Below, one piece after another: positions 1 through 64,000 of a stretch of 64,000 nucleotides of DNA (positions within the stretch are counted from its first letter, which is position 1; each line of letters starts with the position of its first letter). Source of the DNA: Halopiger xanaduensis SH-6 (GTDB lineage: Archaea > Halobacteriota > Halobacteria > Halobacteriales > Natrialbaceae); contig NC_015666.1 of the NCBI RefSeq assembly GCF_000217715.1, positions 3,174,270-3,238,269 of the forward strand, in the 5' to 3' direction. The position numbers were made by a program, and so were the translations under genes. The notes beneath the pieces are model-generated. The model did no database searches and was not told where the DNA came from. It saw nothing but the letters and a program-made list of their open reading frames with translations.

Positions 1-1092
1 GGCGACGTGCTGCTCGTGCCGAAGCGCTCGCCCGTCGACAGTCGCAGCAACGTGGACCTCGAGACGAACTTCACGCCGAACCTCGAACTCGGGACGCCGT
101 TGGTTTCGGCGGCAATGGACACCGTCACCGAGACCGAGTTAGCGATCGAACTCTCCCGGAACGGCGGTATCGGAGTTCTTCACCGCTTCCTCACACCCGA
201 AGAACAGGCTAACCAAGTCGAGGAAGTCAAAGATGCCGGCGAGCGGGTCGCCGCCGCCGTCGGGATCAACGAGGACCACGTCGGACGCAGCGCCGCGCTG
301 GTCGAGGCCGGCGTCGACGCGCTCGTGGTCGATGTCGCCCACGGTCACCTCGAGCGGACGCTCGAGGCCGTCGCGGAGATCCACGAGGAATTCCCGGACA
401 CGGACCTCGTCGCGGGGAACGTTGCCACGCCCGCGGGCGTCGAGGATCTCGCGGCCGCCGGTGCGGACTGCGTGAAGGTCGGCATCGGGCCGGGCTCGCA
501 CTGCACGACGCGGAAGGTCGCGGGCGCCGGCGTGCCGCAGTTGACGGCCGTCGACGACTGCGCGGACGCGGCCGAGGACCTCGACGTCACGATCTGCGCC
601 GACGGCGGGATCCGCACCTCTGGCGACGCAGTCAAGGCGCTGATGGCGGGTGCCGACACGGTGATGATGGGCAGCCTCTTCGCCGGAACCGAGGAGGCGC
701 CCGGCGCGGTCGTCGAGGTAGAGGGCACGAAGTACAAGCGCTCGCGCGGGATGGCGACCACGACCGCCGCGGAGAACCGCGACGATAAGGACGAAGCCAA
801 CGTCCGCGCTGACGAGGGCGTCGAAGCGTTGACGCCCTACAAAGGACCAGTCGCGGACGTCGTCAAAGAGTTCTGTGCGGGGATCCAGTCTGGTCTGTCC
901 TACTGCGGCGGTCACACGATCCCTGCAGCTCGCGAGAAGGCCGAGTTCATCCGCGTCGCCGACAGCGCGAAGGAACGCGAGGGCTACCACGCGGATCACG
1001 ACTGGGAGGGCATCAGCGTCGACAGCGTAGTCGACGACGCTGACACCACCGGCGCCGACAACGGCTCCGCACCCGCCGAGAGCGACGACTAA
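1..1092 (+). CDS. IMP dehydrogenase/GMP reductase family protein, CBS-less (5' end outside window)
   Basis: Purine nucleotide enzyme of the IMPDH/GMPR TIM-barrel family. The frame is open from base 1, and the first visible residues ([10 protein letters not shown]) match the usual DDVLLVPxRS near the family N-terminus, so only about ten residues are missing upstream. Visible motifs are [17 protein letters not shown], the catalytic loop [11 protein letters not shown] (Cys codon at 502-504) and the following VAGAGVPQ. The protein is about 370 residues and goes straight from the first barrel strands to the catalytic half, with no CBS pair, unlike bacterial IMPDH (about 490 residues). The C-terminus is an acidic Asp/Ala-rich tail. 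Whether it makes XMP or reduces GMP cannot be decided from the motifs alone. It precedes purK, which fits purine metabolism. Confidence 0.85.
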
Positions 1093-1211
1093 CGAATTTC
1101 GGCTGCGCGTTCTCCCGTCCCGCGTATCGAAGCGTCGAGCCGGCTGTGCGATTTTTATCTCTCCCGTACGAACGCCTCGAGCGCGGCGCTCGAGAACCGG
1201 GAATGAGGAAT

Positions 1212-1218
1212 CCTTAAG
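1212..1218 (+). promoter_or_regulatory. TATA box for purK
   Basis: CCTTAAG is centred 29 bp before the purK ATG at 1244, the spacing expected for a leaderless haloarchaeal transcript. Confidence 0.6.
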
Positions 1219-1243
1219 CGCGGGCGCCGAGAACCGCCGCCAA

Positions 1244-2410
1244 ATGACGACGCTCCGGACGCCGGGCCCGACGCTCGGCGTGGTCGGCGGGGGACAGCTC
1301 GGGCGAATGCTCGCCGAGGCGGCCGCACCGCTCGGCGTCGAGGTGGTCGTGCTCGATCCGACGCCGGACTGTCCGGCCGCGCCCGTCGCGCGCGACCAGA
1401 TCGTCGCGGACTTCGACGACGAGGCGGGAATCCGCGAACTCGCCGCGCGGGCGGACGTCCTTACCTTCGAGATCGAACTGGCTGATCAGGACGTCTTAGA
1501 GCGCGTCAGCGAGGACTCGGGGACGCCGGTCCACCCGAAGCCCGCGACGCTCGAGACGATCCACGACAAGCTCGTCCAGAAGCGGGAACTCGAGGCCGCG
1601 GGCGTGCCGGTGCCGCCGTTCCGCGAGGTCGAGGACGCCGACGACATTCGCGAGGCGATCGACGACTACGGCGCGCCGGTCATGCTGAAGGCCCGCACCG
1701 GCGGCTACGACGGCCGCGGGAACGTTCCCGTCGAGTCGAAGGACGAGGCCGAAGAAGCCCTCGAGTCGGTCGCCGGCCCGGCGATGGTCGAGGCGTTCGT
1801 CGAGTTCGAGCGCGAGGTCTCGGTCATCGCGGTCGAGGGGTACGACGAGACCGCCGCGTTCCCGATCGGGGAGAACGTCCACGTCGACGAGATCCTCCGA
1901 GAGACCATCGTCCCCGCGCGCTCGAGCGACGCCGTCGCGGAACGCGCCCGCGAGGTCGCCGAGGACGTGCTCGAGGTGATGGACGGCCGCGGCGTCTACG
2001 GTATCGAGTTGTTCGAAACGACCGACGGCGAGATCCTGCTCAACGAGATCGCCCCGCGGCCGCACAACTCGGGCCACTGGACGATCGAAGGGGCACACAG
2101 CTCGCAGTTCGAGCAGCACGTCCGCGCGGTGCTGGGCTGGCCGCTGGCCGCGACCGACCTTCGGTCGTCGACCGTGATGACGAACCTGCTGGGCGACGTC
2201 GAAGAGAACCAGAAGGCGGCGCTGCGCGGCGTCGAGAAGATCCACGAGACGCCCGCCGCGCACCTCCACTGGTACGGCAAGCGCGAGGCCCGGCCGCTGC
2301 GGAAGATGGGCCACGTGACGGTGTGCGCCCGCGACGACGAAACCGACGTCGAGGACCTGCTCGAGACGGCGCGCGGCCTCGAGGAATCCGTGACGTTCAC
2401 GGCGGAGTGA
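1244..2410 (+). CDS. purK: 5-(carboxyamino)imidazole ribonucleotide synthase
   Basis: ATP-grasp enzyme that carboxylates AIR to N5-CAIR with ATP and bicarbonate in de novo purine synthesis. It has 388 residues, normal for PurK. The N-terminus carries the pre-ATP-grasp glycine loop VVGGGQLGRM. The middle has the ATP-grasp lid region with MLKARTGGYDGRGN. The metal/ATP end reads LLNEIAPRPHNSGHWT, a PurK signature. The start is supported by a TATA box 29 bp upstream (leaderless). purE follows after 15 nt, so the two successive steps are co-transcribed. Confidence 0.95.
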   Translation: MTTLRTPGPTLGVVGGGQLGRMLAEAAAPLGVEVVVLDPTPDCPAAPVARDQIVADFDDEAGIRELAARADVLTFEIELADQDVLERVSEDSGTPVHPKPATLETIHDKLVQKRELEAAGVPVPPFREVEDADDIREAIDDYGAPVMLKARTGGYDGRGNVPVESKDEAEEALESVAGPAMVEAFVEFEREVSVIAVEGYDETAAFPIGENVHVDEILRETIVPARSSDAVAERAREVAEDVLEVMDGRGVYGIELFETTDGEILLNEIAPRPHNSGHWTIEGAHSSQFEQHVRAVLGWPLAATDLRSSTVMTNLLGDVEENQKAALRGVEKIHETPAAHLHWYGKREARPLRKMGHVTVCARDDETDVEDLLETARGLEESVTFTAE

Positions 2411-2425
2411 GACCGACCGGTACAC

Positions 2426-3064
2426 ATGACAGACAGCGTTTCAGACCTCATCGACCGACTGCACGACGAAGCCCAGCAGGACCGTCCGGACGAAGAAACC
2501 CCCGACGTCGGCATCGTGATGGGCAGCGATTCCGACCTCGAGACGATGATGACCGGCGGTCGCCGGCGCGGCGCCTACGACGCCTTCGTCGACGAACTCG
2601 GCTTCGCCGAGCAGACCGACTACGAGAACCCGCCCGCGGAGCGCTTCACCTTCGAGACCTACGTCACCTCCGCCCACCGGACACCGGACCTGATGACCGC
2701 CTACGCGGAGACCGCCGAGGAGCGCGGTCTCGAGGTCATCATCGCCGGCGCGGGCGGCAAATCCGCCGACCTGCCGAACATGACAGCGTCGATCGCGTAC
2801 CCGCTGCCGGTCATCGGCGTGCCGGTGCAGGAGAAGTCCGTCGACAGCGTGATCGGGATGCCGACGGGCGCGCCGCTCGTGGCGGTCGACGCCGGCAAGT
2901 CGTTCAACGCCGCGCTTTCTGCGGCCCAGATCCTCGCCCGTCAGCACGACGAGGTGCGGGACCGGCTGGTGTCGTACCACGAGGACCTCCGCGAGGGCGT
3001 CGGCGACGTCTCCCGCCGGCTCCATGACGAAGGAACGCCGGCGTTCCGAGACGGATCGCAGTAG
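2426..3064 (+). CDS. purE: 5-(carboxyamino)imidazole ribonucleotide mutase
   Basis: Converts N5-CAIR to CAIR, the step after PurK. It has 212 residues. The class I PurE signature MGSDSD is at residues 32-37 and the second motif is SAHRTP. Between these two motifs about 25 extra residues (TGGRRRGAY through PPAERF) lengthen the first part of the Rossmann-like fold compared with bacterial PurE of about 165 residues. I believe this insert is common in haloarchaeal PurE (from memory). GAGGKSADLPNMTA and PVIGVPVQ follow as usual. The 15-nt gap after purK indicates one transcript. Confidence 0.95.
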   Translation: MTDSVSDLIDRLHDEAQQDRPDEETPDVGIVMGSDSDLETMMTGGRRRGAYDAFVDELGFAEQTDYENPPAERFTFETYVTSAHRTPDLMTAYAETAEERGLEVIIAGAGGKSADLPNMTASIAYPLPVIGVPVQEKSVDSVIGMPTGAPLVAVDAGKSFNAALSAAQILARQHDEVRDRLVSYHEDLREGVGDVSRRLHDEGTPAFRDGSQ

Positions 3065-3324
3065 GATACGCTCGAGACCGATCGATCGTGGCCGACTCTC
3101 CGGTAAGATTCTGTTCCCTCCTCTCGAGCGCTGTCGCCACCGTTCGGACCGCCGGTAACCGTCGATTACCCGTTCGGTCACTTTTTGTACCGATTAGTAT
3201 GGTACTAGGGTGATTAATTTAGCACGTATTAGGGCGCGGAAGCCACCGTTTGGCCCGTATTGACCCGGAAATCGAACAATCAACCCTTATGTGCGTGCGG
3301 TTTCAACCTCCGAACGTTACGTAG
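3065..3324. other. purE-nuoA intergenic region
   Basis: 260 bp without a gene. It holds a T5 run at 3182-3186 that could end the purKE transcript, an AT-rich stretch at about 3190-3235, and a TATA-like CCCTTATGT at 3284-3292, 37 bp before the nuoA ATG, implying a leader of only about ten nucleotides. Confidence 0.5.
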
Positions 3325-3738
3325 ATGAACGACTGGATAGCGATCGGGGCGTTAGCGCTCGTGGGACTGCTGATACCGTTCGGGATGATGGCGGTATCGT
3401 ACCTCCTGCGGCCGACCGTCCCAGAAACGAGTAAACGTGCCACCTACGAGAGTGGCGAGGTTCCGACCGGCGGAACGCGCGTCCGGTTCAACATCCAGTA
3501 CTACATGGTTGCGCTTCTGTTCCTCGTCTTCGATATCGAGACCGTCCTGCTGTTCCCGTGGGCGGTCGTGTATCGAGAGGCTGTTGAATCGGATGCCGTT
3601 TCGCTGCTCGAGATCCTCGGACCGATGGTCGCGTTCGTTGCCATCCTCCTCGTGGGGCTCGCGTGGGCGTGGCGCAACGGTGCAGTACAGTGGGCACAGA
3701 CACCGCGGCAGGTGGAAGGCGGAACTGATCGACCATGA
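3325..3738 (+). CDS. nuoA: Complex I subunit A (NuoA-like)
   Basis: Small membrane subunit at the junction of the peripheral and membrane arms of the proton-pumping quinone oxidoreductase. It has 137 residues with three hydrophobic segments (about residues 4-28, 58-84 and 93-115). The conserved loop TYESGE is at residues 40-45, and FDIE followed by LLFPWA at residues 69-80 is the NuoA/ND3 signature. First gene of an eleven-gene operon. Its stop overlaps the nuoB start (ATGA). Confidence 0.95.
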   Translation: MNDWIAIGALALVGLLIPFGMMAVSYLLRPTVPETSKRATYESGEVPTGGTRVRFNIQYYMVALLFLVFDIETVLLFPWAVVYREAVESDAVSLLEILGPMVAFVAILLVGLAWAWRNGAVQWAQTPRQVEGGTDRP

Positions 3739-4442
3739 GCAGCGACGAACCCAAACAGCAGATCCACGGCAGCACCGCACCGTCGACGGACACCCGCGAC
3801 TCCCGGATCGGTGAGGGCGTCGACGACCGATTCAACTCGAAGCTCCGTGAGGCGTTCGGCGCGTCGCCGTTCATCCTCACGAAGTTCGACGAGTTCATGA
3901 ACTGGGTTCGCGGGAACTCGATGTTCATGCTGCAGTTCGGGATCGCGTGCTGTAGCATCGAGATGATGCACACGTACGCGATCAAACACGACCTCGACCG
4001 CTACGGGGCCGGCGTGCCGCGCGCGTCGCCGCGGCAGGCCGACGTGATGATCGTCCCCGGGACGATCGTCTCGAAGTTCGGGCCGCGCATGAAGCGCGTC
4101 TACGACCAGATGCCCGAACCCAAGTTCGTCGTCGGAATGGGCTCGTGTACGATCTCCGGCGGTCCCTTCCAGAAGGGCTACAACGTCGTGAAGGGCGCCG
4201 AGGAGATCATCCCCGTCGACATTCACGTTCCGGGCTGTCCGCCCCGTCCCGAGGCGCTGCTGTACGGCGTCCTCAAACTGCAGGAGCGGATCCAGAACGG
4301 GGAATCTTCGCCCGTCGTCGTCAAGCCGTACGAACTCGAGGAGTTCGGCGACCTCCCCGAGGACGAACTGGTGCAGAAGCTCGCGAGCGAGATCGACGAG
4401 GACGACCTCGTCATGCGGTACAACTGGGCTGATTCGCCATGA
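3735..4442 (+). CDS. nuoB: Complex I subunit B, cluster N2 (NuoB-like)
   Basis: Carries the terminal 4Fe-4S cluster N2 that reduces quinone. It has 235 residues. The ligands are visible as the tandem C72-C73 in GIACCSIEMM, C138 in GMGSCTISGG and C168 in VPGCPPRPEA. The N-terminal 45 residues are a polar extension of a kind common in haloarchaea. The ATG overlaps the nuoA stop, and the 3' end overlaps nuoCD by four bases. Confidence 0.96.
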   Translation: MSSDEPKQQIHGSTAPSTDTRDSRIGEGVDDRFNSKLREAFGASPFILTKFDEFMNWVRGNSMFMLQFGIACCSIEMMHTYAIKHDLDRYGAGVPRASPRQADVMIVPGTIVSKFGPRMKRVYDQMPEPKFVVGMGSCTISGGPFQKGYNVVKGAEEIIPVDIHVPGCPPRPEALLYGVLKLQERIQNGESSPVVVKPYELEEFGDLPEDELVQKLASEIDEDDLVMRYNWADSP

Positions 4443-6091
4443 GCACGGGCATCGAACGCCAGCCGGAGCAACTCTCGGCGGACGACCTCGAGGCGCTGAT
4501 CGGCGATCGCGCGATCGGGCGCGACGACCACATGAACGCGCCCGCCTTCGTCATCAATCCGGACGAAGTCCAGAGCGTCCTGTCGGACCTCCGGGAGCGG
4601 GCCGGCTACGATCACCTCTCGTGCGTCACCGCACAGCAGTACGACGATCGGTACGAGTCGATCTACCACCTCAAGAAGTACAGCGATCCGACCGACGAGG
4701 TGAGTATCGTCGTCCCGACGACGCGCAACGATCCGGTCAGCGAGAGCGCGGAGCCGGTGTTCCGCACCGCCGACTGGCACGAGCGAGAGGCCTACGACCT
4801 CGTCGGCATCGAGTACGCCGACCACCCGGACCTGCGGCGCATCCTGCTGCCCGAGACGTGGCAGGGCCACCCGCTCTCGGACGACTACGACCAGACCAAG
4901 CCGCAGGTCGTCACCCTCTCGGAGCACGCGAACCCGATCCAGCCGGATCACGAGGACGCCGAGTCGGACACGATGTTCCTGAACATCGGGCCGCACCACC
5001 CGGCGACTCACGGCGTGCTCCACGTCGAGACCGTACTCGACGGCGAGACCGTCGTCGACGTCGATCCGGACATCGGCTACCTCCACCGCTGCGAGGAGCA
5101 GATGTGCCAGCAGGGGACTTACCGCCACCAGATCATGCCCTACCCCGACCGCTGGGACTACGTCTCCTCGGGGCTGTTAAACGAGTGGGCCTACGCGCGA
5201 GCGATCGAGGATATGGCGGACATCGAAGTCCCCGAGTACGCGCAGGTCATCCGGACTATGGGGGCCGAACTCTGTCGGATCGCCTCGCACATGCTCGCGC
5301 TGGGGACGTTCGCGCTGGACGTCTACGGCGAGTTCACCGCCATCTTCATGTACACGTTCCGCGACCGGGAGGTCGTCCAGGACATCTTGGAGGACCTGAC
5401 CGGCCAGCGGATGATGTTCAACTACTTCCGCGTCGGCGGGGTCGCGTGGGACCTCCCCGAACCCCGCGAGGAGTTCATCGAGAAGACGCGCGACTTCCTC
5501 GACGAACTCCCCGCGAAGGTCGACGAGTACCACGATATGGTCACCTCGAACGAGATCTTCCAGACCCGGTGTATCGACACCGGCGTTATCGAGCCCGAGG
5601 TGGCTAAGGACTACGGCTGCACGGGCCCGGTCGCTCGCGCCTCCGGAATCGACTACGACCTCCGACGCGACGACCCCTACGGGTACTACGAGAACCTCGA
5701 ATGGGACGTCGTCACGCGCGAGGGCTGCGACAACTACGCCCGCGTGCTCGCTCGCATGGAGGAAGTCGAGGAGTCGGCCAAGATCATCGAGCAGTGTCTC
5801 GACCTGCTCGAGGACTGGCCCGAGGACGAGCGCGAGGTCCAGGCCAACGTTCCCCGCACCCTCAAGCCGGACGCCGACGCCGAAACCTACCGCGCCGTCG
5901 AGGCCGCGAAGGGTGAACTCGGGATCTACATGCGATCGGACGGCACCGACAAGCCGGCCCGATTCAAGATCCGGAGCCCGTGCTTCTCGAACCTGCAGGT
6001 GCTGCCCGAGATGTCCGAAGGGGAGTACGTCCCCGACCTGATCGCGTCGCTCGGTAGCCTCGATATCGTGCTCGGGGAGGTGGATCGATGA
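4439..6091 (+). CDS. nuoCD: Fused complex I subunits C and D
   Basis: 550-residue fusion. Residues 1 to about 165 are the NuoC (30 kDa) domain, with REAYDLVGIEYADHPDLRRILLP as its signature core. From about residue 180 the NuoD (49 kDa) domain begins with IGPHHPATHG, continues with LHRCEEQM, and ends in FKIRSPCFSNLQ and the family-typical C-terminus (VLGEVDR). NuoD forms most of the quinone pocket with NuoB. The C-D fusion also occurs in E. coli. The start overlaps nuoB and the end overlaps nuoH. Confidence 0.95.
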   Translation: MSTGIERQPEQLSADDLEALIGDRAIGRDDHMNAPAFVINPDEVQSVLSDLRERAGYDHLSCVTAQQYDDRYESIYHLKKYSDPTDEVSIVVPTTRNDPVSESAEPVFRTADWHEREAYDLVGIEYADHPDLRRILLPETWQGHPLSDDYDQTKPQVVTLSEHANPIQPDHEDAESDTMFLNIGPHHPATHGVLHVETVLDGETVVDVDPDIGYLHRCEEQMCQQGTYRHQIMPYPDRWDYVSSGLLNEWAYARAIEDMADIEVPEYAQVIRTMGAELCRIASHMLALGTFALDVYGEFTAIFMYTFRDREVVQDILEDLTGQRMMFNYFRVGGVAWDLPEPREEFIEKTRDFLDELPAKVDEYHDMVTSNEIFQTRCIDTGVIEPEVAKDYGCTGPVARASGIDYDLRRDDPYGYYENLEWDVVTREGCDNYARVLARMEEVEESAKIIEQCLDLLEDWPEDEREVQANVPRTLKPDADAETYRAVEAAKGELGIYMRSDGTDKPARFKIRSPCFSNLQVLPEMSEGEYVPDLIASLGSLDIVLGEVDR

Positions 6092-7182
6092 ACGCGGCGA
6101 CGCCACTCCAGAGCGACGAGACGGTACTGCTCCCCGAGCGGATCGGCGAGCTGACCGGCCTGAGCGGGTTCGGACTCGCCGGCGAACTGGTCGCGACGTT
6201 CGTCGCGGCGTTCATCGTCGGCAACCTGATGCTCGCGATGACCGGCGTCGCCGGTCCCTGGGCGAAGCGAAAGATCACGGCCGCCTTCACCGACCGAATC
6301 GCGGTCAACCACCTCGGTCCGGGCGGCGTTCTGATCATCGTCGCCGACGCGGTCCGCCTGCTCTCGAAGGAACTGATCGTTCCCGAGAACGCGGACCGAC
6401 CGGCCTACGACCTCGCGCCGGTCGTCATCGCGGGCTCGGCGCTGCTCGGGTTCGCCGTCATCCCGATGGGTAGCGGCGTCCATCTGGCCGACCCCGAAGT
6501 CGGACTGGCCTACGTCTTCGCCATCGCCGGCATCGCGTCGATCGGACTGGTGATGGCCGGCTACGCGTCGGACAACAAGTACTCGCTGCTGGGCGGCCTG
6601 CGCGCGGTCGCGCAGAACGTCGCCTACGAGATCCCGCTGGTCGTGACCGGCATGTCGGTCGTGCTCTTCTCGGGCTCGCTGCGCATGAGCGAGATCGTCG
6701 CCGTCCAGAACCAGACGACGCTGTTTACGATCCCCGGCCTCGAGTGGGGGATTCCGGCGTGGTTCGCCCTCGTGAACCCGTTCGCGTTCGTGCTGTTCCT
6801 GATCGCGAACTTCGCGGAGGTCGGCCGGAATCCCTTCGACATGCCCGAGGCGCCGGCGGAACTCGTCGCGGGGTACCAGACCGAGTACTCCTCGGTCTAC
6901 TTCGTGCTCGTCTACCTCGGCGAGTTCCTCCACATCTTCCTCGGCGGGGCGATCATCGCGACGATCTTCCTCGGCGGCCCGGCCGGACCGGGCCCCGAGG
7001 GACTGGGGATCGTCTGGTTCATTATCAAGATCTGGGCGGCGTTCCTGCTGACCCAGTGGCTGCGGTCGGCCATCCCGCGCGTCCGGATCGACCAACTGAT
7101 CGAAATCGGCTGGAAGGGGCTGCTGGTCCTTTCCTTCGCGAACCTCGGACTGACTGCGGCAATCGTTGGGGTGATCGCATGA
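6088..7182 (+). CDS. nuoH: Complex I membrane subunit H (NuoH-like)
   Basis: Membrane subunit that forms the quinone entry channel. It has 364 residues and about eight hydrophobic helices. The family motif on the cytoplasmic loop is FDMPEAPAELVAGYQTEYS, preceded by LIANFAEVGRNP. The N-terminus before the first helix is about 30 residues. It overlaps nuoCD at the 5' end and nuoI at the 3' end (ATGA), so translation is probably coupled. Confidence 0.95.
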   Translation: MNAATPLQSDETVLLPERIGELTGLSGFGLAGELVATFVAAFIVGNLMLAMTGVAGPWAKRKITAAFTDRIAVNHLGPGGVLIIVADAVRLLSKELIVPENADRPAYDLAPVVIAGSALLGFAVIPMGSGVHLADPEVGLAYVFAIAGIASIGLVMAGYASDNKYSLLGGLRAVAQNVAYEIPLVVTGMSVVLFSGSLRMSEIVAVQNQTTLFTIPGLEWGIPAWFALVNPFAFVLFLIANFAEVGRNPFDMPEAPAELVAGYQTEYSSVYFVLVYLGEFLHIFLGGAIIATIFLGGPAGPGPEGLGIVWFIIKIWAAFLLTQWLRSAIPRVRIDQLIEIGWKGLLVLSFANLGLTAAIVGVIA

Positions 7183-7640
7183 TCGGACTACTCAAATCAA
7201 TGGCAACGACGATGAAGCACGCGCTGGACGGCTCCACCTTCACGGTGGAGTACCCGAAGACGGCACCCGACGTGTCGCCGCGGTTCCGCGGCGTCCACAA
7301 GTGGAGCCAGGAGCGGTGCATCTGGTGTCGTCAGTGCGAGAACGTCTGTCCGAACGACACGATCCAGATCGTGATGGACGACAAGCGCAACGGCGAACAG
7401 TACAACCTCCACATCGGGCAGTGCGTCTACTGCCGCCTCTGCGAGGAGGTGTGCCCGACCGACGCCATCCTGCTCACCCAGAACTTCGAGTTCACCGGCG
7501 ACACCAAACACGACCTGGTGTACAACAAGGAGCAGCTGAAGTCGGTGCCGTGGTACAAGGACATCGACCCGCTCGAGTCGCGCGAACCCGACCGGGGCGC
7601 GTGGATCGGCGAGGGCGAAGGGGAGGTCGATTACCAGTGA
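7179..7640 (+). CDS. nuoI: Complex I 2x[4Fe-4S] subunit I (NuoI-like)
   Basis: Ferredoxin-like subunit that passes electrons towards cluster N2. It has 153 residues from the ATG that overlaps the nuoH stop. The frame stays open far upstream inside nuoH, but those codons read as nuoH shadow. Two canonical cluster motifs are visible: C47-x2-C50-x2-C53-x3-CP (C57) and C82-x2-C85-x2-C88-x3-CP (C92). Because nuoE, F and G are missing, this subunit is the likely electron entry point from an unknown donor (inference). Confidence 0.95.
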   Translation: MIGLLKSMATTMKHALDGSTFTVEYPKTAPDVSPRFRGVHKWSQERCIWCRQCENVCPNDTIQIVMDDKRNGEQYNLHIGQCVYCRLCEEVCPTDAILLTQNFEFTGDTKHDLVYNKEQLKSVPWYKDIDPLESREPDRGAWIGEGEGEVDYQ

Positions 7641-7710
7641 CGGGCGCTCCGTCCCGACGGAATCGAGACGAGCGACCGACACGCACACGCGTACGAGCGA
7701 CAGGACATCT

Positions 7711-7995
7711 ATGACACCAGAGCAAATCGCGTTCGCGCTGTTCGCGTCCGTCACGATCGCCAGCGCGCTGGGCGTGGTCCTCCTGCGGGACCCGTGGCAC
7801 TCGGCGCTCATGCTCGGCGTGGCGCTGATGAGCATGGCGGTCCACTTCGTGATGCTGGCGGCCGAGTTCGTCGCCATGATGCAGATCCTCGTCTACGTCG
7901 GCGGGGTGCTCATCCTCATCACGTTCGCCGTCATGCTGACCCAGCGCGAGGACGCGGACGCTGACGCGGACTCCGACGAGGTGGTACAGGCATGA
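7711..7995 (+). CDS. nuoJ1: Complex I subunit J, N-terminal half
   Basis: 94 residues corresponding to the first three helices of NuoJ/ND6. It contains the family hallmark DPWHSALMLG and the conserved third-helix stretch MQILVYVGGVLILITFAVML. Typical NuoJ proteins have about 170-200 residues in one chain; here the second half is encoded by the next gene, which overlaps by four bases. A 70-bp spacer with no visible promoter separates it from nuoI. The acidic tail ends in an alternating Asp-Ala stretch. Confidence 0.9.
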   Translation: MTPEQIAFALFASVTIASALGVVLLRDPWHSALMLGVALMSMAVHFVMLAAEFVAMMQILVYVGGVLILITFAVMLTQREDADADADSDEVVQA

Positions 7996-8486
7996 GCAAA
8001 CGCAATCGACCGCGGCTCCGACTGCACTCCGGCGCGGCGCTCGCACCGGGGCTGCTCGCCGTCGGCCTTTTCGCGCTGATGGCGCTGGTCGTCCTGAACA
8101 CGCCGTTCGAGCCGATGGCCGACGGCGGGTTCGAAGTCGACTCGATCACCGCCGCCATCGGCTACGCGCTGTTCGACCTCGAGCCGCTGCAGTCGGCCGG
8201 CGGCGTCGCGGGGACCGAGCCGTTCCTCGCCGCCTTCCTGCTGATCGCGCTGACGCTGGACGCGGCGCTCGACGCCTCGCTCGTGCTGGCAAAGCGCGAG
8301 GAGGCAGGTGAGCCGGTTGCGGCGCTGGCTACGCGCGGCTCCGATACGGCCGGCGGTGCGGAGACGAGTACGGCCGCCGAACCGTCGTCGTCCCGAACCG
8401 CGACCGACGGCGGAACGCGCGAGGGAGCCGCTGACGGCGGCGCCGACGGTGCCGACGGTGCCGACGCCGACGGAGGTGAGGCCTGA
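7992..8486 (+). CDS. nuoJ2: Complex I subunit J, C-terminal half
   Basis: 164 residues with two clear hydrophobic helices (about residues 15-36 and 75-95), matching the position and layout expected for the last helices of NuoJ. The C-terminal 65 residues or so are a low-complexity Ala/Gly/Thr/Ser/Asp tail with a GAD repeat (GADGADGAD), which is probably disordered. Assignment rests on operon position between nuoJ1 and nuoK and on topology, since this half of NuoJ is weakly conserved. The stop overlaps the nuoK start. Confidence 0.8.
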   Translation: MSKRNRPRLRLHSGAALAPGLLAVGLFALMALVVLNTPFEPMADGGFEVDSITAAIGYALFDLEPLQSAGGVAGTEPFLAAFLLIALTLDAALDASLVLAKREEAGEPVAALATRGSDTAGGAETSTAAEPSSSRTATDGGTREGAADGGADGADGADADGGEA

Positions 8487-8791
8487 TGGCGGTCGAAGTG
8501 CAGTACTACGTGCTGCTGTCGATGGCCCTGTTCTGCATCGGCCTGTTCGGCATCCTGACGCGGCGCAACGCGCTGCTGTTCCTGATGTCCGTCGAACTCA
8601 TGCTGAACGCGGCGAACATCAACCTGATCGCGTTCTCGTTCTACCAGGGCAACCTCACCGGCCAGGTGTTCGCGCTGTTCACGATGGCGCTGGCCGCCGC
8701 CGAGGTCGCCGTCGGACTCGGGATCATCCTCGTACTGTACCGCAACTTCCGTGACGTCGACGTCACGGTTCCAACGACGATGAGGTGGTAA
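8486..8791 (+). CDS. nuoK: Complex I subunit K (NuoK-like)
   Basis: 101 residues with three transmembrane helices. It carries the conserved membrane-embedded Glu in the second helix (MSVELMLNAANINL) and the second one in the third helix (AAAEVAVGLGIIL), which are the NuoK/Mrp C family proton-path residues. The start ATG overlaps the TGA of nuoJ2 by one base, and nuoL starts 3 nt downstream. Confidence 0.95.
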   Translation: MAVEVQYYVLLSMALFCIGLFGILTRRNALLFLMSVELMLNAANINLIAFSFYQGNLTGQVFALFTMALAAAEVAVGLGIILVLYRNFRDVDVTVPTTMRW

Positions 8792-8794
8792 GAG

Positions 8795-10837
8795 ATGGCT
8801 GTATTCGACTACGCTCCGGCGATCGCGCTGTTCCCGCTCGTGGCATTCGTCGTCGCGCTCGTCTTCGGCCGGCACATGCCGAAGAAGGGCGCGCTCGCGG
8901 GCATCGCTGCGACGGGCGGTTCGCTCCTGCTCTCGCTCGCGATGCTCGCGGCCGTCGCGGGCGGCGAAACGCACCACGCAACGGTCTACGAGTGGGCGGC
9001 CGGCGACGTGCTGACCAAAGCCGGGTCCAGCAGCCTCGAGGAGATCGTCTTCTCCTTCGGGATCCTGATCGACCCGCTGTCGGCGCTGATGCTGGTCATC
9101 GTCTCGCTCGTGGCCCTGCTGGTCCACGTCTTCAGCCTCGGGTACATGAACGCCGAGGGCGAGACCGGGCTCCCGCGCTACTACGCCGAGCTCGGCCTGT
9201 TCACCTTCAGCATGCTCGCCTTTGTCTACGCGGACAACCTGCTGATGGCGTTCATGTTCTTCGAGCTCGTGGGCCTCTGTTCGTACCTGCTGATCGGGTT
9301 CTGGTTCCGCACGGAATCGGCCCCGTCGGCGGCGAAGAAAGCGTTCCTGGTCACCCGATTTGGCGACTACTTCTTCCTGCTGGGGGTCGTCGCCATCGCG
9401 GCGACCTTCGGCACGGTCGCGTTCGCCGGCGACGAGTCGTTCGTCGTCGCCGCCGAGACGGCCATCGAGGACGGCGGGACGCTGTTCGGCTTCGACGCCC
9501 AGACCTGGGTGACGATCACCGGACTGCTCGTGCTGGGCGGCGTCATCGGTAAGTCCGCCCAGTTCCCGCTGCACACGTGGCTTCCGGACGCGATGGAAGG
9601 TCCGACCACCGTCTCCGCGCTCATCCACGCGGCGACGATGGTCGCGGCCGGCGTCTACCTCGTCGCCCGGATGTTCGGCTACTACGCGCAGTCGCCGACC
9701 GCGCTGGCGATCATCGCCTTCGTCGGCGGCTTCACCGCGCTGTTCGCCGCGACGATGGGCGTCGTCAAGGACGACATCAAGCAGGTGCTGGCGTACTCGA
9801 CGATCAGCCAGTACGGCTACATGATGCTCGGCCTCGGCGTCGGCGGCTACGTCGCCGGAGTCTTCCACCTGATGAACCACGCCTTCTTTAAGGCGCTGCT
9901 CTTCCTCGGCTCCGGCGCCGTCATCGTCCTCATGCACCACGAACAGGACATGTGGAAGATGGGCGGCCTGAAGGACAAGGCCCCCGTCACCTACTACACG
10001 TTCCTCGCCGGCGCGCTCGCGCTCGCGGGGATCGTGCCGTTCTCCGGCTTCTGGTCGAAGGACGAGGTCCTGTTCGACGCCTTGATCGTCGGCCTCGAGC
10101 AGCCGATCATCCTCGCGGCCTACGCGATGGGACTGCTCGCCGTGTTCTTCACCGGGTTCTACACCTTCCGGATGGTCTTCCTGACGTTCCACGGCGACCC
10201 CCGGTCCGAGACGGCCGAGAATCCCCATCCGGTCGGCTGGTCGATCAAGGTACCCCTGATCGTGCTGGGGCTGCTCGCGCTCTTCGCCGGGTTCGCCAAC
10301 CTCGCGCCGGTCGCGAAGCTGGCCGGGATGGACATCACGTTCCTCGAGCACTGGCTCGACGGCGAGTACGGCTACGTCGACGGCCTGACCTACCACCACT
10401 ACCACGAAATGGTGGCCTTCGAGGAGGGCTACATCGGCTCCGAGACGACAACCATGCTGCTGGGAGCGGCCTTGTCGCTCGGGCTGGCGCTCGGCGGCGC
10501 GCTCCTCGCGTACTCGCTGTACGCCGTGCCCGACCCGGACCGCCACACGCAGAAGCTCGGCGGCGCGTACAGCCTGCTGCGCAGCAACTACTACCAGGAC
10601 GAGTTCCAGGTCTGGCTCGCGGAAGGCGTCGCGCTACCGGTGGCTCGAGCCGCCGACCGGTTCGACCAGACCGTCATCGACGGCGTCGTCAACGGCGTCT
10701 CGACGGCGAGCCTGTTCGGCGGGGATCGCGTCAAGCGCATCCAGACCGGTATCGTGACGAACTACGCGGCTCTGCTCGTGGCCGGGTTCATCGGCTTACT
10801 GCTCATCCTCGGCATTAGCGGGGGGTGGTTCCTATGA
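8795..10837 (+). CDS. nuoL: Complex I antiporter-like subunit L (NuoL-like)
   Basis: 680-residue polytopic membrane protein, one of the three Mrp-type proton-pumping subunits. Recognisable features are MFFELVGLCSYLLIGFW, the broken-helix region KSAQFPLHTWLPDAMEGPT, VKDDIKQVLAYSTISQ and the C-terminal extension with GFWSKDEVLF. The length exceeds M and N because of the long C-terminal part containing the lateral helix. The 3' end overlaps nuoM. Confidence 0.95.
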   Translation: MAVFDYAPAIALFPLVAFVVALVFGRHMPKKGALAGIAATGGSLLLSLAMLAAVAGGETHHATVYEWAAGDVLTKAGSSSLEEIVFSFGILIDPLSALMLVIVSLVALLVHVFSLGYMNAEGETGLPRYYAELGLFTFSMLAFVYADNLLMAFMFFELVGLCSYLLIGFWFRTESAPSAAKKAFLVTRFGDYFFLLGVVAIAATFGTVAFAGDESFVVAAETAIEDGGTLFGFDAQTWVTITGLLVLGGVIGKSAQFPLHTWLPDAMEGPTTVSALIHAATMVAAGVYLVARMFGYYAQSPTALAIIAFVGGFTALFAATMGVVKDDIKQVLAYSTISQYGYMMLGLGVGGYVAGVFHLMNHAFFKALLFLGSGAVIVLMHHEQDMWKMGGLKDKAPVTYYTFLAGALALAGIVPFSGFWSKDEVLFDALIVGLEQPIILAAYAMGLLAVFFTGFYTFRMVFLTFHGDPRSETAENPHPVGWSIKVPLIVLGLLALFAGFANLAPVAKLAGMDITFLEHWLDGEYGYVDGLTYHHYHEMVAFEEGYIGSETTTMLLGAALSLGLALGGALLAYSLYAVPDPDRHTQKLGGAYSLLRSNYYQDEFQVWLAEGVALPVARAADRFDQTVIDGVVNGVSTASLFGGDRVKRIQTGIVTNYAALLVAGFIGLLLILGISGGWFL

Positions 10838-12360
10838 TGATCGAAGCACTGATCGCGGTCGCACTGCTCGGCGCGCTCGTCACGTTCGTCGCGCCGAACC
10901 GCATCGCCGGCAAGCTGGCGTTCGCGATCAGCCTCGTGCCGGCGGCGCTCAGCCTGTGGCTGTTCTCGGCCTTCGACGGCAGCGGGAACGCCCTGCTCGA
11001 CGGCGAACTCGCCTTCGAGTCGCAGTACGAGTGGATCCAGCTGGGCGACTACACGATCTCGTGGTTCGTCGGCCTCGACGGGATCAGCCTCCCGCTCGTG
11101 GTGCTGACGACGATCCTCTGCTCGCTTGCAATCTTGAGTTCGTGGACGCCGATCGACGAGCGCGAGTCCCAGTTCTACGGGCTCGTGCTGTTCATCGAGG
11201 CGAACCTCATCGGCGTCTTCGCCGCACTGGACTTCTTCGCCTGGTTCATCTTCTGGGAGGCCGTCCTGATCCCGATGTACCTGCTGATCGGGATCTGGGG
11301 CGGTCCGCGCCGGAAGTACGCGGCGATCAAGTTCTTCGTCTACACGAACGTCGCGTCGCTGCTGATGTTCGGTGCGTTCATCTCGCTCGTCTTCGGCCTG
11401 GGCGACGTCACCAGCTTCGCCCTGCCCGAGATCGCGACGGCCATGCTCGAGGGCGGCCCCGACGGCCTGTTCGGCCTCAGCGGGTCCGCGCTGGCCTCGG
11501 TCGTGTTCGTCGCGATGTTCCTCGGCTTCGCGGTGAAGGTTCCGGTCGTCCCGTTCCACACGTGGCTGCCGGACGCCCACGTCGAGGCGCCGACGCCGGC
11601 GTCGGTGCTGCTGGCGGGCGTCCTGCTGAAGATGGGGACCTACGCCCTGCTCCGGTTCAACTTCACGATGTTCCCGGAGCAGGTCGCCACGTATGCAGTG
11701 CCGATCGCGGCCATCGCGGTGATCAGCGTCATCTACGGCGCGATGCTCGCGCTGGCCCAGACGGACTTGAAGCGGATCGTCGCCTACTCCTCCGTGTCGT
11801 CGATGGGCTACGTCATCCTCGGCCTGATCGCGTACACGCAGTTCGGGGTCGGCGGCGCGACCTTCCAGATGGTGAGCCACGGTCTCATCTCGGGGCTGAT
11901 GTTCATGGCGGTCGGCGTCATCTACAACGCGACTCACACCCGGATGGTCACGGACATGTCCGGGCTGGCCGATCGGATGCCGATCGCGGTCGGCATCCTG
12001 ATCGCCGGCGCCTTCGGCTACATGGGGCTGCCGCTGATGAGCGGCTTCTACGGCGAGTTCACCATCTTCTTCGGCGCGTTCCAGTCCGAACAACTCGCCT
12101 ACGCGCCCCTCTTTACGGCGGCGGCGATGTTCGGCATCGTCATCGTCGCGGGCTACCTGCTGTTCGCGCTGCAGCGAACCGTCTTCGGCCCGTACCGGCT
12201 GGAAACCGACTACGACCTCGGCCGCGCGCCGCTGCACGACGTCGCCCCGATGTTCGTGCTGCTGGGACTCATCATCCTGCTGGGCGTGGCTCCCGACCTG
12301 ATCTTCGAGATGATTACCGACGCAGTCGATCCGATCTTAGAGACCGGAGGTGAGCTGTAA
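10834..12360 (+). CDS. nuoM: Complex I antiporter-like subunit M (NuoM-like)
   Basis: 508 residues, antiporter-like proton-pumping subunit. Motifs are FIFWEAVLIPMYLLIG with the key helix Glu, KVPVVPFHTWLPDAHVEAPT, and AQTDLKRIVAYSSVSSMG. The preferred start is the ATG at 10834, which overlaps the nuoL TGA; a second ATG follows directly at 10837 and a GTG lies at 10825. The stop TAA shares its last base with the nuoN start. Confidence 0.95.
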   Translation: MMIEALIAVALLGALVTFVAPNRIAGKLAFAISLVPAALSLWLFSAFDGSGNALLDGELAFESQYEWIQLGDYTISWFVGLDGISLPLVVLTTILCSLAILSSWTPIDERESQFYGLVLFIEANLIGVFAALDFFAWFIFWEAVLIPMYLLIGIWGGPRRKYAAIKFFVYTNVASLLMFGAFISLVFGLGDVTSFALPEIATAMLEGGPDGLFGLSGSALASVVFVAMFLGFAVKVPVVPFHTWLPDAHVEAPTPASVLLAGVLLKMGTYALLRFNFTMFPEQVATYAVPIAAIAVISVIYGAMLALAQTDLKRIVAYSSVSSMGYVILGLIAYTQFGVGGATFQMVSHGLISGLMFMAVGVIYNATHTRMVTDMSGLADRMPIAVGILIAGAFGYMGLPLMSGFYGEFTIFFGAFQSEQLAYAPLFTAAAMFGIVIVAGYLLFALQRTVFGPYRLETDYDLGRAPLHDVAPMFVLLGLIILLGVAPDLIFEMITDAVDPILETGGEL

Positions 12361-13889
12361 TGGCGGTGGAACTGCCCGCGTGGGCCGGCCTCGCGCCCGT
12401 GCTGATCATGGCCGCGACGGCCGTCGCGCTGTTCCTCGTCGACAGCATCTCGCCGCGGTCGACGAACCGCGCCCTGCTGTCCGGGACCGCCGCCACCGGC
12501 GCGCTGGCCTCGCTGGCCGCCGCCGTCTGGTTCATCACCGCCGGCGTCGGCACCCCCGGCATGGAGGGCGGCCACGGCGTCATCGAACTGTTCGACGGCC
12601 AGTTCGTCGTCGACCAGCTGGCGCTGTACTTCATGATCGTCGTCGCGGTCGTCACCGCCCTGGTGTCGGTCGCGAGCTACGACTACATGCGGGATCACGC
12701 CTACCAGGCCGAGTACTACTCGCTGGTCATCCTCGCGGCGACCGGCATGTCGACGATGGCGGCCGCCAACAGCCTCGTGACGATCTTCATCGCGCTCGAG
12801 CTCTCGAGCCTGCCGTCGTACGCCCTGGTGTCGATCCTGAAGGACAATCGCGGCAGCGTCGAAGCCGGCCTGAAGTACTTCCTGATCGGCGCGCTCTCCT
12901 CGGCCGTGTTCGTCTACGGCATCTCGCTGGTCTACGGCGCGACCGGCGTCATGCAACTGGACGCCATCGCCGCGGCGCTCGAGGAGAGCACCGCTGTCGG
13001 CGGCGAGTTCGCCTACGACGGACTGCTCGGGTTGGGAATCCTGATGCTGCTGGGCGGGTTCGCGTTCAAGACCGCCAGCGTCCCGTTCCACTTCTGGGCG
13101 CCGGAGGCCTACGAGGGCGCGCCCGCGCCGATCTCGGCGTTCCTCTCGTCGGCCTCGAAGGCGGCCGGCTTCGTGATCACGTTCCGCGTGTTCACGACGG
13201 CGTTCCCGCTGGACGTGACGAGCGACCTCGTCGGCGTCGACTGGACGCTCGCGTTCGTCATCCTCGCGATCGTCACGATGACGCTCGGGAACTTCGCGGC
13301 CGCAACCCAGCGCAACGTCAAGCGGATGCTCGCGTACTCCTCGATCGGCCACGCGGGCTACGCGCTGATCGGCCTCGCGGGCCTGTCGGCCGACGGCGGC
13401 GAGCTCGTGATGGGTGCGGCGATGATGCACCTGCTGGTCTACGGCTTCATGAACACCGGCGCGTTCCTGTTCGTCGCCCTGGCGGAGTACTGGGGCGTCG
13501 GCCGGACCTTCGAGGACTACAACGGCCTCTCGAACCAGGCGCCGGTCGCCTGCGCGGCCCTGGCGATCTTCATGTTCAGCCTGGCCGGCATCCCGCCGTT
13601 CGGCGGCTTCTGGAGCAAGTACTTCCTGTTCACCGCGGCGCTCGACGCCGGACTGGTGATCGTCGCCGCCGCGCTGGTGATCAACAGCGCGCTGTCGCTG
13701 TACTACTACTCGCGGCTGGTCAAGGCCGTCTGGATCGAGGACCCGGTCCTCGAGCGCGACGCGCTGGCCCAGCCGACCGGGCTGTACGCCGCGATCGTCT
13801 TCGCGGCCGTGATGACCGCGCTGCTGCTGCCCGGCTTCGGACCGATCGTCGATGCGGCGGTCGACGCGGCGGCTGCGGTCGTCGCCTGA
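12360..13889 (+). CDS. nuoN: Complex I antiporter-like subunit N (NuoN-like)
   Basis: 509 residues, the third antiporter-like subunit and the last gene of the operon. It shows IALELSSLPSYALVS with the helix Glu, KTASVPFHFWAPEAYEGAP, and QRNVKRMLAYSSIGHAGYAL. The ATG overlaps the nuoM stop by one base. No gene for subunits E, F or G lies after it, so this complex appears to lack the NADH dehydrogenase module. Confidence 0.95.
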   Translation: MAVELPAWAGLAPVLIMAATAVALFLVDSISPRSTNRALLSGTAATGALASLAAAVWFITAGVGTPGMEGGHGVIELFDGQFVVDQLALYFMIVVAVVTALVSVASYDYMRDHAYQAEYYSLVILAATGMSTMAAANSLVTIFIALELSSLPSYALVSILKDNRGSVEAGLKYFLIGALSSAVFVYGISLVYGATGVMQLDAIAAALEESTAVGGEFAYDGLLGLGILMLLGGFAFKTASVPFHFWAPEAYEGAPAPISAFLSSASKAAGFVITFRVFTTAFPLDVTSDLVGVDWTLAFVILAIVTMTLGNFAAATQRNVKRMLAYSSIGHAGYALIGLAGLSADGGELVMGAAMMHLLVYGFMNTGAFLFVALAEYWGVGRTFEDYNGLSNQAPVACAALAIFMFSLAGIPPFGGFWSKYFLFTAALDAGLVIVAAALVINSALSLYYYSRLVKAVWIEDPVLERDALAQPTGLYAAIVFAAVMTALLLPGFGPIVDAAVDAAAAVVA

Positions 13890-14035
13890 TCGGCCGACCG
13901 TCGACCGCTGGACCGCCGACCGGCACTCGAGTGGTCGACGCCGATTTCGGCCGACAGGTCGGATAAGCGGTAATTTCTCGCTCTCGTTCTTACTCCCGCG
14001 CTCGCTTTCGCTCTCGTTCGTCGTTCAACCCGGTA

Positions 14036-14042
14036 GTTTTTA
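14036..14042 (+). promoter_or_regulatory. TATA box for the TrkA-N/DHH gene
   Basis: GTTTTTA is centred 30 bp before the ATG at 14069. The 178-bp gap after nuoN otherwise holds only a pyrimidine-rich CTCGTT-type stretch at about 13977-14030. Confidence 0.55.
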
Positions 14043-14068
14043 CCGCTCGGAGTCGCAACCGGCGACAC

Positions 14069-15544
14069 ATGGTTTTCCGGCTCGTGCTCGGCTGTGGCGC
14101 CGTCGGTCGCCAGGTCGCGGAGCGGTTGGCCGAGCGCAGCGACGGGCGCCTGCTCGTCGTGACGAGCGACGAGGCCGTCGTCGAGACGCTCCGCGACGAG
14201 AGCATCCCGGCGCGCCACGCCGACCCGAGCGATCCGGAGACGCTCGCGAACGTCGAGCAGCCGGACGTCGTCTTCGTCGGCGGCGACCGCACCGACGTCA
14301 ACCGCAGCGCCCTCGAGAACGCCCGCGGCCGATTTCCGGGCGCCTCGATCGTCGCCTCGCTGGGCGGGAACCCGACGCTGTCCGACCGCCAGACGTTCAG
14401 CGCGCTCGCCGACCACGCCGTCGACGCCGACGGCGCGATCGTCGAACGGGTGATCGACGAGACCGCGAGCCGCTCGGCCGAAGCCGCGATCGGGCTGCGC
14501 CAGGAACTGGCGACGATCGACGGCCCGCTCGCGGTCGTCACCCACGACAATCCGGACCCCGACGCGATCGCGAGCGCCGTCGCGCTCGTCGACATCGCCG
14601 AATCGGTCGGCCTCGAGGCCGAAGCCTGTTACTTCGGCGAGATCTCCCACCAGGAGAACCGGGCGATGGTCAACCTGCTCGACCTCGATCTGCGGAACCT
14701 GAGCCCCGAGGACTCGCTCGAGGAGTACGGGGCGTTCGCGCTGGTCGACCACTCCCGGCCCGGCGTCAACGACGGGCTGCCGGAGAGTCTCGACGTCGAC
14801 ATCGTCATCGACCACCATCCGCCCCGCGGTCCCGTTCCCGGTTCGTTCGTCGAACTGCGGGAGGAGGCCGGCGCGACCAGCACCGTGCTCGCGGAGTACG
14901 TCGACCGGTTCAACATCGGCTTCGATCGCGCGACGGCGACGGCGCTGCTGTACGGGATTCGGGTCGACACGAACGACTTCACGCGGGAGGTCGCGCCGGC
15001 GGACTTCCGGGCCGCGTCGATCCTCTGGCCCCACGCCGACGTCTCCTTGCTCCAGCAGATCGAGCAGCCGACGATCGAGGGCGACACCTTGGAGACGATC
15101 GCCCGGGCGATCAAGAACCGAGAACAGCGGGATTCGGTCGCCGTCGCGAGCGTCGGCCGGATCAGCAACCGGGACGCCCTCCCGCAGGCGGCCGACCAGC
15201 TGCTCGCGATGGAGGGCGTCGAGACGACCCTCGTCTTCGGCTTCCGCGACGAGATGGCGTACCTGTCGGCCCGCTCGCGGGCCAACGACGTCGACCTCGG
15301 CGAGACGCTCCGGGACGCCTTCGAGCGCATCGGCAGCGCCGGCGGCCACGCCGACATGGCTGGCGCCCAACTCGAGATCGGCATCCTCGCGAGCGCGGAC
15401 GACGAGGACGAGGTCGAGTCGATCGTCAGCGTCGTCGAGGAAGTGATCACCAAACGGTTCTTCGAGGCGATCCAGTCCCGACCCGGCACGTCGGTCGGCA
15501 CCTATACGCAGACCAGCGAGTGGTTGTTTACGCTCGAAGAGTGA
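14069..15544 (+). CDS. TrkA-N domain/DHH phosphoesterase fusion
   Basis: 491 residues. Residues 1 to about 120 form a Rossmann TrkA-N (RCK) domain beginning LVLGCGAVGRQVAERL. Residues from about 150 form a DHH phosphoesterase with motif I VTHDNPDPDAIAS (metal ligands around residues 159-165), motif II VDHSRPG and the name-giving IDHHPPRG. The DHHA1 nucleotide-binding end carries GSAGGHADMAGAQ. The DHH/DHHA1 part resembles NrnA-type oligoribonuclease/pAp phosphatases; the RCK domain suggests gating by a dinucleotide. The substrate is unknown, with nanoRNA or a cyclic-dinucleotide product as candidates. The start is supported by a TATA box 30 bp upstream. Confidence 0.85.
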   Translation: MVFRLVLGCGAVGRQVAERLAERSDGRLLVVTSDEAVVETLRDESIPARHADPSDPETLANVEQPDVVFVGGDRTDVNRSALENARGRFPGASIVASLGGNPTLSDRQTFSALADHAVDADGAIVERVIDETASRSAEAAIGLRQELATIDGPLAVVTHDNPDPDAIASAVALVDIAESVGLEAEACYFGEISHQENRAMVNLLDLDLRNLSPEDSLEEYGAFALVDHSRPGVNDGLPESLDVDIVIDHHPPRGPVPGSFVELREEAGATSTVLAEYVDRFNIGFDRATATALLYGIRVDTNDFTREVAPADFRAASILWPHADVSLLQQIEQPTIEGDTLETIARAIKNREQRDSVAVASVGRISNRDALPQAADQLLAMEGVETTLVFGFRDEMAYLSARSRANDVDLGETLRDAFERIGSAGGHADMAGAQLEIGILASADDEDEVESIVSVVEEVITKRFFEAIQSRPGTSVGTYTQTSEWLFTLEE

Positions 15545-15619
15545 CGCTGTGTTCCCCTCCAAAGCGGGGAGGAACGCGCCGGCAGAGCGCTCAAGGGCGT
15601 CGGCGAAGAACGATCGCCT

Positions 15620-15745
15620 ATGACGTCCCGCGAGTCGTGTCCCCACTGCGGCGCGGACGACGTCTGGCTCGAGGAACGGGCGACGTTCATCCAGTTCGGC
15701 TGTCGCGCCTGCGACCACTACTGGAAGCAGGAGAAAGCGACCTGA
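15620..15745 (+). CDS. 41-residue zinc-finger protein
   Basis: Very short protein with two Cys pairs: C7-x2-C10 (CPHCG) and C28-x2-C31 (CRAC), spaced by 17 residues that include WLEERATF, followed by DHYWKQEK. This is a one-knuckle-pair zinc ribbon, and small two-CxxC proteins of this type are common and conserved in haloarchaea. The start ATG is 75 nt after the preceding gene, and the codon use and third-position GC match real genes. Function is unknown; a regulatory or RNA-binding role is plausible but not shown. The spacing CPxCG...CxxC makes a chance ORF unlikely. Confidence 0.8.
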   Translation: MTSRESCPHCGADDVWLEERATFIQFGCRACDHYWKQEKAT

Positions 15746-15835
15746 CCGGCGGAAGTCGGCGTTCGAGCATCGGCGAGCGAACGAAACCCGCTCTCGAAGA
15801 CAGTTCTTTTGCGCGCGGCCCCGTTACGGTCGGCT

Positions 15836-16651
15836 ATGGAGGAGATACTGTCGGATCGGAGAAAACCACAGGTCGAGGAGTACATGACTCGCGACGTGGT
15901 GACGGTCTCCCCGGACGCGACGGTCGGCGACGTCGCGTCCCGAATCGCCGAGAGCGAGGCCCACAGCGGCTTTCCCGTCTGCGAGCGGCGCCGCGTCGAG
16001 GGGTTCGTCAGCGCCAGCGACCTCCTGCTCGCCGATCCGGACGAGCCCATCTTCAAGGTGATGACGACGGACCTGCTCGTCGCCCACCCCGAGATGAAAG
16101 TCACCGACGCGGCGCGGGTCATCCTCCGATCGGGTATCCAGAAGCTCCCCGTCGTCGACGACGCGGGGAACCTCGTCGGCATCATCTCCAACGCCGACGT
16201 CATCCGGAGCCAGATCGAGCGGGCGACCCCCGAGAAGGTCGGCAAACTGATGCGCACCCTGGAGCAGATCCACGACGTCGAACTCGAGCAGGAACGGCGC
16301 ACCGTCCCGCTGGCGGATCTCACGCCGACGCAGGGCCGGGTATACGCCGACGAACTCGAGGGGCGCCGGTACGAACTCGAGCGCGGGCTGGCCGAGCCGC
16401 TGGTGGTCATCGACAACGCCGGCACGCTGTTGCTCGCGGACGGCCACCACCGCGTCCTTGCGGCGGATCGGCTCGGGATCGACGAGATGGACGCCTACGT
16501 CATCGTGATCGACCGCGAGGACGGCGTCGACCTCGGGATGGCCCGCACCGCCGAAAAGGAGGACTTAGAGCGGATCGACGACATCGAGGTCGTCGACTAC
16601 GCGCGCCATCCGCTGGTCCAGACGACGAAGCGACTGCAGTCCGACGAGTAG
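15836..16651 (+). CDS. CBS-pair protein with ParB-like domain
   Basis: 271 residues from the ATG at 15836; a TTG nine codons upstream is less likely because a T-rich promoter-like element (CAGTTCTTTT) lies just before it. Residues about 10-130 form two CBS domains (YMTRDVVTVSPDATVGDVA, then VMTTDLLVAHPEMKVTDAA and QKLPVVDDAGNLVGIIS), which normally bind adenine nucleotides. Residues about 155-245 form a ParB/Srx-type fold with PLADLTPTQGRV and ADGHHRVLAADRLG, the signature of ParB-like nuclease/CTPase domains. No helix-turn-helix of a true ParB follows, so this is not a partition protein in the usual sense. Likely a nucleotide-sensing regulator (inference). Confidence 0.85.
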   Translation: MEEILSDRRKPQVEEYMTRDVVTVSPDATVGDVASRIAESEAHSGFPVCERRRVEGFVSASDLLLADPDEPIFKVMTTDLLVAHPEMKVTDAARVILRSGIQKLPVVDDAGNLVGIISNADVIRSQIERATPEKVGKLMRTLEQIHDVELEQERRTVPLADLTPTQGRVYADELEGRRYELERGLAEPLVVIDNAGTLLLADGHHRVLAADRLGIDEMDAYVIVIDREDGVDLGMARTAEKEDLERIDDIEVVDYARHPLVQTTKRLQSDE

Positions 16652-16762
16652 GTCGCGTCCTTCCTTGGTACTCCTCGCTGTCGTCCGACGCTCGTCAGCA
16701 GTTGCCCGACTATCTTCAAAACCGCCCGACTCGAGCCGGATCGCATCGAGAATCGGGGGAAC

Positions 16763-16769
16763 GTTTATC
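16763..16769 (+). promoter_or_regulatory. TATA box for acs
   Basis: GTTTATC is centred about 30 bp before the ATG at 16797. This spacing favours that ATG over the in-frame ATG at 16776 and earlier codons. Confidence 0.6.
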
Positions 16770-16796
16770 CCGGTTATGCCCGATGGTTCCGGTATC

Positions 16797-18788
<1,992 letters not shown>

Positions 18789-18902
18789 CGCATCGGCGAA
18801 CCGGCACATCCACTCTCTTTTCGACTGACCGGTACCGTCTCGAATTGCCCGACACCGTTTCCCGCTCAGTCCGCGTAGTCTTCGCTCGGGGGACAGGATG
18901 CG

Positions 18903-19505
18903 ATGAGTATCACAGTCAACGTCGAAGGGAATCAGAATATCAGGGTGGCCGAGCAACTCGTCGGAACGGCCCCGTCGAATCAGGTCGAATTCGCCGCCGA
19001 AGGGACGATCACGGTGACGCCGGCGCTGCTGGAGCGGTTCGAGGGCGCATCCCTGCAACCGGCCGAACTCGAACTTGCGGTTGCGGACTCGGAAACCGTC
19101 GTCGTCGACCTCTCGGGGGCGGCATCGCTTTACCTCGAGACGGTCGACGTCGGCGTCGAAACGCCGGGTACCGGCGATCTTTCTCCGGGGACGGACGCGA
19201 TCGGTTCGTCGACGAACGGCGGCACCGAGACGAGCGACACGCAACCCGGCGCGATCGCGTTCACCGTCGAGGGGACGATCGCAGACGTTCCACCGGCGAC
19301 GCTCGAGTCGCTCGCCGACGCGTCTTCGGGACCGACGATCGCGACGGTCACGTTCGCGGTCGAGGAACCGACCAGAAGCGACGGCGGCTCGGAGGCGGAC
19401 GTCCTCCTCGAGATAGACCTGCTCGGATACGGGCTTGCCGTGTACCGGGACGGACGGATCGATGTCGGTAGGGGCGGGCTTGCGGACGACGTCGGACTCC
19501 TTTGA
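18903..19505 (+). CDS. Unknown protein with two internal repeats
   Basis: 200 residues, not recognised. It contains two related units, residues about 28-85 and 118-188. Both open with a hydrophobic-Phe-x-x-EGTI pattern (VEFAAEGTI and IAFTVEGTI), then a Pro-rich turn and LE(R/S), and both end in a hydrophobic strand plus VDVG or IDVG. A Gly/Thr/Ser linker (residues 86-115) joins them. The pattern of alternating hydrophobic residues suggests beta-rich domains. No signal peptide, membrane helix or Cys is present. A purine-rich GGGGGACAGG lies about 10 nt before the ATG and may be a ribosome-binding site. It lies 114 bp after acs. Confidence 0.7.
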   Translation: MSITVNVEGNQNIRVAEQLVGTAPSNQVEFAAEGTITVTPALLERFEGASLQPAELELAVADSETVVVDLSGAASLYLETVDVGVETPGTGDLSPGTDAIGSSTNGGTETSDTQPGAIAFTVEGTIADVPPATLESLADASSGPTIATVTFAVEEPTRSDGGSEADVLLEIDLLGYGLAVYRDGRIDVGRGGLADDVGLL

Positions 19506-19564
19506 TCCACTACTGCGTCGTTCCGGCCGTCCGAACTCGAGTCGGACTCGGATTCAGATTCGAC

Positions 19565-20629
19565 TCAGACGTCGCGCTCGATGACGAACTCCGTGAACTC
19601 CCGGAGCTTTCGATCGGTCTCGTCGTCGAACTCGAGGCCGTCGATCGCCGCGCGCGCCTCGGCGGCGAGTTCGAGCGCCCGCTCGCGGGCGTAATCGATG
19701 CTGCCGGCGTCCTCGAGAATCGACAGCGCCTCGAGGACTTCCTCGTCGGTGTTCTCGTCGAGGGCCAGAATTTCACGGAGCCGCTCGGCCGTTTCGGGGT
19801 CGCTCTCCGCTAGGGCGTAGATGACCAGCAGCGTCTTCTTCCCCTCGCGGACGTCGTTGCCGAACTCCTTGCCGAACTCGCCGGCTCTGCCCAGCGAGTT
19901 CTCGACGTCCAAGATGTCGTCGCCGATCTGGAAGGCGACGGCGGTCAGTTCGGCGTAGGTGGCGACGGCGCGCTCGACTTCGGGCGGCTGGTCGGTGAGG
20001 ATGGCGGCGAGTCGGGCGACGATCCGGCCGAGACAGCCCGTCTTGCACGCGCACATCTCGAGGTACTGCTCGGGCGTGATCTGTACGTCGCGCTCGTTGT
20101 GCCAGTGGATGTCCATCCCCTGCCCGAGGTGAGTTCGGTTGAGTTCGTCCATCAGCATCTCGTAGGCGGCCAGCCGCTGGTCGGCCGGCAGGTCGGTCCG
20201 GGATTGCGTGAGAATCTTCAGCGGCAGGAAGTACATCGCGTTGCCGGCGTTCAGCGCGATGTCCTGGCCGTAGATGTGGTGTAGCGCCGGCTCTCCCCGG
20301 CGCTTCGCAGCCTCGTCCTCGACGTCGTCGACGATGATCGTCCCGTTGTGGAGAATCTCCGGAATGCAGGCGTACCGCAGGTACTCCGCCGGATCCTCGC
20401 CGAACCCCTCGATAAAGACCAGAAAGAGCACCGCGCGCCAGCGTTTCCCCCCTCGATCGAGCAGTTCCCAGAGCGGGTCGGCCAGCGCGCGCTGGATCCC
20501 GTCGGGATCGTACTCGTAGGTCGGCCCGCCGAAGAACCGCTCTAAATATTCGGCGTCGATCTCCCGCGGAACGAGGTCGGCGATAGCCTCGTCGACCAGC
20601 GGCCGCCATTCAGCAAGCGTCTCCCGCAT
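19565..20629 (-). CDS. Polyprenyl (geranylgeranyl-type) diphosphate synthase
   Basis: Condenses isopentenyl diphosphate with an allylic diphosphate to make the chain for archaeal ether lipids or quinones. It has 354 residues. The first aspartate-rich region reads IIVDDVEDEAAKRRG (DDxxD type) and the second reads GDDILDVE. GGKRWRAVL is the substrate-binding Lys/Arg motif. The chain length cannot be fixed from the text. A TATA box 27 bp upstream supports the start at 20629. The 3' end converges with the two-repeat protein. Confidence 0.9.
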   Translation of the reverse strand: MRETLAEWRPLVDEAIADLVPREIDAEYLERFFGGPTYEYDPDGIQRALADPLWELLDRGGKRWRAVLFLVFIEGFGEDPAEYLRYACIPEILHNGTIIVDDVEDEAAKRRGEPALHHIYGQDIALNAGNAMYFLPLKILTQSRTDLPADQRLAAYEMLMDELNRTHLGQGMDIHWHNERDVQITPEQYLEMCACKTGCLGRIVARLAAILTDQPPEVERAVATYAELTAVAFQIGDDILDVENSLGRAGEFGKEFGNDVREGKKTLLVIYALAESDPETAERLREILALDENTDEEVLEALSILEDAGSIDYARERALELAAEARAAIDGLEFDDETDRKLREFTEFVIERDV

Positions 20630-20651
20630 ACTCCCCCCGAGAGCGAGCGGG

Positions 20652-20660
20652 GTAAAAAAG
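20652..20660 (-). promoter_or_regulatory. TATA box for the polyprenyl diphosphate synthase gene
   Basis: On the minus strand CTTTTTTAC is centred 27 bp before the ATG at 20629. A perfect 12-bp palindrome (20678-20689) lies just upstream of it. Confidence 0.6.
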
Positions 20661-20677
20661 ATTCAGTTCTTCGTGGG

Positions 20678-20689
20678 CGAAACGTTTCG
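20678..20689. promoter_or_regulatory. Operator-like palindrome CGAAACGTTTCG
   Basis: Perfect 12-bp palindrome located about 20 bp upstream of the TATA box of the prenyl synthase gene and about 115 bp before the M28 peptidase gene. It shares the core CGTTTCGAA with sites at 29971 and 30379. Its role is inferred from position only. Confidence 0.3.
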
Positions 20690-20803
20690 AACCAATAGAC
20701 GTTCACTGCGAAAACGAATGGCGCTCGAGAGCGTCATCACGACGCCGGCCTGCGATCGACCGCGAACGGTAGAATTACCCGCCGGCCCGTCCACGCTATC
20801 GGC

Positions 20804-22120
20804 ATGACCCACTGGATCGGCGACGTCTTCACGAGCGACGTCGGCTGGGATCACCTCGAGGACCTGGTCGACATCGGCAACCGGATGGCCGGCAGCGACG
20901 GCGAACGGCAGGCTGCGGAACTGACCCGGGACGTCCTCGCCGAGGCCGGCGCACAAGACGCTCGTCTCGAGTCCTTCGATATTCAGGGCTGGACCCGCGG
21001 CTCGAGCGCGATCCGAGCGAACGGCGACGACGTCGGCGGGAACTGTATCGCGCTCCCGCGCAGTCCGTCCGACCGCGTCAGCGCTCCGCTGGTCGACCTC
21101 GGCTACGGACTGCCCGAGGATTTCGAGGCGCGCGATCTCGAGGGCCGGATCGTTATGGTCCGCAGCGACATCCCAGACTACTACGAGCGGTACATCCACC
21201 GGCGGGAGAAGTACTATCACGCCGTCGAGCAGGGTGCGATCGGGTTCGTCTACCGCAATCACGTCGAGGGCTGTCTCCCGCCGACGGGCAGCGTCGGAAC
21301 CGAGGCGGATCCCGTCGGAGAGATTCCGGCTATCGGCGTCTCGAGCGAAGTGGGGGCGCGACTCGGCCGCCGGTTTGACGGCGAGGAGGTCGAACTCGCG
21401 GTCGACGCCGAGATCAACGAGGCGGAGAGTCAGAACGTCCGCGCGGAACTCGGCCCCGACACCGACGAGCGCGTGCTCGTGACGAGCCACGTCGACGCCC
21501 ACGACATCGCCGAGGGCGCCCTCGATAACGGCGCCGGCACCGCGATGGTCGTCGAACTCGCAAACGCCCTCGCCAACCGGGAAGACGACCTCGAGACCCG
21601 CGTCGAGTTCGTCGCCTTCGGCGCCGAAGAAGTGGGCCTCACCGGCTCCGCACACTACGCCGCGGAAACCGACCTCGACTCGATCGAGGCGGTGGTCAAC
21701 AACGACGGCGTCGTCCGCGGCCGCACGCTGTCGCTGGTCACCCACGGGTTCGACGGCCTCGAGGACGCGGCGGATTCGGTCGCGGACCGCTACGATCACC
21801 CGATCGAGACGGTGCCGAAGCTCGGCCCGCACAGCGACCACTGGCCGTTCGTCCGGCGGGGCGTCCCCGGCTACCACGTCAAGTCGACGTCCGACGAGGT
21901 CGGGCGCGGCTGGGGGCACACCTTCGCCGACACGCTCGAGAAACTCGAGCCGCGGACGCTGCGCGAGCAGGCGATCCTGCTGACCGAACTCGTGGTCGAT
22001 CTCGCGAGCGGGGATCGAACCGTCGAGCACCGCGATCCGGCGGCGATCGCCGCGGAGCTGGAGGCGCAGGACCTCGCGGAGGGGATGCGGATCACCGGCG
22101 ACTGGCCGTACGACGACTGA
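20804..22120 (+). CDS. M28 family zinc aminopeptidase with PA domain
   Basis: 438 residues. Residues about 80-210 look like a protease-associated insert (GRIVMVRSDIP, GAIGFVYRNH). The catalytic M28 core follows with the co-catalytic zinc ligands in TSHVDAHD (His and Asp), GALDNGAGTA (bridging Asp), FGAEEVGLTGS (general-base Glu plus Glu ligand), VVNNDGV (Asp) and GWGHTFADT (His). All ligands are present, so it should be active. There is no signal peptide or Tat motif, so it is probably a cytoplasmic peptidase. The exact substrate is unknown. Confidence 0.88.
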   Translation: MTHWIGDVFTSDVGWDHLEDLVDIGNRMAGSDGERQAAELTRDVLAEAGAQDARLESFDIQGWTRGSSAIRANGDDVGGNCIALPRSPSDRVSAPLVDLGYGLPEDFEARDLEGRIVMVRSDIPDYYERYIHRREKYYHAVEQGAIGFVYRNHVEGCLPPTGSVGTEADPVGEIPAIGVSSEVGARLGRRFDGEEVELAVDAEINEAESQNVRAELGPDTDERVLVTSHVDAHDIAEGALDNGAGTAMVVELANALANREDDLETRVEFVAFGAEEVGLTGSAHYAAETDLDSIEAVVNNDGVVRGRTLSLVTHGFDGLEDAADSVADRYDHPIETVPKLGPHSDHWPFVRRGVPGYHVKSTSDEVGRGWGHTFADTLEKLEPRTLREQAILLTELVVDLASGDRTVEHRDPAAIAAELEAQDLAEGMRITGDWPYDD

Positions 22121-22205
22121 TGGCTGACAACTGACGATCGATCGCGCCGGCCCGGCGCCGGCGGACAACCGTACGCTTTTGAATCGGCCGCGTTAACTGC
22201 CGCAC

Positions 22206-23036
22206 ATGGATTCCGCCGGGCGGAGTGGAGGGGACGAGACCGCGGCCGTCGTCGGCGTCGTCGAGCGCGAAGCCGACGGCGTCGACGCCCTCCCTCGAGA
22301 CCTCGAAGCGACCCTCGACTCCCGCGGCGTTGCCGCCGAGATCGAACGCGGCGCCCTCGAAACCGTCCTCGCGGCCGATCCCGACCTGCTGGTAACGGTC
22401 GGCGAACGAACCCTCTCGGCGGTGGCTCGAGCCCGAACCGACGTCTCCGTCCTCCCGGTCGGCAGCGTTGCCGGCATCGAATCGGTCGCCCCGGAGCGGC
22501 TACCGGACGCGCTCGCGGCCGCACTCGAGGGGGAAGCCGACAAACGGGATCGGGGATTGCTTACAGTCGAGATCCGTACCGGCGACGACGGCGGGGAGGA
22601 GACGTTCGTCCGCGAGCGCGCGCTGTTCGACGTCACCCTCGTTACCGAAGAACCGGCCAGCATCTCCGAGTACAGCGTCCGGTGTCGGAACGACCGCGTC
22701 GCGACCTTTCGGGCCGACGGCGTCGTCGTCGCGACGCCGGCCGGAAGCCACGGCTACGCCGCCGCGGTCGAAGGACCGCAGCTCTCGGCGGCCGTCGACG
22801 CCGTCGTCGTCAGCCCGATCGCGCCATTCGTCACGCGGACCCAGCGGTGGGTGCTCCCCGACGACGACCTCCGGCTCGCGGTCGAGCGCGACGAGGGCGA
22901 TATCACCGTCGTCGCCGACGAGCGGGAGATCGGCGCGATTTCGCTCGGGACGGACGTCACCGTCTCGGTCGAGGACGCGCTGACGACGCTGGTCGTTTCG
23001 GACGACGCGCTCGAAGCTGCGCGTGCGCGGCAGTGA
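22206..23036 (+). CDS. NAD kinase homologue lacking the GGDG motif
   Basis: 276 residues of the NAD kinase/diacylglycerol kinase-like superfamily. The C-terminal beta-rich domain is recognisable: the stretch ATPAGSHGYAAAVEGP corresponds to the NAD kinase motif TPTGSTAYxxSAGGP, and VVVSPIAPF follows. At the place of the catalytic GGDGT the chain reads TVGERT (around residues 64-69), so the Asp and two Gly needed for ATP/NAD binding are absent. It may be a pseudoenzyme, a regulatory paralogue or an enzyme with another substrate. TATA-like CGCTTTTGAAT lies about 30 bp upstream of the ATG. Confidence 0.75.
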   Translation: MDSAGRSGGDETAAVVGVVEREADGVDALPRDLEATLDSRGVAAEIERGALETVLAADPDLLVTVGERTLSAVARARTDVSVLPVGSVAGIESVAPERLPDALAAALEGEADKRDRGLLTVEIRTGDDGGEETFVRERALFDVTLVTEEPASISEYSVRCRNDRVATFRADGVVVATPAGSHGYAAAVEGPQLSAAVDAVVVSPIAPFVTRTQRWVLPDDDLRLAVERDEGDITVVADEREIGAISLGTDVTVSVEDALTTLVVSDDALEAARARQ

Positions 23037-23084
23037 GTCGGGTAAAAAGACGAGTCGACCGGCGGCGAGACGGCGACGCGAGCG

Positions 23085-23351
23085 CTAGCCGTTGTACGGT
23101 TCCTCGTCCCGATGGTGATCCGGGTTCTCCTGCTCGAGGGCGTCGTTTTCGCGCTGGACCGACTTCTGTTCGATGTCCTGCTTTCGCGCTTCCTCGTCGG
23201 CTCGCTCGCGGGCCTCCTTTTCCTCCTCGGTGAGTTCCTCCTCGTCGCGAGCCTCTTCGGGGTCCGTTTTCTCCTGCTCGAGTTGGACGTCCCGCCCGTG
23301 CTCGTCCTTGCCGGTGTTGTCGCGCTCGCCCTGATCGTCGGTATCGGACAT
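23085..23351 (-). CDS. Small highly charged protein
   Basis: 88 residues, almost entirely charged and polar: Glu and Asp dominate, with a central Glu/Lys/Arg/Ala stretch (TEEEKEARERADEEARK) likely to be helical. No hydrophobic core is visible, so it is probably disordered or a single helix. Not recognised. The start is at the ATG that follows a TTTTCAG-type element about 37 bp upstream on the minus strand. Composition and third-position GC support a real gene. Confidence 0.65.
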   Translation of the reverse strand: MSDTDDQGERDNTGKDEHGRDVQLEQEKTDPEEARDEEELTEEEKEARERADEEARKQDIEQKSVQRENDALEQENPDHHRDEEPYNG

Positions 23352-23414
23352 AGTGATCCCGAGTGGGTGTACCGCCGGTCCCTGAAAAGACGTTGGGCTT
23401 GCGAGGGTCGGCGT

Positions 23415-23428
23415 GTCGATATATCGAC
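23415..23428. promoter_or_regulatory. 14-bp palindrome GTCGATATATCGAC
   Basis: Perfect palindrome in the 99-bp gap between the small charged protein gene and nth, 64-77 bp upstream of the former's ATG. Its AT-rich centre could also act as a TATA element in either direction. Confidence 0.3.
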
Positions 23429-23450
23429 CGTCTCGAGCGTTGAATCCGGC

Positions 23451-24134
23451 TTACCAGGGCTCGCCCGATGCGAGGTCGATCTCGCTGTCGCCCTTCGCGG
23501 AGGGGCAGATATCCGCGAGCACGCAGTCCGCACAGTCGGGGTTGCGGGCCGTACAGGTCGCGCGCCCGTGGTCGATACAGAGGTGGGTGAACTGCTGCCA
23601 GTAGCCTTCGGGGACGATCGTCATCAGATCCTGTTCGATCGCCTCGGGCCGTTCCTCCTCGGTCAGACCGAGCCGACGCGAGAGCCGCTGGACGTGCGTG
23701 TCGACGACGATTCCCTCGACGACGTCGTGACCGTGCTGGAGGACGACGTTGGCCGTCTTCCGGCCGACGCCCGACAGCTCCGTCAGTTCGTCCATCGTAT
23801 CCGGCACCTCGCCGTCGTGCTCCTCGAGGATCGTCTCGCAGGAGTTCTTGATGTAGCCCGCCTTGCTGTTGTAGTAGGTGATCGAGTTCAGATCCTCCGC
23901 GAGTTCCTCCTCGGGTACGTTGGCGTAGTCTTCCGGTCCGTCGTACTTCTCGAAGAGGTGCTCGGTCTCCTTGTTCACCCGCTCGTCCGTACACTGGGCC
24001 GAGAGGATCACGGCGATCAGCAACTCGAGGCGGTTCGAGTAGCGCAGCGAAATCGTCGAGTCCGGATACGCTTCCTCGAGTCGCTCGATCACCTCCTCGG
24101 CCTGCTCGGCTCTCGTCTCGCGTGGGGTTCCCAT
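23451..24134 (-). CDS. nth: Endonuclease III (DNA glycosylase/AP lyase)
   Basis: Base-excision repair enzyme for oxidised pyrimidines. It has 227 residues from the ATG at 24134; the frame continues upstream into repetitive DNA, which is not coding-like. The helix-hairpin-helix carries LSGVGRKTANVV with the Schiff-base Lys at residue 126. The catalytic Asp is D145 in VDTHVQR. The C-terminal iron-sulphur loop has C194-x6-C201-x2-C204-x5-C210, the canonical endonuclease III spacing. Confidence 0.96.
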   Translation of the reverse strand: MGTPRETRAEQAEEVIERLEEAYPDSTISLRYSNRLELLIAVILSAQCTDERVNKETEHLFEKYDGPEDYANVPEEELAEDLNSITYYNSKAGYIKNSCETILEEHDGEVPDTMDELTELSGVGRKTANVVLQHGHDVVEGIVVDTHVQRLSRRLGLTEEERPEAIEQDLMTIVPEGYWQQFTHLCIDHGRATCTARNPDCADCVLADICPSAKGDSEIDLASGEPW

Positions 24135-24186
24135 AGGGGAGTGGTGGGAGGCTCGGCGTTTCAGCGTTCGGATTCGCGGTGCCGCC

Positions 24187-24260
24187 GGTCGGTCGTCAGT
24201 CGGTCGTCGGCCGGTCGTCGGCTGGTCGGCTGGTCGGCTGGTTGGCTGGTCGTCGGCCGT
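24187..24260. repeat. GC-rich short tandem repeat between divergent genes
   Basis: Contains four head-to-tail copies of the octamer GTCGGCTG (24217-24248; the fourth is GTTGGCTG), preceded by two to three degenerate copies of CGGTCGTCGG. It lies in the 175-bp gap between nth and the decarboxylase gene, just upstream of the latter's TATA box. Confidence 0.85.
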
Positions 24261-24277
24261 CCGGTACGAGGTCGTGA

Positions 24278-24284
24278 ACTTTAA
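24278..24284 (+). promoter_or_regulatory. TATA box for the mevalonate-pathway decarboxylase
   Basis: ACTTTAA is centred 29 bp before the ATG at 24310. This spacing rules against the in-frame GTG at 24274. Confidence 0.65.
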
Positions 24285-24309
24285 GCGACCGTCACACCCG
24301 TGTCTGGGT

Positions 24310-25293
24310 ATGAAAGCGACCGCGATGGCCCACCCGATCCAGGGGTTGGTCAAGTACCACGGGATGCGCGACGACATCGAGCGACTGCCCTATCACGACA
24401 GTATCAGCGTCTGTACCGCCCCGAGCCACACCCGCACCACCGTCGAGTTCTCGATGGACTACGACGAGGACACGTTCGTCGTCGACGGCGAGGAACTCGA
24501 GGGCCGCGCCTACGAGCGCGTCGAAGCCGTCGTCGAGAAGGCCCGCTCGCGGTCGGATGCCGCCCACACGGTCTACCCCGTGCGCCTCGAGAGCGAGAAC
24601 AGTTTCCCGACGAACGTCGGGCTGGGCTCCTCTTCCTCGGGATTCGCGGCCGCCGCGATGGCGCTGGCGGAAGCCGCTGAACTCGACGCCTCGCGCGAAG
24701 AGATCTCGACCATCGCGCGCGTCGGCTCCGCGTCGGCCGCCCGCGCGGTGACGGGCGCGTTCTCGCAGCTGCACACGGGCATGAACGACGAGGACTGTCG
24801 CTCGCGGCGGGTGCCGAGCGACCTCCACGAGGACCTCAAAATCATCGTCGGGCTCGTCCCCTACCACAAGGAGACCGAGGACGCCCACGACGAGGCCGCC
24901 GACAGCCACATGTTCCAGGCGCGCAACGCCCACATCCACGAGCAGATCGCGAAGATGCGCGACGCCCTCCGGAACGACGACTTCGACGCGGCGTTCGAAC
25001 TCGCGGAACACGACTCGCTCTCGCTGGCCGCGACCACGATGACCGGCCCGAAGGGCTGGGTCTACTGGCAGCCGGCCACCATCGCGATCTTCAACCGCGT
25101 GCGCGAACTGCGCGAAGAAGAGGATATCCCGGTCTACTTCTCGACCGACACCGGCGCCAGCGTCTACGTCAACACCACCGAGGAACACGCCGAGTACGTC
25201 GAGGAGGAGATTTCCGACTGCGGCGTCTCGACGACCATCTGGGACGTCGGCGGCCCCGCTCGCCTGCTCGACGAGGACGAGCACCTCTTCTGA
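24310..25293 (+). CDS. mvaD: Mevalonate-pathway decarboxylase (phosphomevalonate decarboxylase type)
   Basis: GHMP-kinase family decarboxylase of isoprenoid synthesis, 327 residues. The start region MKATAMAHPIQGLVKYHG matches the family, and the GHMP glycine-rich loop is SFPTNVGLGSSSSGFAAAA. VGSASAARAVTGAF follows; eukaryotic diphosphomevalonate decarboxylases have SGSACRS here. In haloarchaea the characterised homologue acts on mevalonate 5-phosphate, giving isopentenyl phosphate for a separate kinase, so that activity is the more likely one (established for Haloferax, inferred here). A TATA box 29 bp upstream fixes the start. The product feeds prenyl synthases such as the one at 19565-20629. 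Confidence 0.9.
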   Translation: MKATAMAHPIQGLVKYHGMRDDIERLPYHDSISVCTAPSHTRTTVEFSMDYDEDTFVVDGEELEGRAYERVEAVVEKARSRSDAAHTVYPVRLESENSFPTNVGLGSSSSGFAAAAMALAEAAELDASREEISTIARVGSASAARAVTGAFSQLHTGMNDEDCRSRRVPSDLHEDLKIIVGLVPYHKETEDAHDEAADSHMFQARNAHIHEQIAKMRDALRNDDFDAAFELAEHDSLSLAATTMTGPKGWVYWQPATIAIFNRVRELREEEDIPVYFSTDTGASVYVNTTEEHAEYVEEEISDCGVSTTIWDVGGPARLLDEDEHLF

Positions 25294-25308
25294 GGCCGTC
25301 GCTGCGGA

Positions 25309-26163
25309 CTACGCTTCGGGCTCGTCGTCCTCGCCGGAGTCGCCTTCTCCCTCGTCCGTTTCCTCACCCGTCCGGTCCGCGCTCTCTTCGTCGTCCGGCT
25401 CCACCTTCATGTCCGACGCGTCCTCGTCGGGCGTCTCCTCCGGCTCGGTCGAGTCGGTCTGGGTCGGCTGGGCCTGCTCCGCGGTCGGTCCCGCGGCCTC
25501 CGACGGTTCGTCGGCCATCGCGGAGTCCGAGACGTCGATCTCGAGGGGCTCGTCGTCGTCCGCCGTGTCGCGCCGCGGATCGTCGTCTTCGGCCTCGAGA
25601 TCGCCCTTCGAGCCGTCGGCGTCTTCGGTAAACTCGATCTCCGACCCGCCGTCCTCGTCCGCGTCGATGATCGGCGACTCCTCGATCTCACCCGTTTCGG
25701 GATCCATCTCCGACTGCTGGCTGAGATCGGGCCGGTTGGCCGCCGCGGCGGCCGCGTCGGAGGTTTCCTTGCCGTTGCTGCCGCTCTCGACGTCCTCGAC
25801 GCTGGTCGGCTCGAACGTCGAGGAATCGTCTTCATCGTCCGCGCGTAGTCCGAGTCCGGTGCTCGACTGCAGGCCGACGTCGCCGTCCGAGTCGCGCTTG
25901 CCGAGCCCGTAGCCGAGCAAGCCGGCGGCGGCGATCCCCTTCGGAATCGCGCGCAGTTGCCCGCGGCCCGCCGATCGGAGCGCGGAGAGCAACAGGAGTC
26001 CGCCGCCGGCGAGCGACAGCGTCCCCGCAGGGATGTCGGGGCCGTTGACGGCATCTTTCGCCGTCTCGGGATCGAGCGGCGCTCGGTCGGCCAGTTCCTC
26101 GAGGCGTTCTTCGTCCGCTCCCGGCAGGTCCGCCGTCAGGTCGTGATCTGGGTCCTCTGACAT
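25309..26163 (-). CDS. Acidic protein with a short membrane-type segment
   Basis: 284 residues from the ATG at 26163. The N-terminal 45 residues are polar. Residues about 50-90 are hydrophobic and Gly/Ala-rich (LSLAGGGLLLLSALRSAG, then IPKGIAAAGLLGYGLG), enough for one or two membrane spans. The remaining 190 residues are extremely acidic (Asp/Glu/Ser/Thr/Pro) and probably disordered. Not recognised. It converges with the decarboxylase gene (15 bp apart). Upstream of 26163 the frame stays open, but those codons are Arg-rich and shadow-like. Confidence 0.7.
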   Translation of the reverse strand: MSEDPDHDLTADLPGADEERLEELADRAPLDPETAKDAVNGPDIPAGTLSLAGGGLLLLSALRSAGRGQLRAIPKGIAAAGLLGYGLGKRDSDGDVGLQSSTGLGLRADDEDDSSTFEPTSVEDVESGSNGKETSDAAAAAANRPDLSQQSEMDPETGEIEESPIIDADEDGGSEIEFTEDADGSKGDLEAEDDDPRRDTADDDEPLEIDVSDSAMADEPSEAAGPTAEQAQPTQTDSTEPEETPDEDASDMKVEPDDEESADRTGEETDEGEGDSGEDDEPEA

Positions 26164-26398
26164 CGTGAATCTCCACGCGAATGCGCTTGCGACGGCTACG
26201 ACGCGCTGACGGTTGAAGGTTCGACCGGCGAATACCGGCGACCTGTCGCGGACAGAATACCGGCGGAGACGATAACTCGAGCCAGGGAGTCGAAAACGAG
26301 GAGAAAACGTCAAAATCGACCGACAGTCGCTCGAAGCGACCGAACGGAATCAATGAGTACGGACCGGATGTGAGCGCGAACCCGGCGGCGCCGGTCGC

Positions 26399-29300
26399 TT
26401 ACTGCAGTTCGCCGCCGCCCCACTCGGCGACGCGCTTCGGACGGTCGCTGACCGTGTCGACCTCGAGTTCGCCCTCGAAGCTCTCGAGCGCCTCGACGTA
26501 GGCCTCGGCGCTGGCCTCCGTCGAGAGGTACGGAATCTCCTCCTCGACGGCCATCTCGAGGGAGTCGCGGTCGCGGCTGACCACGAAGTCGACCTTCCCC
26601 TCGCGGATCGCCTGCGGAACGTCGTCGAACTCGGCGATGTCGAAGTGCTCCTCGAAGCCGTCGACGTCCAAGTCGACGACCGCGGTACCCTCGCTGACGT
26701 CGTTGTGCGCGGCCTGCTGGGCCTTCCAGTAGGCCGTGCCGAAGTCGCCGGCCGTACCCATGACCTCGCCGGTCGACTTCATTTCGGGACCGAGACGCGG
26801 GTCAGAGCCCGGGAGGCGGTCGAACGGCAGGACGACCTCCTTGATCGAGGTGTGCTCGGGGATCTGCTCCTGGGCCTCGAGGCTGCTCAGGGTCTCGCCG
26901 GCCATGACCTTCGCAGCGAGCTTGGCGATCGGGACGCCGGTCGCCTTCGAGACGTAGGGCACGGTGCGCGAGGAGCGCGGGTTCGCCTCGAGGACGTAGA
27001 CCTCGGGCTCCGCGTCGGGGTCGTGGACGCCCGTGACGGCGAGCTGGACGTTCAGCAGTCCCTTCGTCTTCAGGCCCTCGGCGATGTCCTCGGTGACCTC
27101 GCGGACGCGGGCCAGCGTGTCCGCGTCCAGCGAGCGCGGCGGGATCATACAGGCGGAGTCGCCGGAGTGGACGCCCGCGCTCTCGACGTGTTCCATGATG
27201 CCGCCGATGAGCACGTCGCGGCCGTCCGAGACGGCGTCGACGTCCAGTTCGACGGCGTCCTCGAGGAAGTCGTCCACGAGGATCGGCTTGTCCGGACTCA
27301 CGCGGACGGCCTCTTCGATGTAGGTCTCGAGTTCCTCGTCGCTGTAGACGATGTCCATCGCGCGGCCGCCCAGCACGTAGGAGGGACGCACGAGCACGGG
27401 GTAGCCGATGTCGTGGGCGAGTTGCAGCGCCTCCTCCTTCGAGAAGGCCGTCCCGCCGTCGGGCTGGGAGATCTCGAGTTCGTCCATCAGGGCGTTGAAG
27501 CGGTCGCGGTCCTCGGCTAAGTCCATCGCCTCGACGGAGGTGCCCATGATCTCGCAGTCGAGCCCGCGGCGCTCGAGTTCGTCCTCGAGCGGTTCGCCGA
27601 TGTTGACCGACGTCTGGCCGCCGAACTGGACCATCACGCCGTCGGCGCCGGTCGCCTCGGCGACGTCGGCGACCTCTTCGGCGGTTATGGGCTCGAAGAA
27701 CAGCCCGTCGGAGGTGTCGTAGTCCGTCGAGACCGTTTCGGGGTTGTTGTTGACGACGTGGGCGTCGATTCCCAACTCCCTGAGCGCGCGGACCGCGTGG
27801 ACCGAACAGTAGTCGAACTCCACGCCCTGCCCGATGCGGATCGGGCCGCCGCCGACGACGATCACGCTCTCGACGTCGCGGTCGACCTCGAGTTCGCCCG
27901 CCGCGGCGTCGCCCTTCAGCGGGCCGGACTCGAACTCGTTCTTGCGCGAGGAGTAGTAATAGGGCGTCTCGGCCTCGAACTCGCCGGCGCAGGTGTCGAC
28001 CTGCTTGTAGGTGCGGCCCGGGACCTCCTGCTCGACGGTGTCGACGTCGGCGCCGGCGGCCGCGGCGATCGTCGCGTTCGTGCGGCCGGCGATCGCGGCC
28101 TCGGTGAAGTCGCCCTCCTGGGCGGCGCGGGTCGATTCGGCGATGCGCTTGTAGCGCTCGGTGTACCACTCGAAGATGCCGGTCAGGTCGACGACCTCCT
28201 CGGTGGTGTAGCCGCGGTCGAAGGCCTCGAACATCGCGTACGGGCGGTCAGGGGAGGGGCGCTCGAGGTACTGTTCCTCGAGTTCCTCGTCCGAGACGTC
28301 AGCCCAGTCGACGTCGGGTTCGTATTCCGACGAACGGAGTGCCTTCAGCAGCGATTCCTCGAAGGTGCGGCCGATGGCCATCGCCTCGCCGGTCGACTTC
28401 ATCGCCGTCGTCAGTTCGAAGTCGACGTCGTCGAACTTGTCCTTGGGCCAGCGCGGGACCTTCGTAACCACGTAGTCGATCGCGGGCTCGAACGCAGCCG
28501 TGGTCTCACCCGTAATTTCGTTCTCGATCTCGTGGAGGCGCTTGCCGAGCGCGACCTTCGCGGTCACGCGGGCGATCGGGTAGCCGGTCGCCTTCGAGGC
28601 CAGCGCCGAGGAACGGGAGACGCGCGGGTTGACCTCGACGACCCTGTACTCGCCGCCCGGAGTGCCGTCGTCGCGCCACGCGAACTGGATGTTACAGCCG
28701 CCCTGAATCCCAAGTTCGCGGATGACGTCGAGCGCGGCGGTGCGCATCTCCTGGTGGCCCTCGTCGGGGACGATCTGGGAGGGCGTGACGACCGTCGACT
28801 CCCCGGTGTGGATGCCCATCGGGTCGATGTTCTCCATGTTACAGATGATGATACAGGAGTCGTCGGCGTCGCGCATGACCTCGTACTCGTACTCGACCCA
28901 GCCCGCGATGGACTCGGTGATCAGCACCTCGCTGTTGCGCGAGAGGCGCAGCCCCTTGCGGACGCGCTGGAGGAGTTCGTCGAAGTCGTGGACGACGCCC
29001 GACCCGGAGCCGCCCAGCGTGTAGGTGGTGCGGGCGATGACCGGCAGGCCGCCGACCTCGTCGACGGCCGCCTGGACGCGCTCGCGGAGATCCTCCTCGG
29101 TCAGCTCCGAGACCTCCTCGCCCTCCTCGAGCGAGATAGTGGTCGAGCCGGGGACCGGCTGGTCGATCTTCTCCATGCGCTGGCGGAAGAGGTCGCGGTC
29201 CTCGGTCGCGTAGATCGTGTCAAGCGGCGTCCCCATGATCTCGACGTCGTACTCGTCTAGGACGCCTTCCTCGGCGAGTTCGGCGGTGACGTTGAGCCCG

Positions 29301-29599
29301 GTCTGGCCGCCGAGGCCGGCGATGACGCCGTCGGGATTCTCCTTCTTGATGATCTCGGCGATGGCGTCGGTCGTGATCGGCTCGATGTACACCTCGTCGG
29401 CCATCTCCGGGTCCGTCATGATCGTCGCCGGGTTGGAGTTGACGAGGACGACCTCGGCGCCTTCCTCCTGGAGCGCCCGGCAGGCCTGCGCGCCGGAGTA
29501 GTCGAATTCGGCGGCCTGCCCGATCTGGATCGGGCCGCTCCCGATCAGGAGGATTTTGCGTCCGTCCCCTGCACGGTCTCCGTTAGTGTCCGTACTCAT
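26399..29599 (-). CDS. carB: Carbamoyl phosphate synthase large subunit
   Basis: Makes carbamoyl phosphate from bicarbonate, ammonia (from CarA) and two ATP for pyrimidine and arginine synthesis. It has 1066 residues, full length. The first half starts [21 protein letters not shown] and contains the first ATP-grasp domain; the second half repeats the pattern with [20 protein letters not shown] and a second ATP-grasp. The C-terminal allosteric MGS-like domain follows (residues about 930-1066). The ATG at 29599 is supported by a TATA box 34 bp upstream. carA is not adjacent on either side. Confidence 0.97.
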
Positions 29600-29629
29600 T
29601 GGTCTTGTTCGTCCGGAGTTCGCACATCG

Positions 29630-29636
29630 TAATAAG
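29630..29636 (-). promoter_or_regulatory. TATA box for carB
   Basis: Minus-strand CTTATTA is centred 34 bp before the ATG at 29599, giving a leader of only a few bases. Confidence 0.55.
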
Positions 29637-30012
29637 CCCCACGATACAGTACGAATCTCGAAACGGCTTTTCGAATTTCGAACCGGCGACGGAGCGGTAC
29701 CGTCGACGGATCGATTTTTCGACCAACGGTCGACGATCCGGCGGATCGATAGGTGATTCCTGACGAATCCGCGGCTGGACACGAGAAATTAGGCAAAATA
29801 ACCTGTGTGGTGAGTTCGCAGGCGTCGTGCCTTCTGAAAATCGATTCCTGTGGAACGGTATCACTGCACGCTCAGTTCGCGCTTCCGCGTCCGTACGCGC
29901 CGTACGATGGGAGACGCGAGGACGGCGACGCGAGAAACGGGCGACGAATCGACCGCCGATCGTTCACCGGCGTTTCGAAATCCGTAGCGCGCGGCCGGGG
30001 CGACTCGAGGAG
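29637..30012. other. Non-coding region upstream of carB
   Basis: About 375 bp with no convincing gene. Open frames here have shadow-like composition. It includes a relatively AT-rich patch at about 29783-29802 and several TTCGAA-type motifs: TCGAAACGG at 29658, TTTTCGAATTTCGAAC at 29668-29683 and CGTTTCGAA at 29971. It may hold regulatory sites for carB or a gene remnant. Confidence 0.5.
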
Positions 30013-30345
30013 TTACCGCATCTCTTTCGGCGACCGGACGGTGTCGGACATGATCCAGGCCGTATCGCTGTCGGGTTCGCTGAGCCGGATCGCGTAGAAC
30101 GTGTCCCGTCCGTCGTCGACGGTGATCCGGTAGCCGTGAGCCGTCAGTTCCTGGCTCGTATCAGGTGCCGGTACCGGCGTCTCGGGATCCGATGAGGTGT
30201 CGGGGGATGTCACAGTACCTTTCAGGACCAGCGACGGATAACGGACACGGTTCGTTCCACGTCGCGAGAACGAGGTCATCGGGCGCTGATACGTGTATTC
30301 GTGAAACTCGGCCTCGAGTCCGATTGGTGGGTACTGCCGTTCCAT
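30013..30345 (-). CDS. Small unknown haloarchaeal protein
   Basis: 110 residues from the ATG at 30345 (alternative starts: four codons further upstream, or the ATG at 30279 giving 88 residues). No Cys, signal peptide or membrane helix. The C-terminal half (GYRITVDDGRDTFYAIRL, then DTAWIMSDTV) reads like a compact alpha/beta fold and resembles the many small haloarchaeal proteins ending in a W-hydrophobic-x-S-D segment. Middle residues 50-70 are Pro/Thr/Asp-rich. Not recognised. A perfect 14-bp palindrome lies 32-45 bp upstream of this start. Confidence 0.55.
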   Translation of the reverse strand: MERQYPPIGLEAEFHEYTYQRPMTSFSRRGTNRVRYPSLVLKGTVTSPDTSSDPETPVPAPDTSQELTAHGYRITVDDGRDTFYAIRLSEPDSDTAWIMSDTVRSPKEMR

Positions 30346-30376
30346 TGACCGGCGCATTCTGCCGCAAGTGAGTACG

Positions 30377-30390
30377 ACGTTTCGAAACGT
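30377..30390. promoter_or_regulatory. 14-bp palindrome ACGTTTCGAAACGT
   Basis: Perfect palindrome located where a TATA/BRE or operator would sit relative to the minus-strand gene starting at 30345. It shares the core CGTTTCGAA with 20683-20690 and 29971-29979. A role as a repressor or activator site is inference. Confidence 0.35.
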
Positions 30391-30465
30391 GTCAGTACTC
30401 GAGCTATCGAAGAAATCGGAGGGGACGGAAATCGGTTCGGAACCAGCGTCGATCGACGGCGCGGC

Positions 30466-31002
30466 TCAGATCGCTCGATCGTGCTCGCTCTCGAAGTTCC
30501 GCTGGGCGCGGTACTGCTCGACGAACTCGCTCACGTCGAACTCGAGCATCTGCGTTTCGAACTCCGAAATCGCGGCGTCGTCGTCGGCGTGGCTGATCGC
30601 GTGTTCCATGAGTTCGACGACCAGTTCGACGACGATCTCGTGGAGTCGCCGCGAGTCGAAGTCGGCGACCCACAGCATCGCGTAGCCGACGGCGCCGTCG
30701 TCGCTGGCGTCGTAGGTAACGACCTTCTCGGGGAACTCCTCCAAGGCGATTCCCATGAGGTGGGGCGTCCCGAACCGGTCGAACTCGTCGTCGGTCTCGA
30801 TCGTCTCTTGGAGGACGGTCACGAGCGATTCCGGGAAGAACCGCGACGGCGGGTGGGCGTCGGTGACGACGGCGTGGTCGTCGCCGCACGCGCAAGAGTA
30901 ATCGCGCATCCCCAGATCCACGTCGTGGGGGTCCATCGTCTCCCCGCAGGGAAGCTCGAGACGCCGTTCGGTGCCGGAACCCGGGACGCGGGGCTCTGCC
31001 AT
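30466..31002 (-). CDS. Conserved haloarchaeal protein with Cys motif (DUF5815-like)
   Basis: 178 residues from the ATG at 31002. The N-terminal 50 residues hold three Cys in the order ELPCGE, then YSCACG, then DAHPPSRF, which could bind a metal. The rest is predicted alpha/beta with a helical C-terminus (LHEIVVELVVELMEHAISHADDD). I associate this pattern with the haloarchaeal family DUF5815, from memory and without a search. The frame extends upstream into the methyltransferase gene, but that part is Arg/Pro-rich shadow. Confidence 0.7.
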   Translation of the reverse strand: MAEPRVPGSGTERRLELPCGETMDPHDVDLGMRDYSCACGDDHAVVTDAHPPSRFFPESLVTVLQETIETDDEFDRFGTPHLMGIALEEFPEKVVTYDASDDGAVGYAMLWVADFDSRRLHEIVVELVVELMEHAISHADDDAAISEFETQMLEFDVSEFVEQYRAQRNFESEHDRAI

Positions 31003-31088
31003 TGGTCCGTATTCGGCCGGCGCGGGCATAAGGGCGACGACTCGCGGGCTCGCGGCCGTTCGAGACGTCCCGACGCGAGTTGCACACC

Positions 31089-31847
31089 TCACGCCGGCAG
31101 CCGCATCGCGATACTGTACATTTCGCCGACCGACTCCGAGCCGATCGATTCCGCGAGGCGGTCGGCGCGCTCGAGGAACGTCTCGCCGACCCCGCTCGAG
31201 TCCGGCAGCCGGTCTACCCGCTCGCGAACGACGGCGGCGTGGGCTGAGAGATGCTGTTCGGTCCACGGCACCGGCTCGAGCAGCGTCCGCCGCCGGTCGA
31301 ACTCCCAGCCGTAGCCGGCGAACAGCCGGCGCAGCACCGCCGCAGGATAGAAAGTCAGCGCCGGCCGACCGTCGGTCAACTCCGCGGCCGCGTTCTCGAG
31401 GGCGAACAGTTTCCGGACGGCGGCGTCGTCGGGCAGCGGTTCGTAGTCGTCGATCACGAGGTGACAGCCCGGCGCCGCGACCCGGGTCAACTCGGCGGCA
31501 ACGGTCTCGAGATCGGCCGGGGGGAGCACGTTGAACAGCCCGTGGGCGGTGACGAGGTCGACCGAATCGCCCGGGAGCGGAATTTTCCGCAGGTCGGCCT
31601 CGAGGACGGCGAGTCGATCGGTCCGATCGTCCGCGCTGTTATCGTCGTCGCCGTCCTCGTCCTCGAGTACTCGATTAACAGTTGTCCGCGCGTGCTCGCG
31701 GTCGTTCGTCACGGCGTAGACGCGGGCCGCGCCGCGGGTCAGCAGTCCGGCCGTCGTATTCCCGGCGCCGGCACCGGCTTCCAGACAGACCGCACCCTCG
31801 ACCGGTCGGTCCTCGAGGGCGGTCGCGACCGTTTTCGGGACGTCCAT
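31089..31847 (-). CDS. Class I SAM-dependent methyltransferase
   Basis: 252 residues. Motif I is VCLEAGAGAGNTTAGLL. The acidic end of the second strand is followed by VLEADLRKIPLPGDSVDLVTAHGLFNVLP (motifs II-III). VAAPGCHLVIDDYEPLP is the post-III segment. A Rossmann-type methyltransferase with no substrate-specific domain visible. It sits between the DUF5815-like gene (86 bp downstream) and the aldo/keto reductase (24 bp upstream), all on the minus strand, so the three may share a transcript. Confidence 0.8.
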   Translation of the reverse strand: MDVPKTVATALEDRPVEGAVCLEAGAGAGNTTAGLLTRGAARVYAVTNDREHARTTVNRVLEDEDGDDDNSADDRTDRLAVLEADLRKIPLPGDSVDLVTAHGLFNVLPPADLETVAAELTRVAAPGCHLVIDDYEPLPDDAAVRKLFALENAAAELTDGRPALTFYPAAVLRRLFAGYGWEFDRRRTLLEPVPWTEQHLSAHAAVVRERVDRLPDSSGVGETFLERADRLAESIGSESVGEMYSIAMRLPA

Positions 31848-31871
31848 CGTCTCGAGCGGGCGGAAATCGAA

Positions 31872-32756
31872 TTAGTGGTGCAGCTGTTCGGGGACCGGGC
31901 TCTCGTCGTGGCGCGCTCGTTCGATCAGCGAGCGCTGTTCGCTCTCGCTCAGTTCCTCGTAGCGGTCGGCGGCGTCCAGCACCATCGCGACGAGCTTCGG
32001 ATCGCCGGGCGTAACGACCGTCGTCAGTCCCTGCGACGCCGCGAAGTCGAACCGATCCCTGATCTCGTCCGGCCGGTCGACCGGTTCGTACCAGTTCGCG
32101 TAGGGGCGGTCGGCCTCGGGCAGTTCGTCGGTCGAGGGCCACGAGCCCTTCGCGAAAGCCTTGATTCCGAGCGTACCGATTCCTTCCTCCTCGGCGCGCT
32201 CGAGGACGGCCTCGTAGTCGTACTCGTCGTCGTCCTTGCCGGCCACGACGGGGTTCAGCGGAAACATCACCGTCGAGAGGTCGTCGATCCGGTCGATAGC
32301 GTCGAGGATGAGCTGCGGATCGCCGTGGCTCGTCAGGCCGATGTCGCCGATCAGGCCCTCGTCCTGGGCGTCTCGGAACGCCTCGAGCGCGCCGCCCTCG
32401 CCCGCGATCGTCTCGAGTTCGTGTTCGTACTCGAGACCGTGGATCTGGTAGAGGTCGATACGGTCGACGCCCAACCGGTCGAGCGAGCGCTCGAGTTTGC
32501 GGCGCGCGCCCTCGTACTCGCGCTCCTGAGTCTTGCAGCCGAGGTAGATCTCCTCGCGGTGCTGGCGGAGTTTGGGACCGAGTTTGAGTTCGGCGTCGCC
32601 GTAGGTCGGCGCCACGTCGAAGTGGTTGACGCCGTAGTCGAGGACCTGCTCGACCATCTGGTTCGCGCCCTCCTGCTCGAGCCAGTTGAGCGCGATCGCG
32701 CCGAACGTCGCGACGGTGCTCTCGTGTCCGGTGTCGCCGAGGGGACGAGTTTCCAT
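31872..32756 (-). CDS. Aldo/keto reductase
   Basis: 294-residue TIM-barrel NADPH-dependent oxidoreductase. The catalytic tetrad is visible: Asp and Tyr in HFDVAPTYGDAELKLG, Lys in IYLGCKTQ and His in DLYQIHGL. The C-terminal part is more polar than usual. Substrate unknown. It overlaps neither neighbour; the methyltransferase gene follows after 24 bp on the same strand. Confidence 0.85.
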   Translation of the reverse strand: METRPLGDTGHESTVATFGAIALNWLEQEGANQMVEQVLDYGVNHFDVAPTYGDAELKLGPKLRQHREEIYLGCKTQEREYEGARRKLERSLDRLGVDRIDLYQIHGLEYEHELETIAGEGGALEAFRDAQDEGLIGDIGLTSHGDPQLILDAIDRIDDLSTVMFPLNPVVAGKDDDEYDYEAVLERAEEEGIGTLGIKAFAKGSWPSTDELPEADRPYANWYEPVDRPDEIRDRFDFAASQGLTTVVTPGDPKLVAMVLDAADRYEELSESEQRSLIERARHDESPVPEQLHH

Positions 32757-32849
32757 ACCGAACGTCTAGGGGAGACCGTACATAAGTGTCGGCGCTCGGG
32801 GACGCGGCGTCGGCGCCGCGGTGCTGTGGGTAGAAAAGCGGCCGTCGAT

Positions 32850-33260
32850 TCAGGGCCAGTCGTCCCGAACCGGTTCGGCGTCGTCTTCCTCGTCCTCGAC
32901 GCTCGTCGCGAGGACCCAGTCGGCCGCCTCGGCGGCCTCCTCGACGTCCAGATACTCCCAGCCGACGCGGCCGGCTAGCTTCTCGTCTTCGTCGCTGGCG
33001 CCGATGTAGACGTACCGCTCCGTGTCGAACTGGTCCTTGACGCCGTCGAGGCTCTCGGCCTTGCCGCGGGGGCCGGAGAAGAAGTCCTGCCGGATGCGGT
33101 TCTTCCGGGTGAAGTTCGTGACGACGTAGGTCGGTTTCTCGGAGACGACGCCGATGTATTCGGTCCAGCCTCTGGCGTCCTCGAAGACGCTCTCGGGCGA
33201 GGCGAGTTCCTTCAGCGCCTCGAGTTCGAACGCCAGGGTCATGTCCGTATCGCCGTTCAT
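32850..33260 (-). CDS. Conserved haloarchaeal protein of unknown function
   Basis: 136 residues from 33260, or 130 from the internal ATG at 33242 (MTLAFELEALKEL), which I think is at least as likely. Well-ordered alpha/beta pattern with WTEYIGVVSEKPTYVV, TRKNRIRQDFFSGPRG and VGWEYLDVEEAAEAADWVL, followed by an acidic tail. The Arg/Lys-rich central part in an otherwise acidic protein suggests nucleic-acid or nucleotide binding (inference). I associate it loosely with DUF7124 (memory only). Confidence 0.7.
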   Translation of the reverse strand: MNGDTDMTLAFELEALKELASPESVFEDARGWTEYIGVVSEKPTYVVTNFTRKNRIRQDFFSGPRGKAESLDGVKDQFDTERYVYIGASDEDEKLAGRVGWEYLDVEEAAEAADWVLATSVEDEEDDAEPVRDDWP

Positions 33261-33362
33261 ACCGGGCAGAACGGTCCCGCTGGGGAAAACGGCTTCGATA
33301 CTTCCGGTTGGCCGGGAGCAGTCGCCTTCCGCCCGCTCGCCGCATCGCGTGACCGCTGGCCT

Positions 33363-33599
33363 TCAGATCGCTTCGACGCGGAAATAGTCGGTGAAGACGA
33401 CGATCTCGCCGTCCTCGAGAGCCGTTTCGTCGGCCGGCAGCGGTTGTCCGTCCTCGAGCAGGTTGTAAAATTCCTGGAACTCGTCCGTCTCGAGTTGATC
33501 GACGTGACGGACGGTTGCGTTCGACTCGACGGACTCGACGCGGCGTACCGTCAGGCGGCGGCCCAGGGGCTCACCTGCGGACAGTTCACTGAAGGCCAT
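33363..33599 (-). CDS. Small unknown protein divergent from artA
   Basis: 78 residues from the ATG at 33599, no Cys or membrane segment, mixed alpha/beta pattern with LTVRRVESVESNATVRH and IVVFTDYFRVEAI. Not recognised. Its TATA box is 28 bp upstream, in the gap shared with archaeosortase A, so the two promoters lie within 110 bp of each other. Confidence 0.65.
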   Translation of the reverse strand: MAFSELSAGEPLGRRLTVRRVESVESNATVRHVDQLETDEFQEFYNLLEDGQPLPADETALEDGEIVVFTDYFRVEAI

Positions 33600-33621
33600 G
33601 TGTGATGTTACCAAGAACCAG

Positions 33622-33631
33622 TATTTACTTA
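33622..33631 (-). promoter_or_regulatory. TATA box for the gene at 33363-33599
   Basis: Minus-strand TAAGTAAATA is centred 28 bp before the ATG at 33599. It indicates a leaderless start and excludes the longer upstream reading frame. Confidence 0.65.
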
Positions 33632-33706
33632 ACTGTTTCGTCGGTATCGGTCTCGAGTCCGAGGCGTCAAGTTGATAGCGCGAGAGTCCTTCGGTTCGGC
33701 CTGAAT

Positions 33707-34717
33707 ATGCCGACCCCATCCGCGGCGATCGGGAGCGGTTCGGTCGCCGGCCTCGCATCCGCAGGATCCGTCCCGCTCGCCTCGAGTACCGGCGGCGGGC
33801 TGTCGGACGCGATCGTCTGGATCGCAATCGGCGCGTTCTTCGCCGCACTGGCCCTCCGTTGGCGCGGCGCGGACCGCCCGGCGCGGCTGACCGCCGCGGG
33901 CGGGTGGCTCGCGTTCGGGACCTTCTGGCTGACGATGGTCCCGTACTTCTACTACGAGATGCAGAGCCCCCTCGAGACGCTGCTGTCGGTCGCCGCGCTC
34001 CCGCTCTGTGCCTACACCGGGTACCTCATGCTGCAGGACCGCCGGTCGCTGTTCCTCCTGACGAAGGCGGTCGCGTTCATGGGGCTGATCTACCTGCCCG
34101 CGGAGACGATCCCGTTCGTCCGCGAGTGGTTGATCGAGACGACCGCCGCCCAGACCCACTTCGGCATGGAACTGCTCGGTCACAGCCCCGGTATCAACGA
34201 GGGCGCGAACGGCTACATGAGCCGGTTCAATTTCGACCCGAACGAGACGGCGACCGGGCGGACGACCTACATCGTCCTCTCCTGTACCGGTCTCGGGAGC
34301 ATGGCCATCTTCGGCGGGCTGATCGCCGCCGTCTCGGCGCCGCTCAAGCAGAAACTGTCCGCCTTCGCGCTGGCGATCGGCGTCATCTGGTTCCTCAACC
34401 TCATTCGGAACGTCTTCATCGGCCTCGCGTCGCCGCTCGGCTGGTTCCAGCAGGACTGGCTCGTCTCCCTGATGACGACCTACCTCGGCGCCGAGCCCAG
34501 CCGCGTCTCCTTCCTCGTCTCGCACAACTACATCGCCCAGACGCTGTCGGTCTTCGCGCTGATCGGGATCACCTACCTCGTCGTCAAGATCGTCCCCGAA
34601 GTGCTCGCGCCGCTCGAGGAAGTCTTGTTCGTCCTGACCGGCACCGAGTACGACCTGTTCGAGGCGCTCGGCGTCGAGGAGGTCCGCACCGACGGCGGCC
34701 GCGAACCCGACAACTGA
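33707..34717 (+). CDS. artA: Archaeosortase A
   Basis: Membrane transpeptidase-like enzyme that processes C-terminal PGF-CTERM signals so that surface proteins (for example the S-layer glycoprotein) become lipid-anchored. It has 336 residues from the ATG at 33707 and about eight hydrophobic helices. The catalytic Cys is C193 in LSCTGLGSMA. The conserved Arg is R234 in LIRNVFIG, 41 residues later, the same spacing as the published C173/R214 pair of Haloferax ArtA. The third conserved position lies in the region SRVSFLVSHNY (R266/H273). No PGF-CTERM target is encoded in this window. Confidence 0.9.
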   Translation: MPTPSAAIGSGSVAGLASAGSVPLASSTGGGLSDAIVWIAIGAFFAALALRWRGADRPARLTAAGGWLAFGTFWLTMVPYFYYEMQSPLETLLSVAALPLCAYTGYLMLQDRRSLFLLTKAVAFMGLIYLPAETIPFVREWLIETTAAQTHFGMELLGHSPGINEGANGYMSRFNFDPNETATGRTTYIVLSCTGLGSMAIFGGLIAAVSAPLKQKLSAFALAIGVIWFLNLIRNVFIGLASPLGWFQQDWLVSLMTTYLGAEPSRVSFLVSHNYIAQTLSVFALIGITYLVVKIVPEVLAPLEEVLFVLTGTEYDLFEALGVEEVRTDGGREPDN

Positions 34718-34745
34718 TGCCGGCCGCGGTCGATACTCCGCACCA

Positions 34746-35555
34746 GTGACCGGCTCCGACACACCTGCCGCTAATACCGACGCTGACGCCGCCATCGCCA
34801 CCGACGGCGGCGTCGACATCGATGTCGACGTTCCCTTCTCTCCGCTCGAGCGCGCCGCCTACCTCCCCGACGCCGACGCGCTGCTCGTCGCCGACGTCCA
34901 CCTCGGCCGCGCCGCCGCCTCGAGCGTCGACGCGCCGATCGACGACGGCGCCGACGTTCGAGACCGGCTCGCGTCGCTGCTCGAGCGCACCGGCGCCGGA
35001 ACGGTCGTCGTCGCCGGCGACCTCTTACACTCGTTTAACAGCGTTCCGCACGGCGTTGCACGGGATCTGTCCGCCCTCGAGTCGGCCGTTACCGCGGCCG
35101 GCGCCGACTTCGTGGTGACGCCGGGCAACCACGACACGATGCTCGCGGAACTCGAGGGGTTCGACGGCGAGGTCGTCGACGAGTACCGCCTCGCGGACGG
35201 CGAGACGGTCGTCTGTCACGGCCACGAGCAGCCGAGCGCCGAGGCGAAACGGTACGTCGTCGGCCACGACCACCCCGCGCTGTCGATCGAGGGGCGCAAA
35301 CGCCCGTGTTTCCTCTACGGGCCGGGCGTTTACGAGTCCGGGACCGGGACTGCCACAGGCGATCCCGCGGACGTCCTCGTCCTCCCCGCGTTCACGCGAC
35401 TCGCCGGCGGCGCCGCCGTCAACGGCATGCGCGCTCGAGACTTCCAGTCGCCGCTGGTCGCCGACGCGGACGCGTTCTACCCGGCCGTTTGGGACGGCGA
35501 GCGCGAGGAGTCGCTGTGGTTTCCGCCGCTGGGGGAGTGTCGGCGGCTGCTGTAG
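34746..35555 (+). CDS. Calcineurin-like metallophosphoesterase
   Basis: 269 residues with a GTG start at 34746. Metal-binding motifs in order are LLVADVHLGR (D-x-H), VVVAGDLLHSF (GDxxH), TPGNHD (GNHD), VCHGHEQP and VGHDHP. The family resembles the COG1407-type archaeal phosphoesterases often found near DNA repair or helicase genes. The N-terminal 35 residues are an acidic Ala/Asp/Thr extension, so an internal start is possible. 28 bp follow artA, so co-transcription is possible. Confidence 0.8.
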   Translation: MTGSDTPAANTDADAAIATDGGVDIDVDVPFSPLERAAYLPDADALLVADVHLGRAAASSVDAPIDDGADVRDRLASLLERTGAGTVVVAGDLLHSFNSVPHGVARDLSALESAVTAAGADFVVTPGNHDTMLAELEGFDGEVVDEYRLADGETVVCHGHEQPSAEAKRYVVGHDHPALSIEGRKRPCFLYGPGVYESGTGTATGDPADVLVLPAFTRLAGGAAVNGMRARDFQSPLVADADAFYPAVWDGEREESLWFPPLGECRRLL

Positions 35556-35585
35556 TTTTTCGATTCCGACCGGACAAATCCGAGG

Positions 35586-36902
35586 TTAGCCGGACAGATC
35601 CTCGAGCACCGCTCGCGCCGCCTCCCGCCCGCTCTCCATCGCGCCCTGAATCGAGGACCACTGCGTGTAGTCTCCGGCCAGGTAGACCGGTCCGTCCGGA
35701 TCGCGAGCGTCCGGCAGCCGCTCGTGGATTCCCAGCGGCTGGTCGAACTGCGCGAATTCGATTCGATCGGTGTGGAGGCGTTCGAAGTCGTCGAAGACGC
35801 GTTCGGGGAACCACGACTCGAGCGTCTCTCGAGTTTGCGTTGCCAGTTCGGCGTCGCTCTCCTCGCGCTCCCCGAGGTAGGTCGCGCTCAGCAGCGTCTC
35901 GCCGTCGGGCGCGTACTCGGGGGCGACCGCGCTGTGGGGGACGACGTGGTTCGGCCCCTCGTCGCCGGCGTTCAACAGGAGGCGGCGGTCGGCGCCGATC
36001 GTCGCTTCACCCGAGAGGCGGTAGTACTGGGTCACACACGCTCGCGCGTCCGTGGGGATCGCTTCGACGCCGGTCAACTCGCGAGCGGTCGGCGGGTCGG
36101 TCGCGACGACGACGGCGTCGGCCTCGAGGGCGTCATCGCCGGCGGTTTCCACGGTCACGGTCACATCCGCGGCCGCCGACGTGGCGCTCGAGGGGCCGTC
36201 CGACGTGGCTGCAACCGATTCGATGTCGACGCCGGTTTCGATCGTCGCCCCCGCTTCTCGAGCCCGGTCGGCGAGCTGCCGGGGGATCGCGCCCATGCCA
36301 GCGGCCGGGACGGCGGTCGCACCCGCCGCGAGCGTCCGGAAGGTGTACTCGAAGACGCGCTTCGAGGTCGACAGCGACCGATCGAGCGTGATCCCGCCGT
36401 AGAACGGCCCGACGAAATTCTCGAGAAACTGGTCGGAGAAGCTCCGGTCGCGGAGGTACTGCGCGATCGACGCGTCGTCGCCGCTGAAAATCTCCGTCGG
36501 GTCTTTCGTCTGCAGGTCCCGCCAAAGTCCGAGCACACGGAGCTTGTCACCCGTCGAAATATCCGGATTGAACAGCGTCGCCGGCAGCGTTCCCGGTTCC
36601 CGACGCGGATCGGCCAGCGTCGACCGATGGTTCGGCCGGGCGATCGTCGCTCCCGGCGCGAACCGGCGCAGATCGAGCGCCTCGAGATCCAGTTCCCGCT
36701 GTACGGCGGGGTAGGCGGTAAACAGCACCTGGAACCCCCGGTCGAACCGGTAGCCGTCGCGTTCGGTAGTCCGAACGCGCCCGCCGACCGTTTCCTCGCG
36801 CTCGAGCACCGTGACGTCGACCCCGCCGGCGGCGAGGTGCCGGGTCGCCACGAGGCCGGCGAGCCCCCCGCCGACGACGAGTACCCGCGGTGTCGACTCC
36901 AT
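35586..36902 (-). CDS. FAD-dependent amine oxidase/phytoene desaturase-like oxidoreductase
   Basis: 438 residues. The N-terminal dinucleotide-binding motif VLVVGGGLAGLVATRHLAAGG and the adjacent GGRVRT define the amine oxidase/protoporphyrinogen oxidase/phytoene desaturase superfamily. FDRGFQVLFTAYPAVQ and the C-terminal FAD motif PVYLAGDYTQWSSIQGAMESGREAA complete the fold. No substrate can be named; carotenoid or quinone-related chemistry is possible. It converges with the phosphoesterase (30 bp apart). Its start lies 194 bp from the divergent GMC operon. Confidence 0.82.
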   Translation of the reverse strand: MESTPRVLVVGGGLAGLVATRHLAAGGVDVTVLEREETVGGRVRTTERDGYRFDRGFQVLFTAYPAVQRELDLEALDLRRFAPGATIARPNHRSTLADPRREPGTLPATLFNPDISTGDKLRVLGLWRDLQTKDPTEIFSGDDASIAQYLRDRSFSDQFLENFVGPFYGGITLDRSLSTSKRVFEYTFRTLAAGATAVPAAGMGAIPRQLADRAREAGATIETGVDIESVAATSDGPSSATSAAADVTVTVETAGDDALEADAVVVATDPPTARELTGVEAIPTDARACVTQYYRLSGEATIGADRRLLLNAGDEGPNHVVPHSAVAPEYAPDGETLLSATYLGEREESDAELATQTRETLESWFPERVFDDFERLHTDRIEFAQFDQPLGIHERLPDARDPDGPVYLAGDYTQWSSIQGAMESGREAARAVLEDLSG

Positions 36903-37035
36903 ACGCGACCGTCGATCGGCGACCAGTAAAGCCGGCGACCTAACAGTGCAAGGAGTACTCCGCTCGAGCCGAACGCGACGGCGATGATCGGTTGCCGTCG
37001 CGGATTCGGTAATCTCTCGTTACGCTGTCCGGTTC

Positions 37036-37043
37036 CTAAATAT
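37036..37043 (+). promoter_or_regulatory. TATA box for the GMC dehydrogenase operon
   Basis: CTAAATAT is centred about 57 bp before the ATG at 37097, implying a leader of about 30 nt. Confidence 0.5.
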
Positions 37044-37096
37044 CCCAGTCCGCTGCAAGGACACGCACTAACGGACTTCTCGCCATCCGAAGCCCC

Positions 37097-38212
37097 ATGC
37101 CCGACGGTGAGAGACCAGACGGTACCAGCGGCGGTGACGAACCGACGTTCGACTTCACGCGGGACGTATCGCGGCGAACGCTGATGCGCGCCGGCGGTGG
37201 ACTGGCCGTCTTCGGCATCGCCGCGCCGGCGGAGGGGGCGTTCGACCCCGCGGACTTCGACGTCACGCCGATGCAGCAGATGGACGAAGTCGAGGTCGAA
37301 GAACAGGGGCTCGAGTACTTCACCATCCAGCAGGCGCGAGTGGTCCACGACCTGACGGCGCGGATCTACCCCTCGGACGACAACGGGCCGGGCGCGCCGG
37401 AAGCGGGGGTCGTCTACTTCATCGACCAGCAGATGAACTCGGCGTGGGGCCGGGGCGAACGGTGGTACATGGAGGCCCCGTTCGCCGGGGAGAATCCGAC
37501 GGATCCGTTCGAGTCGGAGACCGACGATACCGCGGGCGAGGAGGTCCAGATCTCCTGGGCCGAGGAGAGTCCCGCCTCGACGCAGGGATGGCAGTATCCC
37601 CTCTCCCCGAACGAGGCGTACGATCAGGGCATCCACGCGGTCGAGGAGTACGTGCAGTCGGAGTACGACGCCGACTCCTTCACGGGACTGGACGAGGACC
37701 AGCAGGACGAGGTGGTCGCGGCCCTCGAGGCCGACGAGGTGGGACCGTTCGATGACCTCGATATCGACGCGGAGGGGTTCTTCCTGATGGTTCGACAGAA
37801 CACCCTCGAGGGGATGTTCAGCGACCCGATGTACGGCGGCAACCGGGAGATGATCGGCTGGCGGCTGAAGGGGTTCCCGGGGACGCCCGGCGCGCTGGGG
37901 AGCTACCGGGGGCTGCTCCAGGAGGGCGAGTACGTCGAACTCGAGGAGGGCGATTACCGGAAGCTGGCCGACGACGTCGAATCGCTCGGTATCGGCGGCG
38001 AGAACGAGGAGCCGGCCAACGCACAGAGCGAGGAGGGGCACGCGCACGTCCACGACGCCGCCGAGGCGGAGTATCCGAACGTCGTCGACGAGGCGGCCGC
38101 GCGGGGGGACGCCGACCGCGACGTGACGCCGATGCGCCTCGAGGACGACGACGCGGACGCGGCCGACGCGAACGCGGACGATAGCGGCGCGGACGACGGA
38201 GGTGGGCGGTGA
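37097..38212 (+). CDS. Gluconate 2-dehydrogenase subunit 3-like protein with Tat signal
   Basis: 371-residue small subunit of a GMC-type membrane or periplasmic dehydrogenase. The twin-arginine motif SRRTLMRAGG at about residues 25-34 is followed by a hydrophobic stretch (LAVFGIAAPA), so it should leave the cell folded. The family core includes LTARIYPSDDNGPGAPEAGVVYFID and the C-terminal MYGGNREMIGWRLKGFPG. The last 70 residues are acidic and Ala-rich. The stop TGA shares a base with the start of the GMC subunit gene, which means tight coupling. In related systems this subunit accompanies the flavoprotein. Confidence 0.85.
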   Translation: MPDGERPDGTSGGDEPTFDFTRDVSRRTLMRAGGGLAVFGIAAPAEGAFDPADFDVTPMQQMDEVEVEEQGLEYFTIQQARVVHDLTARIYPSDDNGPGAPEAGVVYFIDQQMNSAWGRGERWYMEAPFAGENPTDPFESETDDTAGEEVQISWAEESPASTQGWQYPLSPNEAYDQGIHAVEEYVQSEYDADSFTGLDEDQQDEVVAALEADEVGPFDDLDIDAEGFFLMVRQNTLEGMFSDPMYGGNREMIGWRLKGFPGTPGALGSYRGLLQEGEYVELEEGDYRKLADDVESLGIGGENEEPANAQSEEGHAHVHDAAEAEYPNVVDEAAARGDADRDVTPMRLEDDDADAADANADDSGADDGGGR

Positions 38213-39981
38213 TGGTCCAGGAACTCGAGCCCGTCGACGTCGTCACCGTCGGCGCCGGCTGGACCGGCGGCATCGTCGCGAAGGAGCTCGCGCAGAACGA
38301 CTACCAGGTCGTCAGCCTGGAACGGGGCGGCGAGCGGGACACGGAGGACTTCTTCACGGTCCACGACGAGCTGGGGTACGCGCTCCGGTACAAGCTGATG
38401 CAGGACCTCTCGAAGGAGACGATCACCTTCCGCAACAGCGTCGACGACGTCGCCCTGCCGATGCGCCGCTACGGCGCGTTCCTGCCCGGCTCGGGCGAGG
38501 GCGGCGCCGGCGTCCACTGGAACGGCCAGACCTGGCGGTTCCTCCCCTACGACTTCGAGATCGAGTCGCGGACGATCGACGAGTACGGCGAGGACAAGAT
38601 CCCCGAGAACATGCAGCTGCAGGACTGGGGGATCAGCTACGAGGAGCTCCGGCCCTACTACGCCGAGTTCGAGTACACCGCCGGCATCGCCGGCGAGGCG
38701 GGGAACCTCGAGGGCGAGGAGCAGGACGCCGGCAATCCCTACGAGGGGCCCCGCGAGCAGGAGTACCCGCTCCCGCCGATGATGGAGACGCCGGTGCTCG
38801 AGCGGTTCAAGGAGACCGCCGACGACCTCGGGTACGAACCGTTTCAGGCGCCGTCGGCGAACCTCACGGAGCAGTACACGAACCCCGACGGCATCCAGCA
38901 GGGCCAGTGCCAGTACTGCGGTTACTGCGAGCGGTTCGGCTGCGAGTGGGGGGCGAAGGCGTCGCCGATCACCACCGTTCTCCCCGCCGCCCAGGAGACG
39001 GGCAACTTCGAGTTGCGGACCCACTCCGACGTGGTGGAACTGCTGTACGACGAGGAGAACGAGCGAGTCGACGGCGTCCGCTACGTCGATCGCCGGTCCA
39101 ACGAGGTGTACGAGCAGCCGGCCGACGTCGTCGCGCTGACCGCGTACGTGCTGAACAACGTCCGCCTGCTCCTGCTGTCGGACATCGGCGAGCCGTACGA
39201 CCCCGAGACGGGCGAGGGCGTCGTCGGGAAGAACTACTGCTACCAGAACTTCCAGGCCAGCGCGACCGGCTTCTTCGACGACGAGCAGTGGAACCTCTAC
39301 ATGGGGGCCGGCGCGCTCGGCGCCTCGTTCGACGACCTGAACGGCGACAACTTCGACCACTCCGACCTGGACTTCCTCCACGGCGGCAACGTCGCGCTCA
39401 ACCAGACCGGCGACCGCCCCATCGCGAACAACCCGGTCCCCGAGGGGACGCCCTCGTGGGGGTCGGAGTTCAAGGCGGCGAGCATCGACAACTACCACAG
39501 TTCGGTGTCGGTCTCCGCCCAGGGGGCCGTGCTCCCGTTCCGGGAGAACTACCTCGACCTCGACCCCAACTACACCGACCAGTACGGACGACCGCTGCTG
39601 CGGATGACCTTCGACTGGCGCGAACAGGACCGCAACCTCGTCGAGTACATCGGCCCGCGGCTCGAGGAGGTCATGCAGGAGATGGGCGCCGACACGGTCG
39701 ACGCGAGCACGAGCCTCGAGGGTAGCTTCGACATCACGCCCTACCAGTCGACGCACAACACGGGCGGCGCGGTCATGGGCGCCGACCCCGAGGAGTCGGT
39801 CGTGAACAACTACCTGCAGTGCTGGGACGCGTCGAACCTCTTCATCCCCGGCGCGTCGGCGTTCGCGCACAACAGCGGCTACAACCCGACCGGCACGGTC
39901 GGCGCGCTGGCCTTCCGCGCCGCCGAGGGGATCCAGAATTACCTCGACGAACCCGAGATGCTCGCCGACCCTTCCTCGTAA
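38212..39981 (+). CDS. GMC oxidoreductase, large FAD subunit
   Basis: 589 residues from the ATG at 38212, which overlaps the preceding stop. It has the FAD motif VTVGAGWTGGIVAKEL, the GMC segment GEGGAGVHWNGQTWRF, and the C-terminal active-site His region THNTGGAVMG and HNSGYNPTGTVGALA. A cluster of four Cys in QCQYCGYCERFGCEWG (about residues 226-238) is placed where FAD-dependent glucose/gluconate dehydrogenases bind an iron-sulphur cluster. It has no Tat or Sec signal of its own, so export depends on the partner subunit. The sugar or polyol substrate is unknown. No cytochrome c subunit lies next to it. Confidence 0.88.
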   Translation: MVQELEPVDVVTVGAGWTGGIVAKELAQNDYQVVSLERGGERDTEDFFTVHDELGYALRYKLMQDLSKETITFRNSVDDVALPMRRYGAFLPGSGEGGAGVHWNGQTWRFLPYDFEIESRTIDEYGEDKIPENMQLQDWGISYEELRPYYAEFEYTAGIAGEAGNLEGEEQDAGNPYEGPREQEYPLPPMMETPVLERFKETADDLGYEPFQAPSANLTEQYTNPDGIQQGQCQYCGYCERFGCEWGAKASPITTVLPAAQETGNFELRTHSDVVELLYDEENERVDGVRYVDRRSNEVYEQPADVVALTAYVLNNVRLLLLSDIGEPYDPETGEGVVGKNYCYQNFQASATGFFDDEQWNLYMGAGALGASFDDLNGDNFDHSDLDFLHGGNVALNQTGDRPIANNPVPEGTPSWGSEFKAASIDNYHSSVSVSAQGAVLPFRENYLDLDPNYTDQYGRPLLRMTFDWREQDRNLVEYIGPRLEEVMQEMGADTVDASTSLEGSFDITPYQSTHNTGGAVMGADPEESVVNNYLQCWDASNLFIPGASAFAHNSGYNPTGTVGALAFRAAEGIQNYLDEPEMLADPSS

Positions 39982-39999
39982 CAGTAGCTGATAGCGCGG

Positions 40000-40010
40000 T
40001 TTCTTTATTT
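40000..40010 (+). terminator. T-rich terminator after the GMC dehydrogenase operon
   Basis: TTTCTTTATTT begins 18 bp after the TAA stop. No hairpin is evident, as is usual for archaeal U-tract terminators. Confidence 0.5.
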
Positions 40011-40085
40011 AGAACGCCGGCTGGAAACGAATCCGGTGGTTTGGCGTATGTACGCGGATATCCTACGGAGACTCGCTCACTACAG

Positions 40086-40442
40086 CTATATACCGAACAG
40101 CATCAATAGACCCGATACGACGTAGTACAAGAGGAGAGACACGAAGACGGCTGCCACTGCTAAAATTATGATCGACTTGAGGATCGACGTCTTCGAACCG
40201 GTGAAATGTCCATCCGTCCTTCGCGTTTCGGTATCACTATCTAAATATCCCATCGACTGGAGAGTTGCGGATCCGGAATCCGACGGCTCTCCCTCCACGT
40301 CAATAGTATTATTAACCATCTCGCTATCCGCTTCGCTCCCATCCATTCCCGCGTCCATGTTCCCTCCAAGCACACCACCACTGATAGATCTATTGTCATT
40401 TTTCGTTTTCAGTTTCGAATCGCTTCTCTCCGTGCGCTCCAT
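40086..40442 (-). CDS. C-terminally membrane-anchored unknown protein
   Basis: 118 residues. The N-terminal 85 residues are polar, rich in Ser, Asp, Asn, Thr, Lys and Met; the last 33 form one hydrophobic helix (SIIILAVAAVFVSLLLYYVVSGLLMLF). Asn and Lys content and A/T-ending codons (AAT, ATA, TTA types) are clearly higher than in neighbouring genes, and the local GC content is visibly lower. This suggests either recent acquisition or relaxed selection. Not recognised. It converges with the GMC operon. Confidence 0.55.
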   Translation of the reverse strand: MERTERSDSKLKTKNDNRSISGGVLGGNMDAGMDGSEADSEMVNNTIDVEGEPSDSGSATLQSMGYLDSDTETRRTDGHFTGSKTSILKSIIILAVAAVFVSLLLYYVVSGLLMLFGI

Positions 40443-40630
40443 TCAGCACTCCGCATTCGACAGGACGTAACCTCGTTCGAAGCAGCGGAAGCTTGCGCCG
40501 ACACCGACGCCGACACGACCGATACCGAACGCGAGTTTCGCGGGTATCGCTGATAACGAACCCCTCTTACCGACTATAGGAGGCACGTTCTCGAGCCTGC
40601 GGCGGCGCGAGTCGCAGTCTTTTTGCGGTC

Positions 40631-40765
40631 CTAGACGTCGAAGAGCACCCTGAGGCCGATCCCGACGAGGATGACGATAATACCGAGCGCCGTGGCGATC
40701 GGCGGAATCGGGACGAACAGCAGGCCGATACCGACGAGGATCACGATCGTGGAGAATCTGACCAT
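40631..40765 (-). CDS. 44-residue two-helix membrane protein
   Basis: Tiny hydrophobic protein with two likely helices, STIVILVGIGLLFVPIPPIA and ALGIIVILVGIGLRVLF, separated by a Pro-Ile-Pro-Pro turn. The two helices repeat VGIGL, so it may be an antiparallel hairpin in the membrane. The start ATG at 40765 reads MVRFS. Codon use matches the genome. Small proteins of this hairpin type occur widely in haloarchaea (memory). Function unknown. Confidence 0.7.
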   Translation of the reverse strand: MVRFSTIVILVGIGLLFVPIPPIATALGIIVILVGIGLRVLFDV

Positions 40766-40878
40766 ATCGGCGTGTCGATCCGATAAGGGGTATCGGTACG
40801 GCCGGCATTGCCAGCCCGCGGAAAAGGCGAGGACGCACGTCAGTCACGCCTAACTGTCGGCCGCCCGTTCTCGAGGGT

Positions 40879-41676
40879 ATGGTCGAGGCTACCCTCACGC
40901 CGATTCAGCGCGGGACGATCACCGCCGACGTGAACAACCTCCTCGAGGGCGCGCGGCTCGGGACGGCGGACGATCCGAACCCCGAAACCGAGCTGATCGA
41001 AGAACCGGTCTACAACGTCGTCATCGAGCACCCCGAGGGAACGATCCTCTGGGATACCGGCTCCCACCCCGACGCCGACGCGGGCCACTGGCCCGACGAG
41101 CTGTACGCCGCCTTCGAGCACACCGGCCTGCGGCCGCTCGAGGACGACCTCGCGGGTGCCGGCTACGACGTGGCGGATATCGACTGCGTGATCCAGACCC
41201 ACCTCCACCTCGATCACGCGGGCGGGCTGTACGCCTTCGAGGGGACCGAGACGCCGATCTACGTCCACGAACGAGAGCTGAAGTACGCGTACTACAGCGC
41301 CAAAACGGACGCGTCGGACGGAGACGTCGCCTACCTCAGCGGCGACTTCGACCGCGACCTCGAGTGGGAGATCGTCCACGGCGACCGCGAACAGGGCTTC
41401 GCGGGTCTCGAGTTCGTCCACCTGCCCGGCCACACGCCGGGCCTCCTGGGGGTGGTGCTCGAACTCGAGGACGCGGGCACCGTCGTCCTCGCCGGCGATC
41501 AGGCCTACGTCCGCGCGAACTACCACGACGAACACCCGATGGGCGGCGGCCTCCTCTGGAGCAAGCGCCACTGGCTCGAGAGCCTGCGGTTCCTCAAGGA
41601 CCTCGAGCGTCGGCAGGACGCCACCGTGATCTGCGGGCACGATGGCGAGGATCTCGAGCGGTTACGGTCGCTATAG
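40879..41676 (+). CDS. Metallo-beta-lactamase-fold hydrolase, AHL lactonase-like
   Basis: 265 residues. The metal site motif is QTHLHLDHAGG (H108, H110, D112, H113). The later ligands are His in LPGHTPG, Asp in LAGDQAY and the terminal His in CGHDGED. The N-terminal part (VYNVVIEHPEGTILWDTG) and overall length match the N-acyl homoserine lactonase (AiiA/AttM) branch of the fold. This does not prove lactonase activity; other esters are possible. It converges with the ccdA-like gene 9 bp downstream. Confidence 0.83.
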   Translation: MVEATLTPIQRGTITADVNNLLEGARLGTADDPNPETELIEEPVYNVVIEHPEGTILWDTGSHPDADAGHWPDELYAAFEHTGLRPLEDDLAGAGYDVADIDCVIQTHLHLDHAGGLYAFEGTETPIYVHERELKYAYYSAKTDASDGDVAYLSGDFDRDLEWEIVHGDREQGFAGLEFVHLPGHTPGLLGVVLELEDAGTVVLAGDQAYVRANYHDEHPMGGGLLWSKRHWLESLRFLKDLERRQDATVICGHDGEDLERLRSL

Positions 41677-41685
41677 GCCTCGGAT

Positions 41686-42411
41686 CTAGTTCAGTACCGG
41701 GACGACCTCGAAGACCACGATCAGGTAGTACAGCGACACCGCGACCAGCACGATTCCGACGAGCCGGTTGATCGCGCCGCTGTACCGCGCCAGCGTCCGC
41801 GTCGCCCGCCGGCCGGCGGACTGGGAGACGACCGCGAGCGCCAGCAGCGGGGTGCCGATCCCCAGTCCGAACGCGAGAAAGCCCAGCAGGACCTCGAGTT
41901 GCGTGTCGAAGGCCGGGAACGCGACCGTCGAGCGGCCGAGAAAGAGCGCGATCAGGCCGGGGTTGCAGGGGATGACGATCGTCCCGAAGAAGAAGCCGTA
42001 GGCGAACGCCGACAGCGTCGGGTACCGGCTGTGGGGCGGTTCGATCGTCGGCAGGCGGGCGAAGCCGTTCGGCGCGACCACGAGGACGGCGCCGACGACG
42101 GCCAGGACGGCGAACGCGAGCGGCGAGAGGGCGGTGACGGCGTCGGAGATCGACCGCTGCAGAACGGTCGTCCACACCGCTCCGAGGGCGACCATGAACG
42201 CGAGCACGCCCGCGACGACCAGCAAACCGAGCAGGACGGCCGACGGACCGTCCGTCCCGTCCCCGCCGCCGGCCTCGTTTTGCCTGCCGACCGACGCCAA
42301 ATACGCGATGAAGCTCGGATACAGCGGCACGACGCAGGTCGCGGTCAGCGGCGTCGCAAGCCCCAGCAGGAAGAACTCGAGCAACGCGGCGGCGGTGGGT
42401 GGGAGGGTCAT
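41686..42411 (-). CDS. CcdA/DsbD-like transmembrane electron carrier
   Basis: 241 residues, about six hydrophobic helices. The two Cys that define this family lie in the first and fourth helices with adjacent Pro: LTATCVVPLYPSF and IVIPCNPGLIALF. Together they shuttle reducing power from cytoplasmic thioredoxin across the membrane. The start is the ATG at 42411 after a GC-rich upstream frame. Upstream on the same strand, 127 bp away, lies a Tat lipoprotein with a CxxC thioredoxin fold, its likely electron acceptor (inference). Confidence 0.83.
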   Translation of the reverse strand: MTLPPTAAALLEFFLLGLATPLTATCVVPLYPSFIAYLASVGRQNEAGGGDGTDGPSAVLLGLLVVAGVLAFMVALGAVWTTVLQRSISDAVTALSPLAFAVLAVVGAVLVVAPNGFARLPTIEPPHSRYPTLSAFAYGFFFGTIVIPCNPGLIALFLGRSTVAFPAFDTQLEVLLGFLAFGLGIGTPLLALAVVSQSAGRRATRTLARYSGAINRLVGIVLVAVSLYYLIVVFEVVPVLN

Positions 42412-42538
42412 CGTGGCTGCGGGTCGAGTGCGGTCAGCGAGTCGAGTTGGGTGTGAGGATCGCCGCCGTCGTCCGCGCCCTGGCTTTGGTGACGACGGTG
42501 TCGGCCGGCGGGAGTAGACGGACACGAGGGACGCCCGA

Positions 42539-43135
42539 TCACCGGTACTCCTCGATTACCGACGCGAGCGGGCCGGCGTCGACGATCTTCTCGAGGCGGT
42601 ACGTCTCGCCGTTCGGATAGACGAGGACGAGCGGCGAGGAGGCGCTGACGGTCACTTCCTGGCCGAAGTCGTCGACGAGGCTGCTCGTGACCGCCTCCGG
42701 CGAGACGCCGAACCGCCAGTCGAACCCCTCGTCCGTGGCGTGCTCGCTGACCCGCTCGGGCGGGTAGTCCGGATCGATCGTGAGATCGACGATCTCGACG
42801 TCCGTCTCGCTCGCTTGCAGGTCGACGAACTGCCTGTGCTGGCTGTGACACACCGCGCAGCCGACCGCGAACGTGTGTACCACCGCCGGCCGGTCGAACT
42901 CCTCGATCGCGAACGTCTCGCCGGTCAGCACGTCCTCGAGCGTCGTCGTGCGCCAGGTTGCGCTTTCGTCGACGTCGACCGGTTCGGGGTCGATCGAGTC
43001 GTCGTCGCCGCCGTCGTTACCCCCTCCGTTTCCGTCGTCGCCGGCGGCGCAGCCCGCGAGAGTGACGATCGAGCCGGCACCCAGGCCGCGGAGCAGTGTC
43101 CGTCGGTCGACCGTTCCCTCGCTACGATCAGCCAT
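42539..43135 (-). CDS. Tat-exported lipoprotein with thioredoxin-like (TlpA/SCO) fold
   Basis: 198 residues. The signal shows DRRTLLRGLGAG (twin arginine) and a lipobox TLAGC, so the mature protein should be a lipoprotein attached outside the cell. A Gly/Asp linker follows. The redox motif is VGCAVCHSQHRQF (CxxC plus nearby His), within a TlpA-like core ending LVLVYPNGETYRLEKIVDAG. It probably receives electrons from the neighbouring CcdA-like protein for extracytoplasmic disulphide reduction or cytochrome/copper protein maturation. Confidence 0.85.
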   Translation of the reverse strand: MADRSEGTVDRRTLLRGLGAGSIVTLAGCAAGDDGNGGGNDGGDDDSIDPEPVDVDESATWRTTTLEDVLTGETFAIEEFDRPAVVHTFAVGCAVCHSQHRQFVDLQASETDVEIVDLTIDPDYPPERVSEHATDEGFDWRFGVSPEAVTSSLVDDFGQEVTVSASSPLVLVYPNGETYRLEKIVDAGPLASVIEEYR

Positions 43136-43207
43136 ACTGGTAACTAGTTCGGCCTGAACGAATACAACGGTTGTGGTACGACCGTCGACACGGTCGTTCC
43201 CGCTGAA

Positions 43208-44251
43208 CTACGCGTCGCTCACCGTTTCGGAGTCGGGTGCGGGCACCGGGACGAGGCCGTCGAGATCGAACGCTCGATCCGGATCCAGCAGTCGGTACTC
43301 ACCGTCCTCGAGCTCGACGACGCCCTCGTGCCGGAGGTGATCGAGATGGGCGTAGGCCTCGCCGGGCCCGTGGAGAATGTGAATACCCGCGAGGTCGCCG
43401 AACAGGTCCGCGCTGACGGTCCACGGATCGGCCGGCCCGTGCTCACGGAGGGCCTCGAGGACGTTTTCAGTCCGCTCGCGGTGGTGCATGGCGATCGTCA
43501 GCGCGCGCTCGGTCGGGTCCTCGATCGGGTCGCGGTGGCCGGGCCAGATCCGCTCGTAGTCGCACTCGGCGATCTGCCGAAGGGTCGTGAGATACTTCTC
43601 GAGGGGGCGCTCGACGCGGATGTCCGCGCCGCCGACGTTGGGCGTGTAGACCGGGAGCACGGCGTCGCCGACGAACGCCTCGGCGGCGGATTCGTCTCCG
43701 CCGTCGCCATCCAACTGTTCGAAACAGCACAGGCCCGCCGCGTGTCCGGGTGCGTGGACCGTCTCGAGTCGGCGGCCGCCGACCTCGAGCACGTCGCCGT
43801 CCGAAATCGGCGTCACGTCGACCGGCTCGCCCGTGATGCCGTCGGCGGCCTCGAGGAATCCCAGCAGTTCGTCGCGGGGCTCGTCGGGGACGCCCCACCG
43901 CTCGAGTGACTCGCGGCGTCGGCGTTCGAAGTCCTCGACGGCGTCTGGATCCTGTTCGACGAGCGGCGCGTCGGCCTCGTGGACGTAGACGGTCGCGCCC
44001 CCGGCGGCCTGAATTTCGCCGGCCAATCCGGCGTGATCCGGGTGGAAGTGCGTCAGAACGATCGCGTCGACGTCCGCAAAGTCGTAGCCGCGCTCGGCGA
44101 GCCCCTCGCGGAGTTGCGCCCGCGTGTCGGGCGTCGCGATGCCGGTATCGACGAGCGCGAGGTCGTCGTCCCCGGCGCCGCTCTCGTCCTCGAGCACGTA
44201 GGCGTTGTTGCGCCCCTCGAACTCCTCGTTCTCCAGCGTGATCCGGTCCAT
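43208..44251 (-). CDS. Metallo-beta-lactamase-fold hydrolase
   Basis: 347 residues. The first metal motif is LTHFHPDHAGLAG, the second His is in VHAPGHAAGLC, Asp is in FVGDAVLP, and the terminal His is in IWPGHRDP. A C-terminal region of about 90 residues (HHRERTENVLEALREHGPADPW to YRLLD) looks like the winged-helix C-domain found in LACTB2/RNase Z-like lactamase-fold hydrolases. Substrate unknown. It is separated from the Tat lipoprotein gene by 72 bp on the same strand. Confidence 0.83.
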   Translation of the reverse strand: MDRITLENEEFEGRNNAYVLEDESGAGDDDLALVDTGIATPDTRAQLREGLAERGYDFADVDAIVLTHFHPDHAGLAGEIQAAGGATVYVHEADAPLVEQDPDAVEDFERRRRESLERWGVPDEPRDELLGFLEAADGITGEPVDVTPISDGDVLEVGGRRLETVHAPGHAAGLCCFEQLDGDGGDESAAEAFVGDAVLPVYTPNVGGADIRVERPLEKYLTTLRQIAECDYERIWPGHRDPIEDPTERALTIAMHHRERTENVLEALREHGPADPWTVSADLFGDLAGIHILHGPGEAYAHLDHLRHEGVVELEDGEYRLLDPDRAFDLDGLVPVPAPDSETVSDA

Positions 44252-44337
44252 GTCGGGACACCATTCGCCGAGCGGCCATAATTCGACGGGTCGCGGAACG
44301 AACCGTCTGGATTTCGGGCCTCCCGCCGCGACCGCTG

Positions 44338-44856
44338 CTACTGCGGTCCGGACTCGATGACGTCCTCAGATTGATGCGCTGTGCTGTCCTCGTCGTCTCG
44401 CGAGTGCTCGGCCTCGATCGTGTACTCGAGCGGTCGAAGGTCGACGTCGCCGTAGAACCGCGGCAGTCCGAATTCGGACAGATGCACGCGTGGGTAGAGG
44501 CGGAGCCGGAGCGAGGTTTCCGGCTCGAGCGTAAGCGGGATGCCGTTCGTCGTCCCCGAGACGAGTCGGGATTCCTCGCCCTCGACGACCAGCTTACCCG
44601 ACTCGAACAGCGGTTCCCGGCGTCGGTTTGCGGCCAGTTCCGAAATCGCCCGCTCGTGGGTCTGCGGGTCGAGATGGTATTCAGTCGTCGCATGAACCCG
44701 GACGTTGGAGTCGTTCCGTATCTTCAGAACGGTCTCGTACGAGACGTCGATCTCTGGCTGCCAGCCGTAATACAGGCAGAGTTTGATCAGATACGGCAGA
44801 GCGGCGACGAACGCGATCAGCAACGAGAGTTCGCCGACTGGAATCCGGTCGAGCAT
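44338..44856 (-). CDS. N-terminally membrane-anchored unknown protein
   Basis: 172 residues from the ATG at 44856. One hydrophobic segment (ELSLLIAFVAALPYLIKLCLYYG) is followed by a soluble beta-rich domain with YETVLKIRNDSNVRVHATTEYHLD and LTLEPETSLRLRLYPRVHL, then an acidic His/Ser tail. It looks like an Ig-like or C2-like domain outside or inside the membrane. Not recognised. A 12-bp palindrome (44867-44878) lies just before the start. Confidence 0.6.
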   Translation of the reverse strand: MLDRIPVGELSLLIAFVAALPYLIKLCLYYGWQPEIDVSYETVLKIRNDSNVRVHATTEYHLDPQTHERAISELAANRRREPLFESGKLVVEGEESRLVSGTTNGIPLTLEPETSLRLRLYPRVHLSEFGLPRFYGDVDLRPLEYTIEAEHSRDDEDSTAHQSEDVIESGPQ

Positions 44857-44866
44857 GTCGCTGTCG

Positions 44867-44878
44867 GCGACTAGTCGC
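44867..44878. promoter_or_regulatory. 12-bp palindrome GCGACTAGTCGC
   Basis: Perfect palindrome containing the CTAG tetramer, 11 bp upstream of the ATG at 44856 and therefore over the presumed transcription start. Operator role is a guess from position. Confidence 0.25.
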
Positions 44879-45004
44879 AGTACCAACTGATGGTTCTTAC
44901 TACTACTCGAACGAAACTGCGGTCTTGTGCTCCGCGGCAAAAGTCCAACCGAGACAGCGACTACCGGTGCGCTACCGTTGGTCGATAGAACGCCGGTGCG
45001 GCGG

Positions 45005-46495
45005 TTACCCCTCGAGTTCGGCCCGCAGCAACTGGTTCACGTCGCCGGGGTCCGCACTGCCGCCGGTCTTTTGCATGACCTGCCCGACGAGGAAGTTGAT
45101 CGCACCGTCGTCGCCCGATTCGTAGTCCTCGACGGCACCGGGGTTCTCGTCGATCGCTTCGACGACCGCCTGCTGGACCTCGTCCTCGTCGGTCTTGCCG
45201 AGCCCTTCCTCCTTGACGACCTCGTCCGGCGTGCGGCCGTCGTCGAGCATCGACCGTAGCACCGTCTCGCGGGCGTTCTTCGCCGTGATCTCGTCCTCGG
45301 CGACGAGTTCGACGAGCCGGGTCACCTCCTCGAGGCGCCCCTCGATCTCGGTGATCTCCATGTCGCGGTAGTTGAGTTCGCCCAGCAGGTTGTCCGCGAC
45401 CCACGTCGCCGCGAGGTCGGGGTCGAACTCCCGGGCGACGTTCTCGTAGAAGTCCGCGACCTGCTTGGTCGAGGTGAGTTTGGAGGCGGCCTCCTCGCTT
45501 AGGCCGTACTCCTCCCGGAACCGCTCGCGGCGCGCGGAGGGCAGTTCCGGAATCGAAATCTCGTCCTTCCAGTGGGCGACCCGCAGCGGCGGCAGGTCGG
45601 CCTCCTCGAAGTAGCGGTAGTCCTTCTCCTCTTCCTTCGAGCGCATCGAGACCGTGATCCCCCGCGACTCGTCCCAGTGGCGGGTCTCCTGCTCGACGGC
45701 GCGGCCGCGCTGGATCGCGTTCTTCTGGCGGGTCTCCTCGTAGGCCAGGGCCTTCTCGGCGCCCTTGTGGCTCGAGATGTTCTTGACCTCGGTGCGATTC
45801 GCGGCCTCGAGGGCCTCCTCGCCGATCTCGTCGACGCCGTCACCCTCGATGTCCTCCTCGGGGATGATCGAGAGGTTGGCGTCGATGCGCAGGCTGCCGT
45901 CGCGCTCGGCGTCGAAGACGCCCAGGTACTCGAGCACTTCCTCGAGTTCGGCGAGGAACGCCCGCACTTCGGAGGGGCTGCGGAAGTCCGGCGCCGTGAC
46001 GATCTCCATCAGCGGCGTGCCGGCGCGGTTGTAGTCGACTAAGGTGTAGTCGGCGGTGTCGATCCCGCCGCCGACGTGCTGGAGGCTCCCCGGGTCTTCC
46101 TCGAGGTGGGCCCGCTGGATCGTCACCGAGCGGCGGGTGCCCTCGACGGCGACCTCGAGTTCGCCGTCGGCGCAGATCGGCTCGTCGTACTGGGTGATCT
46201 GGAAGTTCTTGGGCAGGTCGGGGTAGTAGTAGTTTTTCCGGTGGAACCGGGTCTCCTCGGGAATGTCCGCGTCGATGGCCTTGCCGATCTTGACGGCGGC
46301 CTCGACGGCGGCCTCGTTCAGCACGGGCAGGGCCCCCGGCAGCCCGAGACAGACCGGGCAGACGTTCTCGTTGGGCTCGTCGGTCGGCTCGGTCGAACAG
46401 CCGCAGAAGATCTTCGTGTCGGTCTCCAGCTGGACGTGGACCTCGAGGCCGATGACGGTCACGAGGTCGCCCTGCTGGACGGTCTGGGCAGTCAT
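45005..46495 (-). CDS. gatB: Asp-tRNA(Asn)/Glu-tRNA(Gln) amidotransferase subunit B
   Basis: 496 residues, full length. GatB holds the misacylated tRNA and activates its side chain with ATP while GatA supplies ammonia. The N-terminal GatB signature is VIGLEVHVQLETDTKIFCGCST. The zinc site is C-x-C in FCGCST and C-x2-C in VCPVCLG. NYYYPDLPKNFQITQYD is highly conserved. The C-terminal YqeY-like helical tail (about residues 350-496) closes the chain. gatA and gatC are not adjacent, so the genes are dispersed here. Confidence 0.96.
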   Translation of the reverse strand: MTAQTVQQGDLVTVIGLEVHVQLETDTKIFCGCSTEPTDEPNENVCPVCLGLPGALPVLNEAAVEAAVKIGKAIDADIPEETRFHRKNYYYPDLPKNFQITQYDEPICADGELEVAVEGTRRSVTIQRAHLEEDPGSLQHVGGGIDTADYTLVDYNRAGTPLMEIVTAPDFRSPSEVRAFLAELEEVLEYLGVFDAERDGSLRIDANLSIIPEEDIEGDGVDEIGEEALEAANRTEVKNISSHKGAEKALAYEETRQKNAIQRGRAVEQETRHWDESRGITVSMRSKEEEKDYRYFEEADLPPLRVAHWKDEISIPELPSARRERFREEYGLSEEAASKLTSTKQVADFYENVAREFDPDLAATWVADNLLGELNYRDMEITEIEGRLEEVTRLVELVAEDEITAKNARETVLRSMLDDGRTPDEVVKEEGLGKTDEDEVQQAVVEAIDENPGAVEDYESGDDGAINFLVGQVMQKTGGSADPGDVNQLLRAELEG

Positions 46496-46607
46496 TGGGC
46501 CTCGATTCGGGCTGGTCGGGGTAAAGCGTAACGACTGGCGGTCGGCGACGCCGGCGGTCGCGGCCGTCGGGGCCGCGTCGCCGGGCGCGGTCGCAGGACG
46601 ACACGCG

Positions 46608-47075
46608 TCAGAACAACCCCGAACTGCCGCTACAGCGATTCTGCGTGAACTGAATATACCGCTCGTCGCTTTCGTACTCGGTCCGGACTTCGATGTAGAG
46701 GGAGTCGGGTTCGTCGTCGTCCGGACAGCCGGGATAGTACCGATACGTCCCGTGCGTCGCAGGGGCGTCCTCGAGACGCACCCTGACGTGGTACGCGTCG
46801 TTCTCGAGAATCTCCGGCTCTCGGTGTTCGCCCGCGACGACGTCGGGGTCGTCCGGCGGCGCCTCGAGGTCGTACTGCTCTTGCAGCACGACCGCCTCAG
46901 AGTAGCGCTCGGCGTTCGGACGGGACAGTTCGACGTTCAGGGTGTGGGGTTCGGAATCGAAGTTCAGGAGGATCAGCGTCAGGGTGTCAGTACCGGGACG
47001 AAGGGCCGTATAACCGGCCAATCCGAGCGCGCTCACCCCGCCGCCGAGCGCGAGGACTTGTCTGCGGGAGACCAT
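46608..47075 (-). CDS. Tat-type N-terminal anchor protein of unknown function
   Basis: 155 residues from the ATG at 47075. VSRRQVLALGGGVSALGLAGYTAL is a short twin-arginine signal or anchor. The exported domain (LTLILLNFDSEPHTLNVEL) is beta-rich and carries two Cys (YPGCPDD and QNRCSGSS), which may pair. Not recognised; the pattern resembles small haloarchaeal exported proteins with a fibronectin-like core. Upstream codons in the same frame fall in the divergent promoter region. Confidence 0.65.
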   Translation of the reverse strand: MVSRRQVLALGGGVSALGLAGYTALRPGTDTLTLILLNFDSEPHTLNVELSRPNAERYSEAVVLQEQYDLEAPPDDPDVVAGEHREPEILENDAYHVRVRLEDAPATHGTYRYYPGCPDDDEPDSLYIEVRTEYESDERYIQFTQNRCSGSSGLF

Positions 47076-47197
47076 ACTCGTCGTGGCTGGTCGACAGTAC
47101 AAATAGGTGAAAGGTTCGGGTTGACAACCGGCCGATTGTAAGACGGCGTTGGTATTTTTGCCAGATGCCGTGGAAGCGCTAGCTGGAGGTGTGGTGA

Positions 47198-48523
47198 ATG
47201 TCAACACGAGACGGCCAATCGTACTGGCGACGGTACCGTTCGGTACCGATCGTCTACAGGATCGGTGCAGCGTTCATCCTCGGATCGATCGTCGGCCTCG
47301 TGGTGGGCCAGCCCGCGACGGTACTCCAGCCGCTGGGCGATATCTTCGTCCGGCTGCTATCCATGATCGTCATCCCCATCGTGGTCTTCACCCTGCTGAT
47401 GGGGATCAGACGGATTTCGCCGGCGCAGTTAGGTCGGATCGGCGGGCAGGTCATCGCGCTGTACGCCGTCATGTCGGCCATCGCGGTGTTCATCGGATTA
47501 GGCGTCGCGAACCTGGTGAACCCGGGAACGGGGCTGACGCTGGCCGAGGACGTCGAGTTCGAACCCGAGGAGACGCCGGACTTCGTCGAGGTGCTGGTCG
47601 GCATCGTCCCGGAGAATCCCATCGGCGCGATGGCGGAGGGCGACGTCCTCGCGACCATCTTCTTCGTCATCGTCTTCGGGCTCGCGTTGCTGTACCTCGA
47701 GGAGTCGAGCGACGACGAGACGGTGCAGGCGGGAATCGAGTCGATCTTCAACATCGTCGAAGCGGGGACGGAGGCGCTGTTCAAACTCGTCTGGGGGATC
47801 ATGGAGTACGGCGTGATCGGCGTCTTCGCGCTGATGGCCGCCGTCTTCGGCGAGGCCGGCGCCGACGCGATCGCCTCCTTTGTGATCCTGATCGCGGCGC
47901 TGACCGTTGCGATCTTGCTCCACATCGGGATCGTCTACCTCGGCGGGCTGATCATGGTCCTGACCCGGCAGTCGCCCGTCGCCTTCCTCGCGGGCTCGAA
48001 GGACGCGATCGTCACCGCGCTCTCGATCCGCTCCTCGAGCGGCACGCTGCCGGTGACGATGTCCAACGCCGACGAGAACCTGCGGATCGACGAGAGCGTC
48101 TACGGGTTCTCGCTGCCGCTCGGCGCGACGATCAACATGGACGGGACGGCGATGTACCAGGGCGTCGTCGCCATCTTCGCGGCGAACCTCGTGGGCGTCC
48201 AGTTGAGCATCGTCGAGCAGGTGACCGTCGTCCTCATCGCCGTGCTCGCGAGCATCGGCGCCGGAGGCGTTCCCGGGACGGGGCTGATCATGCTGACGCT
48301 GGTGCTGACCCAGCTCGGGCTGCCCCTCGAGGTGGTCGGCTTCGTCGCCGGCGTCGACCCGATCCTCGATCGTCTGCGGACGATGACGAACGTGACCGGC
48401 GACCTCGCGGTGACGACGGTCGTCGCCCACTGGAACGACGCGATCGACTTCACCGGCGGGTCGTGGGCCGATCCGACGCAGGGGCTCGAGGTGGGCGGCG
48501 ACACGGCTGCGGGCGGCGACTGA
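47198..48523 (+). CDS. Dicarboxylate/amino acid:cation symporter (DAACS/SLC1 family)
   Basis: 441 residues. Takes up C4-dicarboxylates or acidic amino acids with H+ or Na+. The re-entrant loop HP1 is RSSSGTLPVTMSNADE, and the transport motif in TM7 is INMDGTAMYQG; HP2 is seen in IGAGGVPGTG. The first membrane helices start at about residue 20. The 3' part ends with the acidic AHWNDAIDFTGG region typical of glutamate/aspartate carriers. Specificity is undecided. Confidence 0.88.
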   Translation: MSTRDGQSYWRRYRSVPIVYRIGAAFILGSIVGLVVGQPATVLQPLGDIFVRLLSMIVIPIVVFTLLMGIRRISPAQLGRIGGQVIALYAVMSAIAVFIGLGVANLVNPGTGLTLAEDVEFEPEETPDFVEVLVGIVPENPIGAMAEGDVLATIFFVIVFGLALLYLEESSDDETVQAGIESIFNIVEAGTEALFKLVWGIMEYGVIGVFALMAAVFGEAGADAIASFVILIAALTVAILLHIGIVYLGGLIMVLTRQSPVAFLAGSKDAIVTALSIRSSSGTLPVTMSNADENLRIDESVYGFSLPLGATINMDGTAMYQGVVAIFAANLVGVQLSIVEQVTVVLIAVLASIGAGGVPGTGLIMLTLVLTQLGLPLEVVGFVAGVDPILDRLRTMTNVTGDLAVTTVVAHWNDAIDFTGGSWADPTQGLEVGGDTAAGGD

Positions 48524-48691
48524 CCCGGATCGGAGTCGCGACGCCGCTGCGGCCGTCGCCGCCGACTCGAACGTTCCGGCGTTTCAGTGCTGCGTTCGTC
48601 GGCTAACTCTCGGGCCGCAACGATTTGACGGATACTCCGAATCAGCGGAAAACTCGACGGCGGATCGGATGGAGGGAGCGCCGTTTTCCGA

Positions 48692-49486
48692 TCAGCGAAC
48701 GAGCGCTCTAGCGTACGCCGAGACGGCCTCGCTGAGGATAACAACGGCGAGTATCGTTAGCAGGATCATCGAGACGGACTGCCACGCGAAGGCGTTGACC
48801 GCGTGGAACAGTTCGAAACCGATCCCGCCGGCTCCGACGAATCCAAGGATCGTTGAGTCGCGGACGTTGATATCCCACCGATACACGGAGAGGCCGACCA
48901 GTGCGGGTTTAACCTGCGGAACGATCCCGTACAGCATCGTCTGCACCGACGAGGCGCCTGCAGCGCGAACCGCTTCGACTTGTCCGTAGTCAATCTCTTC
49001 GATCTCCTCGCTGAGCAACTTGCCGAGGAATCCGACGGACCTGAACGCGATGGCGACGACCCCGGCGAGCGGCCCCGAGCCGAAGACGACGACGAAGATC
49101 AGCGCCCAGACGATGGTGTTGACCGACCGACTCACGGTGACGGCCACTTTTCCGAGCCAGTAAGTCGCGACGTTCGGCGTCGTGTTTTCCGCCGCCAAAA
49201 GCGCGACCGGGATCGACATTACCAACGCTCCTGCGGTACCCAATACGGCGATATGTATCGTCTCGAGAAGCGGGCCGAGAATCTCGCCCGTGTAGGCGAC
49301 GTCGGGCGGGTACATCCGGGTCAGCAGGTCGTTTATCTCCCGCGGGATCGTGCTCGTTTCGACGAATCCCATGTCGAGGTACTTCCAAGAGGCGACGACG
49401 ACGATCGTCCCGGCGAGGAGAGCGACGAATCGACCGAGCCGCCGCCGCCGATCGAACCGTTCCCAGGTAGCGCTATCGACCGACAT
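48692..49486 (-). CDS. phnE: Phosphonate/phosphate ABC transporter permease (second PhnE)
   Basis: 264 residues, about six hydrophobic helices. The cytoplasmic EAA-type loop reads EAVRAAGASSVQTMLYGIVPQVKP, closely parallel to the same loop in the upstream permease. IRVSTIPREINDL-type residues are absent; instead [24 protein letters not shown] is the PhnE-specific segment. The two permeases probably form a heterodimer. The start overlaps the end of the first permease gene by one base. Confidence 0.9.
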   Translation of the reverse strand: MSVDSATWERFDRRRRLGRFVALLAGTIVVVASWKYLDMGFVETSTIPREINDLLTRMYPPDVAYTGEILGPLLETIHIAVLGTAGALVMSIPVALLAAENTTPNVATYWLGKVAVTVSRSVNTIVWALIFVVVFGSGPLAGVVAIAFRSVGFLGKLLSEEIEEIDYGQVEAVRAAGASSVQTMLYGIVPQVKPALVGLSVYRWDINVRDSTILGFVGAGGIGFELFHAVNAFAWQSVSMILLTILAVVILSEAVSAYARALVR

Positions 49487-50334
49487 TACTGGTACCTCCG
49501 TCTAACGAGTGCGCTTACGCCTTCGGCGACGAGTACGACGGCGATGATTGCGATCAGGATCGCGGTCACGTAGCCGTAATCGTACCGCTCGAACGCCGTG
49601 AGGAGGATCGAGCCGATACCGCCAGCTCCGACGATTCCGACGATCGTCGACGTACGGATGTTGATATCCCAGCGGTAGACCGAGAGGCCGGCGAATCGCG
49701 GGACGATCTGTGGTACGACGCCGTACACCAGCGTCTGAATCGGCGACGCGCCCGTCGCACGGACGGCGTCGACGCTTCCCATATCGATGTCCTCCAGATC
49801 TTCGGCGAGCAGTTTCGAGAAGAACCCGACTGTCTTGAACGTGATCGTGATGATTCCGGCGAGGGGGCCGAGCCCGACCGCTTTCACGACGATAATCGCG
49901 ACGATGATCGCGTTAAACGCGCGCGAGATGGAGATAAATCCGCGGTTGAGATAGTACAGCGGTTTCGGAGAGAGGTTCTCGGCGGCCATGAACGCGATCG
50001 GGACGCTGAGAACGATTCCCGTCACCGTCGATACCATCGCCATGGCGACGCTTTCGAGCATCTTGTCGACGATGCGAGCCGCCTGCCGGTCAGTCGCTCG
50101 CGGTGGGAAGAAGTCCCCGAGCAGCGTCACGCTCCGGCCGATACCCTCGATGACTCGAGACGGATTCACGCCGAGATCCCACGTTGACCAGAGGAAAAAC
50201 GCCACGATTGCGGCGTAGACGCTCCACTTGATCTCGCGGCGACCGAATACGGTCGGTCGCTTCCACTGTCGGTTGCTCGTCGCCACGTCAGGTCCCTCCG
50301 ACGGTTCGTTCCGATCGTTCGATCGCGTCGCCAT
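49486..50334 (-). CDS. phnE: Phosphonate/phosphate ABC transporter permease (first PhnE)
   Basis: 282 residues with about six membrane helices. The EAA-type loop reads [24 protein letters not shown], and [24 protein letters not shown] follows, matching the sister permease. From the ATG at 50334 the gene overlaps phnC by 47 bp; an in-frame GTG at 50286, just after the phnC stop, is an alternative start that would remove 16 residues of polar N-terminus. Both permeases are in a phnD-C-E-E order. Confidence 0.9.
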
Positions 50335-51133
50335 CGGGCTCGGTCGTTCCGCCGTCGCGGGCCGATTCGTCCGTCTCCTCGATATCGGCAGTACGCCCTT
50401 TGCCGCGGTAGATGCGGTCCATACTCCGGTCGTCGAGTTCGCCCGGCGTCCCTTCGAAGACCAGTTCGCCGTCGTGGAGTCCGACGATGCGGTCGGCGTG
50501 AGACCGCGCTAGGTCGACCTCGTGGATATTGATTAACACCGGAACGCCCCGCTCGTCGGCGATGTCGGTCAATAATTCCATCACCACGTCTGACGTCTCC
50601 GGATCGAGGCTCGAAGTGGGTTCATCGACCAGGAGGATCTTCGGGTTCTGGATCACCGCGCGGGCGATGCCGACTCGCTGGCGCTGTCCGCCGGAGAGTT
50701 CGTCGGCGCGCTTGTTCTCCATGCCGCCGAGCCCGACGCGGTCGAGGATTTCGAAGGCGCGGTCGACGTCCTCGGCGGGAAAGTCCCGACGGAACGCCTT
50801 CCACGCGGAGAGGTGCCCCAGGCGACCCGTGAGAACGTTCTCCATCACGGTAAGTCGCTCGACGAGGTTGTACTCCTGGAAGATCATCCCGATGTCGCGG
50901 CGCGCCGAACGGAGGGCGTCGTTTTTCAGGCCCGTCAACTCCGTGCCGTCGAGGTAGATCTCGCCACTCGTGGGCTCCGTGAGACGATTCACGCACCTGA
51001 TAAACGTACTCTTCCCCGCGCCGCTGGGGCCGATCATCGCGACCGTCTCGCTCCCCTCGACCGTCAGATCGACACCGTTCAGGGCCACGTCACCGGTCGA
51101 GTACGTCTTCCGGAGATCGGCTACCTCGAGCAT
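50288..51133 (-). CDS. phnC: Phosphonate/phosphate ABC transporter ATP-binding protein
   Basis: 281 residues. Walker A is GPSGAGKST, the signature motif is [14 protein letters not shown], and Walker B is [12 protein letters not shown] with the switch His in [34 protein letters not shown] is a typical PhnC Q-loop region. The C-terminal 35 residues are acidic and polar, and they overlap the permease gene. The start ATG is 3 bp from the phnD stop, so phnD and phnC are co-transcribed. Confidence 0.94.
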
Positions 51134-51136
51134 CGG

Positions 51137-52288
51137 TTACTCACTCAGCGAACCCTGTTCGTACTCGACGTCGTTGTACCGCTGGATGACCATGATGTCG
51201 TACCAGTGTCTGCGGTACTCGATCGGCACGAACTCCGTGTAATCGGTCCGTTCGGCGTAGGCCGTTCCGCTGAAATCGGTCTCGAGCCACGCGGCCTTGA
51301 TGCCTTCGATGATGTCCGGATGGAGGTTGTACCGGTAGGCGATCGGTCCGTTCGGGAACGGGTTCGACGCCCAGACGATTTTGAAGTCGTCGAACTCGAG
51401 ACTGCTGTCGCCCTCGACGGTGTCTTTCATACAGGTCGAACAGATCGGACCGGCGTCGTAGTCCCCGTTTGCGATCCCGCGGGTTGTCTGGGAGTGGCCG
51501 CCGGAGAATTCGACCTCGTAGTCCTCTTCTGGCGTCACGTCGAACTCCTGATCGAACAGCGCCGACGGCGCCTGGTGGCCGGAGTTCGACGCCGGCTCCG
51601 CGTGGGCCATCGTGACGTCGTCTCGAGCGAAGTCTTCGACGCTCTGGATATCGTCGGCATCGGCTCGCGTCGTGGCGAACAGTCGGTACCCGAACGCACC
51701 GTCGGAGCCGATACCGACTGCGAACGGAACCGCACCGCAGAGGTTGACCGCGAACGCGGTCGTTCCGGTCGAGAAGTTGGCGATGTGTGCACGCTCCGAC
51801 CGCATCGCTTCGACGGACGCCGCGTAGTTGTCGACCTTGTTGTACTCGACTTCCTTGCCGGTCTCCTCTCGGATGCGGTCGAATATCGCTTCGAAGTCCT
51901 CCTCGTATCGTCCCTGCACGTCCTCGCTGGGGCTCTCGGTGAAGACGAGCGTATCCGGATCCAGCCACTCGCTCTCGTTCTCCGGAGTCTCCTGGACCGG
52001 CTGGCCGTGGGGGACCTCGTCGACCTCGCGATCGCCCATGTTCTCCAGGTCCTCAGTGGAGCCGCGCTCGTACCCCGCATCGATGAGCGGGGACGCGAGG
52101 TAGTTGTTTTCCTCCCAGTTCGGAGTAGCGAATTCGAACTCGTCTCCGTCGGCTAACATCGGATCCCCGGATCCGTCTCCGCCGTTTCCACCGGACCCGT
52201 CAGAGCTGGTACAGCCTGCCAGTCCCGCAACGATAGTCGCAGCCGAACTCGTCAGGACAGTGCGCCGATCGGCGTAGTATTTCGACAT
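51137..52288 (-). CDS. phnD: Phosphonate/phosphate-binding lipoprotein (PhnD-like)
   Basis: 383 residues from the ATG at 52288. The signal reads DRRTVLTSSAATIVAGLAGC, that is twin-arginine-like plus lipobox, followed by a Ser/Gly/Asp linker; so it is an exported lipoprotein. The mature part resembles PhnD periplasmic binding proteins (TLVFTESPSEDVQGRYEEDFEAIFDRI, and later DYDAGPICSTCM). The ligand could be phosphonate, phosphite or phosphate. No phosphonate-cleaving genes (phnG-M, phnX, phnA) are next to it. The promoter has a TATA element at 52314-52323 and an inverted repeat at 52360-52389. Confidence 0.9.
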   Translation of the reverse strand: MSKYYADRRTVLTSSAATIVAGLAGCTSSDGSGGNGGDGSGDPMLADGDEFEFATPNWEENNYLASPLIDAGYERGSTEDLENMGDREVDEVPHGQPVQETPENESEWLDPDTLVFTESPSEDVQGRYEEDFEAIFDRIREETGKEVEYNKVDNYAASVEAMRSERAHIANFSTGTTAFAVNLCGAVPFAVGIGSDGAFGYRLFATTRADADDIQSVEDFARDDVTMAHAEPASNSGHQAPSALFDQEFDVTPEEDYEVEFSGGHSQTTRGIANGDYDAGPICSTCMKDTVEGDSSLEFDDFKIVWASNPFPNGPIAYRYNLHPDIIEGIKAAWLETDFSGTAYAERTDYTEFVPIEYRRHWYDIMVIQRYNDVEYEQGSLSE

Positions 52289-52313
52289 CACGCTGACCGA
52301 GGAAGAGCGGTAG

Positions 52314-52323
52314 CATAATATTC
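52314..52323 (-). promoter_or_regulatory. TATA box of the phnDCEE operon
   Basis: Minus-strand GAATATTATG is centred about 30 bp before the phnD ATG at 52288. A second AT-rich element (GTATAAG, minus strand of 52331-52337) lies 16 bp further upstream. Confidence 0.55.
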
Positions 52324-52359
52324 TGTATTTCTTATACGTTTGAGACACTACTACTGTTG

Positions 52360-52389
52360 TTGGTACTGAGTAGTACGTATCAGTACCAA
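52360..52389. promoter_or_regulatory. 30-bp inverted repeat, putative phn operator
   Basis: Perfect 10-bp arms TTGGTACTGA and TCAGTACCAA separated by a 10-bp spacer. The centre is about 56 bp upstream of the phnD TATA box, a position suited to an activator (or to a dimeric regulator of the whole region). The next gene to the right (acyl-CoA ligase) ends at 52497 and does not start here, so phnD is the only nearby promoter it could serve. Confidence 0.6.
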
Positions 52390-52496
52390 TCGTTAATTGA
52401 ACTACGTTGATAGCAGCAGGGGGCCACCGTCGTCTCGCCGACGAAGCCAGCTTCCGGGAGAAGGGAACGAACGACCGGACGAACCGACCCGCTACG

Positions 52497-54596
52497 TTAT
52501 CGGAGGCGATCGAGTTCCTCGATCGTCTCCGGATTCTCGATGCTGCTCAGGTCGCCCGGATCGTCGCCGGTGTAGGTCGCCTCGATGGCGCGGCGAACGA
52601 TCTTCCCCGATTGGGTTTTGGGGAACTCGTCGACGAACAGCACCTCGCGCGGGCGGAACGGTTTGCCCAACTCGGCGCCGACCTGCGCCCGGAGTTCCTC
52701 GCGGAGGTCATCCGACGCCTCGTAGCCGTCCTCGAGGACGACGTACGCGACGACCGCCGTCCCTGTCGTCTCGTCCGGCGCGCCGATCGCCGCGGCCTGG
52801 TTGACGGCCTCGTGGTCGATCAGCGCACCTTCGACTTCGGCGGGGCCGACCTTGCGGCCGGCGACGTTCAGGGCGTCGTCGGCGCGGCCGTGGAGGAACC
52901 AGAAGCCGTCTTCGTCCCGCTGGGCCCAGTCGCCGTGATCCCACAGATCCTCCCAGGTCGACCAGTACTCCTCGAGGTAGCGCTCGTCGCCCGCCCACAG
53001 CGACTTCGTCATGGAGGGACAGGAGCTACGAGCGACGAGGTAGCCGCGCTCGTTGTCGTCCTTCACGGAGTTGCCCTCCTCGTCGACGATGTCGATGTCC
53101 ATCCCGAGGCCGGGGCCGCCCAGCGTGCAGGGTTTGAGCGACTGGATCGGCATCGGCATCAGGAAGCAGCCACAGATCTCGGTGCCGCCGGAGATGTTGA
53201 TGATCGGGCACTCCCCGTTTCCGACGTTCTCGTAGAACCAGCGCCAGGACTCGGGATCCCAGGGTTCGCCCGTCGAACCCAGTATGCGCAGCGAGGAGAG
53301 GTCGTGATCCTCGAGCCACTCGTCCTCTCCGACTCCCACGGAGCCGGACGGCTCGTCAGACGCAGTCTGACGTTCGCCGTGCTTGCGGAGCGCCCGGACG
53401 GCGGTCGGCGAGATGCCGAACTGCGTCAGGCTGTGCCGATCGATCATCGCCCAGAACCGGTCCGGATCGGGGTAATTGGGCGCCCCCTCGTACATGAACA
53501 CGGTGCCGCCGAAGGTGTGGGTCCCGATCAGCGTCCACGGCCCCATCATCCAGCCGATGTCCGAGACCCAGAAGAACCGATCGGCAGGTTTGAGATCCAT
53601 TCCGAAGTAGACCTCCTTGGCGCACTGAACCTGCACGCCCGCGTGAGTCTGGACGATCCCCTTCGGTTTTCCCGTCGTCCCCGACGAGTACAGCAGCATC
53701 GACTCGTGGCTCGAGGGCAGCGATTTCGTCTCGTAGGCGTCGTCCTGCGTCTCGACGGCCATTTCCCACCACTCGTCACGGCCGTCGGTCCAGGGAATTT
53801 CGTGCTCGTTGCGCGTGTTACTGCTACCGAGCCTGTCGAAAACGATCGCGTGCTCGACGTGCCCCGCCTGTTCGATCGCCTTGTCGGCCGTCGACTTGAG
53901 GAAGACCGGATCGCCCCGCCGGTAGAAGCCGTCGCCCGTGAACAGCACCGAACACTCCGCGTCCTCGAGCCGCGTCGCGACCGCGTCGACGCCGAAGCCG
54001 GAGAAGATCGGCACCGCGATCGCGCCGACCTTGAGACAGCCGTAGAGGATCGCGACGACCTCCGGAACCATCGGCATGTAGAGGCCGACGGTGTCGCCCG
54101 TCTCGACGCCTCGTTCCTCGAGGGCGTTCGCGACCTGATTCACCCGGCGGTGGAGTTCGTGGTAGGTTACCTCGCGAACTTCGCCGTCCTCGCCCTCCCA
54201 GATGGTCGCGACGTTGTTCCGCCGTTCCTCGTCGACGGCGGCGTGTCGGTCGACGACGTTGTGGGCGACGTTGAGTTCGCCGCCGACGTACCAGTCGGTG
54301 AACTGCGGCCCGTCGCTGTCGTCCCGTATCTCGTCGTAGTCTTCGTCAAATTCGATTCCGAGGTAGTCGACCACCTCGTCCCAGAACCATTCGAGGCCCG
54401 ATTCTTCGATCCCCTCGAGATCGGTCGTCGTCCGCTCGATCAGGTCCTCGTAGTCGTCGATCCCGTACGTCTCCATGAAGTCGTAGACGTTCGCCGACTC
54501 GACGAACTCGGGATCGGGTTCGTGGGCGTCTTCGTCGACGGTCTCGAGATCGCCGTCGCCGTCAGCGTTTGCGTCGGTGTCGGTGTGCTCGGGCAT
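52497..54596 (-). CDS. AMP-forming acyl-CoA synthetase with palindromic insertion
   Basis: 699 residues, ANL superfamily. It has the P-loop YSSGTTGKPKG (about residue 302), WVSDIGWMMGPW, RILGSTGEPWDPESW and the hinge HGRADDALNVAGRKVGPAEVEG; the catalytic Lys is in KTQSGKIVRR. Where acetyl-CoA synthetase has WWQTETGG this protein reads ISGGTEICGCF, so the acyl pocket differs and acetate is not assured. Propionate or another short acid is plausible. Between LRKHGE and DEWLEDHD there are about 17 extra residues (RQTASDEPSGSVGVG) coded by tandem hairpin DNA at 53341-53372. Confidence 0.9.
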   Translation of the reverse strand: MPEHTDTDANADGDGDLETVDEDAHEPDPEFVESANVYDFMETYGIDDYEDLIERTTTDLEGIEESGLEWFWDEVVDYLGIEFDEDYDEIRDDSDGPQFTDWYVGGELNVAHNVVDRHAAVDEERRNNVATIWEGEDGEVREVTYHELHRRVNQVANALEERGVETGDTVGLYMPMVPEVVAILYGCLKVGAIAVPIFSGFGVDAVATRLEDAECSVLFTGDGFYRRGDPVFLKSTADKAIEQAGHVEHAIVFDRLGSSNTRNEHEIPWTDGRDEWWEMAVETQDDAYETKSLPSSHESMLLYSSGTTGKPKGIVQTHAGVQVQCAKEVYFGMDLKPADRFFWVSDIGWMMGPWTLIGTHTFGGTVFMYEGAPNYPDPDRFWAMIDRHSLTQFGISPTAVRALRKHGERQTASDEPSGSVGVGEDEWLEDHDLSSLRILGSTGEPWDPESWRWFYENVGNGECPIINISGGTEICGCFLMPMPIQSLKPCTLGGPGLGMDIDIVDEEGNSVKDDNERGYLVARSSCPSMTKSLWAGDERYLEEYWSTWEDLWDHGDWAQRDEDGFWFLHGRADDALNVAGRKVGPAEVEGALIDHEAVNQAAAIGAPDETTGTAVVAYVVLEDGYEASDDLREELRAQVGAELGKPFRPREVLFVDEFPKTQSGKIVRRAIEATYTGDDPGDLSSIENPETIEELDRLR
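53341..53372. repeat. Tandem palindromes inside the acyl-CoA ligase gene
   Basis: Two adjacent perfect inverted repeats: GAGCC-GGAC-GGCTC (53341-53354) and CGTCAGAC-GCA-GTCTGACG (53354-53372). They coincide with an in-frame insertion of about 51 bp in an otherwise conserved part of the enzyme. This has the appearance of a small palindromic mobile element that keeps the reading frame. Confidence 0.7.
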
Positions 54597-54761
54597 GGCT
54601 CTAACACTGTGTGTTTATCACACGCAACCATCAAACGCAGGGTCAATCCAAACGAATCGACGGGATAGCGAGCGTCCGACGTGCCGCCTGCTTCGCGGAT
54701 CGTATCGTGGCCGAATCAGACCTGGGTTCACGTGACAGGGAACGTATCATTGTCTGACGTA

Positions 54762-54769
54762 CGTTTATG
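54762..54769 (+). promoter_or_regulatory. TATA box of the coiled-coil/smc transcript
   Basis: CGTTTATG is centred 28 bp before the ATG at 54794, favouring that start over the in-frame ATG at 54767. Confidence 0.55.
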
Positions 54770-54793
54770 GTTCAGGGTGTCGCCCTAGTGGAT

Positions 54794-55123
54794 ATGTCGA
54801 ACAACCGCGTCGAGCAGCTCGAATCGACGGTCGCGGAACTCGAGTCGACGGTAGAGGGACTCACGGACGAGCTCATCGAAGCGAAGGAGCGCATCCGCGT
54901 CCTCGAGGCGGAACTCGATGCCGAAACGCCGACGCGCGTCCCCGAGCGACGGAGCGACAAGGCTGAGACGGACGATACTGCCACGACGACGGAAGCGGCA
55001 CCGGACGAGGTCGCCGAGGCGACCGCCGACGCCGCCAACGTCGACGCCGAAACGGACGCCGACGAGGCCCCCTCCGGAGACGAAGCGGAAGACTCAGGTA
55101 CCGACGACATCATTATCGCGTAA
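54794..55123 (+). CDS. Small coiled-coil protein upstream of smc
   Basis: 109 residues. The first 47 form one strong heptad-repeat helix (RVEQLESTVAELESTVEGLTDELIEAKERIRVLEAEL). The rest is an acidic Ala/Thr/Asp/Glu tail that ends DDIIIA. Not a known SMC subunit by sequence, but the position directly before smc on the same strand (110 bp apart) suggests a link. I recall similar small coiled-coil genes beside smc in other haloarchaea, but this needs a genome comparison. The TATA box is 28 bp upstream. Confidence 0.7.
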   Translation: MSNNRVEQLESTVAELESTVEGLTDELIEAKERIRVLEAELDAETPTRVPERRSDKAETDDTATTTEAAPDEVAEATADAANVDAETDADEAPSGDEAEDSGTDDIIIA

Positions 55124-55233
55124 CTGCACGATCGGCGTGCCGTCGGGCGGATTGGGCCGGACGGATCGGCCCCGCCCTCCCGCTGTCGCCGCCCCGGCAC
55201 TGACCATCGCGGAACGGAGGTCTCGAGAAGGGA

Positions 55234-58200
55234 ATGCACATCAAGGCAGTCGTTCTGGACAACTTCAAGAGCTTCGGCCGGAAGACGAAGATCCCGTTCT
55301 ACGAGGATTTCACGGTCGTCACCGGCCCGAACGGCTCCGGGAAGTCTAACATCATCGATTCGATCCTCTTCGCGCTCGGGCTCGCCCGCACCCGCGGGAT
55401 CCGCGCGGAGAAGCTAACCGACCTCATCTACAATCCCGGCCACGAGGACGGCTCGTCCTCGAGCGGGCCGCGCGAGGCGACCGTGGAGGTCGTCCTCGAC
55501 AATAGCGACGGCACCTTAGACCGCTCGCAGGTCGTCAACGCCGCCGGCAGCGACGACGTCGGCGACGTCGACGAGATCCGCATCCGCCGCCGGGTGAAAG
55601 AAACCGAGGACAACTACTACTCGTACTACTATCTGAACGACCGCTCGGTCAACCTCTCGGACATCCAGGACCTGCTCGCGCAGGCCGGCGTCACGCCCGA
55701 GGGGTACAACGTCGTCATGCAGGGCGACGTCACCGAGATCATCAACATGACGCCCCACGCCCGGCGGGAGATCATCGACGAGATCGCCGGCGTGGCGGAG
55801 TTCGACGCCAAGAAGGAGGACGCCTTCGAGGAACTCGAGGTCGTCGAGGAACGGATCGACGAGGCCGAACTCCGCATCGAGGAGAAGCGCGACCGCCTCG
55901 AGCAACTCGAGGACGAGCGCCGAACGGCCCTCCGCTACCGACGCCTCCGCGACGAGAAGGAGGAATACGAGGGCTACAAGAAAGCCAGCGAACTCGAGGA
56001 GAAGCGCGAAGAACTCGACGCCGCCGAGGAGAAGGTCGACGAACTCGCCGAGGAACTCGAGGATCTCCAGCGGGAACTCGACGAGCGCCAGGGCAAGGTC
56101 GTCCGCCTGCAGGAGGACCTCGAGGACCTGAACGCCGAGATCGAGCGCAAGGGCGAGGACGAACAACTGCGCATCAAGAGCGAAATCGAGGAGATCAAGG
56201 GCGACATCTCGCGGCTCGAGGACAAGATCGAGGCCAGCGAGGAGCACATCGAGGAGGCCGAGTCCAAGCGCCGCGAAGCGTTCGTCCAGATCGACCGCAA
56301 GCAGGAGGAGATCGAGGAACTCGAGGACGAGATGCGCGAGCACAAACTCGAGAAGGCCTCGATCAAGACCGAGATACAGGAACGCGAGCAGGAAAAGAAG
56401 CAACTCGAGGCCGAAATCGACGCCGTCGACACCGAGTTCGACGAGCTCAAGGCCGACCTCGCCGAGCGCAAGGAGGAACTCGAGGACGCCAAAACCGAGA
56501 AGAACGACCTCCAGCGCGAGCAGGACCGCCTGCTCGACGAGGCGCGCCGGCGCTCGAACGAGATCAGCGAGAAGGAGGGGACGATCGAGGACCGGCGCGA
56601 GGAGATTCCGGAACTCGAGAGCCGCAAGAGCGACTTAAAGCGCGAACTCGAGAAGGCCGAGAAGAACCGCGCGAACATCGCGGGCGTCGTCGACGACCTG
56701 AAAGACGAGAAGCGCCGGATCCAGTCAGATATCGACGAACTGGACGACGAGATCCAGGCGAAACAGCAGGAGTACGCCGAACTCGAGGCCAACGCCGGCG
56801 AGAGCGGAGACTCCTCGTTCGGCCGGTCGGTGACGACGATCCTCAACTCGGGGATCGACGGCGTCCACGGCGCGGTCGCCCAGCTGGGGAACGTCTCCGG
56901 CGAGTACGCCGTGGCCTGCGAGACCGCCGCGGGCGGTCGCCTCGCGAACGTGGTCGTCGACGACGACGTCGTCGGCCAGCAGTGTATCGAACACCTCAAG
57001 TCCCGGAATGCGGGTCGGGCGACGTTCCTGCCGCTGACGGACATGAGCCAGCGGCGGCTGCCCAACGCACCCAGCGATCCGGGCGTCGTCGACTTCGCGT
57101 ACAACCTCGTCGACTTCGACGACCAGTACGCCGGCGTCTTCTCGTACGTGCTCGGCGACACGCTCGTCGTCGAGGACATCGAGACCGCCCGCTCGTACAT
57201 GGGCGACTACCGGATGGTCACGCTCGACGGCGACTTAGTCGAGAAAAGCGGCGCGATGACCGGCGGCTCCGGTAGCGGCTCCCGCTACTCGTTCACCGGC
57301 GGCGGCGAGGGTCAACTCGAGCGCGTCGCCAAGCAGATCACGGAGCTGCAAGAGGAGCGCGAGTCGCTGCGCGAGGACCTGCGCGGCGTCGAGGAGCGCC
57401 TCGACGACGCTCGCGACCGGAAGACCGACGCGGCCGACGAGGTTCGCTCGATCGAAAGCGAAATCGAGAGCCTCGAGGACAAACGCGAGTCCATCGAGGA
57501 CGAAATCGAGACGCTCGAGACGGAACTCGAGGAGCTACGCGAGGAGCGCGAGTCGGTCGACGAGCGGATGAACGATATTTCCGGCGAGATCGACGAGCAG
57601 ACCGCCGCGATCGAGGAAATTCAGGCCGATATCGACGAACTCGAGGCCGAACTCGAGGACTCGAAGATTCCGGAACTCACCGAGCAGATCGAGGAACTCG
57701 AGGGCGAGATCGACGAGCGCGAGGCCCAGATCGACGAGATCGACGGCACGCTCAACGAGCTCGAACTCGAGAAGGAGTACGCCGAGGACGCGATCGAGGG
57801 CCTCCACGACGACATCGAGGCGGCCCAGAACAAGAAGGCCGAGCACGAGAACCGCATCGAGGAGTGCGAGGCGACGATCGAGGAGAAGGAAGCCGAACTC
57901 GAGGAGAAACGCGAAGCCGTCGAGGAACTCGAGGAAGAGCTCGCCGAGCTCAAGGAAGACCGCAACGAGCTCCGCGAGGACCTCGAGGACGCGCGGACGA
58001 AACGCGACCAGCAGCAGGATCGCGTCAACGCCGTCCAGAGCAAACTCGAGAGCAAGCGCGAGCGCGTCCAGGACCTAGAGTGGGAGATCGAGGGCCTCGA
58101 GTCGGAGGTCGGCGACTACGACCCCGAGGACGTGCCGGACCACGACACCGTCCTCGAGATGATCGAACTGCTGACGGCCGACATGGAGGCGATGGAGCCG

Positions 58201-58824
58201 GTCAACATGCTCGCGATCGACGAGTACGACGAGGTCCGCGAGGATCTCGAGGAACTCGAGGACGCGAAGGACACGCTCGTCGAGGAGGCCGAGGGCATTC
58301 GCGACCGGATCGAGCAGTACGAGACCCAGAAGAAAGAGACGTTCATGACGGCCTACGAGGCCATCTCCGAGCACTTCACGGAGATCTTCGAGAAGCTCTC
58401 GGAGGGGACCGGCACCTTGCACCTCGAGAACGAGGACGATCCCTTCGACGGCGGGCTGACGATGAAGGCCCAGCCGGGCGACAAGCCGATCCAGCGTCTC
58501 GACGCGATGTCCGGCGGGGAGAAGTCTCTGACCGCGCTGGCGTTCATCTTCGCGATCCAGCGGCACAACCCGGCGCCGTTCTACGCGCTGGACGAGGTCG
58601 ACGCCTTCCTCGACGCCGTCAACGCCGAGCGGATCGGAGAGATGGTCGAGGAACTTGCCGACGAGGCCCAGTTCGTCGTCGTCTCGCACCGCTCGGCGAT
58701 GCTCGACCGCTCCCAGCGAGCGATCGGCGTCACGATGCAGCAGGACAACGTGAGCGCGGTGACCGGCATCGACCTGAGTAGCGAGGGCGACGGCGAGACC
58801 GAGGAGGTGCCGGTCGGTGACTAG
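55234..58824 (+). CDS. smc: Chromosome segregation ATPase SMC
   Basis: 1196 residues, full-length condensin-type SMC. Walker A is GPNGSGKSN (residues 31-39). A first coiled-coil arm covers about residues 170-510. The hinge domain lies at about 527-685 (FGRSVTTILNSGIDGVHGAVAQL to MTGGSGSGSRYS). The second arm runs to about 1010. The C-terminal ATPase head has the signature MSGGEKSLTALAFIFAIQ (about residue 1090) and Walker B FYALDEVDAFLDA. It works with ScpA, whose gene overlaps by 8 bp. Confidence 0.97.
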   Translation: MHIKAVVLDNFKSFGRKTKIPFYEDFTVVTGPNGSGKSNIIDSILFALGLARTRGIRAEKLTDLIYNPGHEDGSSSSGPREATVEVVLDNSDGTLDRSQVVNAAGSDDVGDVDEIRIRRRVKETEDNYYSYYYLNDRSVNLSDIQDLLAQAGVTPEGYNVVMQGDVTEIINMTPHARREIIDEIAGVAEFDAKKEDAFEELEVVEERIDEAELRIEEKRDRLEQLEDERRTALRYRRLRDEKEEYEGYKKASELEEKREELDAAEEKVDELAEELEDLQRELDERQGKVVRLQEDLEDLNAEIERKGEDEQLRIKSEIEEIKGDISRLEDKIEASEEHIEEAESKRREAFVQIDRKQEEIEELEDEMREHKLEKASIKTEIQEREQEKKQLEAEIDAVDTEFDELKADLAERKEELEDAKTEKNDLQREQDRLLDEARRRSNEISEKEGTIEDRREEIPELESRKSDLKRELEKAEKNRANIAGVVDDLKDEKRRIQSDIDELDDEIQAKQQEYAELEANAGESGDSSFGRSVTTILNSGIDGVHGAVAQLGNVSGEYAVACETAAGGRLANVVVDDDVVGQQCIEHLKSRNAGRATFLPLTDMSQRRLPNAPSDPGVVDFAYNLVDFDDQYAGVFSYVLGDTLVVEDIETARSYMGDYRMVTLDGDLVEKSGAMTGGSGSGSRYSFTGGGEGQLERVAKQITELQEERESLREDLRGVEERLDDARDRKTDAADEVRSIESEIESLEDKRESIEDEIETLETELEELREERESVDERMNDISGEIDEQTAAIEEIQADIDELEAELEDSKIPELTEQIEELEGEIDEREAQIDEIDGTLNELELEKEYAEDAIEGLHDDIEAAQNKKAEHENRIEECEATIEEKEAELEEKREAVEELEEELAELKEDRNELREDLEDARTKRDQQQDRVNAVQSKLESKRERVQDLEWEIEGLESEVGDYDPEDVPDHDTVLEMIELLTADMEAMEPVNMLAIDEYDEVREDLEELEDAKDTLVEEAEGIRDRIEQYETQKKETFMTAYEAISEHFTEIFEKLSEGTGTLHLENEDDPFDGGLTMKAQPGDKPIQRLDAMSGGEKSLTALAFIFAIQRHNPAPFYALDEVDAFLDAVNAERIGEMVEELADEAQFVVVSHRSAMLDRSQRAIGVTMQQDNVSAVTGIDLSSEGDGETEEVPVGD

Positions 58825-59908
58825 GGAGGAGCGCGATCCGCGAGACGACGAGACGACGCGCGAGGATTTCTACCGCGAGGTTCGTACCGACGGCGGTGAC
58901 GACGATATCCCGCTGAACATCGCGGGGCACGAAGACCGAGAGCGCCCCGGTTCGGATGGTTCGAGCGACTCGAGCGACGCCGACGCCGACGCCGACGAGA
59001 CGGTCCTCGCGTTCTCGGAGTCCGACGCCGGACTCGAGTCGGAGACGCCGACGGCCGAGGGGGACACCGACGACGCGGATGATGAGGACGACGAAGTCGA
59101 ACCCGTCGAACTTCTCGTCCAGCTCGCCGAAAACGGCGAGATCGACCCCTGGGACATCGACGTCGTCCGCGTCACCGACAAGTTTCTCGAGGCGCTGGAC
59201 GACGCCGACCTGCGAACCTCGGGACGAGCCTTATTCTACGCGAGCGTCCTCCTGCGGATGAAAAGCGACGAACTGTTCGCGCCCGACGAACCCGAGGAGG
59301 AGGAACTGCCCCCGTGGGAGGCGCCCTTCGCGGACGAGGGACCGATGGACGGCGCCGAAGGCGGTGACGACGCCGGCGGCCACCCGCCCGGCTTCGACCC
59401 TGTCGAGAACCTCGAGAACGAGATGGAACGGCGCCTCGAGCGCAAGCACGCCCGCGGGAAGCCGGAAACGCTCGACGAACTGGTGCGGGAGCTACGCAGC
59501 GCCGAGCGGGACTCCTGGTGGAAGGAGTCGCGCAGCTACGACACCAGCGACTCGCCGCGGGGGTACGACCGCGGCGTGCAGGAGCTGAGCTACCACTCGG
59601 AGGACCAGTTCCGCGTCGACGACGAACCGACCAGCGACGACGTCACGCACACGACCCACGAGGAGGATATCGAGACCGTCATCGACGACGTCGAAGCGGC
59701 GCTCGAGGACCAGTACGAACGGGGCCGCGAGGAGGTGCTGTACGCCGAGATCGACGAGGTCGGCGGCTCGCGCGTGATGACCTATCTCGCGCTGCTCTTT
59801 CTCGCCCACCGCGGCCGAATCGAACTCGAGCAGGACGAACTGTTTGGCGATCTCTGGATCCAGCGACCGACCGTCGACGTCGAACCGGAAGAGGCGGTCG
59901 CGGACTGA
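58817..59908 (+). CDS. scpA: Segregation and condensation protein A (kleisin)
   Basis: 363 residues, GTG start overlapping the end of smc by 8 bp. After an acidic, probably disordered N-terminal region (residues 1-95) comes the kleisin N-domain VEPVELLVQLAENGEIDPWDIDVVRVTDKFLEAL and SVLLRMKSDELF, which binds the SMC neck. A long middle linker leads to the C-terminal winged helix with RVMTYLALLFLAHRGRIELEQDELFGDLWI. No scpB gene follows. Confidence 0.93.
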   Translation: MTREERDPRDDETTREDFYREVRTDGGDDDIPLNIAGHEDRERPGSDGSSDSSDADADADETVLAFSESDAGLESETPTAEGDTDDADDEDDEVEPVELLVQLAENGEIDPWDIDVVRVTDKFLEALDDADLRTSGRALFYASVLLRMKSDELFAPDEPEEEELPPWEAPFADEGPMDGAEGGDDAGGHPPGFDPVENLENEMERRLERKHARGKPETLDELVRELRSAERDSWWKESRSYDTSDSPRGYDRGVQELSYHSEDQFRVDDEPTSDDVTHTTHEEDIETVIDDVEAALEDQYERGREEVLYAEIDEVGGSRVMTYLALLFLAHRGRIELEQDELFGDLWIQRPTVDVEPEEAVAD

Positions 59909-59961
59909 GTGGGGTCGGTGATCGGCGATCGCGTTTCGCTTCCAGTGCAGCGTATCAATGA

Positions 59962-60258
59962 TCAGGCGTCGGTATCGTCGTCCGTGTCGGATTCGGATTC
60001 CGACTCGGATTCCGTGAGGTAATGCTCGCGATGGACGATCGTCTCCTCGCCGTCGCTAATGGCGGTCACGACGACCTGCTCGCCCTCGGGATACAGCGCG
60101 ACGGTCGCCCACGAGTCGGCCCATGCGCCCGGCTCCTGGCCGTAGAGTTCGGTCTCCGATCCCTCGATGGTCGATTCGATCCGGATCCGATCCGCTTGGA
60201 GGCCCGGCGAATCGGTGAGGACGACCCGCGCCCACTTCGGCGTCGCGTTGCGAACACA
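59962..60258 (-). pseudogene. Start-less ORF with conserved-looking protein
   Basis: The minus-strand frame from a TAA at 60285 to the stop at 59962 encodes about 100 residues that look like a real protein (RNATPKWARVVLTDSPGL, WADSWATVALYPEGEQVVV, ETIVHREHYL) ending in a Ser/Glu and Asp repeat. Between the upstream TAA and the first in-frame GTG (60069) there is no ATG, GTG or TTG. An AT-rich element at 60280-60288 is about 27 bp before the codon GTT at 60255, just where a leaderless start would fall. So either GTG mutated to GTT, a frameshift occurred, or a non-standard start is used. Not recognised. Confidence 0.5.
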
Positions 60259-60279
60259 CCGGAACGTTCCGCGTCGAAA

Positions 60280-60288
60280 GGATTATTC
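60280..60288. promoter_or_regulatory. AT-rich bidirectional promoter element
   Basis: GGATTATTC is centred 30 bp before the plus-strand ATG at 60314 and, read on the minus strand as GAATAATCC, about 28 bp before the presumed start of the ORF at 59962-60258. Confidence 0.45.
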
Positions 60289-60313
60289 GCGACCCGAGTA
60301 GACCGTTACACGA

Positions 60314-60862
60314 ATGACACGTCCCGGCCGCAGTCGCAGCGTCGCCGATGGCCTCCGTCGCGTCGCGGATCACGTCGGCTTCGCGCTGCTGTGGTGCTGG
60401 ATTCTGGCGTCGCTGTTTTTCGTTCCGACACTACTCGGCTACTGGTGGGTGGGCGCGCTCCTGTTCGTCGTCGGCCTGCTCGTCTGCTGGCAGGCCGCCG
60501 AGGCCTCGAGCGACCCGGTCTATACGATCGGCACGAAACGCGAGGTCCGGACCGGGCGGATCGAATCCGAGATCGTCGACTGCAACGAGTGCGGTCGTTC
60601 CGCGCCGGGCGGCGAGTATCGACGCTACGAGCGCCGGCGCGTCCTCTTTGGCTCGACGATCGCAGTGCTCGAGTCGGGTGAGAACATCTACTGCGAGGAC
60701 TGTGCGGTCGCGCCACGGGACCGGCGCGAGTACGGGCGCGAACTCGAAGGCGGGGCTCCGACGGCTGAAGACGGGGACGGTGACGGGAGTGATCGCAGTA
60801 ACGAGAAGGCGGCTGAGAACGATGGCAACCGCAGCGCCAGCACTGAACGCGCGGTGGACTGA
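60314..60862 (+). CDS. Membrane protein with zinc-ribbon domain
   Basis: 182 residues. Two hydrophobic helices (about residues 22-46 and 48-60) form a membrane hairpin. Residues about 75-130 hold two Cys pairs, CNECG and CEDC, separated by 38 residues with a GEYRRYERRRVLFG strand, that is a zinc ribbon facing one side of the membrane. The C-terminus is acidic, Asn/Ser/Asp-rich. Not recognised. A TATA element 30 bp upstream supports the ATG. Confidence 0.75.
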   Translation: MTRPGRSRSVADGLRRVADHVGFALLWCWILASLFFVPTLLGYWWVGALLFVVGLLVCWQAAEASSDPVYTIGTKREVRTGRIESEIVDCNECGRSAPGGEYRRYERRRVLFGSTIAVLESGENIYCEDCAVAPRDRREYGRELEGGAPTAEDGDGDGSDRSNEKAAENDGNRSASTERAVD

Positions 60863-61029
60863 TCCCGCCTCCCTCCCGTCTAAATCGCGGTTTCGGCCAG
60901 CAGTGATGCGATCGACGAGCGCGTCCAGAGGGACGATTCGAAACAGCGTCCGGTTGCCGTCGGTTGTCACCGAATCGATTTCGCCATCGTCTATAAGGGG
61001 GTTCAGGGGAGTGTCTTCGGCAGAATCCA
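60863..61029. other. Transducer upstream region
   Basis: 167 bp without a convincing gene. It includes the TATA box CTATAAG at 60991-60997 for the transducer gene and a protein-like minus-strand frame that starts with TTG at 61030. Confidence 0.4.
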
Positions 61030-62349
61030 ATGAAGACTCGAACGCAGCCGACCCACGATATCGAACCGGAGACGGATGCGGATCTCGCCTCGTTCTGGCG
61101 CCACGCCTTTACCTCGCTTGTCGAGACGTTTCCCGAACCGGCCTTTATCGTCGACGAAGGCGGATACATCACGGACTGGAACGCCGGCGCGGAGGGGCTC
61201 ACCGGCTACCCGTCCGAGCAGGTCGTCGGCCAGCACGCCTACGACGTCTTCGGAACGGAAGGACAGGACGAAACGCTCGCCGAGGAGGTTCTCCGAACCG
61301 GCCGGGTCATCCGCGAGGAGGAGATCCGGTCCGCAGAAACGGCCGACGGCGAGCTGGCGCACGCGCGAGCGCTCGGGGTGCCGATCACGACGCCGGACGG
61401 CGACGTCGTCGGTGCCGTCGAGGTTCTCACGCGTGTCACGACGCTCGTCGAACAACAGGAGCAGATCCGACACCTCCAGGAGCAGATGAGCGACGAGGTC
61501 GAAGGCGCCGTCGACGAACTCCAGGCGTCGACGACGGACGTCGCTGAAAACTCCCAAGAAATCAGCGATCTCGCTGCGGACCAGTCCGAGAGCCTCGGAG
61601 ACGTTCAGGACGAAGTATCGACGTTCAGCGCGACCGTCGAGGAGATTGCCTCCAGCGCGGAGGAGGTCAGCAGCCAGAGCGAACAGGCGCGCACCCTCTC
61701 CGAGGAGTCGGTCGAGACGGCTCAGGACACGCTCGAGGCGATGGACGACGTCGCCGCGGAGGCGGACGACGTCGCCGCGGACGCGACGAAGTTAGCCGAG
61801 CGGATCGACGAGATCGACGACATCGTCGAGGTTATCAACGACATCGCCGATCAGACCAATCTCCTGGCGCTCAACGCGAACATCGAGGCGGCCCACAGCG
61901 ACGCCTCGAGCGACGGGTTCGCCGTCGTCGCGAACGAGATCAAGAGCCTCGCGGAACAGTCGAAGGAGCGTGCCGACGAGATCGAACGGATCGTCACGGA
62001 GGTTCGCGAAACCACGCTCGAGACGGTCGATAGCGTGGAGGCGACCAACGAAGAGATCGGGAGCGTCGTCACCGACATCGAGACCGTCGTAGAGAACCAG
62101 CGGGAGATTCTCGACGCCATCGAGGACACCGATCAGGGTATCGCCGAGATCGCGACCGCGACCGACCAACAGGCCGCGAGTGCGGAGGAGATCGCGACGA
62201 TGGTCGATTCGGTCGCCGAGCGCGGGGACGAGGTGGCGGACTCGGTGCAGGACGTCGCCGCCGCGACCGAACAGCAGACGGCGATGGTCGAAAACATCGA
62301 AGCGAGCATCGAGTCCCTCGAGCGGGACATCGAGGACGTCCTCGACTGA
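61030..62349 (+). CDS. Soluble methyl-accepting transducer with PAS domain
   Basis: 439 residues. Residues about 28-140 are a PAS sensor (FPEPAFIVDEGGYITDWNAGAEGLTGYPSEQVVG). The rest is a long helical signalling domain with a canonical hairpin tip: IADQTNLLALNANIEAA and GFAVVANEIKSLAEQSKERADEI. No transmembrane segment is present, so it should be a cytoplasmic transducer that feeds CheA/CheW. The ligand could be redox, light or a metabolite (PAS cofactor unknown). Methylation-type Glu/Gln-rich helices flank the tip. No chemotaxis partner is adjacent. Confidence 0.93.
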   Translation: MKTRTQPTHDIEPETDADLASFWRHAFTSLVETFPEPAFIVDEGGYITDWNAGAEGLTGYPSEQVVGQHAYDVFGTEGQDETLAEEVLRTGRVIREEEIRSAETADGELAHARALGVPITTPDGDVVGAVEVLTRVTTLVEQQEQIRHLQEQMSDEVEGAVDELQASTTDVAENSQEISDLAADQSESLGDVQDEVSTFSATVEEIASSAEEVSSQSEQARTLSEESVETAQDTLEAMDDVAAEADDVAADATKLAERIDEIDDIVEVINDIADQTNLLALNANIEAAHSDASSDGFAVVANEIKSLAEQSKERADEIERIVTEVRETTLETVDSVEATNEEIGSVVTDIETVVENQREILDAIEDTDQGIAEIATATDQQAASAEEIATMVDSVAERGDEVADSVQDVAAATEQQTAMVENIEASIESLERDIEDVLD

Positions 62350-62393
62350 CCTCGCTCGGCCTTTGAGGATCGCAGACCGCTGGCCGGAACCGG

Positions 62394-63254
62394 TCAGTCG
62401 AGGTAGTCGCCGGCCAGCAGGTCGACGCGCTCTCGGGTCTCTTCCGGGATCGCGTCCGCAGGCGTGTTGATCGTCCCTTCGAGGGCCGACCAGGCCTTAC
62501 TTTCGAAGTCCTCGGGCATCGTTCGGATGGCGTGCTCGACGACCTCGTTGATCGCGTCCTGGTTCGCTTCGGCGTTCGCGAGGACTTCCTCGAGCGTGAC
62601 CTCGTTGTCCTCTTTCCAGACGTCGTAGTCGGTAACGCCGGCGACGGTGGCGTAGCTCAGTTCGGCCTCGCGGGCGAGTTTGGCCTCCGGGATGGCGGTC
62701 ATGCCGACGATGTCCCAGCCCTGATCGCGGTAGAATTCGCTCTCCGCGCGGGTGGAGTACTGCGGCCCCTCGATGCAGACGTAGGTGCCGCCCTCCTCGG
62801 TCTTCGTGCCGTCGTCGGTGGCCTCGGCCGCGGCGTTCGAGAGGTGATCGACCATCGCAGGACAGTAGGGGTCGGCAAAGCCCATGTGGACGACCATGCC
62901 GTCGCCGAAGAACGACGGCGAGCGGTGTTTGGTGCGGTCGAAGATCTGGTCGGGGACGACCAGCGTCCGCGGGGGCAGGTCCTCGCGGAGGCTGCCGACC
63001 GCGTTCGTCGCGATGACGCGGTCGACGCCGACGGACTTGAGCGCGTAGATGTTCGCTCGGTACGAGGCGTCGGTCGGCGCGTGCTGGTGGTCCTCGCCGT
63101 GGCGCGGCAGGAAGGCGACCTCCTTCCCGGCGAGTTCGCCGAGCGTCACCGCGTCGCTGGGTTCGCCGTAGGGCGTCGATACCTCCTCTTTCCGGGTGTT
63201 CTCGAGGGGCAGCGCTTCGTAGATGCCGCTGCCGCCGATGACTCCGATCGTCAT
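62394..63254 (-). CDS. mtnP: S-methyl-5'-thioadenosine phosphorylase
   Basis: 286 residues, purine nucleoside phosphorylase family. Cleaves methylthioadenosine with phosphate for methionine salvage. N-terminus IGVIGGSGIYEALP; PRHGEDHQHAPTDASYRANIYALKSVGV with the phosphate-binding RHG; GTYVCIEGPQYSTRAES, and VGMTAIPEAKLAREAELSY, where the Met-Thr and later Asp (TDYDVW) recognise ribose and adenine. A TATA box (AAATATC region 63278-63286) 28 bp upstream supports the start. Confidence 0.95.
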   Translation of the reverse strand: MTIGVIGGSGIYEALPLENTRKEEVSTPYGEPSDAVTLGELAGKEVAFLPRHGEDHQHAPTDASYRANIYALKSVGVDRVIATNAVGSLREDLPPRTLVVPDQIFDRTKHRSPSFFGDGMVVHMGFADPYCPAMVDHLSNAAAEATDDGTKTEEGGTYVCIEGPQYSTRAESEFYRDQGWDIVGMTAIPEAKLAREAELSYATVAGVTDYDVWKEDNEVTLEEVLANAEANQDAINEVVEHAIRTMPEDFESKAWSALEGTINTPADAIPEETRERVDLLAGDYLD

Positions 63255-63277
63255 GCTTGCTAGTGGGTCGGCCGGGA

Positions 63278-63286
63278 TTCAAATAT
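63278..63286 (-). promoter_or_regulatory. TATA box for mtnP
   Basis: Minus-strand GATATTTGA is centred 28 bp before the ATG at 63254. Confidence 0.6.
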
Positions 63287-63330
63287 CGGCCGATTCGAAC
63301 GCCGTTCTCGAGTGGCGACTGTCGATTCCT

Positions 63331-63340
63331 CCTTATTATT
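63331..63340 (+). promoter_or_regulatory. TATA box for the MATE transporter
   Basis: CCTTATTATT lies about 63 bp before the ATG at 63398, giving a leader of about 35 nt. Confidence 0.45.
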
Positions 63341-63397
63341 GTGCATCGATACCACATCTCACGAGCGGTCAAGTGCTCGGCTCGAGAGGATACGGGT

Positions 63398-64000
63398 ATG
63401 TCGTCCGGTGGAGTATCGGACGAGGGAAATCTGACCGACGGCTCCCTCGTCCGACCGATGTTCGAGTTGGCGTGGCCGCTGGTCGTCATTCAGTTGTTGC
63501 AGGTCGCGTACAACGTCGGCGACACCTTCTGGCTCGGCGCGCTGTCGCCCGACGCCGTCGGCGCGATCAGCCTCGCCTTTCCCCTCCTCTTCTTGCTGAT
63601 CGCGGTCGGGGGCGGCTTCACGACCGCCGGTGCGATCCTGGTCGCTCAGCACACCGGCGCCGAAAGCGGCGAGGGCGGGCTGATCGCCGGACAGACGATC
63701 TCGTTCGTCTCGCTGGTCGCGATCGGACTCGGCCTGCTCGGCTATATTGCGACCGAGCCGATGCTCTCGGTCCTGCCCGCGGACGCCGATACGCAGGCCG
63801 AGATCATCCCGCTGGCCGCGGAGTACCTGCAGATCTTCTTCCTCGGCCTGCCGTTCGTCTTCGGCTTCTTCGTGTTCGTCTCGCTCATGCGGGGCTACGG
63901 CAACACGTACGCGCCGATGCGCGTGATGTTCGTCAGCGTCCTGATCAACGTCGTCATCGACCCGCTGCTTATCTTCGGCGTCGGCCCGCTGCCGCACCTC
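63398..64000 (+). CDS. MATE family efflux transporter (3' end outside window)
   Basis: 201 residues to the window edge and still open. After a polar 20-residue start, several hydrophobic helices carry the MATE hallmark PMFELAWPLVVIQLLQVAYNVGDTFWLGALSPDAVGAIS and then GGGFTTAGAILVAQHTGA. FLGLPFVFGFFVFVSLMRGYGNT marks the fifth helix. It exports cationic compounds or drugs using Na+ or H+. The ATG at 63398 has a TATA element upstream. Confidence 0.9.
   Translation, partial: MSSGGVSDEGNLTDGSLVRPMFELAWPLVVIQLLQVAYNVGDTFWLGALSPDAVGAISLAFPLLFLLIAVGGGFTTAGAILVAQHTGAESGEGGLIAGQTISFVSLVAIGLGLLGYIATEPMLSVLPADADTQAEIIPLAAEYLQIFFLGLPFVFGFFVFVSLMRGYGNTYAPMRVMFVSVLINVVIDPLLIFGVGPLPHL

Follow-up and report, generated by a model that had tools for sequence, protein, structure and literature searches.

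The Rickettsia palindromic elements (RPE; PMC2635572, PMC3733652) are the closest functional analogue of the haloarchaeal elements described here. In both cases, small pieces of palindromic DNA are found in frame in many unrelated genes, are tolerated by the proteins, are dispersed and have no transposase of their own. Unlike the RPE, the haloarchaeal elements consist of two short hairpins whose loops have 3 nt and whose stems vary, 45-51 bp in all, and as far as tested there is no common sequence, the comparison being limited to the pattern of the first hairpin (hp1) followed by RGC, without any RPE consensus. The CGTC-tagged REP repeats (Di Nocera et al. 2013, PMC3733652) are known from five bacterial phyla, with no archaeon in the main text of that paper. 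These repeats also resemble the haloarchaeal elements, in having a CGTC or TGTC tag beside the hairpin (to be compared with the ACG or ACA that follows the second haloarchaeal hairpin, hp2, on the other strand), heterogeneous stems of about 8-9 bp, dimers, no dedicated transposase and intragenic copies, including copies in tRNA synthetase and helicase genes. Their loops are 4-5 nt long, whereas those of the haloarchaeal elements are mostly 3 nt; they have A-T pairs at stem positions 1-2, which are absent from the haloarchaeal elements, and they do not show the fixed pair of hp1, linker and hp2. They also have an unpaired CCA-like tail; on the tagged strand, the linker of the haloarchaeal elements is TGCC(A) or TGGCT, though its place is between two hairpins. 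Because the loop length and the base pairs at the foot of the stem differ, the haloarchaeal elements are not classified here as CGTC-tagged REPs.

The nearest haloarchaeal reports concern the PATEs and SMRs of Haloquadratum (PMC3119063), which are small, transposase-free mobile repeats with palindromes, some of them only 52-110 bp long. They are likewise haloarchaeal, palindromic and associated with sequences of the IS605 type. Unlike the double-hairpin elements, however, PATEs are tied to IS605 ends and SMRs are 80-110 bp long with terminal inverted repeats, and neither is described in that paper as an in-frame insertion in core genes. Closest in shape are the double-hairpin or repetitive hairpin elements of the mitochondria of fungi and sponges (PMC2800124), which occur in genes and are believed to be mobile. 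They share with the haloarchaeal elements the two adjacent hairpins, the in-gene copies and the tandem multi-hairpin forms, but are organellar and eukaryotic, and the likeness is one of shape, without a sequence comparison. In-frame double-hairpin elements of haloarchaea are not described in the literature searched, which was restricted to open-licence papers and left subscription journals outside.

The insert in the acyl-CoA ligase gene

The window (the whole stretch of 64,000 nucleotides of Halopiger xanaduensis SH-6 that was analysed) contains one such copy, within the following features:

52497..54596, minus strand: host gene, an acetyl-CoA-synthetase-like acyl-CoA ligase of 699 codons (open reading frame, NCBIfam, PDB homologues)
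53325..53375, minus strand: the whole element, a 51-bp in-frame insertion of 17 codons, missing from 63 of 73 orthologues, including that of the same-genus genome G001
53354..53372, minus strand: hp1, CGTCAGAC-TGC-GTCTGACG, read as RQTASD; a perfect 8-3-8 inverted repeat, dispersed in haloarchaea
53349..53353, minus strand: linker AGCCG (family consensus RGC / RGCCA)
53328..53348, minus strand: hp2, TCCGGCTCC-GTG-GGAGTCGGA, 9-3-9 with one G.T pair; perfect or covarying in orthologous copies

The host ligase matches the NCBIfam acetate--CoA ligase models with E 1e-178, under the curated cut-off, and its PDB homologues are 8rpk and 1pg3/1pg4. The 17 extra residues, ERQTASDEPSGSVGVGE, are located between KHG and DEWLE and fall at a gap of 8rpk, between two conserved blocks. 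On the coding strand, the insert has the order GAA-hp1-AGCCG-hp2-GAG, and its exact phase is ambiguous by 3-6 nt. The AlphaFold model of the ligase, with a mean pLDDT of 37.7, is unusable. That the protein tolerates the insert is inferred from the insert position and from the open frames, the function of a filled enzyme being untested. Genes resembling those of a phosphonate-type ABC transporter (permease, ATPase and substrate-binding protein, from ORF translations only) adjoin the ligase gene at 49486-52348 of the window.

In the initial annotation, two perfect inverted repeats (5-4-5 and 8-3-8) and 17 unexpected residues between KHG and DEWLE had been noticed, and both observations hold. The repeats are present on the plus strand, as GAGCC-GGAC-GGCTC at 53341-53354 and CGTCAGAC-GCA-GTCTGACG at 53354-53372, and the residues are lacking in 63 of the 73 orthologues. 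The 5-4-5 palindrome does not hold as a unit: it results from one hp2 arm together with the linker and shows no conservation of its own, the meaningful second hairpin being that at 53328-53348. The placing of a 51-bp segment at 53340-53395 also failed, the insert being 53325-53375. In shuffled versions of the window, the expected number of occurrences of the 8-3-8 repeat with its adjoining AGCC is about 0.01, up to 3 mismatches being allowed.

The coding-strand unit at the ligase site is hp1 (CGTCAGAC nnn GTCTGACG), AGCC(A), hp2 and GAC(G). Most of the other copies there have a perfect hp2, TCCGGCTCC nnn GGAGCCGGA, and in the Halorubrum copy (L132) the arms covary, as TCCGACTCC/GGAGTCGGA. Among the filled ligase rows, the identity at third codon positions is 94% in the stems and linker, as against 58% in the loop codons and 60-73% in the flanking gene. 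Conservation of the stems in the ligase insert is thus at the level of the DNA, with the loops drifting.

Patchy presence at orthologous sites

The ligase orthologues were gathered from 100 related genomes, and 73 rows were compared, with the filled and empty states taken from one genome per species. The insert is found at the same place in 10 rows and is absent from the other 63. The filled rows are those of the window, six other Natrialbaceae genomes, Halorubrum sp. GN11_10-6 and strain AArc-T1-2, which has two filled paralogues, one on the chromosome and one on a plasmid. On a maximum-likelihood tree calculated without the insert, the filled rows require 9 changes of state, and the grouping of all of them in one clade is rejected. 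In G001, the ligase is 90% identical and the insert is absent. Spreading of the ligase insert by short-tract gene conversion was considered and not retained, there being no clear local rise in identity.

The genome to which the window belongs has five solid copies. Four of these, in the genes of the ligase, an S9 peptidase, a PAS/GAF sensor kinase and nicotinate phosphoribosyltransferase, are in frame, and the fifth, at the end of dnaK, spans the stop codon. The S9 peptidase insert is 51 bp long here and in G003, 45 bp long in G017 and missing in most relatives, including G001, whose protein is 96% identical; the hp1 stems of the G017 copy covary (CGCGGGAC against CGTGGGACTCC). Among the copies at the orthologous site in dnaK, both partners are changed in two pairs. 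The same-genus genomes G000 and G001 differ at the ligase, S9 peptidase and dnaK sites, with a protein identity of about 90-96%. As a separate observation, elements with different stems occupy the S9 peptidase site in different genomes (L330, L322, L241); it is possible that this shared site is a hot spot, or else an old site with drifting stems. At two dnaK 3' ends (L283, L279), a further hairpin insert lies beside the double hairpin or replaces it, as nested insertions.

A family defined by its architecture

With at most one mismatch, hp1 is present in 38 of 100 relatives, versus two genomes for a reversed control pattern. Across 84,980 species, the pattern of hp1 followed by RGC is matched by 72 stretches, of which 71 are haloarchaeal and none comes from Rickettsia. 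The same pattern has no match in the viral contigs of IMG/VR, and viral carriage is rejected on this ground. A perfect second stem of at least 7 bp follows within 6 nt in 61 of 73 hp1+RGC matches and at 258 of 20,000 random positions (1.3%). A palindrome arising by chance or codon bias is rejected by the shuffles, by the control pattern and by this excess of hp2 after hp1+RGC. Unbiased 400-kb samples of this genome and of Halorutilus also contain double hairpins with other stems but with the same linker and end.

The covariance model R1, built from equal-length copies, detects at least one copy in 84 of the 100 relatives and, in a phylum-wide draw, in 20 of 24 genomes of the same order and in 0 of 124 others. 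In 27 copies not used for training, 97.5% of the cells are paired, two-sided changes are seen in 15 of 16 pairs, and the cells with two-sided changes number 114, versus 32 in shuffles. This agrees with stem sequences that vary by compensatory change, with the reservation that the covariation set was found by a structure model and is biased towards paired stems. The linker is RGC in 65 of 68 distinct copies, RGC being part of the selecting pattern, and it is mostly RGC also in the model matches found without that pattern. Of the 68 distinct copies, 55 have ACG at most 4 nt after hp2, and ACG or ACA follows hp2 in 26 of 27 model matches, this flank being contained in the model itself.

The hp1 stem has 8 bp and a loop of 3 nt, whereas the hp2 stem has mostly 7-10 bp (13 at most, in dnaK), with loops of 3 nt in 52 of 90 cases and of 2 nt in 17 of 90. 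The first stem pairs are mostly C-G, G-C in hp1 and U-A/C-G, G-C in hp2. The insert lengths measured are 45 or 51 bp, 45 bp (19+3+19+4) being the standard and 51 bp the length of those in the ligase and S9 genes, and the reading frame is therefore kept. At the element, Rfam gives no match above the gathering score (six loci), and a known RNA family is rejected accordingly.

In-frame copies are found in LeuRS, ValRS, PheT, TrpA, TrpE, CarB, LysX, CobN, PurL, PurC, Kae1-Bud32, RNA polymerase subunit D, nicotinate phosphoribosyltransferase (NAPRTase), a helicase, S9 peptidases and ABC transporters; the trpA gene of Haloferax prahovense has one element. PheT and a CbiX-like gene have the same hp2, CTCCGAGTC, which is also present in LysX with a paired change. 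Because hp1 is palindromic, its RQTxSD frame, which is stop-free and hydrophilic, reads the same in either orientation. In Halorutilus (G068, L086:3-2018), an in-frame element lies in a protein that matches intein (Hint) domains.

The family, its architecture, the in-frame positions, the patchy presence at orthologous sites and the DNA-level conservation of the stems are established by these data. The proposal in the initial annotation of a family of in-frame palindromic elements like that of Rickettsia is borne out by the copies in many unrelated core genes, with the refinement that the family is not one DNA sequence but is defined by two hairpins, an RGC linker and an ACG end. Two outcomes had been named there as refuting the proposal, namely that all orthologues have the residues without the DNA palindrome being conserved, or that no other copy of the DNA exists in any haloarchaeal genome. 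Neither applies, as the residues are not universal and copies are found throughout haloarchaea. Its remark that no haloarchaeal counterpart is described agrees with the literature searches for this form, within open-licence papers.

Possible spread and rival explanations

The segment is likely to be one copy of a dispersed, non-coding and non-autonomous palindromic element of haloarchaea, in which two short hairpins are connected by an RGC(CA) linker and (G)ACG comes after them; the stems usually have 7-10 bp and most of the loops 3 nt. By inserting into a variable loop between conserved blocks, such an element would lengthen the protein and not destroy it. Its spread may proceed through hairpins in single-stranded DNA that are recognised by some trans-acting enzyme, as proposed for REP repeats; this route is inferred, and it is favoured as the most likely one with only modest confidence. 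The stems would then drift, while copying from one arm to the other, or selection on the fold, would keep the palindrome perfect; old copies would be lost or decay. Present-day mobility is inferred from the patchiness and is not demonstrated, no strain-level gain having been observed. No mobilising enzyme has been identified, which counts against the mobile-element reading. The element count does not correlate with that of Y1 (IS200/RAYT-type) transposases (Spearman -0.005), and all 26 good genomes without Y1_Tnp still carry elements, by which a dependence on Y1 transposases is rejected. A target-site duplication is weakly supported by flank similarity (permutation 3/2000), its length being unresolved.

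The main rival, which remains possible, is that of one ancient insertion per site followed by many independent precise losses, the family now being immobile. The scatter at the ligase site is also compatible with this history; in the ligase insert, the loop codons are about as diverged as neutral sites (58%), and a nearly identical hp2 occupies the site in genomes of different families (Halorubrum L132). On the other hand, most of the filled rows, across distant clades, have an empty row as their sister, so that many precise losses are needed, the losses leave no footprint, and G000 and G001 differ at three sites although they belong to the same genus. It is unlikely that the elements are terminal-only remnants of the IS200/IS605 type, moved by Y1 transposases, in which near-terminal palindromes are fused after deletion of the core, as in 52-bp PATE-like copies. 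In favour of such remnants, 52-bp terminal-only copies of ISHwa23, possibly mobile, are reported in PMC3119063, and many copies lie in or beside tnpB and IS605-type ends. However, the core-gene copies are without other IS sequence, the stems differ widely between sites, the Y1_Tnp data given above show neither correlation nor dependence, and in the AT-rich genome G189 the element is inserted within the tnpB C-terminus, which points to cargo and not to an end.

Formation of the hairpins separately at each site by replication template switching, with fold-back copying of the target and no moving element, is very unlikely. The outer hp2 arm of the S9 peptidase copy is indeed the native target GACGGGC, and the upstream flank resembles the hp2 arm more than permuted pairs do (3/2000), but unrelated genes and genera have hp1, the linker and the ACG end in common, and one hp2 (CTCCGAGTC) recurs in PheT, the CbiX-like gene and LysX. 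As a rule for every site, hp2 as a target copy is rejected: it is true for the S9 peptidase and fails for these three genes, where hp2 is borne by the element. Haloarchaeal proteins often have acidic, hydrophilic loops, which speaks for an ordinary variable protein loop with a palindrome due to chance or codon bias. Such a loop is all but excluded, as the DNA is common to unrelated genes and the synonymous sites of the stems are conserved (94%) above those of the flanking gene.

Returning to the dispersed palindromic element, a bolder reading can be put forward, which is somewhat less likely than not. The elements may represent an undescribed class of archaeal mobile elements that is defined by architecture, has freely evolving but perfectly palindromic stems, is moved by an unknown enzyme and is recruited as in-frame peptides in essential proteins. 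In-frame palindromic insertion is in any case not peculiar to a few bacteria, as it is found across haloarchaea in LeuRS, ValRS, PheT, RNA polymerase D and purine-synthesis enzymes. The elements account for hydrophilic indels of 15-17 residues with RQTxSD motifs in some haloarchaeal proteins, and they are markers for dating insertions. They also raise the question of what moves an element that is recognised by its fold and not by its sequence in genomes without Y1 transposases; with the trpA copy of Haloferax prahovense, genetically tractable relatives are at hand.

Longer forms and copies associated with tnpB are also observed. Several tnpB genes (G189 L358-L366, L053, L120) carry one to several double hairpins, and the nine near-identical copies at the tnpB C-terminus in the AT-rich G189 have probably been multiplied with the IS. 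Arrays in which three to about ten hairpins follow one another are present at L039:1378-1700 (G070:C2), L367-L371 (G064) and L377 (G174); their linkers alternate (AGCC(C)/GGACGTT or AGCA/GACAG), their stems differ, and some of the arrays advance in tandem 45-bp steps.
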